Shown piece after piece: positions 1 through 64,000 of a stretch of 64,000 bases of DNA (position 1 is the first letter of the stretch; each line of letters starts with the position of its first letter). A program made the position numbers and the translations under genes. This stretch comes from Thalassolituus maritimus (GTDB lineage: Bacteria; Pseudomonadota; Gammaproteobacteria; Pseudomonadales; Oceanobacteraceae). Below the pieces are notes generated by a model. That model was not told the DNA's origin. It did not search any database and saw nothing but the letters and a program-made list of their open reading frames with translations. Where the stretch lies: the NCBI GenBank assembly GCA_913019975.1, contig CAJWBH010000014.1, forward strand, positions 1 through 64,000, read 5' to 3'.

Positions 1-2059
1 GTTCATCGAACAGGTTGTCCACTTTCAGGAAGACATCGGCACTGGCGGTCAGCGCGTAACGGCTGATGAAGTCGACCAGGAACAGGGACTCGGTCTCGTC
101 CAGTTTCGTGGCGGTGTTGTTGCATCCTGCGCTGGCACACATCTCATCGACGTAGGTGGCCACAAGGTAGTTGTCCCAGCCACTCGGGTGTTCCATGCCT
201 GTCCGGAAGCTCATCTGGTTTTCAGGTACGTCCTTGAGCTGATCGCCTTTTTTCAGGCCCGAAGCGGCATTGTCCTTGCTGATTTCCGCCTGGGTAAAGG
301 TGTAGGTAAGGCTGACCGGAAGGTAGAACTCGCCTGCCCGGGTGCCGGTCTGGAGCTGGAACTCAACACCGGAAATTTCAGCCTCGCCGGTTACAAAACT
401 GCCAGAGGTGGCGCCATTGCTGCACGGCGAGCCCACGGAACAGTTTTCGGCCTTGTTGGAGAAGTCGCTGTGGAAGCCGATCATTTCCGCGAAGAACGCA
501 TTGCCAAAGTACCGGAGGCCGGCCTCCCAGTTCTTGCTGGTTTCCGGATCTTCGTTTGCCCTGGCACCACCTCCGAGAGGGGAGAAACCCCGGTGCACGC
601 CACCCAGAACCTGCCAGCTTTGGGACAGGTCATAGGTAAAGGAAGCGCCGGGCAGGAGTTCAGCACTGTCATTGGCGCGGGTGCTGTCGACGGTCGTGCG
701 GCCGGGATCCGCGTATTGGGTGCGGCTGGTCTGTACATCCTCGTAGCGCAGAGCGAGGTTGATATTGAGCTTGTCCGTCGCCTGCCACTTGTCGAGTGCC
801 CAGAAGCTCAGGGCTTCGCCGGTCTCAAAGCGATTATTGCTGCCCGTGGGGGCGACAGTGTTCTGGAACACCAGAGAGCCGTTGACCTGGTCATAAACAT
901 CGACCGGCTGGAAACGATCCATTTCATCTTCGTGGTAGCGGGCGCCGAAATCAAACTGGTGGCTGCCCATGTCGACATCAAAGTTTACCTGCACGCCCTC
1001 GGACAGGTAGTCCCTGGCGTTGTTTTTGTAATCCAGGCCGCTGGCGTCAACTGTGCCGTCCAGAATACCCTGGGCATTGGCGTCGCCGCCGTTTGCCGAG
1101 TCGATGATGCTTCCGCCGCCGCTGAGCTTGAACCAGTTCCGCTTGAAGTCGTTGCGATAGAGGGTGGCCGTGCTGCTTACGGTATTACTCCAGTCGAACT
1201 GATGGGTCAGGCTGATACCGGAGTGGGTATTGTTCATCTGGTCGATGCTGGACAACCCGTAACGCCGGTTCGGATCCTGGCTGAAGTCCGCATCGGTCAG
1301 GCCGAGGTAACTGGAGTTGGAGGTTTCCTCGGAGTATTGCAGCTTGGCGGTCACGCTCTGGCGCTCTCCCTGCCAGCGCAGCTTGCCGACATAGTCTTCG
1401 ATATCAAAGCCGGTATCGCGGTTACTGCGGTCAATCTCCTTGAAGCCTTTCGCGGAGCGCTGGACGGTCTCAAGCAGGTAGCCCCAGTCGCCGGCCGTGT
1501 CACCATAGGTTACATGAACGTCGGTGGAGCCGCGGTCGTTGGTGACTGTCTCAACATAGCCCTGCCGCTGATCGGGAATGGGTGTGGAAATCAGGTTGAT
1601 GACACCACCGGTGGTTTGCGGGCCATAGCGCAGCAGCGGGGCACCCTTGAGTACTTCCAGCGAGGACATGCGCTTCAGTGTCGGAAAATAATAGGCGGCC
1701 GGATTGGAGTAGGGCGCCGGTGCGATCAGAATGCCATCTTCCATCAGGGTAATATTACTGCTGCGCTCGGCCGTGGCGCCGCGGATGCCGATATTGGGGC
1801 GCAGGCCCAGGCCTTCTTCTTCCCGCACATAGACGCCCGGGACGGTTTTCAGCACCTGGTTGATGTCGGTCTCAACCTCGGTTTTCAACTGCGCCTCACC
1901 AACGACGTAGCCTGACCCTGGCAAGGTCTGGGCTGCGGACGCATCGCCAATGATTTCCATGGGTTCAAGCATCTGGGGCTGATCATCGCCAGCGGCAGAG
2001 CCCAAGGCTGGGGCGAGGCTGATCGCCACAGCCAGTGATAGTTGGGAAGGTTTAAACAT
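1..2059 (-). CDS. TonB-dependent receptor, FecA-like (3' end outside window)
   Basis: Outer-membrane receptor for TonB-powered uptake of a ferric chelate or similar ligand. Reading the minus strand from the ATG at 2059 gives a signal peptide (about residues 1-22, ending LGSAAG), a TonB-box-like EPMEIIG, then a plug domain with TDINQVLKTVPGVYVREEE, LRPNIGIRG and GPQTTGGVINLIS, followed by a long beta-barrel. The frame stays open to base 1, where the C-terminal KVDNLFDE motif is reached, so only the last few tens of residues are missing. The plug and the barrel motif GGVHRGFSP resemble the FecA (ferric dicitrate) group, but the ligand cannot be assigned. A Fur-type box and a promoter lie upstream, consistent with iron control. 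An IS remnant sits directly behind the promoter. Confidence 0.9.
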   Translation of the reverse strand, partial: MFKPSQLSLAVAISLAPALGSAAGDDQPQMLEPMEIIGDASAAQTLPGSGYVVGEAQLKTEVETDINQVLKTVPGVYVREEEGLGLRPNIGIRGATAERSSNITLMEDGILIAPAPYSNPAAYYFPTLKRMSSLEVLKGAPLLRYGPQTTGGVINLISTPIPDQRQGYVETVTNDRGSTDVHVTYGDTAGDWGYLLETVQRSAKGFKEIDRSNRDTGFDIEDYVGKLRWQGERQSVTAKLQYSEETSNSSYLGLTDADFSQDPNRRYGLSSIDQMNNTHSGISLTHQFDWSNTVSSTATLYRNDFKRNWFKLSGGGSIIDSANGGDANAQGILDGTVDASGLDYKNNARDYLSEGVQVNFDVDMGSHQFDFGARYHEDEMDRFQPVDVYDQVNGSLVFQNTVAPTGSNNRFETGEALSFWALDKWQATDKLNINLALRYEDVQTSRTQYADPGRTTVDSTRANDSAELLPGASFTYDLSQSWQVLGGVHRGFSPLGGGARANEDPETSKNWEAGLRYFGNAFFAEMIGFHSDFSNKAENCSVGSPCSNGATSGSFVTGEAEISGVEFQLQTGTRAGEFYLPVSLTYTFTQAEISKDNAASGLKKGDQLKDVPENQMSFRTGMEHPSGWDNYLVATYVDEMCASAGCNNTATKLDETESLFLVDFISRYALTASADVFLKVDNLFDE

Positions 2060-2094
2060 GTGGTTAATCTCCATTACCATTTGTTTTTCGAAAT

Positions 2095-2113
2095 GTAAGT
2101 GACAATCATTACT
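2095..2113 (-). promoter_or_regulatory. Fur-box candidate upstream of TonB receptor
   Basis: The 19-mer GTAAGTGACAATCATTACT matches the classical Fur consensus at 13 of 19 positions, with an intact ACAATCATTA core. It lies about 35-55 bp upstream of the receptor start and just downstream of the predicted promoter, a usual place for iron-dependent repression. Confidence 0.6.
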
Positions 2114-2128
2114 ATTACGTTGGGCGAA

Positions 2129-2157
2129 ACTTTACGGTTCCGTAACTATAAAGTCAA
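2129..2157 (-). promoter_or_regulatory. Sigma-70-type promoter of TonB receptor with spacer dyad
   Basis: On the minus strand TTGACT (2157-2152) and TAAAGT (2134-2129) are separated by 17 bp. The spacer contains most of a perfect inverted repeat, TTACGG-TT-CCGTAA (2132-2145), which could be a second operator. This is an inference from sequence only. Confidence 0.45.
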
Positions 2158-2164
2158 TTGCTAA

Positions 2165-2665
2165 TCGGCTCACGACGTCTCAGACCGCGAGCGTCTCATC
2201 ATGGAAACCTGGACAGGGGCCTTCCCCCAGCTCCTGGCAGCCTATGAGCACAAGGAGCGGTTCTACCACATCTGGGGCTGTGCCACCCGGCGGGATGCTG
2301 AGAAGGCGTTGGCTGCCTGGGTTGACGGCATCCCGCAGGGGCAGAAGGAGGTCTGGAAGGATCTCGTTAGCGCCGTCAGTGGCTGGCGTGAGGAGGTGCT
2401 GACCTACTTCGAGACCGACATCCCAATCACCAACGCCTTCACGGAGTCGATCAACCGGCTGGCCAAGGACAAGAACCGCGATGGCCGGGGCTATTCATTC
2501 GAGGTGATGCGGGCCCGGATGCTCTACACCACCAAGCACAAGAAGAAGACGCCACAGACCAAGGAATCTCCGTTCCTGGGCAAGGCCACCATGACCTACA
2601 GCATGGGTCTCCCCGAGGCCGAGAAGAACTACGGCGTCGATCTATCAACCTTCTGGGAGGATTAA
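2165..2665 (+). pseudogene. ISL3-family transposase, C-terminal fragment
   Basis: Only the C-terminal third of an ISL3-type DDE transposase remains. An open frame with transposase character starts after the stop at 2162-2164 and continues through the internal ATG at 2201 to the stop at 2663-2665. Recognisable family features are the AYEHKERFYHIW stretch, the ITNAFTESINRLAK segment containing the last catalytic Glu, and GRGYSFEVMRARML. The N-terminal zinc-finger and helix-turn-helix part and the first two catalytic Asp residues are absent, so the product cannot be active. Base composition is high in G+C with long GAG/AAG runs, unlike the neighbouring aroE, consistent with transfer. Confidence 0.8.
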
Positions 2666-2713
2666 GGTTTTGGTGGATCAGAGGGGATCATCAACCACTT
2701 AATCCGGATACCC
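2165..2713 (+). mobile_element. Remnant of an ISL3-family insertion sequence
   Basis: This covers the truncated transposase plus about 50 bp downstream. The right end probably lies in the sequence that reads GGGTATCCGGATTAAGTGG on the minus strand (from 2713 inward), which looks like an ISL3-type terminal repeat. No matching left end was found near 2140-2180, so the element is one-sided and immobile. Confidence 0.55.
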
Positions 2714-2740
2714 TTATTTTACTGCTTGCTGTAAACAGGC

Positions 2741-3565
2741 TTAGCGGCGACGTTCATTCCGTAACGATTGCATCACCCGCGCAGTCTGGGGGCGTACCCC
2801 GCGCCAGACATAGAATGCCTCAGCGGCTTGCTCGACCAGCATGCCCAGACCATCGATGGTGCGAAGAGCACCGTGATCTTCAGCCCACTGGTTAAACACG
2901 GTCGTATTGCTTCCATACATCATGTCGTAGGTCGTTGTATTCTGATGGATGACCGATACAGGTATCGGCGGCATTTCGCCAGCCAGACTGGCAGATGTGC
3001 CGTTGATAATCAGATCAAAACTGCCGTCGATATCGGTAAAGCCACAGGCTGAAACACGACCGAGGTCGGCAAAATCTTTTGCCAGCGTCTGCGCTTTTGA
3101 TTCGGTACGGTTGGCAATGACGACCCCTGCGGGCTGTTGCTCCAGAAGTGGTTGCAGTACTCCCCGAACAGCACCTCCGGCGCCGAGGATAAGGATGCGT
3201 TTTCCCTCCAGAACCACCGAGTGGTTAATCATCAGATCTCTGACCAGACCAGCACCGTCGGTATTGTCGGCGAGCAACGTACCATCAGGCATCTTCTTTA
3301 ACGTATTAACCGCCTCTGCGCGTTTAGCACGGGCGGTTAATTCATTTGCTAAGCGGTAGGCATTCTCTTTGAAGGGAACCGTCACGTTTAATCCGCTGCC
3401 ACCGTGTTCAATAAAGCGTCTGACTTCACCCTCGAAGTCATCCAATGGTGCCAGCAGCGTTTTGTAAAATAAGTCCTCACCGGTCTGCTCAGCAAAGGCA
3501 TTCTGAATATCAGGTGACTTGCTGTGCGAGATCGGATTGCCGACTACTGCATAGAGGTCGGTCAT
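2741..3565 (-). CDS. aroE: Shikimate dehydrogenase (NADP+)
   Basis: Catalyses reduction of 3-dehydroshikimate to shikimate, the fourth step of the chorismate pathway, in the cytosol. The 274-residue protein has normal family length. The substrate site shows NPISHSKSP (residues 10-18) and NVTVPFKE, with catalytic Lys66, plus NTDGAGL with catalytic Asp103. The NADP-binding Rossmann loop is GAGGAVRG (128-135). It is the most downstream of a minus-strand run tsaC-hemF-aroE, with a 24 bp gap after hemF. The hemF-aroE order is common in gammaproteobacteria. Nothing abnormal is seen. Confidence 0.97.
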
Positions 3566-3589
3566 TGCGTCTCCTTACTGCTGCCGGTA

Positions 3590-5100
<1,511 letters not shown>

Positions 5101-5352
5101 AGAAGGGTTCCGGTAACTTTGATTGAAAAGATTGCGGAACCCTACCTCAAGCCCGGCGTGGCGGCAAGGAGGCGACCTTGAGGTAAGGCATGGTGAATAA
5201 GGTAACCTGTTATTTTGGCAGCTTAGACAGTAAAGCTACGGCCTGCTCTGGGGAGAATCCATCCGATGCTGGAGCAAAGCCCATACTGTGTACAGCGAGG
5301 CTCAGTTAAGCGCGAGGGTTAGTAGTCTACCTGGTTTCTACTTAGCTTGTTT

Positions 5353-6165
5353 CTATTTGGTCAGATGAGCCGGTTCCAGGCGGATGAATAACTCGCCTTC
5401 GCTTTTTTGCAGGAAACCATCGTAGCAGGCATGTTGCAGTTCCTGCTCCTCATCAGGGAGCCAATGGCGATTGTCGAACTCGATAATCTGATCAATCGAG
5501 TCGAGTTCAATACCGTAGGTTCTGCCTGCTGCCCGCAATATCACCACCACGGGCTTAAGCATTTCTTCGAGGCGTGCGGTTGCCTGATCAAATAATCGTA
5601 ATAACACCTTCAGGGTGGAGTGCTTCTCGTCATTCAGAATGCGGTTGGCCTCTTCGGCTTTATCTTCCTCATGCGCCATTTTCAGCAGCCGGGTCGCCAG
5701 AGAATGGATGCGCTTATGTGGCTCATCGAACTGAGCCATGATTTTGTGCAGCTCTTCGTCATGCGCTTTGTATTTGTCGTACCAGAGGCCAAAAGCGCAA
5801 AGATGAGGGTCGACTGCCTTTTTGAATTCTTCGCCATGATTGATGCTGTGCTCAAGCGCTGTAATCCAGTCAATGTGATCCTGGCGGCGTTGCTTCAGCA
5901 TGGAGATTAGCTGTTTACATTCTTCGAGTTGCGAGGTTGAGCCAATCAGACGGCTGAAATTAAACAGAGGAATCTGTGTTCCCTCGTAGGTGAACATACG
6001 GCGAATGCCAGATTTGCCGCCGGGCACATCATGTGGGTCGATTGCATCCAGTGTGGTGATGTACTGAATCGAATCCACGGGTAGAGCGTACTTTGCCCGT
6101 GGCAGATGGAAGGTAAGATAGCTTCCTGCCACATCTGACTGTGTGGCAACGGCGGTCTGGTTCAT
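5353..6165 (-). CDS. CheW-like chemotaxis protein with inserted CZB zinc-binding domain
   Basis: A 270-residue protein in which a CheW-like fold seems to be split by a chemoreceptor zinc-binding (CZB) domain. Residues about 14-75 (YLTFHLPRAKYALPVDSIQ to IPLFNFSRLIG) look like the first half of CheW, and residues about 205-265 (VVVILRAAGRTYGIELDSI) like the second half. Between them are the CZB ligands in the right order: His97 in QDHIDW, Cys123 in HLCAFGLWY, and His150 and His154 in PHKRIH. CZB domains bind zinc and have been linked to sensing of hypochlorous acid or zinc. No chemotaxis kinase or receptor gene is adjacent, so the partner array is elsewhere. The function is inferred. Confidence 0.8.
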   Translation of the reverse strand: MNQTAVATQSDVAGSYLTFHLPRAKYALPVDSIQYITTLDAIDPHDVPGGKSGIRRMFTYEGTQIPLFNFSRLIGSTSQLEECKQLISMLKQRRQDHIDWITALEHSINHGEEFKKAVDPHLCAFGLWYDKYKAHDEELHKIMAQFDEPHKRIHSLATRLLKMAHEEDKAEEANRILNDEKHSTLKVLLRLFDQATARLEEMLKPVVVILRAAGRTYGIELDSIDQIIEFDNRHWLPDEEQELQHACYDGFLQKSEGELFIRLEPAHLTK

Positions 6166-6234
6166 CGGTAGCTCCTCCTCATTCGATAAAGTGTAGATCA
6201 GGCCGGACGCTTTACCATTCGCGGTATAAGGATT

Positions 6235-7491
6235 TCACCGTACCCGGCAGTATCCGCCCGGTGCCTGTAACAGCCAGCCTTCAAGTTCCAGCATCAGAAG
6301 TTCTCCGAGCAACTCAGATATTGGGCGTGAGCTGCGAAGAGCAATCACGTCGACCGGCGTCGGATTAAAATCAATGTGATTGAGCAGTTCAGGAGCCTCG
6401 GCGCTGGGCGTGGCCAGGTCATTGGTGCTTTGGGTGTGCGAAGAGTTGTTTGCTGTATCAGTAAAGCCCGTGAGCCCTGGTTGCTGCGGTGCGTGCCTGG
6501 GTAGCTGCTGTTGTTTCTGGTGGGGTTGCTGGAATGGTTGTTGAAATGACATGCCGGTTGAAAGCGTGGCCTCAAGGATTTGCTGCGCGTTTTCGACAAG
6601 TAGCGCGCCTTCGCGAATCAGTTGGTGCGGCCCCCGGCTGAGTGGGTTGCCGAGTGCTCCCGGTACTGCCAACACATCTCTGCCCTGATCGGCGGCCATT
6701 CGGGCAGTAATCATGGTGCCGCTTTTGATCCCGGCCTCGACCACAAGGGTCGCGCTACTCAGACCACTGATGATGCGATTACGGGATGGAAAGTGGCGCG
6801 CCTGAGCTTTGGTGCCGGGGCTGAATTCACTCAGCAACAGGCCATGCTCCACGATACTAGCCGCCAGGCTACGATGTTTTGCCGGATAAATAATATCGGG
6901 CCCGGTTCCCATCACGGCAATGGTTGCTCCTGTCGATACCGCACCGCGATGCGCTGCGCCATCAATACCAAGCGCCAGTCCACTGACCACAGCCATTCCG
7001 GCAGAGGCAAGTTCAGCCGCGGTATCTATCGTCCATTCGAGGGCGCTTGCAGATGCCCCTCGACTGCCAACCATTGCAATCGCGGGTTGCTGCAGTGCGC
7101 TCAGATTGCCTCGATACCAGAGAAAAATGGGCGCATCGCGGAGTATATTCAGGGATTCGGGGTAGCCTGCGGTACCTGCCAGCAATACGCCTTGATTCGG
7201 GTGCTGGCACCAGTCTTCCAATATTTCAAAGCCGCGGCTGAGTGCGGCGTCATTGTGCCAGCGGTCTGCCTGTTCGGGCTTCAGGCCAAGCTGGATAAGG
7301 TCCCGAGGGCTGCATTGTGACAGGGCTTCCGGATTCGTCAGGCGACTGCGTATTTCGTTTAGGGCGATATTGCCCACGCCAGAAATACTGCGTAAACGCC
7401 ACCAGGCGAGCAGTGTACTTCGGTCAGGATGAGGAGCGGCAGAGTCGCCGTTGGAGCTATCGGGTGCGTATGTGAGTCCATCCATGGACAT
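6235..7491 (-). CDS. dprA: DNA-processing protein DprA (Smf)
   Basis: Binds single-stranded DNA entering during transformation and loads RecA. The N-terminal helix-hairpin-helix-like region (about residues 25-80) precedes an extended Rossmann fold with GSRGASA, VSGLALGIDGAAHRGA and a later GTMITARMAADQGRDV block. A linker rich in Gln, Pro and His leads to a C-terminal winged-helix-like segment (ISELLGELLMLELEGWLLQ). The ATG at 7491 was chosen because GGAGG lies just upstream; a GTG at 7518 would add nine residues. It sits downstream of the LysM gene, a pairing common in gammaproteobacteria. Confidence 0.93.
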   Translation of the reverse strand: MSMDGLTYAPDSSNGDSAAPHPDRSTLLAWWRLRSISGVGNIALNEIRSRLTNPEALSQCSPRDLIQLGLKPEQADRWHNDAALSRGFEILEDWCQHPNQGVLLAGTAGYPESLNILRDAPIFLWYRGNLSALQQPAIAMVGSRGASASALEWTIDTAAELASAGMAVVSGLALGIDGAAHRGAVSTGATIAVMGTGPDIIYPAKHRSLAASIVEHGLLLSEFSPGTKAQARHFPSRNRIISGLSSATLVVEAGIKSGTMITARMAADQGRDVLAVPGALGNPLSRGPHQLIREGALLVENAQQILEATLSTGMSFQQPFQQPHQKQQQLPRHAPQQPGLTGFTDTANNSSHTQSTNDLATPSAEAPELLNHIDFNPTPVDVIALRSSRPISELLGELLMLELEGWLLQAPGGYCRVR

Positions 7492-7559
7492 GCGGCCTCC
7501 GTGGCCTGCCAGACTCACCTCGTCAAAGCGTGAGTCTGTGATTGGTCATTCAGAAATTG

Positions 7560-8621
7560 TCAGATTTTCGGTGACTCAAAGTAATCGCCTACTTTCAGCG
7601 GACGCTGAGCGCGCATGATCAGCGCATAGGACATTTTTTCGTACACACGGAAAACCATCATGCTACCGGCATCCTCTGCTGGCAGACGAATCTTCTCTTT
7701 CTCAACCGGGTCGTAGACTACTTCGCCCGCTTTCTTGATCAGCATGACATGCCCGACGTCCATGCCGTCGCGCTCACCGCGGTTAAGAGCAACAACATCG
7801 AACTGTCCGACGTGAGATACACCATTGGTCACTGCCAGAATCTCACCAGCAATACGCTGACCCGGAGCCTTAGGAATAAAACGGGATTTCAGTTCGCGGT
7901 CTTCTGTTTCGAGCAGACGGTCGCGGGTCGAAACCTGCTGGTTAGTTTTCTCCAGCATCAGGGTGATGACATCGCCCTCAACGGTTTCAACTGAAGCCTT
8001 ACCGATATCGGTGGCTTCCATACCCAGTACTTCGTCAGTGACTGGATCAACAAAGACGTCGCCTTTACGGAAAATGCCGTAAGCAGAAGCCAGCTGGCCG
8101 TCCACTTTGCCACGTGCGTACACCTTGGTTCCGGCGCCCATCAGAACGCGACCGTCGGCACCGCTGACAATATAAGGGGCTTTCGCGAGCTCTTCTGGTT
8201 CAACGATGCGGTGATCACGCAGGAAACCCTGAATCGCATCCATCGGGATGGCGGCAATGGCGGCTTCGATAGGTTGAACACGTGCCGAAGGAGACATTTT
8301 CACGTCGCCCGGGCGTAGTTTAACGGTGCGGGATGCTTGTCCGCGCTCCATTACAGTTAGTTTTTTCTGGCCATCTACGTCAATCAGGCCGATCATGTCG
8401 CCAGGGTAGATAAGGTGAGGGTTGTTGATCTGGTCGTTCTGGTACCAGATTTCAGGCCATTCCCAAGCGTTGCCAGTGAAGCGTTCTGCGATATCCCAGA
8501 GGGTGTCACCCTTTTGTACCGTATAGCGCTCAGGGGCGTCAGCTCTGAGTTCCAGTGCGCTTGCACCGGCTGAAAGGCACATCAAACCTGCAACGAGGAG
8601 TCGTTTGATGGTTTTGCTCAT
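7560..8621 (-). CDS. Exported LysM-domain protein
   Basis: A 353-residue protein with a signal peptide (about residues 1-22) followed immediately by one LysM peptidoglycan-binding module (YTVQKGDTLWDIAERF ... NPHLIYPGDMIGL, about 33-80). The remaining 270 residues are a mixed beta region typical of the DprA-associated LysM proteins (YgaU-like in name only), with no catalytic motif visible. It is divergent from def, with about 105 bp between, and upstream of dprA on the same strand. It probably acts at the cell wall, but its exact role is unknown. Confidence 0.85.
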   Translation of the reverse strand: MSKTIKRLLVAGLMCLSAGASALELRADAPERYTVQKGDTLWDIAERFTGNAWEWPEIWYQNDQINNPHLIYPGDMIGLIDVDGQKKLTVMERGQASRTVKLRPGDVKMSPSARVQPIEAAIAAIPMDAIQGFLRDHRIVEPEELAKAPYIVSGADGRVLMGAGTKVYARGKVDGQLASAYGIFRKGDVFVDPVTDEVLGMEATDIGKASVETVEGDVITLMLEKTNQQVSTRDRLLETEDRELKSRFIPKAPGQRIAGEILAVTNGVSHVGQFDVVALNRGERDGMDVGHVMLIKKAGEVVYDPVEKEKIRLPAEDAGSMMVFRVYEKMSYALIMRAQRPLKVGDYFESPKI

Positions 8622-8726
8622 CCTTTATTCCCTTTATTATTAGCGTTCAGGGTGACGTTGAATTGGCTGCCACGCGGCCATATTAGCAAGTCACTACCAT
8701 AAAATTCCATAAGTAACGCATTTCTC

Positions 8727-9248
8727 ATGGCCATACTAGATATTCTGGAATTCCCGGACCCACGTCTGCGAACCGTTGCACAACCTGTTAAAGAGGTCGA
8801 CGCACGAGTGCAGAAAATCGTCGACGACATGTTTGAAACCATGTACGACGCACCCGGCATCGGCCTGGCAGCCACCCAGGTGAACATTCATGAACGCATC
8901 ATCACGATTGATGTGTCCGAAGACAAAAGCGAGCCACTGGTGTTTATCAACCCGGAAATTACCGTGCTTGATGGCGAGCTGGAGTCGATGCAGGAAGGCT
9001 GCCTCTCGGTACCTGGCTTCTATGAAGACGTGACCCGGGTTGAGCATTGCCTGGTGAAAGCCCTCGACCGCAAGGGTGACGCGTTTGAGCTTGAATGTCG
9101 CGGCCTGCTGGCGGTATGCATTCAGCACGAAGTCGATCACCTCGAAGGTAAGCTGATGGTCGATTACATCTCTCCGATGAAGCGTAATCGCATCAAAAGT
9201 AAGCTGGATAAGAAACACAAAATCGAAGCCCGTCAGGGGAAGCGTTAA
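8727..9248 (+). CDS. def: Peptide deformylase
   Basis: Removes the N-formyl group from nascent proteins co-translationally. All three metal-site motifs are present: GIGLAATQ (44-51), EGCLS with Cys92, and QHEVDHLEG with His134, Glu135 and His138. The 173-residue length is normal. It is the first gene of a tight operon with fmt, which begins 3 bp after the stop. The two enzymes add and remove the same formyl group. Confidence 0.98.
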
Positions 9249-9251
9249 TAC

Positions 9252-10202
9252 ATGGCTTTACGCATTGTTTTTGCCGGTACGCCGGATTTCGCCGCCGTTC
9301 ACCTCTCTGCGCTGGTTAACAGCGAGCATCAGGTAGTGGGTGTTTACAGTCAGCCAGACCGTCCGGCGGGGCGTGGAAAAAAGCTTCAGCCCAGCCCGGT
9401 AAAACAGATTGCGCTTGAGCATGATATCCCTGTGTATCAGCCGCTTAACTTCAAAGACGAAGCCGATGTCGATACGCTCCGTTCACTCAATGCGGACGTT
9501 ATGGTGGTGGTGGCTTACGGCCTTCTGTTGCCGAAGAGTGTGCTGGATGCGCCGAAGTTTGGCTGTCTTAACGTTCATGCATCGCTGTTGCCACGCTGGC
9601 GTGGTGCCGCACCGATTCAGCGCTGTATCGAAGCCGGAGATATGGTCACAGGCATCACTATCATGCAGATGGATGTCGGTCTGGATACTGGCGACATGCT
9701 GAGTAAGGTCACGACCGGAATTAATCTCGATGATACCGGCGGCTCACTGCACGACCGCCTGGCTGAGATGGGGCCGGGAGCACTGCTGAAGACGCTGACG
9801 GATGTTGAAGCAGGCACCCTGACGCCGGAGCAACAGAACGACGCCGCTGCCTGCTATGCCCATAAACTGAGTAAGCAGGAAGCACTGATTCAGTGGGATG
9901 CATCTGCAGACGAGCTGGCCCGCCGGGTTCGCGCGTTTAATCCTTTCCCTATGGCTTATACCCTTCTAGGTGATGAGCGTATCCGGATTCATGCCGCTGT
10001 CGCGCTGGAGAAAGCCACGCAACTGGCCCCGGGAACGATTGCACATGTTTCTGCCGACGGGATCGAAGTTGCCTGCAAAGAAGGTGTGCTGAAACTCACC
10101 AAGCTACAGCTTGCCGGTAAAAAGCCCATGGCTGTGGCCGACATCATCAACGGCCAGCCGAATCTTTTTCAGCCGTTTTACGTACTTTCTTCTGAGCTCT
10201 GA
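9252..10202 (+). CDS. fmt: Methionyl-tRNA formyltransferase
   Basis: Formylates Met-tRNAfMet using 10-formyltetrahydrofolate to make the initiator tRNA. The 316 residues carry the catalytic triad Asn107, His109 and Asp145 in NVHASLLPRWRGAAPIQ and MDVGLDTGD, and the N-terminal GTPDFAA loop. The C-terminal OB-like domain is complete. It lies between def (3 bp gap) and rsmB (2 bp gap), so it is almost certainly co-transcribed. Confidence 0.98.
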   Translation: MALRIVFAGTPDFAAVHLSALVNSEHQVVGVYSQPDRPAGRGKKLQPSPVKQIALEHDIPVYQPLNFKDEADVDTLRSLNADVMVVVAYGLLLPKSVLDAPKFGCLNVHASLLPRWRGAAPIQRCIEAGDMVTGITIMQMDVGLDTGDMLSKVTTGINLDDTGGSLHDRLAEMGPGALLKTLTDVEAGTLTPEQQNDAAACYAHKLSKQEALIQWDASADELARRVRAFNPFPMAYTLLGDERIRIHAAVALEKATQLAPGTIAHVSADGIEVACKEGVLKLTKLQLAGKKPMAVADIINGQPNLFQPFYVLSSEL

Positions 10203-10204
10203 TC

Positions 10205-11557
10205 ATGCAGAATCTATACGGGCGCGGTAAAGCCAGTGCCATAACACCGCGTCATGCGGCGACACTTGCTGTGGCTGCGGTCATGTCAGGGCAGTCTCTC
10301 AATCAGGCGATTCCTTCGCTCGAAGATCGCATCGAAGACAGCGAACGGGGTTTCTTTCGCGACCTGACGTTAGGCAGCTGTCGCTGGTACTTTCGGCTCA
10401 ATGCGCTGACTAAGATGCTGTTGAAGAACCCTTTTCCCGAGGAAGATCAGGACCTTCACGCTCTGATGATCGTCGGGCTTTATCAGCTGGTGATTCAAGG
10501 CAAAGCGCCTCATGCAGCAGTACATGCCACAGTCGATGTCTGCGAAGAGATGGGCAAGGGCTACGCAAAGCCGGTCATCAACGCCTGCCTGCGCCGTTAT
10601 GGCCGGGAGTATGAGAGCTTACTGCCACTGCTGGAAGACAACCCTGTAACGGCAACCAGTCACCCGAAATGGCTGGTCAAAATGCTGACCAAAGCCTGGC
10701 CTGAACAATGGCCGCAGATCCTCGATGCTAACAATGAGCGCGGCCCGCTATGCCTTCGTGTGAATCAGCGTCACGTCAGCCGGGATGAGTATCTACGGCG
10801 TTTACAGGAAGCCGGTATTGAGGCCACCGCAGGTGAACACAGCCGCTCAGCGATTTACCTTGAGGCATCGTGCGATGTCACTACGCTGCCGGGGTTTGCC
10901 GATGGTGATGTCAGCGTACAGGACGAAGCTGCGCAGCTGGCAGCACAGATACTGGCGCCAGCAGATGGTGAGTGCGTACTCGATGCCTGTGCTGCTCCGG
11001 GTGGTAAAAGCGCTCACCTGCTTGAGTCTGCAGACATACGCCTGATGGCGGTGGATACCGATGAAGCCCGACTTGAGCGTGTGCACGAAAACCTTGAACG
11101 TCTGCGACTGAGTGCGGATATCGCCTGCGTCGATATGTGCTCGGACGAACCCTGGTGGGAAGATTACTGCGGCGATGAGCCGGGTTTCGATGCCATTCTT
11201 CTGGATGTACCATGTTCAGCAACGGGCGTGATCCGCCGCCATCCGGATATCCGCATGCTGCGCCGCCGCGAAGACATTGCGCAGTTGGTTGAAGTGCAGG
11301 CCGATATTTTAGAGCGCGCCTGGCAGATGCTGAAGCCGGGCGGACGCTTGCTATACGCTACCTGCTCGGTGCTGCCTCAGGAAAATAGTGAGCAGATTGT
11401 ACGTTTTGTTGATGTGCATCCGGATGCAACGCTCGTTACACTGGACAATGACTGGGGAATCGCCTGCATTGCCGGGCGGCAGTTATTTCCGACGCCTCGT
11501 GGACACGACGGCTTCTACTACGCGCTCTTGCACAAAACTGCAGACAATAACTGCTGA
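10205..11557 (+). CDS. rsmB: 16S rRNA (cytosine-967-C5)-methyltransferase
   Basis: Methylates C967 of 16S rRNA using S-adenosylmethionine. The 450-residue protein has an N-terminal NusB-like RNA-binding domain (about 1-140) and a C-terminal Rossmann methyltransferase. The SAM loop is LDACAAPGGKSAHLLE. The two cysteines of the m5C mechanism are in DVPCSATGVIRRHPDIR and YATCSVLPQEN. It is the third gene of the def-fmt-rsmB-trkA-trkH series, an order conserved in many gammaproteobacteria. Confidence 0.96.
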   Translation: MQNLYGRGKASAITPRHAATLAVAAVMSGQSLNQAIPSLEDRIEDSERGFFRDLTLGSCRWYFRLNALTKMLLKNPFPEEDQDLHALMIVGLYQLVIQGKAPHAAVHATVDVCEEMGKGYAKPVINACLRRYGREYESLLPLLEDNPVTATSHPKWLVKMLTKAWPEQWPQILDANNERGPLCLRVNQRHVSRDEYLRRLQEAGIEATAGEHSRSAIYLEASCDVTTLPGFADGDVSVQDEAAQLAAQILAPADGECVLDACAAPGGKSAHLLESADIRLMAVDTDEARLERVHENLERLRLSADIACVDMCSDEPWWEDYCGDEPGFDAILLDVPCSATGVIRRHPDIRMLRRREDIAQLVEVQADILERAWQMLKPGGRLLYATCSVLPQENSEQIVRFVDVHPDATLVTLDNDWGIACIAGRQLFPTPRGHDGFYYALLHKTADNNC

Positions 11558-11581
11558 AGGCAGACGGGACTCTGAGCTGAT

Positions 11582-12955
11582 ATGAAGATTATTATCCTTG
11601 GCGCCGGACAGGTCGGGGGAACACTGGCAGAAAACCTCTCCAGTGAGAAAAACGATATCACCATTATCGACACAGACACCGATCGCCTGCGCGAACTGCA
11701 GGACCGTATCGATGTTAAAACCGTTTATGGTCATGGTTCGTTTCCGCACGTGCTGCGCGACGCCGGGGCCGATGATGCTGACATGCTGGTGGCGGTCACG
11801 AATTCTGACGAGACCAATATGGTCGCGTGTCAGGTGGCGTATACGCTGTTCAGAACCCCCACCAAGATTTCCCGTATTCGCTCCAACGCTTACCTTAAGC
11901 AGACCGACCTCTTCAATGTTGATGCCTTCCCGATTGATGTACTGATTTCGCCAGAGCAGGTAGTGACAAAGTACATACGCCGCCTGCTGGAGTTTCCGGG
12001 GGCACTGCAGGTACTCGACTTTGCCGACGGTAAAGTTCAGCTGGTCGCTGTTAGGGCCTATTACGGTGGCCCTCTGGTCGGTCAGGCGATCTCAACACTC
12101 AAAGATCACCTACCTAATGTGGAAACACGTGTAGCTGCGGTGTTCCGTCGCAATACCGCCATTGAGCCCAAGGGTGATACCGTCATCGAAGCCGACGATG
12201 AGGTGTTCTTTATTGCGGGTCGTGAGCACATTCACACCGTGATGAGTGAGTTGCGTCGTGCGGAAGACTCATACAAACGAGTCATCATTGCTGGTGGCGG
12301 TAACATCGGTTACCGGCTCGCTAAAGCGCTGGAGAAACGCTACCGGCTGAAAATAATCGAGCACAACCCTGAGCGTGCGCGCTACCTGAGTGAAAATCTC
12401 GACCGCACCGTTGTCCTGCATGGCAGTGGTACGGATAAAAGCCTGCTCGAAGAAGAGAATATTGAGAATACCGACGTCTTCTGTGCCCTGACCAACGATG
12501 ACGAGGTGAATATCATGGCCTCGCTGTTGGCGAAGCGCCATGGCGCCCGTAAAGTGATGACCCTGATTAACAAAGCGGCCTACGTGGATCTGGTGCAGGG
12601 CGGCATGATTGACGTGGCGATCTCACCACAACAGGCAACCATCGGCAGCCTGCTGACGCATGTTCGTCGGGGCGATGTGGTTAATGTTCACAGCCTGCGC
12701 CGTGGCGCTGCTGAAGCCATCGAGGCTATCGCTCACGGTGACAGCATGTCATCTAAGGTGGTCGGGCGTCGTGTGGGTGAAATTAAATTACCGCCGGGCA
12801 CGACAATCGGTGCCATCGTTCGCGGCGATGACGTCATTATGGGACGCTCTGATGTCGTGGTTGAATCGGATGATCACGTCATTCTGTTTGTGATGGATAA
12901 ACGCCACATCGCCGATGTGGAACGACTCTTCCAGGTGGGCTTGGGCTTCTTCTGA
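11582..12955 (+). CDS. trkA: Trk system potassium uptake protein TrkA
   Basis: Cytoplasmic NAD-binding gating subunit of the Trk potassium transporter. The 457-residue length fits two tandem RCK modules. Each has a Rossmann loop ([15 protein letters not shown] at the N terminus and [15 protein letters not shown] near residue 235) and each is followed by a TrkA-C domain. It is adjacent to its channel partner trkH, which starts 1 bp after the stop, so the pair is probably translationally coupled. Potassium uptake fits the ectoine locus at the window end as part of osmoadaptation. Confidence 0.97.
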
Positions 12956-12956
12956 T

Positions 12957-14405
12957 ATGCACTTTACTGTGATTGCCCGGGTACTGGGCATCTTCCTGAT
13001 GTTGTTCAGCCTGACCATGCTGCCGCCTATGGTTGTATCCATGTGGTACGACGATGGCGCTACCGAAGCCTTCAGCGTCGCTATGTCTCTCGTTCTTGGG
13101 ATCGGCTTCTTCAGCTGGTTGCCATTTCGCGGTGTTAAAAAAGAACTCAAAACCAGAGACGGATTTATCGTCGCAGCCTTGTTCTGGCTGACGCTGGGTC
13201 TGGCAGGCACATTACCTTTTATGCTCGCCGAAAACCCCGGCCTGAGCTTTGCCGATGCCTTTTTCGAATCCCTCTCGGGCTGGACAACCACCGGTGCGAC
13301 GGTGATGACGGGCCTCGAATATCTGCCGAAATCGATCCTCTGGTATCGTCAGCAACTGCAGTGGCTGGGCGGCATGGGGATTATCGTTCTGGCCGTGGCT
13401 ATTCTGCCGATGCTCGGTATTGGTGGCATGCAGCTGTTCCGCGCTGAAATGCCGGGCCCTCTGAAAGACTCGAAACTTACTCCGCGTATCACTGAGACTG
13501 CGAAAGCGCTCTGGTACATCTACCTGTCGCTGACCATTGCCTGCGCACTGGCTTACTGGCTCGCGGGTATGAACACCTTTGATGCCATCGCGCACAGCTT
13601 CTCGACGGTCGGTATCGGGGGCTTCTCAACCTATGACGCGTCCATGGGGCACTTCGACAGCGCACTGATCGAAGCCATTGCCATGTTCTTTATGCTGGTG
13701 GCGGCACTTAATTTCTCGCTGCATTTCTATGCCTGGCGGTACAAAACCGTGCGCCATTACTTCGTTGATTCCGAAGTGAAGTTCTTTCTGTTCGTCATGT
13801 TTGGTGGTGCATTACTGACCGTCATTGCACTCTGGATGACGGATACCTATGACTTTGGTGGCGCGGTTCGCTACGGCTTATTCGAGCTGGTGTCGGTTGC
13901 CACGACGGCTGGCTTCGGCACTGCTGACTTCTCGGTCTGGCCGGTATTCCTGCCTGTACTGCTCTTTATGATGGCATTCATCGGTGGCTGTGCGGGTTCG
14001 ACCGGTGGTGGCATGAAAGCCATTCGTATCCTGTTGGTATTCAAACAGGGCCTGCGCGAGATTCATCGACTGATTCACCCCAATGCCATCATTCCGGTTA
14101 AGCTCGGCAAGCAACCGGTAGCCGACCGGATTCTGGAATCGGTCTGGGGATTCTTCGCGCTCTATGTGGTCACCTTTATGGTGATGATGCTGGCTTTGAT
14201 GGCGACCGGGCTGGATCAGGTCACCGCGTTCTCAGCCGTTGGCTCCTGCCTCAATAACCTCGGCCCGGGGCTTGGCGAGGTCTCTGCGCACTACGGTAAT
14301 ATCTCCGATACCGCTAAGTGGATTCTGGCCCTGACCATGCTGCTCGGGCGTCTGGAGATTTTCACTTTACTGGTTCTGATTACCCCGAGTTTCTGGCGGA
14401 GTTGA
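12957..14405 (+). CDS. trkH: Trk potassium transporter membrane subunit TrkH
   Basis: Integral-membrane pore of the Trk K+ uptake system. The 482-residue protein has many hydrophobic segments and four selectivity-filter loops, one in each pore repeat: TTTGATVMTG, STVGIGGFST, ATTAGFGTAD and SCLNNLGPGLG. The ATG at 12957 directly after the trkA stop was chosen because it gives the usual N terminus (MHFTVIARVLGIFLM); an upstream ATG at 12915 inside trkA is unlikely. It partners TrkA. Confidence 0.97.
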   Translation: MHFTVIARVLGIFLMLFSLTMLPPMVVSMWYDDGATEAFSVAMSLVLGIGFFSWLPFRGVKKELKTRDGFIVAALFWLTLGLAGTLPFMLAENPGLSFADAFFESLSGWTTTGATVMTGLEYLPKSILWYRQQLQWLGGMGIIVLAVAILPMLGIGGMQLFRAEMPGPLKDSKLTPRITETAKALWYIYLSLTIACALAYWLAGMNTFDAIAHSFSTVGIGGFSTYDASMGHFDSALIEAIAMFFMLVAALNFSLHFYAWRYKTVRHYFVDSEVKFFLFVMFGGALLTVIALWMTDTYDFGGAVRYGLFELVSVATTAGFGTADFSVWPVFLPVLLFMMAFIGGCAGSTGGGMKAIRILLVFKQGLREIHRLIHPNAIIPVKLGKQPVADRILESVWGFFALYVVTFMVMMLALMATGLDQVTAFSAVGSCLNNLGPGLGEVSAHYGNISDTAKWILALTMLLGRLEIFTLLVLITPSFWRS

Positions 14406-14881
14406 TGTTGAAAGTTAGGGACAGGGATATGCCTTCTAAGATCAGGTTGCAACGTGTCAGTGATCAGCGTTTGTTCATTGCAATCGCTGCTGTCGTTCCC
14501 TTGTTCTTTATCACTTTAGCTTATGTTGAACAGGGCTGGAGTTTGTTTGACCCGAAAGGACAGATTTGCATAGCTGTGTCAGCTCTCCTTTTGACCGCCT
14601 ACTGGTGGCTACCTTCAGGCTTCTTCCCGAAATCACACAGGGAATCGATTGAGGTTGATCAAAAGAGCCTCCAGATTGTGCGCGGAAAACAGGTATGGAG
14701 AGGGAATTTTAGTGATTGGCAGGCGTTCAAGGTTGAAATGGTTGTCAGTCAGCTCGGTTATAACTGTTGCTTGATTTTCTACGGACGTGAGGGGAAGGAA
14801 TTCAGCTTCTACTTCCGTAACTTTATGGCATCAGAGATTGAAAGGTTTCTGAAGGACACTCCTCTCCGTAAATGGCAATGA
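14405..14881 (+). CDS. Small membrane protein of unknown function
   Basis: Encodes 158 residues from the ATG at 14405, which overlaps the trkH stop (TGATG) and has GGCGGAG just upstream; an alternative start is 14429. Two hydrophobic segments (LFIAIAAVVPLFFITLAYV and ICIAVSALLLTAYWWL) are followed by a soluble beta-rich stretch of about 85 residues (SIEVDQKSLQIVRGKQVWRG onward) resembling bacterial PH-like domains in pattern. Translational coupling suggests a link to the Trk operon, but no family is recognised. A+T content is higher than in trkH. Confidence 0.65.
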   Translation: MLKVRDRDMPSKIRLQRVSDQRLFIAIAAVVPLFFITLAYVEQGWSLFDPKGQICIAVSALLLTAYWWLPSGFFPKSHRESIEVDQKSLQIVRGKQVWRGNFSDWQAFKVEMVVSQLGYNCCLIFYGREGKEFSFYFRNFMASEIERFLKDTPLRKWQ

Positions 14882-14890
14882 ATTGATAAG

Positions 14891-15289
14891 CTAAACCCAA
14901 TTTTCTACTCGTAGACCAGGAACCCGTTGAAACTCACGCTCGTTATTGGTCACAACGATAAGACCGAGAGAGCGGGCATGCCCTGCGATCATTTGATCGT
15001 ACGGGCCGATAGGACATCCACTACGAGCAAGTTCAGCCCGGATCTGCCCGACGTGCTGCGCAGCGTGCGCGCCAAAGTCCAGAACTTCCAGTCGGCTCGC
15101 AAACGATTCGACAACTTTCAGATTACGCTCGGGATTGGTAGATTTTTCCGCACCGTATAACAATTCCATCAGGGTGATAGAGGATATTGCCATCTGCCCA
15201 TCGTGTGCATTGAATCTTTCCCGGACCTGCTCAGGTTTGTTTTTAATTGTGTAGATCACGATATTAGTATCGAGCAGATACTTTATCAT
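14891..15289 (-). CDS. vapC: VapC-type PIN-domain ribonuclease toxin
   Basis: A 132-residue PIN-domain protein, the toxin half of a VapBC module that cleaves specific RNAs, often tRNA. The acidic metal-binding residues are visible in YLLDTNIVIY (Asp7), ITLMELLYGAE (Glu) and GPYDQMIAGHAR (Asp), with the C-terminal VTNNEREF motif. Its start overlaps the vapB stop by one base. It faces the end of the trkH-linked gene in a short accessory block. Confidence 0.93.
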   Translation of the reverse strand: MIKYLLDTNIVIYTIKNKPEQVRERFNAHDGQMAISSITLMELLYGAEKSTNPERNLKVVESFASRLEVLDFGAHAAQHVGQIRAELARSGCPIGPYDQMIAGHARSLGLIVVTNNEREFQRVPGLRVENWV

Positions 15290-15519
15290 CAGAAGTCCTC
15301 TCGCGATTGCTCCCTCGGTTGTTCACGCTCAGACATAAAGTCATCCGTAGCGCGCAAACCTTCAAACCAACTATCCCAGCTCTCACCAACTGGAGTGATG
15401 ATGCGTGCGTTTCCGACAGAAAAGATATTCACCTTTTTCACATCGTCCGCAAACTCAAGAGCTCTAGGAATTCTTATCGCTTGATTCTTGTTGTTCGAGA
15501 ATATGGATGCTTCTGCCAT
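15289..15519 (-). CDS. vapB: VapB-type AbrB-fold antitoxin
   Basis: A 76-residue antitoxin with an N-terminal swapped-hairpin AbrB-like DNA-binding domain (FSNNKNQAIRIPRALEF, then VNIFSVGNARIITP) and a charged C-terminal tail that would wrap VapC. It overlaps vapC by one base, as usual for such modules. A dyad about 55-75 bp upstream of its start is the likely autoregulatory operator. Confidence 0.9.
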   Translation of the reverse strand: MAEASIFSNNKNQAIRIPRALEFADDVKKVNIFSVGNARIITPVGESWDSWFEGLRATDDFMSEREQPREQSREDF

Positions 15520-15573
15520 AAAACTAGCCTCACTATACAGAAGGTTGGTTCAGTTAATATGATATTCGATTCA

Positions 15574-15594
15574 GTATATGTCAACAGCATATAC
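15574..15594 (-). promoter_or_regulatory. Inverted repeat, candidate VapBC operator
   Basis: GTATATG-TCAACAG-CATATAC is a perfect 7 bp inverted repeat with a 7 bp spacer. It lies in the 99 bp between vapB and the next gene, 55 bp upstream of the vapB start. VapB-VapC complexes usually bind such AT-rich dyads to repress their own promoter. Confidence 0.55.
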
Positions 15595-15618
15595 CTGGTG
15601 GGATTGATGCTCCGCTGA

Positions 15619-16452
15619 CTAGCGAACGCTGCCGCTGCCTTTAGGAGCGCGGGGTATTTGGTTCAGACGAAGCTTCACCAGGGCATACCCAAACAGATAC
15701 AGGGTCGCGATCAGAAGTGCGGCGGCAGTACCCAGCTGCAGTCCAAGTAAGGGATAAATCTGAGTGACCGAGACGACGTAAATCACCATAGACACCAGAC
15801 CCTCAGGGTACTGTTTGACTGTTGCGGCGACAACGGGCGCACCGTAGCTTAGTTGCAATACGATGAGTGTCGGGAAAAAACTAACCGGAAACGCTGCCAA
15901 TAAGCCCGCCTGTGAGGGGGAAAGCCAGTGCGCCAGCGCGGTAATCCCGAGTACGCTGATGGTAGCCATGACCGCACGGAACAGAATCGCTGGTGCCGGA
16001 CGTTGCCAGAGGTTGTCGCTGTTCAGTGCGACTTTGGCGTCAGGTACAGACCGGAGAAGCCGGCTTGCTGCGGCGATAAGAGTCAGCATAATCAGCGCGT
16101 TCTGCCACCAGTTGGCGTTCCAGTATTGTAGCGGCGCAACCGTCGTCAGAAATGCGCTGAGCGCCAGCAGTGCAGGGATCAATACGTGTCTTGGCCGGTG
16201 CCAGCGACGGCTTGCGTATAAGTAGCTGATGGCCAGTGCCAGGCTGCCTGTCAGTCCAATCAGAGTATGTGTCGCGCCTTCCGCTGCGAAATCAGAGCCC
16301 AGTTCAAACCCCATAAAGTAGAGAGTGATAGCACTACCCAGCGGGAAGCCGGCCAGTACGCCCGCCCAGGCGGGGCCATAGCGCCGTGCGACAACGGCCA
16401 GCATAACGACCGTTAGAAACGTAACCAGTATCTTCGTGAGTAAGAGCAGCAA
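15619..16452 (-). CDS. Polytopic inner-membrane protein with internal repeat
   Basis: A 277-residue protein with about eight hydrophobic segments and no recognised catalytic motif. The two halves look homologous: WAGVLAGFPLGSAITLYFMG near residue 30 corresponds to QAGLLAAFPVSFFPTLIVLQ near residue 183, the mark of an inverted or tandem duplicated transporter-like fold. No family name can be given with confidence. It is a lone minus-strand gene between vapBC and a DUF6160-type gene. Confidence 0.7.
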   Translation of the reverse strand: MLLLLTKILVTFLTVVMLAVVARRYGPAWAGVLAGFPLGSAITLYFMGFELGSDFAAEGATHTLIGLTGSLALAISYLYASRRWHRPRHVLIPALLALSAFLTTVAPLQYWNANWWQNALIMLTLIAAASRLLRSVPDAKVALNSDNLWQRPAPAILFRAVMATISVLGITALAHWLSPSQAGLLAAFPVSFFPTLIVLQLSYGAPVVAATVKQYPEGLVSMVIYVVSVTQIYPLLGLQLGTAAALLIATLYLFGYALVKLRLNQIPRAPKGSGSVR

Positions 16453-16691
16453 AAGGAGAACCTCAGACGTAATTCCGCGATGATAGCTGACGCTCAGAGT
16501 AGTGTCAGGTGAAGATCAATACAGTAAAACGGGCCATATAGAGGTGTTTGTTATCTTATCGGGTCACTTTGGCGCACCCTGACTAAACTCGCTGGCGAGG
16601 CCGTTTAACGGGGCATATTCTGGTTCCTGCAACAGTAGCCAGAGGGATGCGGTACTGGCTTATTCTCGCGAACGACGCAGGGATAAGAACA

Positions 16692-17531
16692 ATGATAATA
16701 AAACCAACCGTAAGTCTGGTGGCACTCCTGCTACCAATGTCAGCACTGGCTGAACTGCAATCTCTTGACGAATATGCCATGAGTACAGTTTCCGGGCAGT
16801 CCGGGATCAGTATTGAAATGGAAGCTCAGATGGATATCGGTGAAATCATTTATACCGATGAGGGCTCTCTCGCAATTACTGAGGTCTTTCTTGGTGGTGC
16901 TGACCGTGATGATCTGTTTGTCGAAGGTTATACCGCAGCCAATGGCGGTACCCCTTTTATTCAGAATGTGTCCTCGCTTCTCGATGACCTGAAGTTGGAT
17001 ATCGATATCTCAGCAGAGGGCGAATTGTCGCTTAAATTTTTCCCGGTTGGTTTTGCCGCACCTGTGGATTTCAGCATCCGTACAGAAGCCTGGGAAATAC
17101 GCGATGCCGATGGTGCTCCCAAATTTACTCTGATTGATAACTTTAAGATGGACGGCATCTTTACCCAGTTATGGGCCAAAATTGGGTACGACGATGAACT
17201 CGGAACAGATCGTCTGAATCTGGAAATGATGATCGGCATCGATGATCTCGACTTTGATATGCCGGCACTTGGTCTGGCGATACGTGACTTCCGCATGACC
17301 CGCTCTGACTACGACGACAACCCTAATCTATTGAGTGCCAACGCGCAGATTGAGGCAGATATATACAGCGGCCAGAACTCCCAGGGCGGTGGTGCACTCG
17401 CAATCGATAATATCGGGATGAATGCGGATATCACTGTTGGGTCCATTCAGGTAGGTGGACGCTCAATCGGTTCAATGAAAGTCGATAACCTCAATATGGT
17501 TGGCGGCAGTCTGAAAATTTACGGCCACTGA
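16692..17531 (+). CDS. Exported DUF6160-type protein
   Basis: A 279-residue exported protein. The start at 16692 gives a clear signal peptide (MIIKPTVSLVALLLPMSALA). The mature N terminus LQSLDEYAMSTVSGQSGISI is the hallmark of the DUF6160/FilA-like group (sequence of the type L.elsdeeLs.VsGQaGi.i), seen in surface or pilus-associated proteins of Acinetobacter and marine gammaproteobacteria. The rest is acidic and rich in beta strands with repeated IDIS/IGIDDLDFD patterns. It is followed by a strong terminator, so it is probably monocistronic. The biochemical role is unknown. Confidence 0.7.
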   Translation: MIIKPTVSLVALLLPMSALAELQSLDEYAMSTVSGQSGISIEMEAQMDIGEIIYTDEGSLAITEVFLGGADRDDLFVEGYTAANGGTPFIQNVSSLLDDLKLDIDISAEGELSLKFFPVGFAAPVDFSIRTEAWEIRDADGAPKFTLIDNFKMDGIFTQLWAKIGYDDELGTDRLNLEMMIGIDDLDFDMPALGLAIRDFRMTRSDYDDNPNLLSANAQIEADIYSGQNSQGGGALAIDNIGMNADITVGSIQVGGRSIGSMKVDNLNMVGGSLKIYGH

Positions 17532-17553
17532 AACCCTCCACTCAGTGGGTTTT

Positions 17554-17587
17554 GCCAGCTTACCAGGGGCGGTAAGCTGGCTTTTTT
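17554..17587 (+). terminator. Intrinsic terminator after DUF6160-type gene
   Basis: GCCAGCTTACC and GGTAAGCTGGC form an 11 bp perfect stem with a six-base loop, directly followed by TTTTTT. Confidence 0.92.
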
Positions 17588-17708
17588 GTGTCTGGCCCTC
17601 TGTCTCTTCTTAGTTGCGAGTTGCCCCACTGATCAAGCTCTGTACAATGCCGGCTTTTCCGCCTGAGTTCTTCGGGTGCGTGTCTTAATAGTAAGTGAGC
17701 AGTTACTT

Positions 17709-19196
17709 ATGTTGAATACTCTGAAGCGCGAGTGGTTTTCAAACGTTCGCGGCGATCTCTTGTCGGGCACGGTCGTTGCTCTGGCTTTGATTCCTGAGGC
17801 CATTGCCTTTTCTATTATCGCCGGAGTCGACCCGAAGGTCGGCCTTTACGCGTCTTTCTGTATCGCGGTTATCATCGCCATTGTGGGTGGTCGTCCGGGC
17901 ATGATCTCGGCAGCAACGGGTGCAATGGCGCTGCTGATGGTGACCTTGGTAAAAGAGCACGGTCTGCAGTATCTGCTCGCGGCCTCGCTACTCTGTGGTG
18001 TGATTCAGATAGGGGCGGGCTTCTTAAAACTCGGAGACCTGATGCGTTTCGTGTCGCGGTCTGTGGTGACAGGTTTTGTGAATGCACTGGCGATCCTCAT
18101 CTTTATGGCGCAATTGCCTGAGCTGACGAACGTGACCTGGCATGTATACGCCATGACCGCCGCAGGTCTGGGTATCATCTACCTGTTCCCTTATGTGCCT
18201 AAAGTAGGCAGTTGGCTCCCGTCGCCGCTGGTGTGCATTCTTACCATGACAGCCGTTGCGATCTACTTTGGAATCGATGTACGTACCGTGGCTGACATGG
18301 GTGAATTGCCGGATACCTTGCCTATTTTCCTCTGGCCAGACGTACCGCTGACGCTGGAAACTCTGTGGATTATTCTGCCGTACTCGGCTGCTCTGGCGGC
18401 CGTTGGTTTGCTGGAGTCGATGATGACAGCCACCATCGTTGACGAACTCACCGATACCGACAGTGATAAAAACCGCGAATGTAAGGGGCAGGGTGTGGCT
18501 AACATCGGTTCTTCCTTGCTGGGCGGCATGGCAGGTTGCGCAATGATCGGTCAGTCGATCATTAACGTGAAATCCGGAGGACGTGGTCGATTATCCACCT
18601 TTGTTGCGGGTCTGTTCCTGTTGATTATGGTGGTCTTCCTTGATGAGTGGATCGGTCAGATTCCGATGGCCGCATTGGTTGCTGTGATGATCATGGTGTC
18701 GATTGGCACTTTCTCCTGGGAGTCGGTGATCAACCTTAAGAAACACCCGTTATCCACCAATATTGTGATGCTGGCCACAGTCTCTGTGGTTGTTGCGACG
18801 CACAACCTTGCACTGGGTGTACTCGTTGGCGTCCTGCTGGCATCCTTGTTCTTTGCTAACAAGATTGGCCGTTTCATGGTCGTGAAAAGCGAGCAGGATG
18901 CACCGGGCGAACGCACCTATAAGGTGATTGGCCAGGTGTTCTTTGCGTCGTCGGATGCGTTCAGTAAGTCATTCGATTTCCGCGAAGCGGCTTCTAAAGT
19001 CACTATTGATCTGACGCATGCCCATTTCTGGGATATTACGTCAGTATCTGCTCTGGATAAGGTGGTGATTAAGTTCCGCCGCGAGGGAGCAGAGGTCGAG
19101 CTGCTTGGAATGAATGAAGCCAGTGCCACGATTGTCGACCGTTTCGGTGTTCATGATAAGCCGGAAGAAGTCGAGAAAATGATGGCAGGTCACTAA
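17709..19196 (+). CDS. SulP-family anion transporter with STAS domain
   Basis: A 495-residue inner-membrane transporter of the SLC26/SulP family. The conserved signature region [20 protein letters not shown] near residue 17 and the GLYASF and ATGAMALL blocks belong to the transmembrane core. The last 100 residues form a cytoplasmic STAS domain ([20 protein letters not shown]). Substrates in this family include sulfate, bicarbonate and dicarboxylates, and the substrate here cannot be decided. The ATG at 17709 is preferred to an upstream GTG at 17676. It is followed 72 bp later by a universal stress protein gene, suggesting a functional pair. Confidence 0.9.
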
Positions 19197-19268
19197 CAGG
19201 CCGCCATTAACAATCGGTGAGGTTCACGCGCTGGTTTCGCTGTCGAAAGAGAGTGAGAAGGAGTAACG

Positions 19269-20123
19269 ATGAAACAGATTACGGCATGTATTGATGCCTC
19301 CCCGGGTGCAATGGCGGTGGTGGATGCCGCTTCCTGGGTCAGCCAGCGCCTGCAACAACCACTGACTCTGCTGCACACTCTTGAGAAGGTCGATAAGAAT
19401 GCGGCTGACCTTAGTGGCAGCATTGGTTTTGGCAGCCGCGAGCATTTGCTGGAGCAGCTCACTGAGCTGGATGCTCAGCGTGCGAAGCTGGCGATTGAAA
19501 GTAGTCGTATCATGCTCGAGTCTGCAGAAAAGCGGGCGAAAGAGCACGGTGCTCAGGACTGCACTGTTCAGCAGCGTCACGGTCGTCTGTCGGAGGAAGT
19601 GCTGTCCCTCGTTGACGATACTCGTGTGCTGGTAATGGGACGTCAGGGGGAAGACCATCCGGACCCGACGGTTGCTACGCTGGGCAGTCAGTTGGAGACG
19701 GTACTCCGTTCAGTATCCTGTCCGGTGCTGATTACAACGGGCGTATCTTTTCGTACACCTACGCGCTTTATGGTGGCGTATGACGGCAGTGAAGCTGTCG
19801 AACGTGCGTTAGATGCGTACGCTGACAGCCCACTTCTGAAAGAAGCAGAGTGTCATCTGGTCATGGTCAACCACACCGATGCAGAGCATGTCGCTAAGTT
19901 TACGACTGCACAGCAACGATTGGAGAAAGCTGGCTTTAACGTGGTGACTCGTAAATGCGAGGGCGATGTCCTGTCGATTCTCAATGACTATCAGTTTCGT
20001 CATCAGATCGATCTGATTGTGATGGGCGCCTACGGCCACTCGCGTATCCGTCAGTTCTTCGTTGGTTCGCATACCCGCAATATGGTCAGCCACAGCAAAG
20101 TACCTATTCTGCTGCTGCGTTAA
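19269..20123 (+). CDS. Tandem universal stress protein
   Basis: A 284-residue protein made of two UspA domains. The first (about 1-150) has the usual start KQITACIDASPGAMAVV. The second begins near residue 158 with RFMVAYDGSEAVERALD and ends with the ATP-binding type loop MGAYGHSRIRQFFVGSHTRN. The GSHTRNMV phosphate-binding loop is intact only in the second domain; the first has VLVMGRQGEDH. It is probably co-expressed with the SulP transporter and ended by a terminator. Confidence 0.93.
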   Translation: MKQITACIDASPGAMAVVDAASWVSQRLQQPLTLLHTLEKVDKNAADLSGSIGFGSREHLLEQLTELDAQRAKLAIESSRIMLESAEKRAKEHGAQDCTVQQRHGRLSEEVLSLVDDTRVLVMGRQGEDHPDPTVATLGSQLETVLRSVSCPVLITTGVSFRTPTRFMVAYDGSEAVERALDAYADSPLLKEAECHLVMVNHTDAEHVAKFTTAQQRLEKAGFNVVTRKCEGDVLSILNDYQFRHQIDLIVMGAYGHSRIRQFFVGSHTRNMVSHSKVPILLLR

Positions 20124-20160
20124 CGTAGTCATGATAGAAGTGCTGCGCTGACAGAAAGAA

Positions 20161-20183
20161 AAGGGGCCATCGGCCCCTTTTTT
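20161..20183 (+). terminator. Intrinsic terminator after universal stress gene
   Basis: AAGGGGCC-ATC-GGCCCCTT forms an 8 bp stem with a three-base loop followed by a T-rich tract. It may also serve the convergent efflux operon. Confidence 0.9.
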
Positions 20184-20210
20184 ATTTTGAGTCTTATCTG
20201 ACAGCCTTCA

Positions 20211-23200
20211 CTATCGACTGAGGCTCGCTTTGTTGTGACTTCGCCTGTGAAGCCAGAAGTAGAGCACAGGCACAACAAACAAGGTTAATGTGGTTGCCGA
20301 GATAATGCCGCCGATCACCACAGTGGCGAGTGGCCGTTGTACTTCTGCGCCAATACCCGTATTTAAAGCCATCGGTACGAAGCCAAGCCCCGCAACCAGA
20401 GCTGTCATCAATACCGGGCGCAAACGCATGGTCGCGCCCTGAATGACAGCGTCGCGCAAAGCGACGCCCTGATCACGCAGTTGGCGAATGAAGGTCAGCA
20501 TGACGAGGCCGTTCAGTACCGAGATTCCGGACAGTGCGATAAAGCCCACGGCCGCTGAGATAGACATAGGCATTCCTCTCAACCACAGCAGGAATATTCC
20601 GCCGGTCAGGGCCAGTGGTACACCGCTGAAGATAATTAAGGCACCGCGCAGATTCCCGAACGCCGAGATCAGCACGAACAGGATAAGCGCCAGAGTGGCT
20701 GGTACCACCCAGCGCAGCCTTGCTTCGGCTGACTGGAGTTGCTCGAAAGTGCCGCCGTATTCCAGCCAGTAACCGCTGGGTAAACTCACCTCTGAGGCCG
20801 CTTTCTGCCGGACCTCTTTGACGAAACTGCCGAGATCACGACCACGCACATTGGCACTGACGACGATGCGACGCTTGCCGTTTTCGCGACTGATTTGTGC
20901 CGGAGCTGGCGCGAGAACGACATCCGCGACTTCGCTCAGAGGCACAAATCCGCCATCAGCGAGCGGTATAGGAAGCGCTTTGATCAGGTCTGCATTCTCG
21001 CGCAGAGGCTCGGGAAACCTGACGACCAGGGGAATGCGTTGGTCCCCACGATAGATCAGCCCCGCTTGCTGTCCGCCGACAGCCGTCGATAGCAGAGACT
21101 GAATATCATCGACCGTCAAACCATAGGCCGCCAATTTCTGGTGGTTTGGATGAAGTGTCAGCACGGGTAGCCCTGTGACCTGCTCGACCCGGACATCGGC
21201 GCTACCGTCCACTGAGTTAAGCAGGGCAGCAACCTCATTCGCTGCAGTAAGAAGCTGGCTCAGGTCATCACCGAACACTTTGACGCCAAGGTCGGCGCGT
21301 ACTCCAGAGATCAGTTCGTTGAAGCGCATCTGGATGGGCTGAGTGAATTCATAGTTATTACCCGGGAGTTCCCGCACGCTGGCTTCAATCTGCTCTACCA
21401 GATCCGCTTTATGCCGCTCCGGGTCCGGCCATTGTGCCTTGGGCTTGAGGATGATGAAGGTATCCGCGACATTGGGCGGCATAGGGTCGGTCGCGATCTC
21501 CGGTGTGCCAAGCCGGGAGAAAACAGTCTTAACTTCAGGGAAGGTAAGAAGGCGCTCCTCAAGTAATACCTGCATATCTAACGACTGTTGTAGAGAGGTG
21601 CCGGGAATACGCAAGGCATGGAGTGCAATATCCCCTTCATCCAGCTGAGGAATGAATTCTGAACCGAGGCGAGTGCTGAGAATCACGGCGCCAACGATAA
21701 GCAGGGCGGCAGAGCCGATCAAGATCACAGGAGCCCGCAAGGCAGTGCGCAGAAGTCGCTCATAAAGTGACTGGTAGCCGTATCGCTTTGATTCGACAGA
21801 CGACGCGCCAGATGGCTCGGTATGATGAACGCCTGTCCCGTTCCTCAGAAACACAGCGATAGCGGCAGGCACCAGCGTGATACTGATGATCATGGCGGAG
21901 AGCAGGGCGATCACCACGGTCGCTGCCATCGGATGAAACATCTTTCCTTCGATGCCGGTGAGGCTGAAGATGGGGATATACACCAGAGTGATGATGGCGA
22001 CGCCGAACAGGCTGGGTTTCATCACCTCTGCGGTTGCTGAGTACACCAGTTCAAGACGCTCGCGCAAGGTCAGGGCTGACCCGCTGGCGCTCAGGCGCCT
22101 CACGCAGTTTTCGACGATGATGACAGCGCCATCAACGATCAGGCCGAAGTCCAGAGCGCCCAGACTCATGAGGTTGGCAGATACGCCGGCCTGAACCATG
22201 CCGGTGATTGTTGCCAGCATCGCCAGAGGGATAACCGCGGCGGTAATCAGTGCTGCACGCAGATTGCGCAACATGATGAACAAAACAAAAATAACCAACA
22301 AAGCGCCTTCAAGTAGGTTGGTCTGTACCGTCGCCAGCGTCTTGCCCACCAGGTCTGTGCGGTTGTAAACGACTTCGGTCGTCACGCCATCGGGGAGACT
22401 GGTTGCGATATCTTGCAGGCGGCGTTTAAGCGCTTCCGCAACCTCTTTCGGGTTTTCCCCCATCAGCATCATGGCACTGCCCAGTACGGTTTCTGAGCCA
22501 CCGCGTGTCGCCGCGCCTGTGCGTAACTCTTCGCCCTGAGTGACCTCAGCAAGGTCCCGGATGCGCACAATGGCCGTACCGTTGCGAGCCACCACGGTAT
22601 CGCGGATATCTTCTATCGACTTCAGTTGACCGACGGCTCTTACCAGCTGTTGTTCCCCATGGACTTCGATATAGCCTGCGCCACGATTGCTGTTGTTGCG
22701 CCTGATCGCGGAGACCAGCTGAGGCACCGTGATCTGGTGTTGCAGTAACAAGGCTGGGTCAGGGCGGATATGAATCTGCTCTTCGAAGCCACCGCTGGTA
22801 TTGATCTCGGCGACGCCCGCAACCTGAGCCAGTTGCGGGCGTATTATCCAGTCCTGCACGGTACGCAAAGCCATTGCATCGTACGGGCTGCCATCCGGCT
22901 GACGAGCATCGCTGTCGGCCGTGACGGTATAACTGAAGATTTCACCCAGTCCGGTACTGATTGGCCCCATCACCGGCTTCAGACCTTCAGGTAGGGCGTC
23001 GCTGATTTGGCCCAGTCGCTGATCAATCAGATTTCGTGCGTGATAGATATCAGTGCCGTCTTTGAAGACGACCGTCACCTGTGACAGGCCGTAGCGCGAT
23101 AAAGAGCGCGTATATTCGAGTTGTGGCAAGCCGTAGAGCGCAGTTTCTACCGGAAACGTCACCCGTTGCTCGGCTTCCAGAGGCGAGTATCCGGTAGCTT

Positions 23201-23354
23201 CCGTATTAATCTGAACCTGAACGTTGGTGATGTCCGGTACAGCATCAATGGGTAAATAGCGATAACTCCAGAGTCCGGCGGCAATCAGAACCAGGCTGGA
23301 GGCCAGCATCATGAAGCGTCGCTCCACTGCCAGCCGTATTATGGCATTCAGCAT
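20211..23354 (-). CDS. czcA: Heavy-metal RND efflux pump, CzcA family
   Basis: Inner-membrane proton-driven pump of a tripartite heavy-metal exporter. The 1047-residue length is typical. The N-terminal LPIDAVPDITNVQVQINTEA, the membrane motif DFGLIVDGAVIIVEN in the fourth helix region and the duplicated 12-helix layout with two large periplasmic loops mark the HME-RND group. The Asp residues of the VDG motif carry protons. The DITNVQVQ signature favours Zn/Co/Cd/Ni over Cu/Ag pumps, but this does not settle the metal. It is the last gene of a czcI-like/czcC/czcB/czcA operon. Confidence 0.95.
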   Translation of the reverse strand: MLNAIIRLAVERRFMMLASSLVLIAAGLWSYRYLPIDAVPDITNVQVQINTEATGYSPLEAEQRVTFPVETALYGLPQLEYTRSLSRYGLSQVTVVFKDGTDIYHARNLIDQRLGQISDALPEGLKPVMGPISTGLGEIFSYTVTADSDARQPDGSPYDAMALRTVQDWIIRPQLAQVAGVAEINTSGGFEEQIHIRPDPALLLQHQITVPQLVSAIRRNNSNRGAGYIEVHGEQQLVRAVGQLKSIEDIRDTVVARNGTAIVRIRDLAEVTQGEELRTGAATRGGSETVLGSAMMLMGENPKEVAEALKRRLQDIATSLPDGVTTEVVYNRTDLVGKTLATVQTNLLEGALLVIFVLFIMLRNLRAALITAAVIPLAMLATITGMVQAGVSANLMSLGALDFGLIVDGAVIIVENCVRRLSASGSALTLRERLELVYSATAEVMKPSLFGVAIITLVYIPIFSLTGIEGKMFHPMAATVVIALLSAMIISITLVPAAIAVFLRNGTGVHHTEPSGASSVESKRYGYQSLYERLLRTALRAPVILIGSAALLIVGAVILSTRLGSEFIPQLDEGDIALHALRIPGTSLQQSLDMQVLLEERLLTFPEVKTVFSRLGTPEIATDPMPPNVADTFIILKPKAQWPDPERHKADLVEQIEASVRELPGNNYEFTQPIQMRFNELISGVRADLGVKVFGDDLSQLLTAANEVAALLNSVDGSADVRVEQVTGLPVLTLHPNHQKLAAYGLTVDDIQSLLSTAVGGQQAGLIYRGDQRIPLVVRFPEPLRENADLIKALPIPLADGGFVPLSEVADVVLAPAPAQISRENGKRRIVVSANVRGRDLGSFVKEVRQKAASEVSLPSGYWLEYGGTFEQLQSAEARLRWVVPATLALILFVLISAFGNLRGALIIFSGVPLALTGGIFLLWLRGMPMSISAAVGFIALSGISVLNGLVMLTFIRQLRDQGVALRDAVIQGATMRLRPVLMTALVAGLGFVPMALNTGIGAEVQRPLATVVIGGIISATTLTLFVVPVLYFWLHRRSHNKASLSR

Positions 23355-23363
23355 GTGACCTCC

Positions 23364-24341
23364 TTAGTGCTGATGGGCAGCACCGGATTTTCCGATGTCT
23401 GCTTTTATCAGGTAGCTGTTGTCGGTCACGTATTCTTCGCCCGGATTCAGCCCGGCCGTTATTTCGGTGAACTTCTCGTCACTGGCGCCGGTGGTAACCG
23501 GGCGTGCCTGGTACTCGCCGTCGTGATGTACAAACACCACGGTATTGCCTTCGTGGGTTTGCAGAGCACGATTCTCGACTCTTACCTGCGCGACGGTTTC
23601 GGCGGTTGTGATGTGAACAAGTGTCACCTCGCCCGGCGTCAGGTCGTCATGTGAGTTGGACACCTTAGCCCGCGCTCGCCAGTAGGGCCGGCCATGAGCG
23701 GGAGGGGCAATGGAATCGATCTGTGTCGAGATATTGTGGGCAGGCAGAGTTACTGGCTGTCCAGCTGCAACCTGAGTCCTTTGAGATGGGTGTACTGGGA
23801 TTTCCAGCCAGAGCCCGGACAGGTCAACGATCACAAATAAGGGTTCGCTGCTCGCCAGGTTGCCTGACGCCGCATGGCTGTCGCTGATAACGCCTGAAAT
23901 CGGTGATCTGACCTCATAGCGACTCAGGCTTTCATTGCTTTCGATGGTGGCCAGTGTTTGCCCTTTCTTAACGCTATCGCCGGGGGCGACCCGGACATCG
24001 GTAATCAGGCCGGGAAAGCGCCCGCTGAGCTGGATCTCCTGTTGAGGCGGTACTACCAGAGTCGCGAAGATGGGGAGTGTTTCGTTTACAGCACCAGACG
24101 ATGCAACCGCCGTTATGATGCCGTTTGCGGTGGCCATCGCAGCAGAGATCTTCGTCGTCTCGCTACTATTATCATGCTCATGCTCATGCTCATGCTCATG
24201 CTCATGCTCTTGGTCATGACTATGCTGTTGTTCATGGCTATGCCCGTGGCCTTCTTCGTGCTCATGATCGCCAGATGCGTGTACTGTTAAAGACAGGCTA
24301 AGCAGCAGGCAGATAGCCAGAGAGTGTGGTCGATACATCAT
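23364..24341 (-). CDS. czcB: Heavy-metal RND periplasmic adaptor with His-rich N terminus
   Basis: Membrane-fusion subunit linking the RND pump to the outer-membrane channel. The 325-residue protein has a signal peptide (about 1-21) and then an exposed stretch with 14 His in about 40 residues, including six consecutive EH dipeptides, a likely zinc or copper collecting segment. A barrel-sandwich region (LSGRFPGLITDVRVAPGDSV, KKGQTLATIES) and beta-barrel domains follow. The His tract is encoded by a hexanucleotide tandem repeat. The start overlaps the end of czcC by 4 bp (ATGA). Confidence 0.93.
   Translation of the reverse strand: MMYRPHSLAICLLLSLSLTVHASGDHEHEEGHGHSHEQQHSHDQEHEHEHEHEHEHDNSSETTKISAAMATANGIITAVASSGAVNETLPIFATLVVPPQQEIQLSGRFPGLITDVRVAPGDSVKKGQTLATIESNESLSRYEVRSPISGVISDSHAASGNLASSEPLFVIVDLSGLWLEIPVHPSQRTQVAAGQPVTLPAHNISTQIDSIAPPAHGRPYWRARAKVSNSHDDLTPGEVTLVHITTAETVAQVRVENRALQTHEGNTVVFVHHDGEYQARPVTTGASDEKFTEITAGLNPGEEYVTDNSYLIKADIGKSGAAHQH
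24172..24209 (-). repeat. Hexanucleotide tandem repeat coding His-Glu
   Basis: Six perfect TCATGC units (plus strand) are followed by a partial copy. On the coding strand they encode the His-Glu run of the adaptor. Loss or gain of units keeps frame and changes the number of metal-binding His residues. Confidence 0.9.
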
Positions 24342-25615
24342 TGTGGGGTGTCCTGTGTTGTCTGGTTACTTACTGCCCGGGCGGTTAATTCTTCTATCAG
24401 GGTGCGGCTGATCAGAGCGGCGCTGGCACTGCTGATCAGCTGGCGCTCAGCCTCAATCAGTTCTTCCCGAGCGATATGCCAGTCCTGATAGCGGTAACGA
24501 CCCTGGGCGTATCCCTGCCCGACCTCATCCATGGCTCGTTTAAGTAATGGGATGATTTTTTGTTGGTAGGTAATCACGCTGGCGGAGTGTTGCTGCAAGG
24601 CGCTCCAGGCGGTGTGAAGTCTTTGGGTTACTTCTCGTTTATGGGCCTGGTATTCATATTCACTCGCGACGGCACGCTGGCGGGCTGAAGTGGCTGCGGA
24701 TGATCCGCGACGACCGCTGAAAAGAGGGATGCTGGCGGCCGCGCTCAGAGCCTCATCGCGACTCTCTGCAAAGTGAGTAACGCCGACCCGCCACTCTACG
24801 CTGCCGGCATTCTGGGCCTGTACCAGTGTCGAGTCGGCTTCTGCCAGCCGTGCTTTGCTGGCATACATCTCCAGGACCAGCGCATCATCAACAGCGCTCA
24901 GCAGCTGAGGAAACTGACCGGGCGGGGTACTCAGATCGAACAGGTTGCCTGTCAAGCCGAGCTCTCCGCGGGGCTCCCCGGGTGTCATCCAATAGCTTGT
25001 GAGTCGGTAAATATCGTTATCCAGCTGTAGGCGGGCCTGCGCTACGGCAGAGGCTGAGCGCTCCAGTGCCGCTTCAGCGCGAAGTTGATCGTTCATCGGA
25101 GCGGCGCCGCGCTGGTGGCGTTTTTCAACGACCGCCAGCGCCTGTCTATTCAGGCGCAGGCTTACTTCTGCAATCCTGAGCCTTTCCTGCGAGGCAAGCG
25201 CCGCTATGTAGGCGCGGGTAACATCGCTCAGTAACGATAAGGTCCGGGACTTACTCTGAGCTTCTGTGAGTTCGTAGGCCGATAGTGCCTGTTGGCGGCG
25301 GGCTCTGCGCTGCCCGCCCAGTTCGATAACCGACGACAGGGCGAGGATGTACTCAGCCTGTGCTGCCTGTTGGTAGCTGCCATTACCGATAAGGTTGTCG
25401 GCCTCGCCACTGAGAATAAGCGGCGGAGCTAACGCCTGCGTATCGACATTGGCCTTGCTGGCACGCTTAAGGGCCGAATACGCTCTGAATTGTGGGTGCG
25501 CCGCTTGCGTGCGCTGAATGGTTTCATCGAGGGTCAGGGCCTGAGATGGCACTGACCACAAGGTACTGAGGCTCACAATCAGGCCCACAGCACCGCGTGT
25601 TATTGGTGATTTCAT
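24338..25615 (-). CDS. czcC: TolC-family outer-membrane channel of metal efflux system
   Basis: Outer-membrane efflux protein, 425 residues from the ATG at 25615, which gives a signal peptide (KSPITRGAVGLIVSLSTLWS, cleaved after SQA). The long heptad-like helices and the duplicated outer-membrane-efflux repeats are visible (LDETIQRTQAAHPQFRAYSA, then a second copy near residue 225). An upstream in-frame start at 25666 would put extra residues before the signal peptide and is rejected. It lies between the small His-rich gene and the adaptor, with a 4 bp overlap into the latter. Confidence 0.93.
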   Translation of the reverse strand: MKSPITRGAVGLIVSLSTLWSVPSQALTLDETIQRTQAAHPQFRAYSALKRASKANVDTQALAPPLILSGEADNLIGNGSYQQAAQAEYILALSSVIELGGQRRARRQQALSAYELTEAQSKSRTLSLLSDVTRAYIAALASQERLRIAEVSLRLNRQALAVVEKRHQRGAAPMNDQLRAEAALERSASAVAQARLQLDNDIYRLTSYWMTPGEPRGELGLTGNLFDLSTPPGQFPQLLSAVDDALVLEMYASKARLAEADSTLVQAQNAGSVEWRVGVTHFAESRDEALSAAASIPLFSGRRGSSAATSARQRAVASEYEYQAHKREVTQRLHTAWSALQQHSASVITYQQKIIPLLKRAMDEVGQGYAQGRYRYQDWHIAREELIEAERQLISSASAALISRTLIEELTARAVSNQTTQDTPQ

Positions 25616-25690
25616 AAAATTTCCTGAATAGCTGATCTGTCGGGCAGCCATAAGGCAGCCCGGCAACGAGTGGCGTTATCGTTCAGCTAT

Positions 25691-26071
25691 TCAGGCAATC
25701 GGAGGGCGACAGATCCCAGTGACGGGAGAGTGCGGTGGCCGGACAAAAGGGCCGGACTGTTTAATAGTCACACTACTCAGTTGTGGTACCGACCAGCGCT
25801 GAGGCAGCGTGGTAGGAGTTGTGTGTTGGTGGCTGTGACAACCTGCGTGACCAGTTTCCGGGCAAGCGTCCTCTGCTGTATGGTCCTGATGCTCATGATC
25901 GCTATGGTGGGCGGCATCATGATGGGCAATGTCTGAGGCGTTGGGATCGGCAGCAAAGACATCCGTCACTTCATTAAAAGGAGCGAGATTCTGCAACATC
26001 AGCACAAGCAGCATCATCACCAGCGCAGGTGATGTTCGGGATAGCTGATGTTTGCGGTCAGTCGCTAGCAT
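25691..26071 (-). CDS. Small exported His-rich protein, CzcI-like
   Basis: A 126-residue protein with a hydrophobic segment near the N terminus (SPALVMMLLVLMLQNLAPF) and a periplasmic region rich in metal ligands: HHDAAHHSDHEHQDH, then CPETGHAGCHSHQH. The tail reads GPFVRPPHSPVTGICRPPIA. Small proteins of this layout precede czcCBA operons (CzcI) and are thought to tune metal response, though their mechanism is unclear. It is the first gene of the operon, 83 bp from the divergent sigma-factor gene. The assignment rests on position and composition. Confidence 0.7.
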   Translation of the reverse strand: MLATDRKHQLSRTSPALVMMLLVLMLQNLAPFNEVTDVFAADPNASDIAHHDAAHHSDHEHQDHTAEDACPETGHAGCHSHQHTTPTTLPQRWSVPQLSSVTIKQSGPFVRPPHSPVTGICRPPIA

Positions 26072-26118
26072 AGGTTGTCAGGGCGAATCTTTTCGCGAAC
26101 TCTTATCGGGATCTTTTG

Positions 26119-26132
26119 GTATAGTCATATAC
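26119..26132. promoter_or_regulatory. Dyad in the divergent sigma/efflux promoter region
   Basis: GTATA-GTCA-TATAC is a perfect 5 bp inverted repeat located 22 bp upstream of the sigma-factor start in an 83 bp divergent intergenic region. It may be an operator or part of a promoter for either direction. Confidence 0.35.
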
Positions 26133-26154
26133 GACTACTTCTAGGATCTCAGCA

Positions 26155-26739
26155 ATGGCAGCAGAAAACCAGTTGCACGTGACCTTTCGTGACGAAGATA
26201 TAGAAAGTCTGCGCAAGCAGATGCTCAGTTTTGCGCGACTGCAGCTCGATGATGAGCATCTGGCCGAGGATGCGGTGCAGGAAGCTCTGGCCGGTGCGTT
26301 GAAAAATGCCTCTTCTTTTTCCCGCCAATCGACTCTGAAAACCTGGGTTTTCTCTATTCTGCGAAGAAAAATTGCGGATGTACTACGTGGGCAATACCGG
26401 GAACCGGTGCGCGAAGCCTGTAAGGAATGCAGCACGGACGACGACGAACTCTTTGATGGACGTGGGCATTGGCAGGCGGGAGCGACCCCCAGGCGCTGGG
26501 GTGACACGCATGAACTGGCTGATAACACTCAGTTCTGGCAGGTGTTTGATATCTGTCTTGAGGCACTGCCCGCAGAGCAGGCAAGGGTGTTTATGATGCG
26601 TGAATTTATTGAGCTGGATTCCGCAGAAATCTGCGCCTCGCTTGAAGTGTCGACGAGTAACCTTCACGTTCTTCTGCACCGTGCACGCCTGAAGTTGCGG
26701 GCATGTTTATCTGATCATTGGTTCGAGAGGGAGGCCTGA
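26155..26739 (+). CDS. ECF-type RNA polymerase sigma factor
   Basis: A 194-residue sigma factor with region 2 (DDEHLAEDAVQEALAGAL, then SFSRQSTLKTWVFSILRRK) and region 4 with a helix-turn-helix (SAEICASLEVSTSNLHVLLH, RARLKLRACL). A linker of about 50 residues between them contains a Cys (KECSTDDDE). It is followed 2 bp later by a small zinc-finger protein, the usual cognate anti-sigma layout. It lies between the divergent metal-efflux operon and the EGKCG peptide gene, so metal-responsive control of one or both is the natural inference. Confidence 0.92.
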   Translation: MAAENQLHVTFRDEDIESLRKQMLSFARLQLDDEHLAEDAVQEALAGALKNASSFSRQSTLKTWVFSILRRKIADVLRGQYREPVREACKECSTDDDELFDGRGHWQAGATPRRWGDTHELADNTQFWQVFDICLEALPAEQARVFMMREFIELDSAEICASLEVSTSNLHVLLHRARLKLRACLSDHWFEREA

Positions 26740-26741
26740 CT

Positions 26742-26936
26742 ATGTTGAGCTGTGAGCAAGCTACCCGTTTGTTATCCGAAGGGCAGGACCGCACTTTAAC
26801 CTTCCCCGAAAAAATGAACCTGAAAGTGCACACCGCAATGTGTTCCGGCTGCCGCGAATTTGGTCGTCAGCTGGGCTCGCTAAGAACCTTGATTCAGGAA
26901 GAAAAAGACGCTGGGCCTGCGTCCGGTAAAAAATAA
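26742..26936 (+). CDS. Small zinc-finger (zf-HC2-type) putative anti-sigma factor
   Basis: A 64-residue soluble protein starting at the ATG 2 bp after the sigma gene. It has the anti-sigma zinc-finger pattern: an upstream Cys in MLSCEQATRLLSEGQ and then HTAMCSGCREF (His, Cys, Cys) in the second half. It has no membrane segment, so any sensing would be cytoplasmic, through zinc displacement or thiol oxidation. The pair is inferred to be a sigma/anti-sigma switch. Confidence 0.82.
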   Translation: MLSCEQATRLLSEGQDRTLTFPEKMNLKVHTAMCSGCREFGRQLGSLRTLIQEEKDAGPASGKK

Positions 26937-26946
26937 TTTCTGTTCC

Positions 26947-26973
26947 TGTAAGAAAAGTGTCGGCAGGTGCGAC
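26947..26973 (+). promoter_or_regulatory. Candidate ECF-type promoter of the EGKCG peptide gene
   Basis: TGTAAG and CGAC are separated by 17 bp, a layout like many ECF promoters, 54 bp upstream of the peptide start. No second copy of the motif was established, so this is tentative. Confidence 0.3.
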
Positions 26974-27027
26974 TTACTCTATGTGCGGCAGAACCGCTGC
27001 TAATTTATTAATCAGAGAGAAATCAAA

Positions 27028-27351
27028 ATGAAAAAGACCATGACAACTTTATCTGCTGCAATGCTTCTTGGTGCCGCTTCGGCCACAGTCAGTGCTGCTG
27101 AAAATCCATTTGCATCACAGTCGCTGGAATCTGGTTATCAGGTTGCGGGCCACCATGCAGAAAAATCTACTGAAGGTAAGTGTGGCGAAGGCAAATGCGG
27201 TGCTAAGTCTGAATCTGAAGGCAAGTGCGGTGAAGGCAAATGCGGTGCTAAGTCTGAAGCCGAAGGTAAGTGCGGCGAAGGCAAGTGTGGCGGTGCCAAG
27301 TCTGAATCTGAAGGTAAGTGCGGCGAAGGCAAATGCGGCGGCTCTAAATAA
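27028..27351 (+). CDS. hvfA: HvfA/bufferin-like RiPP metallophore precursor with eight EGKCG motifs
   Basis: A 107-residue exported peptide. Residues 1-23 are a signal peptide (KKTMTTLSAAMLLGAASA). A short conserved leader-like region (NPFASQSLESGYQVAG, 27-41) matches the pattern of HvfA/BufA1 precursors. The rest is four tandem units of EGKCGEGKCG plus a spacer, giving eight EGKCG motifs and Cys52, 57, 67, 72, 82, 87, 98 and 103. In characterised members such cysteines are converted by an MNIO (DUF692) enzyme with a DUF2063 partner into copper-binding heterocycles, and the peptide buffers copper in the periplasm. Neither enzyme is encoded in this window, which is unusual. A DoxX-family gene follows 28 bp later. 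Confidence 0.88.
   Translation: MKKTMTTLSAAMLLGAASATVSAAENPFASQSLESGYQVAGHHAEKSTEGKCGEGKCGAKSESEGKCGEGKCGAKSEAEGKCGEGKCGGAKSESEGKCGEGKCGGSK
27172..27348 (+). repeat. In-frame tandem repeat coding EGKCGEGKCG units
   Basis: Four units of 45, 45, 48 and about 39 bp, each coding EGKCGEGKCG plus an AKSES/AKSEA/GAKSES/GSK spacer. Codons vary at synonymous sites (GGT/GGC, TGT/TGC, AAG/AAA), so the copies are not freshly duplicated and seem kept by protein-level selection. Confidence 0.92.
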
Positions 27352-27379
27352 GAGTCCTCTGGCAGAAAAAGGCTGACCG

Positions 27380-27979
27380 ATGCTCAGAACAATGACTCAA
27401 CACTATAACGCTGTACTTCAGCGGATCCTGCATCTCGATGGTCTTGCACCTCTGTTGCTTCGGCTTTATCTGGCGCCAGTGATGATGCAGGCGGGTTGGA
27501 CGAAATTCCAGTCGTTCGACAGTACAGTGGCATGGTTTGGTAACGCTGACTGGGGCCTTGGGTTGCCATTCCCTGAGCTGATGGTTGTGCTGGCAGCAGG
27601 CACCGAGCTGGTGGGCGGTGCACTGCTGATACCGGGCATTGCAGTGCGGTTGGTCAGTATCCCGCTGATGGCGACCATGGTCGTCGCGGCCCTGACGGTG
27701 CATCTGGAATATGGCTGGCTAGCCATTGCAGACAGTAGTTCGTGGCTGGCCAATGAGCGTGTGCTGGAATCGGCGGAACGTCTCGAGCGGGCAAAAGGTA
27801 TCCTGCAGGAGCATGGAAACTACAGCTGGCTTACCGGGCGTGGCTCCCTCGTTGTCCTTAACAACGGTATTGAGTTCGCAGCAACCTATTTTGTTATGTT
27901 GCTGACCTTGTTGTTTACCGGCGGTGGCCGCTATACCAGCGTTGACTACTATGTTTCACGCTTCCTGAATCGCAACTGA
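27380..27979 (+). CDS. DoxX-family membrane protein (HvfD-like)
   Basis: A 199-residue membrane protein of the DoxX/DoxD type with four hydrophobic segments. The family core LAPLLLRLYLAPVMMQAGWTK (first helix) and PELMVVLAAGTELVGGALLI (second helix) is clear. In HvfABCD and related operons the fourth gene is such a DoxX protein, thought to act in membrane redox or copper handling linked to the modified peptide. Here it follows the precursor directly, without the hvfB and hvfC genes that normally separate them. A terminator ends the unit. Confidence 0.85.
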   Translation: MLRTMTQHYNAVLQRILHLDGLAPLLLRLYLAPVMMQAGWTKFQSFDSTVAWFGNADWGLGLPFPELMVVLAAGTELVGGALLIPGIAVRLVSIPLMATMVVAALTVHLEYGWLAIADSSSWLANERVLESAERLERAKGILQEHGNYSWLTGRGSLVVLNNGIEFAATYFVMLLTLLFTGGGRYTSVDYYVSRFLNRN

Positions 27980-28001
27980 AATAGCGCATGCCTGAAACAA
28001 G

Positions 28002-28032
28002 CAGGGCCGCTGATTTATAGCGGCCCTGTTAT
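28002..28032 (+). terminator. Intrinsic terminator after DoxX-family gene
   Basis: CAGGGCCGCT and AGCGGCCCTG form a perfect 10 bp stem with a seven-base loop, followed by TTATT. It ends the sigma/anti-sigma/precursor/DoxX unit. Confidence 0.8.
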
Positions 28033-28082
28033 TCCTGTCCTACATCTCGATCTTTCTGTCTGTCCTTAGTTCGTTCTGCGCA

Positions 28083-29003
28083 TCAAGGTACCTTCGCGAT
28101 TTTATAGGGGTTAATTCCGTCATTCGGGCGGCGCTTAAAGCGTTTATAGGTCCACTGATATTGAGCCGGGCATAGACGCACGCAGTTCTCGATAGACTGA
28201 TTCATTGCCGTTGCGGATATTACGGGGTCTGGATCAAACTGCTCCGGCAGGGCGTCGAATAAATGAATATCGAAGCCTTCGGCATTGGGTAGGCGTTCGC
28301 CGAACGCATAAATCACCTGACAGCCGGTTTCGCGGATCATCTGATGCGGCAGTGTTGGTGTCAGGGTTTCAACCCCCATAAAAGGTGCGAATACGCCCCG
28401 CTCACGCTTGGGCTCCTGATCTGGCAGAAAGCCAACGACCTTACCCGCATTAAGAGTGGCGAATAACGCCTTCACGCCGCCACCCGTCGTCGGTACCAGT
28501 TCCGCACCGACGGCCTCCCGGCGGGAGACCATCCAATCGCTGAAATTCTTAACCTTTGCGGGCCGATACATAATAGTCGCCGACGTTAAGGTGGCCAGCC
28601 AGGCACTGACGATCTCCCAATTGCCAAGGTGCGGAGACATAAATAACAGGCCGCGTTTATCTGCGAGCTTTTGCTCTAACAGTTCCTGATTGTGGACCTT
28701 CCGGACCATTGTCAGCAGTTTTTCATGCGAGTAGCCCCACATGGGCCCCATCTCGCCGCCTGTCATGCCGTTCTGAATAAGCGTGTCGTAGAGCAGGGTC
28801 TCACGGTAATCCTCGCTTTTATCAGCAAAGCACATCGCCAGGTTCACCCGGGCAACTTCGCGTGATCGGGTCCGCTTTGATGCCAGTCGTTTCCCTAACA
28901 GACGACCGATACGTTGAGCGGTTGGCAACGACACAAGCCCCATAAGCTTGACCGCGCCAATCATCAGGTAGCCAATCAGATTATTCACATTTCTCACCTT
29001 CAT
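28083..29003 (-). CDS. LpxL/LpxM-type lipid A lauroyl/myristoyl acyltransferase
   Basis: Inner-membrane acyltransferase that adds a secondary acyl chain to a lipid A precursor. The HX4D/E-type catalytic motif is SPHLGNWEI, preceded by RGLLFM, and the family blocks FLPDQEPKRERGVFAPFMG and QWTYKRFKRRP are present. Which of the LpxL or LpxM activities it has cannot be told. The ATG at 29003 was chosen; a TTG at 29024 or a GTG slightly downstream are alternatives. It is a stand-alone minus-strand gene divergent from a response regulator. Confidence 0.88.
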   Translation of the reverse strand: MKVRNVNNLIGYLMIGAVKLMGLVSLPTAQRIGRLLGKRLASKRTRSREVARVNLAMCFADKSEDYRETLLYDTLIQNGMTGGEMGPMWGYSHEKLLTMVRKVHNQELLEQKLADKRGLLFMSPHLGNWEIVSAWLATLTSATIMYRPAKVKNFSDWMVSRREAVGAELVPTTGGGVKALFATLNAGKVVGFLPDQEPKRERGVFAPFMGVETLTPTLPHQMIRETGCQVIYAFGERLPNAEGFDIHLFDALPEQFDPDPVISATAMNQSIENCVRLCPAQYQWTYKRFKRRPNDGINPYKIAKVP

Positions 29004-29143
29004 CAGAGTGGCCAAAGTGTACAACCTACGCCATTGGCGGTCACTTTCTGAGCCTCTGCTAAGCTTAAATGATCCCCGCAGGATATGGGGAAACCAAACT
29101 TCAGCAAGATAACCAATTAGTCGCAGTCGGGATTGTCATCGTT

Positions 29144-30781
29144 ATGACGGAAGCCAGCTTTAACCTGCAAGGACAGAAGATTCTCATTGTTGACGATCTC
29201 GTCGAGGCGCGCAGCGCACTGAAAAGTATGCTGACGGTACTGGGGGCTGATGATGTATACAGTGCAACCGATGGACGTGAAGCCGTTGAGTACATCATGG
29301 AGCACGATTTTGATCTTGTATTATCGGACTACAACCTTGGCAAAGGCAAAGACGGCCAGCAGATATTAGAAGAAGCCCGTTACACTAACCGCCTGCGCGC
29401 GACGGCCTCTTTCGTTATGATCACCGGCGAAAATGCCGTTGATCGGGTCATGGGTGCACTCGAATACGATCCGGATGCTTACGTCACCAAACCATTTACG
29501 CTCAGTATTCTGCGAGAGCGCCTGTATCGCCTGAGTAGTCTTAAGACAATTCTGTTGCCGATGAACAGAGCCATTGATCAGGGGCAGATCGACTGGGCCA
29601 TTGAAGTCGCAGACCAGATCAGGGTCGAGCACCCTCGCCTGTTACTGCCCGTTTCCCGGTTGCAAGGTAAGTTGTGCCTGAAGCAGGAACGCTATGAGGA
29701 TGCGCTTGAAGCTTACACTCGGGTTCTGGAAAGTCGCCCGGCGTCCTGGGCCCGGCTCGGTCAGGCAGTGTGCTTCCATTTTCTCGGCGACACTGATCAG
29801 GCCGTATCCCTGATTCGGGCAACTCTTCTCGACCATCCCTTGTATGTTCAGTGTCATGACTGGTTGGCGAAAATACTCGTGGGCCTGGGCAAGGGCGAAG
29901 AAGCTCAACAGGCGCTTGAGGCGGCGGTAAAAATTTCTCCCCGTGCTGTATTTCGGCAGCTTGAGTTAGGCCAGCTGGCGTTGACCAATGAGAGCTATAC
30001 CGTCGCTCAGGACGCCTTCGAGCAGGCCATGAGACTGGCGCGTTACTCCTGCTATAAAAGTTCTTCGACATATCAACAGTTCGTTGAGGCAGCGCAGCAT
30101 AATCTTGATGCCGAGCAGACCAAAGAGAACCGTTTGTTGTGTAGTAAAGCGTTACGGGCTCTTGATGAGATGAAACAGGAGTTCTCCGGCAACATGGGTG
30201 TAGTCTTTGATGCGACGATCGCAGAGAGTCGCACCTATCAGGCGGTTGAGGATGACAACAAAGCCCGGAGTAGTGCAGATAAAGCCGAAGGCATACTGGC
30301 ACGCATAAAAGAACCCACGGGCGAACAGCAACTGACGATGACTGAGGTGTATATCGATACCGGCCAGTCTGAAAAAGCGGTTAACATGGTTCAGACCATG
30401 AAGGATCAGGGAGTCGCCAGTAAGTTGTTGCAACGGTTGGGTGCAATCGAGGAGCGCCTGTCCAACATCAATGCGCGCGAGAAATCAGCCGAGTTAAACG
30501 AGAAAGGCGTGGCTCACTATGAGCGCGGGGAGCTCAAAGAAGCGATTGCAGCATTTGATCAGGCGACCCGGTTTGAAGAGGCGGGGATCAGTGTGCTCCT
30601 CAATGCGATTCAGGCAAAAGTCAGTTACATCGAAAACGAAGAGTTGGATGTTGGTCAGCTCAAAGATTGTTACCGTTTACTTCGCCGTATAGGCAGTGTT
30701 GGCCATTTTGATGACAGGCATGATCGCTACCAACGATTGAAAGAAACCTGTGAGCGGCTACGTCGATCGGCGGGCCTTTAG
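29144..30781 (+). CDS. Response regulator with C-terminal TPR domain
   Basis: A 545-residue cytoplasmic protein. Residues 11-130 form a CheY-type receiver with Asp17-Asp18, phospho-acceptor Asp62 (LVLSDYNLG), Thr94 and Lys116 (DAYVTKPF). The remaining 400 residues are helical tetratricopeptide-like repeats (for example QERYEDALEAYTRVLESRPA and ALEAAVKISPRAVFRQLELG), a protein-binding scaffold instead of a DNA-binding output. The ATG at 29144 places the receiver at the N terminus. The next gene, 13 bp downstream, is a small histidine kinase, so the two form a pair. The output is unknown. Confidence 0.9.
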   Translation: MTEASFNLQGQKILIVDDLVEARSALKSMLTVLGADDVYSATDGREAVEYIMEHDFDLVLSDYNLGKGKDGQQILEEARYTNRLRATASFVMITGENAVDRVMGALEYDPDAYVTKPFTLSILRERLYRLSSLKTILLPMNRAIDQGQIDWAIEVADQIRVEHPRLLLPVSRLQGKLCLKQERYEDALEAYTRVLESRPASWARLGQAVCFHFLGDTDQAVSLIRATLLDHPLYVQCHDWLAKILVGLGKGEEAQQALEAAVKISPRAVFRQLELGQLALTNESYTVAQDAFEQAMRLARYSCYKSSSTYQQFVEAAQHNLDAEQTKENRLLCSKALRALDEMKQEFSGNMGVVFDATIAESRTYQAVEDDNKARSSADKAEGILARIKEPTGEQQLTMTEVYIDTGQSEKAVNMVQTMKDQGVASKLLQRLGAIEERLSNINAREKSAELNEKGVAHYERGELKEAIAAFDQATRFEEAGISVLLNAIQAKVSYIENEELDVGQLKDCYRLLRRIGSVGHFDDRHDRYQRLKETCERLRRSAGL

Positions 30782-30794
30782 GGGAGGGGAGAGT

Positions 30795-31430
30795 ATGAAC
30801 CTGAAAGATCTTGCCGGTGCGATTATTCATGACCTTAAGAATCAGCTGCACTCTGTGCTGCTGGAGGGTGAAAAGGCCATGAGGGATATGCCAGAAGAAT
30901 ATCGGGATAAGCTCTATCCCGTATTTGCTCGCAGTCGCCGGGTTCATCAGGATGCGATGCAGCTGGTGACGCTATACCGGCTGCAGGAGCGCGGAAATTT
31001 CCCGGCAGATGATGCTTGGCCGGCAGATACTGTAAAACACGCGATTGAGTGTTTTAAGGTGCATTGGCCAGATGTTGAAGTGCATGTTGAAATTGATCCT
31101 GACTGTCAGGGGTATTACAACGATTCGCTGATGCAGATGGCGTTAACGAATCTGCTGAACAACAGTGCTCAGGCGGGCGCGGAGACCATCTCTGTGTCGG
31201 CCCAGGAGCAAGGCTCCGGACTCCTGATGCGCGTCAGCGACGACGGTCCGGGATACCCGGATGATGTTCTTGACGGTAGCGGCGACAGCGACAAAGAAGG
31301 CGGAACAGGCATGGGCTTGTATTTCACCGAACTGATCGTCGCTCATCATTCTACACCGGCGAAACCAGCCACTCTCGACCTGCACAATGCCGCCGGTGGC
31401 GGTGCAGAGGCGGTCATCACTTTACCCTGA
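30795..31430 (+). CDS. Minimal histidine kinase (short H-box plus HATPase)
   Basis: A 211-residue soluble protein with no transmembrane or sensor domain. The phospho-acceptor candidate is His12 in AIIHDLKNQLHS at the extreme N terminus. The ATP-binding domain shows the N box (LTNLLNNSAQAG), the G1 loop DDGPGYP and the G2 loop GGTGMGLYFTELIVAHH. The missing sensor suggests that input comes from a partner, most likely the receiver-TPR protein encoded 13 bp upstream. It ends 7 bp before the convergent rsmD stop. Confidence 0.88.
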   Translation: MNLKDLAGAIIHDLKNQLHSVLLEGEKAMRDMPEEYRDKLYPVFARSRRVHQDAMQLVTLYRLQERGNFPADDAWPADTVKHAIECFKVHWPDVEVHVEIDPDCQGYYNDSLMQMALTNLLNNSAQAGAETISVSAQEQGSGLLMRVSDDGPGYPDDVLDGSGDSDKEGGTGMGLYFTELIVAHHSTPAKPATLDLHNAAGGGAEAVITLP

Positions 31431-31437
31431 GTGGGAG

Positions 31438-31995
31438 TCAGGCCGTCTCGCCAACCTCAAACAGGCGGAACACGAATTCTTTCGTGCCCTTGTTCTTCAG
31501 TTCTTCCCAGTGAGCAGGAAATTCAGGCTCGAGGCTGGCTTCGTGTTCGATGTATACCAGAGCGCCCGGTAACAGCGTCAGTTTGTTTAATGCAGGTTGT
31601 AGCAGATCTTTGCCGAACGGTGGATCGAGAAACACCAGATCGTAGGGCTCTGGGTTCTGGTCAAGCCACATCAGGGCATCTCCGGCCCAGACCTGGGCAT
31701 TGCGGGCGTCAAGCTGCTTGAGATTGTCTTTCAGTTGAAACGCAGCCTTCGCGTGCTTTTCAAGGAAAATGACCTCTTTTGCGCCTCTGGAAAGCGCTTC
31801 AAACCCAAGCGCTCCACTGCCAGCAAACGCGTCGAGTACCCGAGCCCCCTCAATATCAGATTGCAGCCAGTTAAACACGGTCTCGCGAACACGGTCCATG
31901 GTAGGGCGCAGGCCATCAATTGCGGGAAAGCGCAGTCGGCGAGAACGCCACTGGCCACCGATAATGCGTAATTGGTGATGAGATTGTCGGCTCAC
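31438..31995 (-). CDS. rsmD: 16S rRNA (guanine-966-N2)-methyltransferase
   Basis: Methylates G966 of 16S rRNA. The 185-residue protein starts with GTG at 31995, giving the family N terminus (LRIIGGQWRSRRLRFP). SAM-binding DAFAGSGALGFEALSRGA and the catalytic NPPF-like motif, here LVFLDPPFGKDLL, are present. The start overlaps the stop of the upstream small gene (GTGA), so translation is probably coupled. The neighbourhood with divergent ftsY is conserved in gammaproteobacteria. Confidence 0.96.
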   Translation of the reverse strand: MSRQSHHQLRIIGGQWRSRRLRFPAIDGLRPTMDRVRETVFNWLQSDIEGARVLDAFAGSGALGFEALSRGAKEVIFLEKHAKAAFQLKDNLKQLDARNAQVWAGDALMWLDQNPEPYDLVFLDPPFGKDLLQPALNKLTLLPGALVYIEHEASLEPEFPAHWEELKNKGTKEFVFRLFEVGETA

Positions 31996-32759
31996 TCAGA
32001 GCTCCGTGGTGCAGATGAATTCGCTTCTGTAAGACACTGCGCAAACGCTTCTGGTTCAGTGCGTTGCGATACGGCAAGTGCCTGATACAGTTGGAGAAAA
32101 TACTCCTCAGACCGCTGATGGTAGGCAAGTTCTGCAGCAATGTCGATGGCCGAAACCGGGTTCAGCCACTCGCGCCGCAGGCGTTTAATTTCGTTCTCCC
32201 GGAAGCTTGCCCATGCTTCTCTGCTTGGGGCAGGTTTGCTCCCCGAAGCGGCGGGTTGTGCTACGCCCGCGCCGCGCTCCCGGTTCCACCATAAAGCGCC
32301 TGCTGCATGTGCTTGCTGACAAGCAGAGGTTTCTTTCTCAGGCGTGTCGGGTGTTGTCAGAGAAAGTTTCTGAATAAGAAACGAAGCAGCCTGCTGCATT
32401 TCAACGTCGGTCAGCGGGCCTTGCAGAGCGAGTCCTGCAGGACGCGGTGCTGCTATTGGGGTGATTTGGGTTGCGAGATGAGACGCCCACTCACTCGCGG
32501 GAACCTGAGTCCTGAATGCGTAGTGATCTTCGCCGGTAATGGATATCTGCAGACTGGATGATGCCGTGGCCTGCCAGTAGACAGGGACACCTTTATTGCT
32601 ATGCCACAGGTGCCAGCCGGTATCTGCCAGCGGTGGGGCGTCTAAAGGTTCGAGGGGGGAGTCTTCACTGGTGGTAAAACTCAGATTGATGACCGTGATG
32701 ATAAGGAGGCAGCCGATGATAAGAGCATTCAGGGTGCGACGGCTTAATCCATGGAACAT
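31992..32759 (-). CDS. Membrane-anchored protein of unknown function upstream of rsmD
   Basis: A 255-residue protein with one N-terminal membrane anchor (LNALIIGCLLIITVINLSF) and an otherwise soluble, probably periplasmic region. No catalytic motif or family is recognised. It overlaps rsmD by 4 bp and is divergent from ftsY. In pseudomonads this position is often occupied by M16-type peptidase genes; the short region GWHLWHSNKGVPVYWQATAS vaguely resembles the start of the inactive partner of such peptidases (pattern of the type W.t.nGv.V.f...), so a reduced relative is possible but unproven. Confidence 0.65.
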   Translation of the reverse strand: MFHGLSRRTLNALIIGCLLIITVINLSFTTSEDSPLEPLDAPPLADTGWHLWHSNKGVPVYWQATASSSLQISITGEDHYAFRTQVPASEWASHLATQITPIAAPRPAGLALQGPLTDVEMQQAASFLIQKLSLTTPDTPEKETSACQQAHAAGALWWNRERGAGVAQPAASGSKPAPSREAWASFRENEIKRLRREWLNPVSAIDIAAELAYHQRSEEYFLQLYQALAVSQRTEPEAFAQCLTEANSSAPRSSE

Positions 32760-32854
32760 CTAAGGAGAACTCCCTGTAAACAACTCATAGTGTTAGGATA
32801 GCACCCCATCAGCGCACATGCGCCCATCCTGACTGATCAGATTCAGAGACGCCG

Positions 32855-34192
32855 ATGTTTGATTTTTTTAAACGTAAGAAGAAAAGCCCTGAGAATGCTC
32901 AGCCTGCAGACCAGCAGGCACCCCAACAGGTAGAAGAAACGAATGATGTAGCGGAAGCTTCCGAGGCTGCCAATCTGGTACCGGAGGCGCCGCTGGTTCA
33001 ATCGGATGCTCCGGTCAGTGAAACTGAGGAGATCCTTCAGAAGGCTGTGGAGCCCGTTCCAGAGCCAGTGACAGAGGCTGTTCCGGAAAAAGAAGAGCCC
33101 TCGAAGAAAGAAGCACCCCAGGAAACAGCAGCGCCATCTGAGCCTGAAATCAAAGCAGACGTTGCAGCATCGCAGATTGCGGCTGATGATCTGGCTGCCG
33201 AGCCAGAAGACGTAGTCGACCCGGACGTAATGGTACCGGTGCCTGAAAAAGCCAAAGACGAGAAGAAAGGCTTCTTCGGGCGCATGGCGGCAGGCCTGAG
33301 CAAGACACGCTCTAACCTGACCGATGGCCTCTCGACTCTGCTGCTGGGCAAAAAAGAAATCGACGACGACATGATGGAAGATCTGGAAACCCAGCTCATC
33401 ATGGCCGACGTAGGTGTCGAAGCGACGACCGAAATTATCGACCGTCTTACCAAGCGTGTGGGTCGTAAAGAGTTGCGTGATTCAGACGCATTGTACGAGG
33501 CTCTGATCGAAGAGCTTCAGGACATGCTCGCGGTGTCGCAGAAGCCACTGGTGATCGACAGTAGCAAAAAGCCGTACGTGATTCTGATGGTCGGAATCAA
33601 TGGTGTGGGGAAAACGACGACGATTGGCAAGCTTGCGAAGCAGTTTCAGGCGCGCGGCAAGAGCGTCATGCTGGCGGCGGGTGACACTTTCCGTGCTGCT
33701 GCAGTAGAGCAACTTCAGGTCTGGGGTGAGCGCAATAATGTGCCCGTAGTCGCCCAGCATACCGGTGCGGACTCAGCGTCTGTGCTGTTTGATGCCGTGC
33801 AGGCAGCGACGTCCCGGGGCGTCGATATCCTGATTGCCGATACGGCCGGTCGTCTGCACAACAAAGACAACCTGATGCAGGAGCTGGAGAAAGTCGTTCG
33901 TGTTATGAAAAAGATCGACGACACCGCGCCGCATGAAGTGATGCTGGTTCTGGATGCGGGTACCGGCCAGAACGCGATTAACCAGACCAAAACCTTCCTA
34001 CAATCGGTGGGCGTCACCGGCCTGACGTTGACCAAACTCGATGGTACAGCAAAAGGCGGCATCATCTTCGCACTGGCGAAGCAGTTTGGCCTGCCGGTGC
34101 GTTACATCGGTGTCGGTGAGAAAATCGAAGACCTGCGTCCGTTTAATGCGGATGACTTTACCCGGGCGCTGTTCCGGATCAGCGACGACTGA
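32855..34192 (+). CDS. ftsY: Signal recognition particle receptor FtsY
   Basis: SRP receptor GTPase that docks ribosomes making membrane proteins. The 445-residue protein has an acidic, Pro/Glu/Ala-rich A domain (about 10-145) for membrane association and then NG domains with GINGVGKTTTIGKLAKQF (P-loop), DTAGRLHNKDNLMQEL and TKLDGTAKGG. It is the first gene of the ftsY-ftsE-ftsX-rpoH series and divergent from the rsmD unit. Confidence 0.98.
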   Translation: MFDFFKRKKKSPENAQPADQQAPQQVEETNDVAEASEAANLVPEAPLVQSDAPVSETEEILQKAVEPVPEPVTEAVPEKEEPSKKEAPQETAAPSEPEIKADVAASQIAADDLAAEPEDVVDPDVMVPVPEKAKDEKKGFFGRMAAGLSKTRSNLTDGLSTLLLGKKEIDDDMMEDLETQLIMADVGVEATTEIIDRLTKRVGRKELRDSDALYEALIEELQDMLAVSQKPLVIDSSKKPYVILMVGINGVGKTTTIGKLAKQFQARGKSVMLAAGDTFRAAAVEQLQVWGERNNVPVVAQHTGADSASVLFDAVQAATSRGVDILIADTAGRLHNKDNLMQELEKVVRVMKKIDDTAPHEVMLVLDAGTGQNAINQTKTFLQSVGVTGLTLTKLDGTAKGGIIFALAKQFGLPVRYIGVGEKIEDLRPFNADDFTRALFRISDD

Positions 34193-34203
34193 CGGATTTT
34201 TCT

Positions 34204-34908
34204 ATGCCAATGGTACGCTTCGATGGGGTCAGTAAAAGCTACCCCGGCGGTAAAGAAGCTCTGAGCAAGGTCAGTTTCGAACTGGCGCGCGGTGAGTTCG
34301 CATTTCTGACCGGGCACAGTGGCGCCGGTAAAAGTACCTTGCTCAAACTGATGTTGCAGATGGAGCGTCCATCAGAAGGTCAGGTGTTCGTTGACGGTGA
34401 TTGCGTCAACACCATGAAGAGCTCTCAGGTGCCTTTTCTACGTCGTAAGGTGGGGGTGGTGTTTCAGAATCACCAGCTACTGTTCGATCGCACTGTTTAC
34501 GATAACGTTGCCATGCCTCTTCTAATTGCGGGTTATCAACCTGCCGAAGCCGCACGCCGGGTTCGTGCCGCCCTCGACTCAGTGGGGTTGCTCGGCTTTG
34601 AGCGTCGCAACCCGATTGAACTGTCTGGTGGTGAACAGCAGCGGGTTGGTATCGCCCGCGCTGTGGTCAATAAACCCCAGTTGCTGCTGGCGGATGAGCC
34701 GACCGGTAACCTTGATCCTGAGCTTTCTGAAGAAATCATGAAGCTCTTTCTGCGTTTTCAGCAGGTGGGCGTCACCGTGTTGATTGCAACGCACGATATC
34801 GCCCTGATTGAGCGGATGGGCCATCGGCGCCTGATTCTGGATCACGGCACTCTTCACGACAGCGGTCCGCGCGCTGGTTTTGAGCGGGGTGACCATGTCC
34901 GCACCTGA
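34204..34908 (+). CDS. ftsE: Cell-division ABC transporter ATP-binding protein FtsE
   Basis: ATPase of the FtsEX complex, which activates septal peptidoglycan hydrolases through periplasmic activators. The 234 residues show Walker [10 protein letters not shown], signature [14 protein letters not shown] and Walker [13 protein letters not shown]. It lies 11 bp after ftsY and overlaps ftsX by 14 bp, so the subunits are coupled in translation. Confidence 0.97.
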
Positions 34909-35899
34909 TTCTCCAAAACGCCAGACAGCGAATGCGCCCCGCAAACCTCAGGCAGGCGCCTCAACACACAAAATCAGTCTTAAAGACCGTCTTAATGGCT
35001 GGGCCCAGCAACACCAGCTGGTGGCTGTTGAAACCCTGATGCGATTGCTGACGAAACCGCTGGGCAGCATCATGACCTGGTTGGTTATCGCGATTTCACT
35101 GACTCTGCCCGGCGCCATGTGGATGACGCTGGATAACCTCAGCCAGTTGAGTAACCGCTTCCAGGCGTCAGGCAGCATGAGCGTTTATCTGAAAACCGCT
35201 GTTCAGAATGATCAGGCGCAACAGTTGTTGAGCAGAATTGAAAGCATGGACGGTGTCGCCGATGTACGTTTTATCAGCGCGGATGAGGCACTTGCGGAGT
35301 TCCGCGCCAGCTCAGGGCTGGGCGAAGCGCTGGACCTGCTGCCCGAGAATCCTTTGCCGGGCGTGATTGTGGTGGAGCCTGAGCTTGCTCTGCCGCAGCA
35401 GGACGTGATTGCACTGGCGGATACGCTGCGGAGCGAATCCCGCGTTGATAGCGTGGAGCTGGACACCGCCTGGCTTGATCGCCTGCATGCGCTGCTGGCT
35501 CTGAGTGAGCGGATTGTCTGGGTGATGGGAGCCTTACTCGCACTCGGTATCCTGTTGGTGGTCGGTAATACTATTCGCCTGTCGATCGCAGCGCGGGTTG
35601 ATGAGATTCGTGTGACCAAACTGGTGGGGGCGACGAATGCCTGGGTTCGCAGGCCGTTCCTGTATACCGGCCTCTGGTTTGGCATGGTCGGTGGCCTGGT
35701 ATCGTGGATACTGCTGGCAATCGGTTGGGCTCTGGTGAGCGGGCCTGTAGAAGATCTCGCTGCACTCTATGGCTCCGAGTATCGCTTGCTGCCTCTTTCT
35801 GCAGGCGCTGCACTGGTGCTGTTGCTGGGCGCTATGCTGCTCGGCTGGCTGGGCGCCTGGTGGTCTGTGGTGAGGCATCTGCACCGGATTGAGCCCTGA
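34895..35899 (+). CDS. ftsX: Cell-division ABC transporter permease FtsX
   Basis: Membrane subunit of FtsEX. The 334-residue protein has a cytoplasmic N-terminal tail, one helix (GSIMTWLVIAISLTLPGAMW), a periplasmic loop of about 110 residues that would contact a hydrolase activator, and three C-terminal helices. The ATG at 34895 lies inside ftsE. It is followed by rpoH in the usual order. Confidence 0.96.
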   Translation: MSAPDSPKRQTANAPRKPQAGASTHKISLKDRLNGWAQQHQLVAVETLMRLLTKPLGSIMTWLVIAISLTLPGAMWMTLDNLSQLSNRFQASGSMSVYLKTAVQNDQAQQLLSRIESMDGVADVRFISADEALAEFRASSGLGEALDLLPENPLPGVIVVEPELALPQQDVIALADTLRSESRVDSVELDTAWLDRLHALLALSERIVWVMGALLALGILLVVGNTIRLSIAARVDEIRVTKLVGATNAWVRRPFLYTGLWFGMVGGLVSWILLAIGWALVSGPVEDLAALYGSEYRLLPLSAGAALVLLLGAMLLGWLGAWWSVVRHLHRIEP

Positions 35900-36016
35900 T
35901 AACTGCGTATTACGTGGGTCTTCCGTGAGCTTTACGTTTACCGACACTCTATCGACACAATAGTAAGAGTAATGGCGCTATTATGATCGTATAAAGAACG
36001 GTGAATGGCATTGAAG

Positions 36017-36046
36017 GGAACTTATCCAGCCATTTGCGGTCTTAAA
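36017..36046 (+). promoter_or_regulatory. Sigma-E-type promoter upstream of rpoH
   Basis: GGAACTT, 16 bp, then TCTTAAA closely matches the RpoE consensus (GGAACTT-N16-TCAAA/TCTGA). It lies about 120 bp upstream of rpoH, as does the RpoE-dependent promoter of E. coli rpoH. This links envelope stress to the heat-shock regulon. Confidence 0.75.
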
Positions 36047-36166
36047 TAGTGGTGCTAAACTTAGCGCTCGATTTTGATTATCACGCGTTTGAAAACATGA
36101 CTTACGAGTGTAATCAGGTCGCTGTAAGTTGCTGATTGAGCAACAGAATTCCTTCAGGAGTGAGAG

Positions 36167-37036
<870 letters not shown>

Positions 37037-37060
37037 TTATCACTTCGCAAGATACGTTCG

Positions 37061-37087
37061 AAAGCCGCTCAATGAGCGGCTTTTTTC
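37061..37087 (+). terminator. Intrinsic terminator after rpoH
   Basis: AAAGCCGCTC-AAT-GAGCGGCTTT is a perfect 10 bp stem with a three-base loop running into TTTTTTCTTT. Confidence 0.93.
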
Positions 37088-37227
37088 TTTGTCTGACGAC
37101 GAACAATACGAGGCATTGCGGTAATAACCTTGTCTTGTCATAAAAATGTCATATATCGGACCGATACTCTGCAACCCTGTGATTTCCGGGCGCCAAAGGT
37201 GCTTAGGGCGGGTTACAATCGATCTGA

Positions 37228-38268
<1,041 letters not shown>

Positions 38269-38277
38269 TCAGGCGCT

Positions 38278-38297
38278 ATCCTTAAAGCAGGATTTTT
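38278..38297 (+). terminator. Weak terminator or attenuator between hemB and ppk
   Basis: ATCCT-TAAAGC-AGGAT followed by TTTT forms a short 5 bp stem. It ends only 10 bp before the ppk start, so it could act as an attenuator. Confidence 0.35.
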
Positions 38298-38307
38298 AGG
38301 TACCCTG

Positions 38308-40467
38308 ATGACAATCGCTGAAAATACACAGACCAAAGCAGAGCAGCCGCCGGAGCTATCCATGACGGACGTACAGGATATAGATCTCAACAGCAGTGAG
38401 TTTTACATCAACCGTGAACTCAGCCACCTGCAGTTTAATATCCGCGTCTTGGAGCAGGCGCTCGACGAAGCGCATCCTCTGCTCGACCGTTTGTTCTTTC
38501 TGTGTATTTTCAGTAAAAACCTCGACGAATTCTTTGAAGTGCGTGTTGCTGATCTGGTTCACCAGCTGACATTTAATCGGGAGCAGTCGGGGATAGATGG
38601 TCTGCATCCGGCTCAGGTGCTGGACGAAATCTACTCACTCTGTAGTACCACCGTCGAACGTCAGTATGAAATTCTTAACGACACTCTGCTGCCGCAATTA
38701 AAAGAGCAGAATATTCACTTCCTGCGACGTGCTGAGTGGAACGACGAGCAGCGTATCTGGATACGTGATTACTTTGATGACAGTATTCAGCCACTGATCA
38801 GTCCGATCGGTCTGGACCCCTCGCACCCGTTCCCACGACTGGTGAACAAAAGCCTGAACTTTATTGTCGCGCTCGATGGCAAAGATGCGTTCGGACGCCA
38901 GACTGGTCTGGCAATCATTCCTGCGCCGCGCTCATTGCCGCGCACTTTGCGCTTACCGGATGAGCTGGTGCAGGAGGGCGGAGATCACTTTGTTTTCCTG
39001 TCATCGATTATTCACGAATACGCCGATGAACTCTTTCCGGGGATGACGGTGAAAGGCTGTTACCAGTTCCGTGTAACGCGCAACGCCGATCTGGATATTG
39101 ACCACGAAGAAACATCCGACCTCGCCTCGGCACTTGAGGACGAACTGCACTCGCGTAATTTCGGTGAAGAAATGCGCTTAGAAGTCGCGGACAACTGCCC
39201 TGACGAACTGATCAGCTTTCTGCTGCGCCAGTTCAACCTTGATGAGTCTGACTTATTTAAGGTGAACGGTCCGGTGAACCTTGGTCGCCTGATTGAAGTG
39301 ATTGATCAGATTAATCGTCCGGATCTTCGTTACCCGCCATTTACGCCGGGTCTGCCGAAAAACGTTAATTTTAAAAAGAGTATTTTCGAGAGCATCCGCG
39401 CGAAGGATACTCTGTTACTGCATCCGTTTGAGTCCTTCACGCCCGTGGTCGACCTGTTACGCGAAGCTGCGAAAGACCCTAGTGTTAAGTCGATCAAACA
39501 GACGTTGTATCGCACCGGTGCTAAATCAGAAATTGTTAATGCATTGGTAGATGCTGCCCGTAACGGCAAAGAAGTCACTGTGGTGATTGAGCTGCGCGCG
39601 CGTTTTGACGAAGAAGAAAACCTCTATCTGGCGAACCGCCTTCAGGAGGCGGGTGCCGTCGTCGTGTATGGCGTAGTGGGGTATAAAACACACGCCAAAA
39701 TGATGCTGATTGTGCGTAAAGAGGGCAATCAGTATCGCCGCTATGTACATCTGGGCACGGGCAATTATCACGCAGGGAACGCGCGGGCGTATACCGACTA
39801 CAGCTTTATGACCTGCGATGATTCAATCTGCGAAGACGTTCATAAAGTGTTCCAGCAATTAACCGGCATGGGTGAAGTCATGCGGGTGAAAAAGCTGTTT
39901 CATGCGCCCTTTACTCTGCATAAGCGTTTAATTCAGCTGATTGATCGTGAGCGTGAACATGCGGATGCCGGAAAGCCTGCATTAATCCGCATGAAAGCCA
40001 ACGGCCTGACCGAACCTAAAGTGATTCGTGCGCTGTATCGTGCTTCTCAGTCGGGGGTTAAAGTCGAGTTGATTATTCGTGGTATGTGCAGCCTGCGCCC
40101 TGGTATTCCCGGAGTGTCTGAGAATATTGAAGTCCGCTCAATTATTGGTCGTTTCCTGGAACATACTCGCGTGTATTACTTCCTTAATGGCGGAAGCGAT
40201 GAAATTTATGCGGGCAGTGCCGACCTGATGGAGCGTAATCTGCTGCGTCGCGTTGAAACCGCGTTCCCGGTGGAAACCAACAAGATTAAAGAGCGGATGA
40301 AAGAAGAGCTTGAGATCTATGTGAGGGACAACACACAGGCCTGGATTCTGCAAACAGATGGCTCTTATGTCCGGGCGCAACCAGGGCCTGACGATGAGAC
40401 CATTTCTGCACAAAGCTGGTTGCTTGATAAACTGGCTGCCAGCAGTGGAACGCCAAGCGCAAGTTGA
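38308..40467 (+). CDS. ppk1: Polyphosphate kinase 1
   Basis: Makes inorganic polyphosphate from ATP reversibly. The 719-residue protein starts its conserved N domain near residue 30 (FYINRELSHLQFNIRVLEQA). The phosphorylated histidine lies in GYKTHAKMMLIVRK, and a second conserved region is VHLGTGNYHAGNARAYTD. It is convergent with ppx, giving opposing synthesis and breakdown genes end to end with a shared terminator. Confidence 0.97.
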   Translation: MTIAENTQTKAEQPPELSMTDVQDIDLNSSEFYINRELSHLQFNIRVLEQALDEAHPLLDRLFFLCIFSKNLDEFFEVRVADLVHQLTFNREQSGIDGLHPAQVLDEIYSLCSTTVERQYEILNDTLLPQLKEQNIHFLRRAEWNDEQRIWIRDYFDDSIQPLISPIGLDPSHPFPRLVNKSLNFIVALDGKDAFGRQTGLAIIPAPRSLPRTLRLPDELVQEGGDHFVFLSSIIHEYADELFPGMTVKGCYQFRVTRNADLDIDHEETSDLASALEDELHSRNFGEEMRLEVADNCPDELISFLLRQFNLDESDLFKVNGPVNLGRLIEVIDQINRPDLRYPPFTPGLPKNVNFKKSIFESIRAKDTLLLHPFESFTPVVDLLREAAKDPSVKSIKQTLYRTGAKSEIVNALVDAARNGKEVTVVIELRARFDEEENLYLANRLQEAGAVVVYGVVGYKTHAKMMLIVRKEGNQYRRYVHLGTGNYHAGNARAYTDYSFMTCDDSICEDVHKVFQQLTGMGEVMRVKKLFHAPFTLHKRLIQLIDREREHADAGKPALIRMKANGLTEPKVIRALYRASQSGVKVELIIRGMCSLRPGIPGVSENIEVRSIIGRFLEHTRVYYFLNGGSDEIYAGSADLMERNLLRRVETAFPVETNKIKERMKEELEIYVRDNTQAWILQTDGSYVRAQPGPDDETISAQSWLLDKLAASSGTPSAS

Positions 40468-40487
40468 GCAGAAACGCAGGCAAATAG

Positions 40488-40512
40488 AAAACGGGGCAAT
40501 GCCCCGTTTTTT
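40488..40512. terminator. Bidirectional terminator between ppk1 and ppx
   Basis: AAAACGGGGC-AAT-GCCCCGTTTT is a perfect 10 bp stem with a three-base loop, with A and T tracts on both sides. It serves the convergent pair. Confidence 0.92.
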
Positions 40513-40547
40513 GTGCTTTTTGGACTCTCTTTTTCCGGGCTTCTGGC

Positions 40548-42056
40548 TCAGGTTATGGTGAGCACCAGCCCGGCGGTTTTCTGTAATTCTACTTCTTCTT
40601 CCATATCCTGAGACGTCAGCGGGAAGTTGTCCTGCCAGCCTTCGGGGAGCTTCAGCAGCAGAGTATCCTTGTCGATGCTTGCCTCAGGCAGAGGTACGTC
40701 GTAGGCCTCGCGGCTGTGATTAAGCACGATGGCCACGCGCAGAATACGTATCAACCAGAGAGCGATGGTTTGCTGTCGGGCGGGCAGTAATTCGAGTTCT
40801 TCCGGGTGGATTTTGCGTCGGTGGTTGCGAACCAGCAGGGCCAGTAACATCTGCCCCTGACGGGTAAAACCCAGCATGTCAGAATGTTGTAGCAGATAAG
40901 CGCCGTGTTTGTGGAATCCACTGTGAGCGATGCTCAGGCCAATTTCATGGACGCGGGCGGCCCAGCTTAACCATTGGGCGAGCTCTTTGCGTGCGCCAAT
41001 GTCTTTGCGTATCTGATTGAACAGAGCAAGCGCTGTCGCTTCAACGCGGTCAGCCTGTGCGGTGTCGACATAAAAGCGCTCCTGCATGGAGGCGATAGAG
41101 CGGCTACGTACATCTTCATGTTCTGAGCGGCCGACCAGATCCCAGAGTGCGCCCTCGCGCAATGCGCCATCTGAATAGCGCATGTGCTTGATATCCAGCG
41201 TCTGAAATACGGCAGTGAGAATCGCCAGACCACCAATAAATACCTGACGACGGTCGGGTTTCACGCCTTCAATGTCGACGTCATCAACGGTTTCGTAATC
41301 CAGGCAGTGATCGACTAATTTCTCAAGGCCGTCTGGGGTGATACCTTCATTGCCCCAACCATTACTGATGATGGCTTGTTCGACAGCGCGGATAGTGCCC
41401 GAAGAACCGATTTCACTTTTCCAGCCCAGCTTTTTGTACTGGGCCTTAATATTCAGCAGTTCCTGCTGAGCAGCCGACACCGCTTTTTTAAACTGTTTGC
41501 GGGTGATCTTTCCATCAGCAAAGAAGCGTTTGGTGAAAGACACACAGCCCATGTGCAGGCTTTCCAGAGCTTTCGCTTCGAAACGTTCACCGATAATAAA
41601 TTCGGTACTGCCGCCGCCAATGTCGACCACCAGACGCTGACCACCATCGTCTGCCTGAGTGTGTGCAACTCCGAGATAAATGAGGCGGGCTTCTTCACGG
41701 CCAGCGATGACCTCGACGGGGTAGCCCAGCACTTCCTCAGCGCGATCAATAAACTCACGACGGTTACGGGCAGCGCGCAGTGCGTTGGTGGCGAATACCA
41801 CGATTCTGTCCGGGTCCATGCCCTGAAGGCGCTGACCAAACTGAGCGAGGCAATCGACGCCGCGCTGGATGGCCTCCTCGCTGAGATAGTTCTGATTGTC
41901 CAGGCCAGCGGCCAGCTGAACTTTTTCACCGCGTTTTTCCAGAGTACGTATTTCACCCTGAAATTCTTCTGCGATCATCATGTGAAAACTGTTTGATCCG
42001 AGATCGACAGCGGCAATACGGCTGGATTCGACCTCTGCTGAATACTGCTCTGACAT
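40548..42056 (-). CDS. ppx: Exopolyphosphatase
   Basis: Releases phosphate from polyphosphate ends (Ppx/GppA family). The 502 residues have the ASKHA-fold phosphate loop AVDLGSNSFHMMIAEE near the N terminus, the second loop VVDIGGGSTEFIIGE and a C-terminal HD-like helical domain with HEIGLSIAHSGFHKHGAYLL. The length and C-terminal domain match Ppx, though GppA activity cannot be excluded. It is convergent with ppk1. Confidence 0.94.
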   Translation of the reverse strand: MSEQYSAEVESSRIAAVDLGSNSFHMMIAEEFQGEIRTLEKRGEKVQLAAGLDNQNYLSEEAIQRGVDCLAQFGQRLQGMDPDRIVVFATNALRAARNRREFIDRAEEVLGYPVEVIAGREEARLIYLGVAHTQADDGGQRLVVDIGGGSTEFIIGERFEAKALESLHMGCVSFTKRFFADGKITRKQFKKAVSAAQQELLNIKAQYKKLGWKSEIGSSGTIRAVEQAIISNGWGNEGITPDGLEKLVDHCLDYETVDDVDIEGVKPDRRQVFIGGLAILTAVFQTLDIKHMRYSDGALREGALWDLVGRSEHEDVRSRSIASMQERFYVDTAQADRVEATALALFNQIRKDIGARKELAQWLSWAARVHEIGLSIAHSGFHKHGAYLLQHSDMLGFTRQGQMLLALLVRNHRRKIHPEELELLPARQQTIALWLIRILRVAIVLNHSREAYDVPLPEASIDKDTLLLKLPEGWQDNFPLTSQDMEEEVELQKTAGLVLTIT

Positions 42057-42128
42057 AACTATCTGTTTCCAATAACCCTATGATGAATATGCCTTCCGGC
42101 GTCTCTGGCGTCCAGTCGAATAATCCAA

Positions 42129-42156
42129 TTGATTCCGCATCAATGTGGCGTACAAT
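42129..42156 (+). promoter_or_regulatory. Sigma-70-type promoter of trxA
   Basis: TTGATT and TACAAT are separated by 16 bp, 42 bp upstream of the trxA start. Confidence 0.5.
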
Positions 42157-42197
42157 AACCCTTTCTAACTGATTGCACTTTTCTGCAGGGGAATTTC

Positions 42198-42524
42198 ATG
42201 AGCGATAACATTATCACCGTAACCGACGATTCATTTGACGCTGACGTGCTGGGTTCAGACGTTCCTGTACTGGTGGACTTCTGGGCGGAGTGGTGTGGCC
42301 CTTGCAAAATGATCGCGCCGGTTCTGGAAGAAATCGCCGATGACTACGCAGGTAAGCTGAAAATTGCCAAGTTGAACATTGATGAAAACGAAGCCACTGC
42401 GCCTAAGTTTGGTATCCGCAGCATCCCGACTCTGATTCTGTTCAAGAACGGCAACGCTGAAGCGACCAAGATCGGTGCAATGAGCAAGTCTGAACTGGCT
42501 GCGTTCATCGAACAGGCGATCTGA
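42198..42524 (+). CDS. trxA: Thioredoxin 1
   Basis: General protein-disulfide reductase of the cytosol. The 108-residue protein has the active site WCGPC (Cys33, Cys36), the buried Asp in LVDFWAEW and the cis-Pro in [10 protein letters not shown]. It precedes rho by 210 bp, an arrangement conserved across gammaproteobacteria. A strong hairpin lies between the two genes. Confidence 0.98.
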
Positions 42525-42545
42525 TCTCCCTGTCAGCTGTATTCC

Positions 42546-42579
42546 GCACTGCAAATGGGGACAAATGTCCCCGCAGTGC
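42546..42579 (+). other. Strong stem-loop in the trxA-rho intergenic leader
   Basis: GCACTGC-AAAT-GGGGACA-AA-TGTCCCC-GCAGTGC folds into a 14 bp stem with one four-base bulge and a two-base loop. It starts 22 bp after the trxA stop. No T tract follows, so it may protect the trxA mRNA end or act in the rho leader. Confidence 0.75.
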
Positions 42580-42734
42580 TGGACAACCCCCCTATATCTG
42601 TCTATATTGACTCCGCAACATTGAAAGCGGGCCATAGCTCCGATCAACGCTGCCCTCCATGGCGATTCTGCCAGGTTTTCTTCAGATCCAGCATCTATCT
42701 AATTCAAATAACCTAACCGTATATACCTATACCT

Positions 42735-43997
42735 ATGAATCTCTCAGACCTGAAACTCAAATCAGTCCCCGAATTGCTGAAAATCGCCGGCGATATGGGA
42801 ATTGAGCACGTCAGCCGTACCCGTAAACAGGACATCATCTTCGCCATTCTGAAAACCCACGCAAAGAGTGGTGAAGACATCTACGGTGATGGCGTACTGG
42901 AGATTCTTCAGGATGGCTTCGGTTTTTTACGCAGTGCGAACAGCTCATATCTGGCCGGACCCGATGACATTTATGTGTCGCCGAGCCAGATCCGTCGCTT
43001 TAACCTGCGTAAGGGCGATAAAATCGCCGGTAAAATCCGTCCTCCGAAGGACAACGAGCGTTACTTCGCGCTGTTGAAAGTTAATGAGATTAACGACGAC
43101 AAGCCAGAAAACGCGAAAAATAAAGTACTGTTTGAAAACCTGACGCCGCTGTTCCCGAACGAACGTCTGATTCTGGAGGCTGGTAACGGCTCTACTGAAG
43201 ACCTGTCCTCCCGTGTACTGGATCTGGTCGCCCCAATCGGTAAAGGTCAGCGTGGCCTGATCGTTGCGCCACCGAAAGCTGGTAAAACCATGCTGCTGCA
43301 GACCATCGCGCAGTCTATTACCCGCAACAACCCGGAGTGTGAGCTGATTGTCCTGCTGATCGACGAACGTCCGGAAGAAGTAACAGAAATGAAGCGTTCT
43401 GTACGCGGTGAAGTTGTGGCGTCGACCTTTGATGAGCCGCCAGCCCGTCACGTACAGGTTGCTGAAATGGTCATCGAAAAAGCCAAGCGTCTGGTTGAAC
43501 ACAAACGCGACGTGGTCATTCTGCTTGACTCTATCACCCGTCTGGCCCGCGCTTACAACACCGTTATCCCTTCCTCAGGTAAGGTACTGACCGGTGGTGT
43601 CGATGCTAACGCCCTCGAGAAACCAAAGCGTTTCTTCGGTGCGGCACGTAACATCGAAGAAGGTGGCTCTCTGACCATCATCGCGACTGCGCTGGTTGAT
43701 ACTGGTTCTAAAATGGACGAAGTTATCTTCGAAGAATTTAAAGGTACCGGTAATCAGGAACTGCACCTCGACCGTAAGATCGCCGAGAAGCGTATCTACC
43801 CTGCGATCAACATCCGTCGTTCAGGCACTCGTCGTGAAGATATGCTGTTCAACGAAGCTGATCTGCAGCGTCTGTGGATTCTGCGTCGCCTGCTGGCTGA
43901 AATGGAAGACGTACAGGGCATTGAATTCCTGCTCGATAAACTGCGTCAGACCAAGACCAACGACGAGTTCTTTGATTCGATGCGTAAGGGAAAATAA
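42735..43997 (+). CDS. rho: Transcription termination factor Rho
   Basis: Hexameric RNA-dependent ATPase that ends transcription. The 420 residues contain the N-terminal Rho helical domain ([20 protein letters not shown]), the OB-fold RNA site ([19 protein letters not shown]), P-loop [11 protein letters not shown] and the Walker B and Q-loop/R-loop region near [17 protein letters not shown]. Length and motifs are typical, without insertions. The leader is 210 bp; rho is autogenously controlled in other bacteria. Confidence 0.98.
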
Positions 43998-44013
43998 GTC
44001 CTTACTCGCTCAG

Positions 44014-44048
44014 AAACGCCCGGTCAGCTTTGCTGCCCGGGCGTTTTT
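44014..44048. terminator. Intrinsic terminator after rho
   Basis: AAACGCCCGG and CCGGGCGTTT form a perfect 10 bp stem with a 13-base loop and a T tract. It overlaps the 3' end of the convergent ydbH-like gene and may serve both. Confidence 0.88.
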
Positions 44049-46761
44049 ATTTGTACTTCTGTTCGACTTTTTCAATCACGTCATTGGCAATCCGAAGGCT
44101 TTCGAGAAGATCAAGCAGGTTGTAGTCCAGATTGACGTTAAGATGGGTCTTCTGGCCATCGAAGAAGTCGGGGTTTTTGCCTTCAAACTGTAGTGACAGG
44201 TTTAACTGTCCATCCGGCTGATAGCGCACACCTGACTGTAGCTCGTCATACTGAAAATTCTGTAACAGCTTCATTGCCATTCCGACGCTCTGGTCTGCCT
44301 GAGCGAGGGCATCGGCACTTTCGTCCTGATATTTGATGGTACCACCCGGGTCCCGGGCGAATAGATTGCCTCCCGGTACCATAGGACCCTCTTTGGTCAG
44401 CACAATCGGCAACATACCATCCAGCAAGCCGGTGGCTTTGATACCGGCTTCTTTCTCAATGGCGGCAATCTGACTGAGCTGCAGATGATCAAGACGAACA
44501 CCGAAGGCATTGACGTCTTTGCGACTGTCATAGTGAATCTCAGGTGCATAGATCCGACCACCCAATAAGTCGGTGTGGATTTCGTAAACATCCACTTCGA
44601 AATAGCTGAGATCTTCCGGGAAGCGCGTCTGCGTCCGGGCAAGCAGGTTGGTCAATGGAATACCACTGTCGAGCTTGCTGCCAGACAACTGTGCATCCAG
44701 TTGGTATTCGCCCTGCTGCGGGCGGCGCAGGGCAAGCATGGCATTCCATTCTTCGAGGGTGATGCTGTTGTCGTAAATCAGGCCTACGCCATCAGCTCTG
44801 AGCATCATATCGGGAGTCAGCTCGAATCCATTTTCGCTGCTTTGCCAGTCCAGCCAGCCTTGTCCTGACAGGTGGCCATTAAGTAGCTGAACGCTGGTCA
44901 GGTTGGCCATGTCTGCAAGGCCGAGCGCCATCCAGTCGAGGCTCGCATCGGTCAGATGCCATTGCAGAGAACCATTGCCGGACAGCAGGTCATGCTCAGC
45001 CCGGGTGCGGAAATGAATCTCTCCGTTCGCAGCGGTGAGATCAAGTGACGCATCCACTCGTTCACGGATCTCGTCCATCGTGATGGTAACCGGGCCGCTG
45101 AGGCTGATGTCCGGTATTGGCCATAGGCCCCAGTCAGAATCATTGAGGCGCGCAGAGAGCGTGCAGTTACCCAGCAGACCGTTTGCAAGGTCCTGAAGGT
45201 CGATGTCGCCCGGATCGCAGCCAAGATGTGACGGCGCAAACCGCAGGCGGGCATCCTGTTCTTTCGATATCGCTGTGAAAGGCGCTATTTTCAGGCGCAG
45301 GTCTCTGGCTTGTACATGCCGGTTGTCATCAAGGCTGCCTTTGACCATCAGGTTCTGCAATACAGAAACAGTCAGCGGTGATACAGCCCAGCCCTGCCAG
45401 GGAGCAATCTCGGTATTGAGAACCAGCCCATCGTCCGAAGCAATCGACCATTGTCCTGTGTCGCTGATTTCTGCATTGAAACGCCCGTTACCTGTCATTT
45501 TCCATTCTGGTAACTCCTGCTGTGCCGGCTGTTGATAACTGACTGAGACTGGCAGTGTGATGGAGGACGCCCCCGTTGCTGTCCAGACACCTTCAGGTTC
45601 CAGCGTGATACGGGTCGTTGATAACCCAGAGAGCTGCGCGGAGAGCGAGCCTTCGAGTTGGCAGCTGTCAGCGCCAGGAGAGCACGTGGCGGTCAGCGCC
45701 TGCCCCGGCGTGGTGGCTTTCCAGTCGCTGAACTGACCGTCAGTGCTGGTTCTGATTGAGGCTGCAATTGGCTGGGTTGCCAACAACAGACTCCAGTCGT
45801 CATCTGTTGCTGAGCGCCTGACGGAAAAAGCTACCCCGGCGGGCTGTACCGACATGTTGTCACTGATCACTGACTTGCGTGTGGTCAGCGTGGTGGTCAG
45901 GTCTGCTATCAGTTCGTCAGGCCATCGCGCCTGAGCGGGACTGTTGAGCGTTCCTTCTAATAGTACGTTCTGCCCTTTCACCGGAAGGTCAGCCATCTGT
46001 GGCAGGCTGTTCTGGATCTTGCTGAGGTCTGCCTCAAGTCTTATGTTGGCATCGCTGGTGTCATCTGTCTGGGTCAGGCCGGCCCAGAGTTGTGCCAGCA
46101 AAGCTTCCTGCTGGGAGAGCATTGCGAGGAGTTCAGCATTGCCCTGTTCATTACGTTGCAGCTGTAAATTGACGGTCACTGACTCCTGAATATGCGGCAA
46201 TCTCAGGTCACCGGAGACTCCCCAGTGGTCAGGCCGGAGAGAGCCTGTCAGGCGGGCAGATATGTCGGGGGTATCGATCTCCAATGTCTGGACCCGGATA
46301 TCGTCGACCGGCAGTGTCATTAGTTCTGTGATCACAGGCAGGTCAACGTCGAAGCCCGGACTCAGAGTCGATGAAGGCTGCGAAGGAGCGTCATCGACAG
46401 CAGTGATATGAACCCGAAGGGTTTCGGCGGTCAGGCTGTCAGCCTTTCCTTGCAGTAAGCCAGTACCGTGGTAATTCAGTTCGGCGTTACGAATCTGAAT
46501 AAGGACGCCGGGCGCCGGTTGAATGTCCAGCTCATCGACAGCGAATTGCTGGCTCGTCAGGCTGCGTATCTGGAGGTGGCTGCCTGGAGCCACCAGGCGA
46601 TCAAGAAGCGGAGGAAGCCAGTTGTTCAGCAGAGGAACGATCGAGAAATAGAGCGCCACTATCGCGGCGCCCGTTAGCAAAAGGGCGATCACTATGCCCT
46701 GAAACCAGCCTCGCCGGATCAGAGCCGGCGCTTGTTGATCTGATTCCCTGCGCTCACTCAT
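44047..46761 (-). CDS. YdbH-type (AsmA-like) intermembrane phospholipid transport protein
   Basis: A 904-residue protein with an N-terminal signal anchor (GIVIALLLTGAAIVALYFSI) and a very long periplasmic beta-rich region, ending with a conserved segment near YDELQSGVRYQPDGQLNLSL and the helix LLDLLESLRIANDVIEKV. This matches the YdbH group of AsmA-like bridges that move phospholipids between membranes. E. coli YdbH works with the outer-membrane lipoprotein YnbE and with YdbL; neither gene is adjacent here because the next gene downstream is convergent rho. It is upstream-linked to rpiA, 9 bp apart on the same strand. Confidence 0.85.
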   Translation of the reverse strand: MSERRESDQQAPALIRRGWFQGIVIALLLTGAAIVALYFSIVPLLNNWLPPLLDRLVAPGSHLQIRSLTSQQFAVDELDIQPAPGVLIQIRNAELNYHGTGLLQGKADSLTAETLRVHITAVDDAPSQPSSTLSPGFDVDLPVITELMTLPVDDIRVQTLEIDTPDISARLTGSLRPDHWGVSGDLRLPHIQESVTVNLQLQRNEQGNAELLAMLSQQEALLAQLWAGLTQTDDTSDANIRLEADLSKIQNSLPQMADLPVKGQNVLLEGTLNSPAQARWPDELIADLTTTLTTRKSVISDNMSVQPAGVAFSVRRSATDDDWSLLLATQPIAASIRTSTDGQFSDWKATTPGQALTATCSPGADSCQLEGSLSAQLSGLSTTRITLEPEGVWTATGASSITLPVSVSYQQPAQQELPEWKMTGNGRFNAEISDTGQWSIASDDGLVLNTEIAPWQGWAVSPLTVSVLQNLMVKGSLDDNRHVQARDLRLKIAPFTAISKEQDARLRFAPSHLGCDPGDIDLQDLANGLLGNCTLSARLNDSDWGLWPIPDISLSGPVTITMDEIRERVDASLDLTAANGEIHFRTRAEHDLLSGNGSLQWHLTDASLDWMALGLADMANLTSVQLLNGHLSGQGWLDWQSSENGFELTPDMMLRADGVGLIYDNSITLEEWNAMLALRRPQQGEYQLDAQLSGSKLDSGIPLTNLLARTQTRFPEDLSYFEVDVYEIHTDLLGGRIYAPEIHYDSRKDVNAFGVRLDHLQLSQIAAIEKEAGIKATGLLDGMLPIVLTKEGPMVPGGNLFARDPGGTIKYQDESADALAQADQSVGMAMKLLQNFQYDELQSGVRYQPDGQLNLSLQFEGKNPDFFDGQKTHLNVNLDYNLLDLLESLRIANDVIEKVEQKYK

Positions 46762-46770
46762 AGCGGCGTA

Positions 46771-47442
46771 TCAGGCTTTCAGGGTTTTAACGCCGTCCTG
46801 AGTACCGAGGAGCAGAACGTCCGCGCCACGCTGCGCAAACAGGCCGTTGGTAATGACGCCGGTGATCTGATTGATGTCGGACTCAAGTTGCATCGGTGAT
46901 TGAATCTTCAGATTATGAACATCAAGGATCTGGCCGCCGTTATCCGTGACCACTCCCTCACGCCAGACCGGGTCACCACCCAGTTTCACCAACTCACGGG
47001 CAACGTGTGAACGGGCCATCGGTATGACTTCTACAGGCAATGGAAACGTGCCCATCATGCCGACCATTTTGCTCTCGTCCGCAACACAGATAAATTTCTT
47101 TGCGACTGCCGCAACGATCTTTTCGCGGGTCAGAGCAGCACCACCGCCCTTGATCATCTCAAGGTGCTCGTTAATTTCGTCAGCACCATCAATGTAGAAA
47201 TCCATGCCATCGACGCTGTTCAGGTCGTACACCGGGATACCATGACTTTTCAGGCGCTCAGCCGATGCTTCGGAGCTTGCAACTGCACCGTCGAACAGGT
47301 GTTTTACGGCGGCGAGAGCGTCGATAAAACAGTTCGCTGTTGAGCCGGTACCGACGCCAACAATGCTGTCTTCGTCGAGCTGGGGCTTGATGTAATCAAC
47401 CGCGGCCTGACCAACCGCCTGCTTGAGTTCGTCCTGATTCAT
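46771..47442 (-). CDS. rpiA: Ribose-5-phosphate isomerase A
   Basis: Interconverts ribose 5-phosphate and ribulose 5-phosphate in the pentose phosphate pathway. The 223 residues show [34 protein letters not shown] and the catalytic Glu region ALTREKIVA. It is divergent from ilvA, a conserved gammaproteobacterial pair, with 91 bp between the starts. Confidence 0.98.
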
Positions 47443-47533
47443 AATGTCTGTATCCGGGTGAAATGCTTTCGCGAATTATAAGGCTTCATGCGCTACAATG
47501 CGCGTTCGCTCTCGATTTTTTTGGAACAGCGGC

Positions 47534-49051
47534 ATGCTAAACGAATACCTTAAAAAAATACTCTCTTCCCGCGTCTATGACGTTGCTGAAGAGACGCCTG
47601 TCCATACTGCAACGTTTCTCAGTGAGCGACTGGAAAACCAGATATGGATTAAACGTGAAGACAAGCAGCCTGTGTATTCGTTCAAAATTCGTGGTGCTTA
47701 CAACAAGGTTGTGCAGCTGACTGACGAAGAGAAAGCGCGTGGAGTGATCGCTGCATCGGCGGGCAATCACGCTCAGGGTCTGGCGCTGGCTGCGAAAAAG
47801 CTTGGCATCAAAGCCGTGATTGTTATGCCGCGGACAACACCTGAAATTAAAGTGAAGTCTGTAAAAGCACGTGGCGCTCGCGTGATTCTGCATGGCGATG
47901 CGTTTGATGAAGCTTTTCAGTACTCCCAGAAGCTGGTCGAAGAAAAAGGCTATACCTACATCCATCCGTACGATGACCCGGAGACCATCGCTGGACAGGG
48001 AACGGTCGGTATGGAAATCCTGCGGCAGATGCCGGTTCGTCCGGATGCGATCTTTATTCCTGTCGGTGGTGGCGGGCTGATTGCAGGTGTTGCCGCTTAC
48101 ATCAAAGCGCTGGCTCCTGAAATCCGCATCGTAGGGGTTGAGAGCAGTGAATCGGCTTGTCTGGCCGCTGCACTTGCTGCTGGCAGTCGCGTGGTTCTTC
48201 CTGAAGTAGGTATCTTCGCCGACGGTGTCGCGGTCGCACAGATTGGAGAAAATACCTGGGAAGTCTGCAAAGACTATGTTGACGAGGTGATCACCTGCAC
48301 ACCGGATGAAATCTGCGCAGCGATCAAAGATACCTTTGATGATACCCGCGCCGTCAGCGAACCTGCCGGAGCCCTGGCGATTGCCGGTCTGAAAAAGTAC
48401 ATCGAGCGTGAGCAGTGTAAGAATAAAAATCTGGTTGCCATCCTCAGCGGTGCCAACGTGAATTTCGATCGTATGCGCTACATCTCGGAAGTTGCTGAGA
48501 TCGGTGAAGGTCGTGAAGTTATTCTTGCGGTCACCATTCCCGAAGAGCCGGGAAGCTTTCAGCGTTTCTGTAGCCTTCTGGGGAAATCACCAATCACCGA
48601 GTTTAACTATCGTTACAGTCGCGATGATGAGGCGCAGATTTACGTCGGCGTAAAAGTCTCTGACGAGCCGGGTTCGCGTAAAGCACTGGTCTCGGACCTT
48701 GAGGCTGAGGGCTATACGCTGATGGATATTACCGATGATGAAGTGGCGAAATACCATATCCGTCATATGGTCGGTGGTCACGCACCTGCGTCTGTTACCG
48801 ATGAGCGGGTCTATCGCTTTGAGTTCCCGGAGCGCCCGGGGGCCTTGCTGAACTTCCTTAAAAAACTCGGTAAGCGTTTTAACATTTCACTGTTTCACTA
48901 TCGCAATCATGGTGCTGCTTACGGCCGTGTCTTGGTCGGCCTGCAGATTTCTGATGATAAACGTGAACAGCTTCAGGGATATCTTGAAGAACTCGGCTAT
49001 CGTTACTGGGATGAGACAGACAATACGGCTTATCAGCGCTTTTTGCGTTAA
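47534..49051 (+). CDS. ilvA: Biosynthetic threonine ammonia-lyase
   Basis: Deaminates threonine to 2-oxobutanoate, committing carbon to isoleucine. The 505-residue protein starts at the ATG 47534 (MLNEYLKKILSSRVYDVAEE). The PLP lysine is in SFKIRGAYNK and the phosphate loop is PVGGGGLIAGVA. The C terminus has two ACT-like regulatory domains (EEPGSFQRFCSLLG and ERPGALLNFLKKLG), which marks the isoleucine-feedback-inhibited biosynthetic form, unlike the short catabolic enzyme. Confidence 0.97.
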   Translation: MLNEYLKKILSSRVYDVAEETPVHTATFLSERLENQIWIKREDKQPVYSFKIRGAYNKVVQLTDEEKARGVIAASAGNHAQGLALAAKKLGIKAVIVMPRTTPEIKVKSVKARGARVILHGDAFDEAFQYSQKLVEEKGYTYIHPYDDPETIAGQGTVGMEILRQMPVRPDAIFIPVGGGGLIAGVAAYIKALAPEIRIVGVESSESACLAAALAAGSRVVLPEVGIFADGVAVAQIGENTWEVCKDYVDEVITCTPDEICAAIKDTFDDTRAVSEPAGALAIAGLKKYIEREQCKNKNLVAILSGANVNFDRMRYISEVAEIGEGREVILAVTIPEEPGSFQRFCSLLGKSPITEFNYRYSRDDEAQIYVGVKVSDEPGSRKALVSDLEAEGYTLMDITDDEVAKYHIRHMVGGHAPASVTDERVYRFEFPERPGALLNFLKKLGKRFNISLFHYRNHGAAYGRVLVGLQISDDKREQLQGYLEELGYRYWDETDNTAYQRFLR

Positions 49052-49137
49052 TACGCCAGTGTCGTGATACAAGTTCACCTTGTGGGGCTGGCAGAGGAGT
49101 TTAGACTGCTTCGCTGCTGCCTCAAGCCGGATTTTTT

Positions 49138-49854
49138 ATGTTAGCTGCTTTTCGAATCGTCTTTTTAGCCCTTTATTTCCCTATTGTGTGCCTGCTTGGG
49201 CTTCTGATTTGTATTATTCGACCATTCAACCGGAATAACAGTCGTATTATTGCCATAATATTTTCCTGGGCACGATTCGTAATGAATGTTCGTGTGGATG
49301 TTCGCAACCGACCTGAGGACAGCATTCAAGGGATTTACGTTGCGAATCACCAGAGCACCCTTGATATGTACATGTACGGCGAAAGCCTGCCGGATGACAT
49401 GGCGATCCTTGGTAAGCACAGCCTGATGTACATTCCTTTGTTCGGTGTATTGTTCTGGTTGGCGGGCAATATCTTTATTAATCGCGGCGATCGTTCCAAA
49501 GCGCGCGGAGCGATGGAAGAAGCCGCAACGATTGTTCGCGAAAAGGGCTGCAGTGTGTATATGTTCCCAGAAGGCACCCGTAGCAATGGCAGAGGCCTTT
49601 TACCTTTTAAAAGTGGAGCCTTTATTCTGGCAATTGAGGCCGGTTTGCCGATTGTTCCCGTCTGTGCAAGTAGCACTCATAAAAATATCGACCTGAAGCG
49701 CTGGCGCGCAGGTGAGTGCCGTCTGGTGCAGCTACCGGCGATCAGCACCGAAGGCCTGACCCGCGACGATGCTAAGCGCCTTGCCGATGAGGTCCAGGCC
49801 CTCATGGCAGCACAGATCGATCAGATGGATGCAGACATAGCGCAGGGGCGGTAG
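49138..49854 (+). CDS. plsC: 1-acyl-sn-glycerol-3-phosphate acyltransferase
   Basis: Converts lysophosphatidic acid to phosphatidic acid at the inner membrane. The 238 residues begin with one or two hydrophobic helices, then the catalytic NHQSTLD (HX4D) and substrate motif FPEGTRS. It is convergent with the Smr gene, with 4 bp between the stops. Confidence 0.95.
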   Translation: MLAAFRIVFLALYFPIVCLLGLLICIIRPFNRNNSRIIAIIFSWARFVMNVRVDVRNRPEDSIQGIYVANHQSTLDMYMYGESLPDDMAILGKHSLMYIPLFGVLFWLAGNIFINRGDRSKARGAMEEAATIVREKGCSVYMFPEGTRSNGRGLLPFKSGAFILAIEAGLPIVPVCASSTHKNIDLKRWRAGECRLVQLPAISTEGLTRDDAKRLADEVQALMAAQIDQMDADIAQGR

Positions 49855-49858
49855 CCCT

Positions 49859-50443
49859 TCAGTAGACTCTGCCTTTGCTGAATTGCTCTCGTGCCTGCTG
49901 CTTCTTACGCTCACTCTTTTTCAGCAATACATAGAAAGCACCTGCGCCACCATTTTGCGGCTGAGCGGTATGGAAGGCCTGAACGTCTTCCAGCTCTTCA
50001 AGCCAGAAAACCAGATAACTCTTCAATACTGCGGGGTCACCTTCATTGCGATCGCCCTTACCGGGCATGATCAGGACACTTCTGAGATCGGCGCCTATGC
50101 AGTCGTTAACGAAGCGATAGACTTCTCGCCTGGCCTCTTCGATCGTTCGACGGTGGAGGTCGAGGCGGGCTTCAATTTCGTATTTTCCCAAACGTAGCTT
50201 TCGGAATACGCCGTCCTGAATACCCGGACGTTTAAAGCCGAGCACATCGTGCGGGCCCACTCTTGGAACCTCGCTGGCACGCAGGTGGTTTTTGTCGCTC
50301 GCTGTCTCCTGAGATACAGCCGCTGAGCGGCGCGCAGCAACATTGTTGTCTTTCTGATCACGACGAAGGGGGACGCGCTCCTGCGTTTGCAGCTTCTTGA
50401 CCCCCTGCATCTCTTGCAGAAAGAGCTCATCTTCTTCAGTCAT
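49859..50443 (-). CDS. Smr-domain protein (putative endonuclease)
   Basis: A 194-residue cytosolic protein with a C-terminal Smr domain showing LDLHRRTIEEARREVYRFV and the nucleic-acid loop IMPGKGDRNEGD. Proteins of this stand-alone type (SmrA/YdaL) have nuclease activity in some species. The ATG at 50443 was chosen because CGGAGGATG precedes it; an upstream GTG-like extension to 50491 lacks a ribosome site. The N-terminal 90 residues are charged and probably flexible. Confidence 0.9.
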   Translation of the reverse strand: MTEEDELFLQEMQGVKKLQTQERVPLRRDQKDNNVAARRSAAVSQETASDKNHLRASEVPRVGPHDVLGFKRPGIQDGVFRKLRLGKYEIEARLDLHRRTIEEARREVYRFVNDCIGADLRSVLIMPGKGDRNEGDPAVLKSYLVFWLEELEDVQAFHTAQPQNGGAGAFYVLLKKSERKKQQAREQFSKGRVY

Positions 50444-50551
50444 TTTTACATCCTCCGGGGCAGCGACAAATCTTTGCAATGTCGGACACAAATATTAGGC
50501 TGTGACGCCTAGTATAACCTGATAATAAGCACCGCATCACAGGATCGATTT

Positions 50552-51190
50552 ATGAAAATGCCCACTCCCATTGCCCGCTTTCAACGCTCCCTGAGCCTTG
50601 TTGCCTGCGGTGTACTTATGACGACTGCTCAAGCCTGGGGGTTTGACGATCGTCAGAAGAAGGTCGATTGGGAAAGCTCACTGAATCTGTCCGATGAGCA
50701 GCAGGAGCAGATTGATGCGATTGAAGATAAGTATCGGGATCGCTTTCGTGAGATGAAGCCCAGTGAGGCCGCAGGCAAAGAGCGCCGTGAGCAGCGTCAG
50801 GACCTCTACGTACAGATGCGTGAAGAAATCCGTTCGGTTCTGACTGACGAGCAACAAGCCATCGCGGAAGAGCAGGTTCGCAAGCGTGAAAAAGAAGGTC
50901 GTGAAGAGCACCTTGAACGCCTTTCCCGGAAACTTGACCTGACGAGTGAGCAGAAATCAGAGCTCGAAGAAAAGTTATCTTCCTGCTCTGAAGAAGAATG
51001 GCCAGTCAGTATGAAAATGCGCGAGAAAGACCGCCGTGATTTTGAAAAAGCAGTGAAGTCGGTTCTCACAGACGAGCAGAAGAAAAAATGGCGCAAGATG
51101 CAGCGTGAAGAGCGGGATAAGTGGCGTCACCACGACATGGATCGCCTTAAGGACAAGCGCGGCGAGAAAGATCAGGAAGAGGGTGAGTAA
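50552..51190 (+). CDS. Exported Spy/CpxP-like protein with four LTxxQ-type motifs
   Basis: A 212-residue, highly charged helical protein with a signal peptide (about 1-29, ending AQAWG). Four LTxxQ-like motifs are visible: LSDEQQEQI, LTDEQQAIA, LTSEQKSEL and LTDEQKKKW. Spy and CpxP carry two each, so this looks like a tandem duplication of that module. Such proteins act as periplasmic chaperones or dampers of envelope stress. The C terminus is very rich in Lys, Arg, Glu and Asp. It is probably monocistronic, with a terminator behind it. Confidence 0.78.
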   Translation: MKMPTPIARFQRSLSLVACGVLMTTAQAWGFDDRQKKVDWESSLNLSDEQQEQIDAIEDKYRDRFREMKPSEAAGKERREQRQDLYVQMREEIRSVLTDEQQAIAEEQVRKREKEGREEHLERLSRKLDLTSEQKSELEEKLSSCSEEEWPVSMKMREKDRRDFEKAVKSVLTDEQKKKWRKMQREERDKWRHHDMDRLKDKRGEKDQEEGE

Positions 51191-51211
51191 CTCAAGAGCG
51201 AATAATATAAG

Positions 51212-51234
51212 AAGGGGCGGTTAACGCCCCTTTT
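51212..51234 (+). terminator. Intrinsic terminator after Spy/CpxP-like gene
   Basis: AAGGGGCG-GTTAA-CGCCCCTT is an 8 bp perfect stem with a five-base loop followed by TT. It may also serve the convergent DUF481 gene. Confidence 0.8.
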
Positions 51235-51285
51235 CAATGGTGAATGGTTTACTGTTCAGGCTTCAGTGCTTAGAAGCTGCAAACC

Positions 51286-51993
51286 TCAGAAGCTGTAAAC
51301 CAGGGTAACGCCGAATTCAGTATCGGTGTTTTCAGTACCTTCCGGCACTTCTTCCACATGCTTCACCTTATAAGTCAGCTTCGATGCAAGGCTACCGCTG
51401 AGCTGGCTCTGAAGACCCGTTTCTGACTTGTAGATAGAATTGTCGCTGCCGATTTCTGCAGTGAAGTTTTCAATAAAGCTTACGCCTTCGCGGATTTGCC
51501 AGTCGTAGCTCAGAGCCAGACGCCCAATGGCTTCTTCCTGAATCTCATCACTTTCTTTCAGTTTGTCGCGACGATAACCCGGACCGGCCTCAAGGTTCAG
51601 CTCCATGGTGTCGTTTTTCAGAACGCGATAACCATAGTTCACCGATACTGTGCTCTGGTACGTATAACCGCTGAAGCGCGCACGCTCCTGCTGCGCAACG
51701 ATGGCCATATAGGAGTGTTCAGTAAAGTTACGGTCAAACTGAGTGAGAGCGCTGTACTTTTCTTTTGACTTAACACCGTCTTCTTCACTGGTCAGGGCTT
51801 CCAACTTCAATGTGGTATCCCAGACTTCACCGGTGCGCTTTGCCATGAAGTTAGCGTTGATGCTCTGGGTGTCTGTGTTACCTGAAGTGAAAATGGTACC
51901 GAGTTCGGCGGCGCCATCCCACGAAGGTTCTGCAGCCATTGCTGCGGTTGGAGCGATAACGATGGCCGCTACCAGTGCGTGCTTACGAAGCAT
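51286..51993 (-). CDS. DUF481-family outer-membrane protein
   Basis: A 235-residue protein with a signal peptide (about 1-20) and amphipathic beta strands ending in Phe (FGVTLVYSF), the usual end of an outer-membrane barrel. The start of the mature part (WDGAAELGTIFTSGNTDTQS) is the DUF481 signature. The family resembles salt-induced outer-membrane proteins (YdiY), whose ligand is unknown. It stands alone, convergent with the Spy-like gene. Confidence 0.88.
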   Translation of the reverse strand: MLRKHALVAAIVIAPTAAMAAEPSWDGAAELGTIFTSGNTDTQSINANFMAKRTGEVWDTTLKLEALTSEEDGVKSKEKYSALTQFDRNFTEHSYMAIVAQQERARFSGYTYQSTVSVNYGYRVLKNDTMELNLEAGPGYRRDKLKESDEIQEEAIGRLALSYDWQIREGVSFIENFTAEIGSDNSIYKSETGLQSQLSGSLASKLTYKVKHVEEVPEGTENTDTEFGVTLVYSF

Positions 51994-52069
51994 ATTTGGA
52001 TATTCCTTGATACGACTGTATTCGGTTGCAGAATAGCGAGTGACTATGACAGGTTCAATACTTCATAGT

Positions 52070-52885
52070 TCACATATCAAGGTTTCGGGGTGTTTCAGAG
52101 TTCCAGTCTTTAAGTCCGTAACGCTCAAGTATTTCTGCAAGTCGACCAGACTCTCGCAAGCGTCGGATGCCGGTATCCAGCTGGCGAGTGTATGTCTCAG
52201 ACTTGTCAGGCGTCGCAGGTGAGCAGGCAATATATAACTCATCGGCAACGCCGATGTTGCCTGCGGGTTGTACTGCGCCCTCCATACCGAGCGTAGCGAC
52301 TGTGTAGTTGACCACAGTGGCCGAACCCACAATGGCATCAATACGGCCAGACAGAAGTTTCTGCAGGTTTTTCTCCAGTGCGTTATCGCCCTTCATTAAC
52401 TGCACCCGGCTACCGGGAGAGCCGTCGCGGATGGCCATTGCTATATGTTCATCGACAGCACCCTGGTCATAGGAGTAGCCGCCAATGACGCCCAAACGGA
52501 TGTTGCTCAGCTGACTGGGAGAGTGATATGTCCACGGGTTTCCAGAGCGGGTGTAAAACGTACTCTGATCAAGCCCCAGTGAAAGAGAATGAAATACAAA
52601 GTCGGGAACTTCTTCTGGTAACGCACCAAGTATGCAGTCGATGTTTCCTGAACGAGCTTCACTGATGGCCCGTTCCCAGGGAATCGTTGAGTAATCGACC
52701 TGATGACCTTCGCTATTCCAGATTTCGTTCGCGAGTTCGACGATGTAGCCGGGTTTATCACTGCCGGGTGTCGCGTTGTAGGGGGGCCAGATATCGGCTC
52801 TCAGGCTGATGGTGTCTGCACTGGCCTGATACACACTTAGTGCACCGGTAAGTGCGGTCATTGCGATGGATAACGCGCGTCTCAT
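52070..52885 (-). CDS. Periplasmic solute-binding protein family 3
   Basis: A 271-residue periplasmic binding protein of the amino-acid type. The second ATG (52885) was chosen because GGAGG lies 5-6 bp upstream; it gives a signal peptide ending near ASA. The family N-terminal motif is LRADIWPPYNA, followed by GYIVELANEIW and IDCILGALPEE. No ABC permease or ATPase genes are beside it, so it may instead feed a sensor or be an orphan, as is common for such proteins in marine bacteria. Confidence 0.85.
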   Translation of the reverse strand: MRRALSIAMTALTGALSVYQASADTISLRADIWPPYNATPGSDKPGYIVELANEIWNSEGHQVDYSTIPWERAISEARSGNIDCILGALPEEVPDFVFHSLSLGLDQSTFYTRSGNPWTYHSPSQLSNIRLGVIGGYSYDQGAVDEHIAMAIRDGSPGSRVQLMKGDNALEKNLQKLLSGRIDAIVGSATVVNYTVATLGMEGAVQPAGNIGVADELYIACSPATPDKSETYTRQLDTGIRRLRESGRLAEILERYGLKDWNSETPRNLDM

Positions 52886-52922
52886 CATCGCCTCCACATT
52901 GGGCTGCAATCGATCGTTTCTG

Positions 52923-53282
52923 TCAGGAGCGAGGTAGTTTTTTGTCGATACGTCCCAGCAAAAAATCTTTCAGCATTACCCAGTCACCCATGAAGCTCCA
53001 TAAAGGATAGCGGAAAGTGGCAGGTTTATTGTGTTCGAAGAAGAAATGTCCGATCCAGGCAAAGGCATAACCAGCTACCAGAGCCATCGGAATGTACTGG
53101 AAATTCCCACTGGTCAGTGAAAACAACAGAACACCCAAGCCAATCGAGCTGCCAATGTAGTGCAGGCTGCGGCAGGTGGAGTTCCGATGCTCAGAGAGAT
53201 AATAAGGATAAAACTCACTAAAGCTCGTGAATCTGTGATCTTTGCTGATAGCGCTTTCGCTGTTTTTTGTTTGTGTACTCAT
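52923..53282 (-). CDS. DUF962/Mpo1-like membrane protein
   Basis: A 119-residue protein with the DUF962 pattern: FSEFYPYYLSEHRNSTCRSL with conserved His, two hydrophobic helices, and HFFFEHNKPATFRYPLWSFM. The yeast homologue Mpo1 is a dioxygenase in alpha-oxidation of 2-hydroxy fatty acids, and the conserved His residues could bind iron. Its role in bacteria is unknown. The ATG at 53282 follows AGGAGAGG; a GTG at 53291 would add three residues. Confidence 0.85.
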   Translation of the reverse strand: MSTQTKNSESAISKDHRFTSFSEFYPYYLSEHRNSTCRSLHYIGSSIGLGVLLFSLTSGNFQYIPMALVAGYAFAWIGHFFFEHNKPATFRYPLWSFMGDWVMLKDFLLGRIDKKLPRS

Positions 53283-53595
53283 GATGGCCACCTCTCCTCG
53301 TTATTATTATTGGCAGGCGGGTTTTCCGCACATTGCAAAATAACGTCATTACCAGTGTTACCCACAGGGCGCGGTGCGCCAAATCCCGAACTTATCGGGC
53401 CATAAAGAGGCAAACTTAACTCACAGTATAGACAATTTGACCCCAGAGGAAAATAAACGTCCTGATCGTCCGGTTGGTTCAGATTAAATTTCAATGAATG
53501 AACAGACACATCTGAACCTTCAGCTATGCTGGAAGTCTTCCCTGATCCGGGGCATGACCCGGATAAATTCTGGTGCGATGACGAGGTGGAATGGA
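53283..53595. other. Intergenic region between Mpo1-like and PHA depolymerase genes
   Basis: About 313 bp with divergent promoters expected. The only clear structure is an inverted repeat at 53476-53518. If phaZ began at the upstream ATG 53494 this repeat would overlap its coding region, but the family N terminus favours 53596. Confidence 0.6.
53476..53518. repeat. 9 bp inverted repeat in phaZ leader
   Basis: GGTTCAGAT (53476-53484) and ATCTGAACC (53510-53518) are a perfect inverted repeat with a 25 bp spacer, about 80 bp upstream of the predicted phaZ start. It may be a regulator site or an mRNA hairpin. Confidence 0.6.
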
Positions 53596-54816
53596 ATGCT
53601 CTACACAATCAATGCCCACGTAATGAATGCGCTACGCCCGATGCATGTGGCGGCACGCCTGTCCCGGCAGATGTTTTACCAACCCTGGAACCCGATGAAT
53701 TATGGTTGGTATCTGCGCACTGTTCGTGCCTCGCTTGAACTGGTTGAGCGTTTAACGGATTTCTATGAAAAACCGGAATGGAGACTCGATACGACACGTA
53801 TTGATGGCCGTGAAGTGGGCATCGAGTATTGCAGTGTCGTTGAAAAGCCTTATTGCGATCTGGTTCATTTCCGCCGTCGGAAGCGTGGCCTTGAACAGCC
53901 TAAGCTGCTGATCGTAGCGCCACTGTCCGGACACTTTTCCACCTTGTTGCGGGGGACAGTTGCTGAGTTTTTACCAGATCATGAGGTCTACATCACCGAC
54001 TGGTTGAATGCTCGTGATGTTCCGCGTTCTAAAGGTGAATTCAGTTTTGATGATTATGTCGATTATCTGATCGAATTTCTGGAGTTCCTTGGCCCGGATA
54101 CTCACGTTCTGGCAGTGTGTCAGCCCTGTGTTCCGGCACTTGTCGCGGCGAGTGTTATGTCAGAGCAGGGCAGCAAAGCGGTACCCAAGTCCATGACCTT
54201 AATGGGCGGGCCGATTGATGTGCGTATCAGCCCGACAGAAGTGAACGACTATGCCTCGGGTAAAGATCTTGAGTGGTTCGAAGATAATGTGATCTGCCAC
54301 GTGCCGGATGGCTTTGCGGGTCGGGGCCAGTCGGTATATCCCGGTTTTATCCAGTTGTCTGGATTTATGTCGATGAATATGGATAACCACGTCAGTAAGC
54401 ACTTTAAGTTCTTCACTGACCTGGTGAAGGGCGATGGAGACAGCGCAGAAGCGCACAGAGAATTTTACAACGAGTACCTCGCGGTGATGGATATGCCGGC
54501 CCGCTATTACCTCGATACCATCCGCAAAGTATTCCTGGAGTATCAGCTGCCTGAAGGCACGATGGAGTATCGCGGAAAAGTCATTGATCTGAAGGCCATT
54601 AAAGATATGGCTTTGATGACGATTGAGGGCGAGCTCGATGATATCACCGGTAAAGGGCAGACCGCTTGCGCGTTGGATCTTTGTGCCGGTATTCCCGACA
54701 AAATGAAAATTCACCGCGAGGAGCCGGGTGTAGGCCATTACGGTATTTTTAACGGTCGTAAATTCCGCGAGAGCATTGCCCCTGCCGTTAAGGCCTTTAT
54801 GACCAAGTACAGCTGA
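53596..54816 (+). CDS. phaZ: Intracellular polyhydroxyalkanoate depolymerase
   Basis: Degrades stored PHA granules. The 406-residue protein has the alpha/beta-hydrolase fold of the PhaZ1 family, with APLSGHFSTLLRGTV near the oxyanion region and a Cys nucleophile in place of Ser in VLAVCQPCVPAL (Cys175). The C-terminal PHB depolymerase domain contains the catalytic His in GVGHYGIFNGRKFR. The start at 53596 gives the typical MLYTIN...LRP N terminus and has GAGGTGGA upstream. A nearby thiolase and acyl-CoA ligase fit storage-lipid metabolism. Confidence 0.9.
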   Translation: MLYTINAHVMNALRPMHVAARLSRQMFYQPWNPMNYGWYLRTVRASLELVERLTDFYEKPEWRLDTTRIDGREVGIEYCSVVEKPYCDLVHFRRRKRGLEQPKLLIVAPLSGHFSTLLRGTVAEFLPDHEVYITDWLNARDVPRSKGEFSFDDYVDYLIEFLEFLGPDTHVLAVCQPCVPALVAASVMSEQGSKAVPKSMTLMGGPIDVRISPTEVNDYASGKDLEWFEDNVICHVPDGFAGRGQSVYPGFIQLSGFMSMNMDNHVSKHFKFFTDLVKGDGDSAEAHREFYNEYLAVMDMPARYYLDTIRKVFLEYQLPEGTMEYRGKVIDLKAIKDMALMTIEGELDDITGKGQTACALDLCAGIPDKMKIHREEPGVGHYGIFNGRKFRESIAPAVKAFMTKYS

Positions 54817-54918
54817 CCTGCCGGCCGGATCCATGCGGGTCCGGCTCAATGGCTCGCTTTCATTGCCCTTGCTATCATGAGCCTTCCTATGTGACGGGTT
54901 CTACAGGATGAACTGCTC

Positions 54919-56244
54919 ATGACAGACGCTTCTCACCGGTCAGGCCTGACCGATGATATCTACGAAAAACTGGTTAATGACGAAGACGCCCGCGCCTGTA
55001 AGTCGATTCCTGAAAGCGCATGTCAGGAAGTCCCCGGCAATTTCCTCAAAACCTTGCTCAGTATGTTTTTCTCCAAGCTGGGTGATGCACTGGTCAATCC
55101 TAAAATTACCTTACCCTGGTTAATGCAGTCAGTCGGCGCTCCTGCGTGGATGCTCGGCTGGTTGGTGCCGATTCGTGAGTCGGGTTCGATGTTGCCACAG
55201 CTGGCCATCGCCAGTGTCGTACGCACCATGGCTATCCGTAAATGGATGTCGGTTCTGGGCAGTGCACTGCAGGCACTGGCGGTGTTGGGTATTGCAGCCG
55301 TCGCCTTCTCGCTGGAAGGAGCATCGGCAGGTTGGGCGATGCTGGTGTTAGTCGTTGTCTTCAGTCTGTCACGGGGGCTGAGTTCTGTCGCATCCAAGGA
55401 CGTTCTGGGTAAGACGATTCCAAAAGCCCGGCGCGGAACCCTGAATGGCTGGGCCGAGACAGCTGCGGGGCTGATTACGTTGACGGTTGCGTTATTACTG
55501 ATCAGCGGGGTGCTGGGAGAAGGCTCAACAACTCTCTACGCCACTGGTTTTGCTCTGGCAGCCCTGATGTGGGTGATTGCTGGTGGCGTTTATGCCGGAA
55601 TTAATGAATTTCCGGGAGAGACAGACGGTGGGAACAATGGACTCAAGGAAGCCTTTGCCAGACTGTCGTTACTGAAAACCGACGCACCTTTCCGGCGTTT
55701 CTTATTGTCCCGTTCTTTACTTCTTTGTTCAGCGCTCACGGCGCCTTTTATTGTAGTTCTTGCTCATCAGGAACTGGATGCGGCGATCAGTATGCTGGCT
55801 CTGTTTATGGCCGCTAGTGGTGCGGGCAGCCTGGTGTCAGGGCGCTTCTGGGGGCGCTTCGCGGATGTCTCCAGTCGCCTTGTCATGGTTCGTGCGGGGA
55901 TGATGTCTGCGGCTGTCGGTGGAGTGATATTTCTTATCGGAGCATTCCGAACCGAGTGGCTTTCAGAAATCTGGGTACTACCTCTGTTGTATTTTGTATT
56001 GAGTATCGCCCATCAAGGGGTTCGTCTGGGAAGAAAGACGTATGTGGTCAACCTCGGTGAAGGCAATAAGCGCACGGATTATGTATCTGTGGGCAACACA
56101 CTAATTGGCGTTATGTTGCTTATGACAGGGTTTATCAGTCTGCTGGAGCCGCTGATCGGTGTCAGTGGCGTTATCCTGATACTGTCATTTATGGGGATGG
56201 CGGGTAGTTGGATGGCTATAAAATTACCCGAAGTTGAAGGCTGA
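54919..56244 (+). CDS. Major facilitator superfamily transporter
   Basis: A 441-residue inner-membrane protein with 10-12 hydrophobic helices after a cytoplasmic N-terminal stretch of about 40 residues. The loop DVLGKTIPKARRGTLNGWAE between helices resembles the MFS A motif region in position. No substrate is suggested by motifs or neighbours. A 9 bp inverted repeat spans its stop codon. Confidence 0.78.
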   Translation: MTDASHRSGLTDDIYEKLVNDEDARACKSIPESACQEVPGNFLKTLLSMFFSKLGDALVNPKITLPWLMQSVGAPAWMLGWLVPIRESGSMLPQLAIASVVRTMAIRKWMSVLGSALQALAVLGIAAVAFSLEGASAGWAMLVLVVVFSLSRGLSSVASKDVLGKTIPKARRGTLNGWAETAAGLITLTVALLLISGVLGEGSTTLYATGFALAALMWVIAGGVYAGINEFPGETDGGNNGLKEAFARLSLLKTDAPFRRFLLSRSLLLCSALTAPFIVVLAHQELDAAISMLALFMAASGAGSLVSGRFWGRFADVSSRLVMVRAGMMSAAVGGVIFLIGAFRTEWLSEIWVLPLLYFVLSIAHQGVRLGRKTYVVNLGEGNKRTDYVSVGNTLIGVMLLMTGFISLLEPLIGVSGVILILSFMGMAGSWMAIKLPEVEG

Positions 56245-56261
56245 GACAGGCGTTCAACTTC
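56230..56261. terminator. Stem-loop at the end of the MFS gene
   Basis: GAAGTTGAA and TTCAACTTC form a perfect 9 bp stem with a 14-base loop spanning the MFS stop codon. There is no immediate T tract, so termination activity is uncertain. The next gene is convergent. Confidence 0.4.
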
Positions 56262-56294
56262 AGGTGTTCAGTCTGGCTTTATCTCAGGGCCGGT

Positions 56295-57953
56295 TCAGTT
56301 TTTATCAACCAAATAGTTGATGTACTCATCCCGGAGGCTACGTTTCTGCAGTTTCCCTGTGGCGGTATGAGGGAGTTCGTCCACCACGAGAATATCGTCG
56401 GGCATCCACCACTTAGCGATTTTTCCATCGAGATAGGCATAGACGTCTTCTTTTGTGACGGTCTTGCCTTCAAGTGCGACGATAAACAGCAGAGGCCGTT
56501 CATCCCACTTGGGGTGCTTCACACCAATAACGCAGGCTTCTGCGACTTCTGGGTGGCCGACCGCAGCATTCTCCAGATCGATGGAGGAGATCCATTCACC
56601 GCCTGATTTAACAACGTCCTTCGCGCGGTCGACGATCTGCAGGTAGCTTTGCTCGTCGATCACCGCAATATCACCGGTGTCGAACCAGACACCGCCATCT
56701 TTATCGGTGAAAAACGCGTCGGGCTTTTCTGTCTTGTAGTAACTGCTTAGCACCCAGGGGCCTCTGACCCGAAGGAAGCCGCGACTGGTGCCATCGTGTG
56801 GCAGCGGCTCTCCGTCGTCATCAAAGATTTCCAGGTCAATGCCAAACATGGGCTTACCGGCGGTTGTCTGAATCCGGTAGCGTTCATCATCAGACATACT
56901 GGCCATGGCTTTGGTCGGTGCTCCAAGCGTTGCCAGTGGCGATGTCTCAGTCATCCCCCAGATTGGAAGCAGATAAATGCCGAAGTCTTTATCGAGTGTT
57001 TCGACCAGAGAACGAGGCGAGGCGGAGCCGCCAACGCCCACGGTTTTCACTGACGGAATGGTGAGGTCGTTGGCTTTCAGATAATCGATGAGGCGCAGCC
57101 AGACTGTCGGTACTCCGAGCATCATGTCGACCTGCGCAACATCAATCAGCTCATACAGGTCCGGGCCATCCATTCCCTCCCCTGGAAGTACGAGGGAGGC
57201 ACCTGACATAGGAGCAATGTACGGCATTCCCCAGGCGCATACGTGATACATGGGGACAACAGGCATCACAACACTATCGGAAGAGACATTCAGGGCATCC
57301 GGGTTGCGGCTGGCGTAGGCGTGCAGAACGGTGGATGCGTGTGAGTACAGAACGCCTTTGGGGTTGCCTGTGGTGCCAGAGGTGTAGCACAGGCAGGCAG
57401 CGGTATCCGCTTCAAAACGGGGCCATTCGTACATATCTGGTTGCTGAGCCAGCAGGTGCTCATAGTTGTGAACATACGGCAGTGATGTGTCGGGCATCTG
57501 ATCTTCGTCGATCATCAGAATGAACCCTTTAACGCTGGAGAGTTTGTCGGCGATGGGCTCCAGAAGCGGGGCAAAACAGGCATCGAGAAAGACATAGCAG
57601 TCTTCAGCGTGCTGGATAATGTACTCGACCTGTTCCGCATACAGGCGCGGGTTCACCGTATGGCAGATGGCACCGATGCCCGATATCCCGTAGTAGCACT
57701 CGAAGTGGCGATAGCCGTTCCAGGCCAGCGTTGCTACACGATCACCGGGTTGTACTCCCAGTGAAATCAGCGCATGTGCCAGCTGCTTACTCCGCCGTAG
57801 CGCGTCCTTGTATGTGTATCTGTGAATATCCCCTTCAAGCCTGCGGCTGATGATCTCTCGAGAGCCGTGATGAGCGGCTGCGTATTCCAGTAAATCACTG
57901 ATCAGCATAGGCTGCGTCAACATTTGCCCGGTGACAGGTCGCGCGGTTGTCAT
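56295..57953 (-). CDS. Medium/long-chain acyl-CoA ligase (AlkK-like)
   Basis: Activates fatty acids to CoA thioesters with ATP through an acyl-AMP. The 552-residue protein has the AMP-binding P-loop [16 protein letters not shown], the aromatic block [21 protein letters not shown] and the hinge [14 protein letters not shown] with the C-terminal catalytic Lys region ([17 protein letters not shown]). The closest resemblance is to AlkK-type medium/long-chain ligases. It stands alone on the minus strand but may feed beta-oxidation or PHA synthesis with the nearby thiolase. Confidence 0.92.
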
Positions 57954-58283
57954 ATGGCGTTCCTTTGCAGTGTCGCGGCATGGTGCGCGCGAAAATGAGA
58001 GAAGCAGTGAGGTGCTATGGGGATCTCACCATTCAGAGAGATCAGCTTATGCCGAGCTGGCAGAGTCAGCCAGTGCAAACGTGCAGATTGTTAACTCTGC
58101 TGCCATTCAGGGAGCTTCTGCGGCCAAAGTGAAAAAGTCAGCATGCCCTGCTTCACGATATGGCTCACCTGGACTAATTTTAAATAGGACATATCAGGAC
58201 ATGAAGTTGATGGGATATCACCTGTTCAGTTTGAGGGTGTCCCGTCATTCTTGGCCCGTTTTGCAACATGAGCATATTCCCAG
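57954..58283. other. Divergent intergenic region between acyl-CoA ligase and C39-like gene
   Basis: 330 bp with no convincing gene. An open plus-strand frame (57931-58287) crosses it but has no family signature or clear ribosome site. Promoters for both flanking genes are expected; none was defined with confidence. Confidence 0.5.
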
Positions 58284-58835
58284 ATGAAATTCGCAGTACT
58301 GACAATGCTTGTATGGTTCTTCAGCTCTGCGTGTGCATTCGCAGTCGAAGATACCCCAGCGCTGGAAGATAAGCAGACGCATGCTGCTCTTGAGTCGTCG
58401 GGTTGTGCTTATATGGTGTCTGTCATGCTCGAGGAGAGCATGGGTGTGAAAACCAGCGAAGTCGATATATTTGCTTTGCTGTTCATTCACGGTGATCCGG
58501 TAAGAATCCGTGAGCAGCGCGGCTTCAACTTCTACGACATAAAACAGGCAGCAGCTGCATTGGGACTTCGTGCCAGCGCTTTTAAATCTGACGATCTGTT
58601 ACTGGATCTGGCACAGCGCAAGCTTCAGCAGCAAGATGGTCCTTATCTCCTGTTGAAGGACAACCCGGAAGGTGTTGACCGCTTCTACCTCTACTACTTT
58701 GAAGACGAAGAGTACGTTTACCTGCGTGATCCATTTGCGGGCATGATTACCATAGAGCGCAGCGAGTTTAATCGAACCTTCGTTCCCTACGTATTAATCA
58801 TTGAAGGCAAAGTAACAGAGTTCACAGAGGTATAG
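58284..58835 (+). CDS. Exported C39-peptidase-like protein, probably inactive
   Basis: A 183-residue protein with a signal peptide (about 1-20, ending AFA). The body follows the C39 papain-like plan: a Gln (KQTH, residue 31), Cys41 in SSGCAYMVSVML, then GFNFYDIKQAAAALGLRASA and GPYLLLKDNPEG, with the final Asp149 in YLRDPFAG. Where C39 peptidases have HF.V (the catalytic His), this protein has DRFYLYY, so the His is replaced. It may be a pseudoenzyme or substrate binder. The start is uncertain because the ribosome site is weak. Confidence 0.7.
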   Translation: MKFAVLTMLVWFFSSACAFAVEDTPALEDKQTHAALESSGCAYMVSVMLEESMGVKTSEVDIFALLFIHGDPVRIREQRGFNFYDIKQAAAALGLRASAFKSDDLLLDLAQRKLQQQDGPYLLLKDNPEGVDRFYLYYFEDEEYVYLRDPFAGMITIERSEFNRTFVPYVLIIEGKVTEFTEV

Positions 58836-58839
58836 AGGT

Positions 58840-58871
58840 CGGGGTATCCCAATGGACACCCCGTTTGGCTC
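58840..58871. terminator. Candidate terminator between C39-like and thiolase genes
   Basis: CGGGGTAT and ACACCCCG form an 8 bp stem with one mismatch and an eight-base loop, followed by a T-rich stretch. It lies between two convergent genes. Confidence 0.5.
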
Positions 58872-58876
58872 TTTGC

Positions 58877-60058
58877 TTAACTTCGCTCTACCGCCAGAGA
58901 AACGCCCATTCCTCCGCCAATGCACAAGGTGGCGAGACCTTTCTTCGCATCACGCCGAGCCATTTCATGCAGCAGTGTGACCAGAATCCGACAGCCTGAG
59001 GCCCCGATCGGATGGCCAAGGGCGATGGCACCGCCGTTCACATTGATCTTATCAGCATCCCACTCCAGCCCTTTGTTGACTGACAGCGCTTGAACTGCGA
59101 AGGCCTCATTGGCTTCAATCAGATCCAGGTCAGCAACCGACCAGCCTGCCTTGCTCAGGCATTTTTTAGTCGCTGGAATCGGCCCTGTTCCCATAATGCG
59201 TGGCTCAACACCGGCATTGGCGTAACCTTTGATAGTCGCCAGCACTGGAAGACCCAGCTCTGCGGCCTTGGCTGCACTCATGAGCATAACGGCGGCGGCG
59301 CCATCGTTGAGCGATGAAGCATTACCAGCGGTGACTGAGCCGTCTTTACTGAAGGCCGGGCGCATGCCTGCAAGCTTTTCTGCGGTTGTTCCCGGGCGCG
59401 GATTTTCATCAACCTTGAATACGATAGGGTCGCCTTTACGCTGAGGGATTTCGATCGGGGTGATTTCAGCATCGAATGTGCCTGCTTCAATCGCGGCGAG
59501 CGCTTTGTTCTGAGATGCCGCAGCAAAGGCGTCCTGCTCTTCGCGACTGATGTTGTAGTCACAGGCGATGTTCTCGGCTGTTGTTCCCATATGGTAGTCA
59601 TTGAATGCGTCCCAGAGGCCATCCACGACCATCGTATCGACCATGGTAATAGGTCCCATGCGCTGACCATTACGGGAGCCCGGCATGGCGTGCGGTGCGT
59701 TGGACATAGACTCCTGGCCGCCCGCGATGATGACCTCAGCATCACCACAAGCAATGGCCTGTGCGGCAAGGTGAACGGCCTTCAGTCCCGAGCCGCAGAC
59801 TTTGTTGATGGTCATGGCAGGAACAGAAGGGGGAAGCCCAGCTTTGATCGCTGACTGGCGCGCAGGATTCTGGCCGGCGGCGGCCGTCAGTACCTGGCCC
59901 ATCAATACCTCATCGACGAGTCCTGCGTCGATACCAGTTTTCTCTATGATGGATGAAATCACCGCCGCGCCGAGGTCGACGGCGGACAGTCCGGCAAGTG
60001 ATCCGCCAAAGCTTCCGATAGCGGTACGGGTAGCTGCAACTATGACAACGTCAGTCAT
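58877..60058 (-). CDS. Acetyl-CoA C-acetyltransferase (thiolase)
   Basis: Condenses two acetyl-CoA to acetoacetyl-CoA (first step of PHB synthesis) or runs in reverse. The 393-residue biosynthetic-type thiolase has the nucleophilic Cys in [11 protein letters not shown] (about Cys88), the His in [15 protein letters not shown] and the second Cys in CIGGGMGV. PhaA and AtoB-type enzymes are not separable here. No phaB or phaC is adjacent. Located between the C39-like gene and ectR. Confidence 0.93.
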
Positions 60059-60211
60059 GTGTATCTCCAGTAAAACAGTAGAAAAGCGGGATGAGCGCCC
60101 GCTGATGCGCTACAACAATTCTACTGTATAGACTGTTATGCGCGATCAGGAGGCAATCGGGATAAGCGGGAGGCACATTGATGACAATGCACCTCATGAG
60201 AGGGGGTGTTG

Positions 60212-60784
60212 TCAGTGGTTGCCCGGGTCAGTTCGATCAAGCTGACCAAGATCAAGTACGGGGGAAGCGTCAATGTGCTGCGCATCCATCATATAGGCCA
60301 CTCGTTCCAGAGACGTCAGGATCATGCTTTGCTCCCAGTCTCTCAAATCCTGAAACTGCTGCACGAAACTATCCTGCAACGGGCGGGGGGCATCAACCAA
60401 AGCCTGGATCGCTTGTTCTGTGAGGTGCACAAATACTTTTCGTTTGTCTGTGCTGCCGCGTTCGCGGACAACAAATCCGCGTTTACTGAGGCGATCGATA
60501 ATGGTGGTCACTGTCGCCTGAGAGAGGCTGACTCTACGTGCTACATCTCCGACAGTCAGTTCGCCATGGTGACGCAGGGTCTGCAGGATAAGAAGCTGCG
60601 GGGAAGTCAGACCTGACACCTTGCTCAGTTGCTTAGAGTGTAGATCAGTAGCGCGGATGATGCGCCGCAGTGCAACCAGCACCTCGTCATAGCGGTTCAT
60701 AGATTTTTCGTCTTCCAACAGAGGGTCATGATTCTTTCCCTCTAGTTTACCTTGTTGCTGATCAATAGAGTACGAAATATTCAT
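60212..60784 (-). CDS. ectR: MarR-family regulator of ectoine genes (EctR-like)
   Basis: A 190-residue MarR-type dimeric repressor. The winged helix runs from LTSPQLLILQTLRHHGELTV through the recognition helix SQATVTTIIDRLSKRGFV to the wing RERGSTDKRKVFVHLT. Position decides the name: it is divergent from ectABC-ask, as EctR is in methylotrophs and halophiles, where it represses the ect operon at low salinity. GGAGG precedes the ATG at 60784; an internal Met at MNRYDEV could be the start of the compact MarR domain. Confidence 0.85.
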   Translation of the reverse strand: MNISYSIDQQQGKLEGKNHDPLLEDEKSMNRYDEVLVALRRIIRATDLHSKQLSKVSGLTSPQLLILQTLRHHGELTVGDVARRVSLSQATVTTIIDRLSKRGFVVRERGSTDKRKVFVHLTEQAIQALVDAPRPLQDSFVQQFQDLRDWEQSMILTSLERVAYMMDAQHIDASPVLDLGQLDRTDPGNH

Positions 60785-61091
60785 AAGGGGGCCTCCTGAC
60801 CGCTAATCCGGGTGGCGCATCCCGTCCTATATTTAGATCTCAAAATATCGATCTCTATATATTTTTCTCGAGGGATTGGTGGCAATCACACAAAATACGC
60901 CTATTTAGTTCGTTTATTGTACAAAAAAATGCGTTCTTCTCAATCGAAAAGTCTGAGATCGGATGAAATATATTTAGAGTTGTATATATTTTTCGATTGG
61001 CTATAATGTTTAGAGTTCAAAGTAATTGACTAACCCTAGCAATTGACGAGGACGTAATGGCTTACGCCGGTACGCGGATCTCGAAGAGGAA
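60785..61091. promoter_or_regulatory. ectR-ectA divergent control region
   Basis: 307 bp, far richer in A+T than its neighbours. It contains a sigma-70-type ect promoter and several short direct repeats: TATATATTTTTC followed by a GATTGG motif occurs twice (near 60856 and 60983), TTTAGAGTT twice (60973-60981 and 61009-61017) and AATTGAC twice (61024-61030 and 61041-61047). EctR is expected to bind here. Confidence 0.7.
60980..61007 (+). promoter_or_regulatory. Candidate promoter of ectABC-ask
   Basis: TTGTAT and a perfect TATAAT (61002-61007) are separated by 16 bp, 85 bp upstream of ectA. Two TTTAGAGTT repeats flank it, 36 bp apart, overlapping the -35 side and the start region, a likely operator layout. 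Confidence 0.6.
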
Positions 61092-61646
61092 ATGAATCAG
61101 ATTCTGGCGCAGGCAGCGCCCAACGAAAAAGATCAGTCTCAGCGCCTAATCACAATGCGCAAGCCAAACCCGGAAGACGGCTCTGTAGTGAATAATCTTG
61201 TGGAAAACTGCAAGCCTCTGGATACAAATTCAATGTACTGCAACAACCTGCAGTGTTCTCACTTCCGCGATACCGCGGTGCTTGCTGAAGAGCAGGGTGA
61301 AACGATCGGTTTTATCTCCGGTTATCTTCTGCCTGAACAACCAGACACTCTCTTTGTCTGGCAGGTAGCTGTCAGCCCCAAAGCTCGCGGTCTGGGTCTT
61401 GCCAGCAAAATGCTGCTTGAGCTGCTTTCCCGTCACGAAGGTACGGTTCGTCATCTCCACACCAGCATTACGCCGGGTAACGAAGCTTCATGGAATTTAT
61501 TCAGAAGGCTTGCCCGCAAATTAGATGCACCGCTGAACGAACGCGTTATGTTCGATAAAGAACAGCATTTTGCAGGACAGCATGAAACAGAAATGCTCGT
61601 CCACATTGGTCCTTTCGGTAGTGCTGATATCAGCGCTGCGCAATAA
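61092..61646 (+). CDS. ectA: L-2,4-diaminobutyrate N-acetyltransferase
   Basis: Second enzyme of ectoine synthesis; acetylates L-2,4-diaminobutyrate at N-gamma using acetyl-CoA. The 184-residue GNAT protein shows the acetyl-CoA loop AVSPKARGLGLASKML and the EctA-specific NSMYCNNLQCSHFRDT and SITPGNEASWNLFRRLA. GAGGAA precedes the ATG. First gene of the ectABC-ask operon. Confidence 0.97.
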   Translation: MNQILAQAAPNEKDQSQRLITMRKPNPEDGSVVNNLVENCKPLDTNSMYCNNLQCSHFRDTAVLAEEQGETIGFISGYLLPEQPDTLFVWQVAVSPKARGLGLASKMLLELLSRHEGTVRHLHTSITPGNEASWNLFRRLARKLDAPLNERVMFDKEQHFAGQHETEMLVHIGPFGSADISAAQ

Positions 61647-61679
61647 CAGAATTTAAACCAAATACAGAGGAAATCTGAT

Positions 61680-62951
61680 ATGGGTATTTTTAAAGATCTT
61701 GAGTCAAACGTTCGTGGTTACTGCCGTTCATTCCCTGTGACCTTTGTTAAGGCGCAGAACGCTACCGTGACCGACAGCGATGGCAACGAATACATCGATT
61801 TTCTGGGTGGCGCAGGCACACTCAACTACGGTCACAACAACCCGGCGTTCAAACAGGCTCTGATTGATTACATCGAAGCGGATGGCATGACTCACGGTCT
61901 GGATATGCATACCGATGCGAAGGCTGCCTTCCTTGAGACTTTCCGTGACCTGATCCTTGAGCCACGCAACATGGACTACAAAGTTCAGTTCACTGGTCCA
62001 ACCGGTACTAACGCGGTTGAGGCGGCTCTGAAAGTAGCTCGTAAAAATACCGGCCGTCAGACCATTATCTCGTTCACCAATGGTTTCCACGGTGTGACTC
62101 AGGGTTCTGCAGCGGTTACCGGTAACGGTTACTACAAGAAGGCCAGTGGTCTGCCAACAACTGGTGTTCAGTTTATGCCGTATGATGGTTACCTTGGCGA
62201 TTTCAATACGCTCGAATATCTGGATAAAGCGCTCGAAGACGGTTCATCAGGTCTGGGTCATCCAGCCGGTGTCATTGTTGAGTGTATCCAGGGTGAAGGT
62301 GGTCTGAATGTTGCGTCTAAAGAATGGATGCAAGGTCTGCAGGCGATCTGTAAGAAGCACGATATGCTGCTCATCGTTGATGATATTCAGGCGGGTTGTG
62401 GTCGTTCAGGTACCTTCTTCAGCTTTGAAGAATTCGGTATCGAGCCTGACGTAATCACTCTGTCGAAATCGCTGGGTGGCTACGGTCTGCCGATGGCGGT
62501 TGTTCTGCTCAAAGAAGAGCTCGATATCTGGGGCCCGGGTGAGCACAACGGTACTTTCAGGGGTAACAACCATGCGTTCGTTACTGCACGTCGCGCACTT
62601 GAAGAGTACTGGAGCGACTACCGCTTTGCTGAAGAAATTCAGCACAAAGCAAGTGTTATCCGTCGTCGTCTGAAAGAGATTCAGGCAGAAAACGGTGGCA
62701 CCTCTAAGATGAAGCACAAAGGTCGTGGCATTATGCAGGGTCTCGAGTTTGCTAACGGTGACATCGCCGATGCAATTACTGAATTAGCGTTTGAGCATAA
62801 TCTGATCATTGAGACCAGTGGCTCTGACGGTCAGGTTGTGAAAATTCTCACACCGCTGACCATTGAAGAAAGCAAGTTGAGTGCGGGTCTCGATATTCTT
62901 GAGAAATGTGTTGCCCAGGTAATGTCTGAGCAGGTGAGTAAGGCTTCTTAA
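61680..62951 (+). CDS. ectB: Diaminobutyrate-2-oxoglutarate transaminase
   Basis: First committed enzyme of ectoine synthesis; converts aspartate semialdehyde to L-2,4-diaminobutyrate with glutamate as amino donor. The 423-residue class III PLP aminotransferase has DDIQAGCGRSGTFFSFE with the PLP-contacting Asp and the catalytic Lys in VITLSKSLGGYGLPMAVVL. The EctB N terminus VRGYCRSFPVTFVKAQNA is clear. It lies 33 bp after ectA. Confidence 0.98.
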   Translation: MGIFKDLESNVRGYCRSFPVTFVKAQNATVTDSDGNEYIDFLGGAGTLNYGHNNPAFKQALIDYIEADGMTHGLDMHTDAKAAFLETFRDLILEPRNMDYKVQFTGPTGTNAVEAALKVARKNTGRQTIISFTNGFHGVTQGSAAVTGNGYYKKASGLPTTGVQFMPYDGYLGDFNTLEYLDKALEDGSSGLGHPAGVIVECIQGEGGLNVASKEWMQGLQAICKKHDMLLIVDDIQAGCGRSGTFFSFEEFGIEPDVITLSKSLGGYGLPMAVVLLKEELDIWGPGEHNGTFRGNNHAFVTARRALEEYWSDYRFAEEIQHKASVIRRRLKEIQAENGGTSKMKHKGRGIMQGLEFANGDIADAITELAFEHNLIIETSGSDGQVVKILTPLTIEESKLSAGLDILEKCVAQVMSEQVSKAS

Positions 62952-63000
62952 GAAGCCTCCTCTAAACTCTTAACGCTAACAAATTCAGGAAAACTCAAAA

Positions 63001-63399
63001 ATGATCGTAAGAACACTCGAAGAATGCAAAAACAGTAGTCGCGCTATTGATGGTGGCAACTGGGAAAGCGTGCGCATGTTGCTGAAAGACGACAACATGG
63101 GTTTCTCATTCCATATCACCACTATCTTCGCGGGTACTGAAACGCCTATTCATTACCAGAACCACCTCGAATCTGTGTACTGCATGCAGGGCGAAGGTGA
63201 AATTGAGACGGTAGAAGACGGCAAAATTTACCAGATCCGTCCGGGCACTCTCTATATTCTGGATAAGCACGATAAGCACTTACTGCGCGCGACCAAAGAT
63301 ATGCACATGGCATGCGTGTTTAATCCGCCACTGAACGGCAAGGAAGTCCACGATGAGAATGGTGTCTACGCACTGGAAGCCGAGACCATCGAAGACTGA
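63001..63399 (+). CDS. ectC: L-ectoine synthase
   Basis: Cyclises N-gamma-acetyldiaminobutyrate to ectoine. The 132-residue cupin has the metal-binding barrel: [20 protein letters not shown] carries the Glu and Tyr ligands and [14 protein letters not shown] the His ligand. 49 bp after ectB. Confidence 0.97.
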
Positions 63400-63459
63400 T
63401 TCGCGTGATGGCCTGGAAACGGGCCAATCCAACTAACTTACAGAATCAGCAGGAATAAC

Positions 63460-64000
63460 ATGATTAAGCACAGTGTAGAAAAAATCGGCGGCACTTCGAT
63501 GAGCCGTTACGACGACGTTCTGAAAAATATCTGGCAGCGCCCGCAGGTACCACACGGTGGTACTGAAAAAACCTTATATCAGCGTGCCTTTGTTGTATCG
63601 GCCTATGCCGGTATGACAAATGGACTTCTTGAACACAAAAAGACCGGTGAGCCGGGTGTTTACGCGCTCTTCTCTGAGATGGACGAAAACCGTCCATGGC
63701 AGCAGAAACTGTACGAAGTGCAGGCAGCCATGCTGGCCATGAATGAAGAGATGTTTGAAGGTCAGGATATTGTTCGTCGTCGTGCCGATCAGTTCATCAG
63801 CAGCCGTATCGAAGACGTTAAACAGTGCCTTGAGCACCTGGAAAACGTCTGTACTTTCGGCCACTTCCAGTTGGATGATCACCTGCACCGTGTACGCGAG
63901 ATGCTGAGTGCTCTGGGCGAAGCTCACAGTGCTTACAACTCGGTTCAGCTATTGAAGCTGCACGATATCAACGCACGCTTTATTGACCTGACGAACTGGC
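63460..64000 (+). CDS. ask: Ectoine-specific aspartokinase (truncated by window end)
   Basis: Supplies aspartyl phosphate for ectoine. Only the first 180 residues are inside the window. The N terminus HSVEKIGGTSMSRYDDVLKN is the aspartokinase substrate motif in its ectoine-cluster form (Ask_Ect), which escapes the usual lysine/threonine feedback in other species. AGGAATAAC precedes the ATG. 60 bp after ectC. Whether ectD follows cannot be seen. Confidence 0.93.
   Translation, partial: MIKHSVEKIGGTSMSRYDDVLKNIWQRPQVPHGGTEKTLYQRAFVVSAYAGMTNGLLEHKKTGEPGVYALFSEMDENRPWQQKLYEVQAAMLAMNEEMFEGQDIVRRRADQFISSRIEDVKQCLEHLENVCTFGHFQLDDHLHRVREMLSALGEAHSAYNSVQLLKLHDINARFIDLTNW

Follow-up and report, generated by a model that had tools for sequence, protein, structure and literature searches.

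We propose that an hvf metallophore system is here divided between two loci, with HvfB and HvfC acting in trans, and that one of its halves lies in the window (the whole 64,000-nt stretch of Thalassolituus maritimus DNA that was analyzed), a reading that we hold to be probable (about 0.83). Unit 1, in the window, consists of an ECF sigma factor, a zinc-type anti-sigma factor, an EGKCG precursor, and HvfX; unit 2, on contig C15 of the same genome, consists of a second EGKCG precursor, HvfB (MNIO), and HvfC (RRE partner). HvfB and HvfC are each present once in this genome, the precursors have an N-terminal region in common, and the arrangement recurs.

The precursor gene in the window is the ORF at 27028-27351 (+), which encodes 107 amino acids with 8 Cys and, as a first-pass annotation of this DNA had stated, contains eight EGKCG motifs, the first at 27172 and the last at 27325. 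It matched NF050137 (HvfA-family repeat; repeated KCGExKCG core) over four stretches with an E value of 2.4e-24 and 84.7 bits (cut-off 19.5). Because it reached 62 of the 95 bits required by NF050188, a narrower model for HvfA, and the C15 precursor likewise fell short (67.3 bits), we filed it as an HvfA-family protein and not as HvfA itself. A Sec-type signal peptide region, MKKTMTTLSAAMLLGAASATVSAA, judged by eye from the ORF, spans 27028-27099 (+) and is followed at 27100-27171 (+) by a leader beginning ENPFASQSLESGYQV, which by an N-terminal profile is common to enzyme-linked precursors; the core, identified by motif count and NF050137, occupies 27172-27348 (+) and contains four EGKCGEGKCG cassettes. 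The DoxX-type gene reported to come directly after the precursor was likewise confirmed: the ORF at 27380-27979 (+) encodes a 199-aa protein that is HvfX by NF050144 (229.2 bits, cut-off 80) and by Pfam DoxX. It is 99% identical to the HvfX of Thalassolituus maritimus DSM 24913, a culturable relative that shows this arrangement too (L013/G027), and, in a whole-genome search, is the only full-length HvfX of the genome (next match 46.3 bits, below the cut-off).

Directly upstream of the precursor, on the same strand, we detected two genes absent from the first-pass annotation. One, at 26155-26739 (+), encodes a 194-aa ECF sigma factor of the TIGR02943 family (226.6 bits, cut-off 162.2; Pfam Sigma70_r2 and r4_2), and the other, at 26742-26936 (+), encodes a 64-aa zinc-type anti-sigma factor, for which family searches on stretch 26718-26933 returned NF052368 (75 bits, cut-off 50) and PF13490 zf-HC2 (31.8 bits, cut-off 22.2). 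We noted that the anti-sigma pattern read from the sequence, C4-X25-H30-X3-C34-X2-C37, agrees with the ZAS zinc motif C/H-X23-26-H-X3-C-X2-C as worded in the text of PMC7907618, and that a sigma gene followed by a small anti-sigma gene with a ZAS motif is the arrangement of the RpoE2-HrsE and SigE-MseR type. A promoter-like element, TGTAAGAA-N15-CGACTTA, lies at 26947-26976 (+), 81 nt ahead of the precursor start. An acyltransferase gene at 28083-29024 (-) is convergent to HvfX. Divergent from the sigma gene, at 20211-26071 (-), are an efflux set and, on the same strand, a gene whose product matches CopL weakly (25 bits, cut-off 40); the set (20211-25666, -) comprises a pump named by eye as heavy-metal RND (20211-23354, -) and, by Pfam, a fusion protein and an outer-membrane protein. 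The RND-type efflux set was dropped as a member of the unit: among the fetched loci, it adjoins the unit only in G027 and G030.

According to the first-pass annotation, the two maturation enzymes are missing, which is true of the window, where no MNIO or DUF2063 gene lies beside the precursor and HvfX, but untrue of the genome. The whole-genome search for these genes that had been suggested there was run on the 3.49-Mb assembly (34 contigs, 99.9% complete, the window being on contig C14) and returned one PF05114 (MNIO) match and one PF09836 (DUF2063) match, both on C15 and neither on C14. The MNIO is HvfB (NF003818, 417.5 bits, cut-off 360), and the DUF2063 protein is HvfC (NF050145, 205.6 bits, cut-off 142); their genes are adjacent to each other downstream of the second EGKCG precursor, which has 10 motifs, and the whole-genome search found no HvfX at this locus. 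Instead of the canonical hvfABCX adjacency, A-X is located on C14 and A-B-C on C15. Co-occurrence of precursors and enzymes would look no different were modification confined to the C15 copy. The gene after HvfC on C15 is one that we take to be MlaA/VacJ-like; such a gene was seen downstream of HvfC at L003 11222-11971, L207 7897-8508, L211 6852-7664, and L213 3340-4104, directly after HvfC in three of these four inspected enzyme loci and one gene further in L207, and it is present even at enzyme loci without a precursor.

A comparison with relatives, also suggested in the first-pass annotation, was made across 44 genomes of the family, our own included. EGKCG repeats occur in 35 of these, MNIO in 39, and HvfX over the cut-off in 33; MNIO is present in 34 of the 35 genomes with an EGKCG precursor, the exception (G011) being 72% complete. 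We defined as split, by a cut of our own, any genome with a full-length HvfX (over 220 bits) and no PF05114 match within 5 kb, which excludes weaker over-cut-off HvfX matches in G008, G011, G012 (its second one), G040, and G041. Among the 29 genomes with full-length HvfX, MNIO lies within 5 kb in 14, lies farther away or on another contig in 14, and was not found in one (G020, counted as split), which makes 15 of the 29 split. Contig breaks do not explain the split in G028, since there HvfX and MNIO are 1.59 Mb apart on a single contig. A precursor is present at both loci in seven split genomes (G000, G001, G019, G027, G028, G030, and G031), beside HvfBC only in five (G014, G015, G016, G029, and G034), and beside HvfX only in two (G004 and G018). 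Without trans action of HvfBC, it is difficult to account for a precursor that can reside at either locus. Further, no precursor-like ORF was seen beside the HvfBC pair of G004 or G018, and the only EGKCG precursor found in each lies far from its only MNIO; that the only precursor accompanies HvfX while HvfBC stand alone elsewhere argues for maturation in trans. Enzymes acting from another locus, one of three readings offered in the first-pass annotation, are well supported by the single HvfB and HvfC on C15 and by the precursors of relatives at either or both loci.

A TIGR02943 member over the cut-off is present in all 15 split genomes and adjoins HvfX in 14; in G016, HvfX has no adjoining sigma gene, the sigma gene being 32 kb away. 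Of these 14 split genomes, G004 alone has the sigma gene divergent from the anti-sigma gene (L187 4223-5111). The precursor of G018 (L191 6047-6424), the only EGKCG-type precursor found in that genome, has GSCG instead of GKCG in four of its six repeats. At L193 (G020, C23:118000-130000), sigma factor, anti-sigma factor, and HvfX are present, and neither an EGKCG precursor nor MNIO was found in this 93% complete genome, nor was the promoter-like element found at the unit. Judging from G020, HvfX may act without a peptide.

Beyond the family, 204 HvfX relatives were obtained from 84,980 species genomes, and the best 80 of the 204 were kept. Nine of these best 80 stand beside an EGKCG precursor with no HvfB match in the fetched stretch (A-X loci; one of them, L084, is near a contig end). 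Of the nine A-X genomes among the best 80, seven have MNIO elsewhere, and in the other two (L067 and L084, both MAGs), MNIO was not found. A-X loci L013, L014, L015, and L049 correspond to family genomes G027, G030, G031, and G018, and four of the seven genomes with MNIO elsewhere are already in the family counts.

The rival reading that survives best, although we consider it improbable, is that the window precursor undergoes no modification before export and serves as a plain cysteine/thiol metal buffer, the C15 copy alone being matured. The window precursor is indeed physically unlinked from the enzymes, and "not modified" is named as an option for unlinked precursors in passages of PMC12452194. 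However, G004 and G018 keep HvfBC, and without trans action those enzymes have no EGKCG substrate found; moreover, the signal-leader region of the window precursor is kept as in enzyme-linked copies, a resemblance that makes the thiol buffer put forward in the first-pass annotation the less likely option. To compare this region, a profile was built from the N termini (signal peptide plus leader) of 22 enzyme-linked precursors. It scored 42.7-58.5 bits against nine of nine A-X precursors and 58.5 bits against the region in the window, versus at most 8.9 bits against 180 shuffled controls of N-terminal regions. When run on 3,454 ORFs (40 aa or longer) drawn from 42 stretches, L003 and the window among them, it gave 33 matches, one of which is without repeats (E 0.014). 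By this profile, then, all precursors appear to share one signal-leader region. HvfBC modify HvfA with a preference for the signal peptide-bearing form, according to passages of PMC13419390, and the N-terminal region is therefore the likely handle. N-terminal likeness need not mean recognition by HvfBC, given that FonBC tolerate each single alanine change ahead of the core, as stated in the text of PMC13097082.

It is even less probable that the window locus is a broken-off or decaying piece of hvfABCX. In the usual A-B-C-X order, A and X occupy the two ends, and the EGKCG precursor is missing beside HvfX in G014, G015, G016, G029, and G034, as such decay would have it, but the window ORFs are intact, and a promoter-like element precedes the unit. 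The recurrence of the HvfX-MNIO separation in 15 of 29 genomes, together with a separate HvfX clade, also makes a poor fit with a canonical operon split by rearrangement, the case that the first-pass annotation had set against its own account. In a tree of 41 HvfX proteins, the bootstrap of which was unsettled (0.977), a 100/99 branch separates the window HvfX from the 14 linked HvfX proteins of the family. All 13 split rows are on the side of the window HvfX, which also holds the linked HvfX of Marinobacterium, Neptuniibacter, and Amphritea and the HvfX of Alteromonas, Shewanella, and Rheinheimera. In the HvfB tree, deep branches were weak and the Methylophaga row was very long, and two forks only were used: the one joining G004 to its linked congeners G006, G007, and G009 (100/100) and the one joining G028 to linked G002 and G003 (97/87). 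The trees took 13 of the 15 split HvfX and 12 of the 14 split HvfB sequences, near-duplicates being omitted. The histories of HvfX and HvfB seem to differ, at least in G004 and G028; the discord of the trees would be explained if a sigma-A-X unit had been acquired and the local X lost, along with the local A in the case of G004. Least probable of all is the remaining proposal of the first-pass annotation, a local enzyme of unrecognized kind that modifies the window peptide, for which we found no evidence: a proper HvfBC pair exists in the genome, and between the anti-sigma and acyltransferase genes, family matches or homologous neighbors were obtained for the precursor and HvfX only, in a search that left aside overlapping mechanical ORFs.

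We next consider the control of the two units. The pattern TGTAA-N14..19-CG[AT]C was matched by 13 of 15 X-side units within 250 nt upstream of whichever gene follows the anti-sigma gene (in G016, upstream of HvfX). A weight matrix was made from 11 X-side sites, with near-duplicates G027 and G015 dropped as sites and kept in the counts, and 14 of 15 X-side loci, mostly its training set, scored 17 or more, G020 giving none. When applied to enzyme loci, on which it had not been trained, the matrix scored 15.5-24.1 in 8 of 14 split genomes (G014 and G015 among the eight being near-identical), scores equaled by at most 0.15% of 4,000 random 200-nt windows taken from the fetched loci with the sites left in. 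Fifteen enzyme loci were scanned, of which that of G032 (HvfX not found, no element) is outside the 14 counted. A search of the 200 nt upstream of the enzyme operon found no element in the window's own genome or in G027, G028, G030, G031, and G034 (best scores 0.4-11.0), and the two units may therefore not be co-induced in these six genomes. A copy scoring 20.0 was seen at L003 8578 (C15:46577), 635 nt before the C15 precursor and inside the coding sequence of a helicase gene, presumably hrpA; it is kept in G027 and G030 and less exactly in G032, and, as it sits in the coding sequence of near relatives, we counted it neither for nor against.

Over the cut-off, the sigma family is present in 24 of the 44 family genomes, including all 15 split genomes and 5 of the 14 linked ones, all of genus g8, in which the sigma gene is unlinked to hvf. 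The linked operons of genus g8 have the element in five of five cases (four by matrix and G038 by pattern), and it was found in none of 12 hvfABC(X) loci from genomes in which the sigma factor was not found (best score 10.9). The difference between 13 of 19 loci with the sigma factor present and 0 of 12 where it was not found gave a Fisher p of 1.4e-4, uncorrected for kinship. As judged from these sequences, the association of element and sigma factor appears strong among genomes that are related and in some cases incomplete. The exact core pattern had 4 matches in the whole genome against 15 for a reversed control pattern and is thus not enriched genome-wide as such. Autoregulation of the sigma gene by the element was rejected, there being none scoring 12 or more in the 300 nt upstream at any of the 14 loci scanned. 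The element provides a candidate promoter sequence for this ECF sigma group.

Under the two-locus model that we prefer, envelope stress, possibly an oxidant or a metal, would free the sigma factor from the anti-sigma factor, and the freed sigma factor would then transcribe the precursor and HvfX, presumably from the element at 26947. The HvfBC enzymes supplied by unit 2 would bind the common N-terminal region of the window precursor and probably turn core Cys into 5-thiooxazoles before Sec export; the exported peptide would be predicted to bind copper in the envelope, with HvfX sitting, on this model, in the inner membrane. We expect the chemistry to follow the known route, as given for 5-thiooxazoles in passages of PMC13097082 and PMC13419390. 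More tentatively, and in our view less likely than not, one HvfBC pair might serve two separately controlled precursors, the C15 copy being sigma-independent and the window copy being made with HvfX on sigma release only, and HvfX might belong to the sigma response and not to the maturation enzymes; in G014, G015, G029, G034, and G020, it still follows the sigma and anti-sigma genes although no precursor accompanies it. If so, the cell would shift the amount, type, or place of the thiooxazole peptide under stress.

The H. influenzae oxazolin/hvfABCX system, as described in the text of PMC13419390, comprises an EGKCG precursor with a Sec signal, the MNIO HvfB, the RRE partner HvfC, and the DoxX-like HvfX, and all four protein families are present in the Thalassolituus genome. 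Whereas the passages on H. influenzae place the genes in one operon, here there are two loci and two precursors, and HvfX is parted from the enzymes. The RpoE2-HrsE pair of H. influenzae and the SigE-MseR pair of N. meningitidis, like the pair described here, combine an ECF sigma factor with a small ZAS-type anti-sigma factor (text of PMC7907618); in those two species the sigma factor controls a cluster with a DoxX gene (passages of PMC7907618 and PMC3240639), as it may do here. RpoE2 drives expression of a DoxX/UPF0276 (COG3220)/DUF2063 cluster; in the text of PMC7907618, this hvf cluster lies away from the sigma locus, whereas here the precursor and HvfX are sigma-linked. The text of PMC3240639 places a DoxX gene, together with three hypothetical genes, in the SigE operon of Neisseria meningitidis; here sigma linkage is limited to the precursor and HvfX. 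Unit 2 on C15 resembles the Microbulbifer bulbicupramide operon mmrABC (EGKCG precursor, MNIO, DUF2063; PMC12538549), for which the main text mentions no DoxX and its passages describe no second, sigma-linked precursor. The mmrABC proteins were undetected with or without added copper, according to the same text, and a copper response can therefore not be assumed.

Precursor genes unlinked to MNIO have been reported in passages of PMC12452194, where modification from another locus or none is proposed, the core genes are said to occur in "various combinations," and MNIO is missing in 67 of 2,583 Buf_EGKCG genomes; the passages of that survey describe no sigma/anti-sigma/A/X unit and no genomes whose HvfBC lack an accompanying precursor. 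Our literature search, which covered titles, abstract starts, and passages, did not find the split hvf form. Overall, precursors unlinked to the enzymes have been published before, as has control of hvf genes by a sigma factor, and what is described here is a real, recurrent two-locus variant, in which HvfX goes with an ECF sigma factor instead of the enzymes. The survey's open remark on unlinked precursors becomes a clean test in genomes of the G004 and G018 type, which combine one HvfBC pair with one distant precursor.
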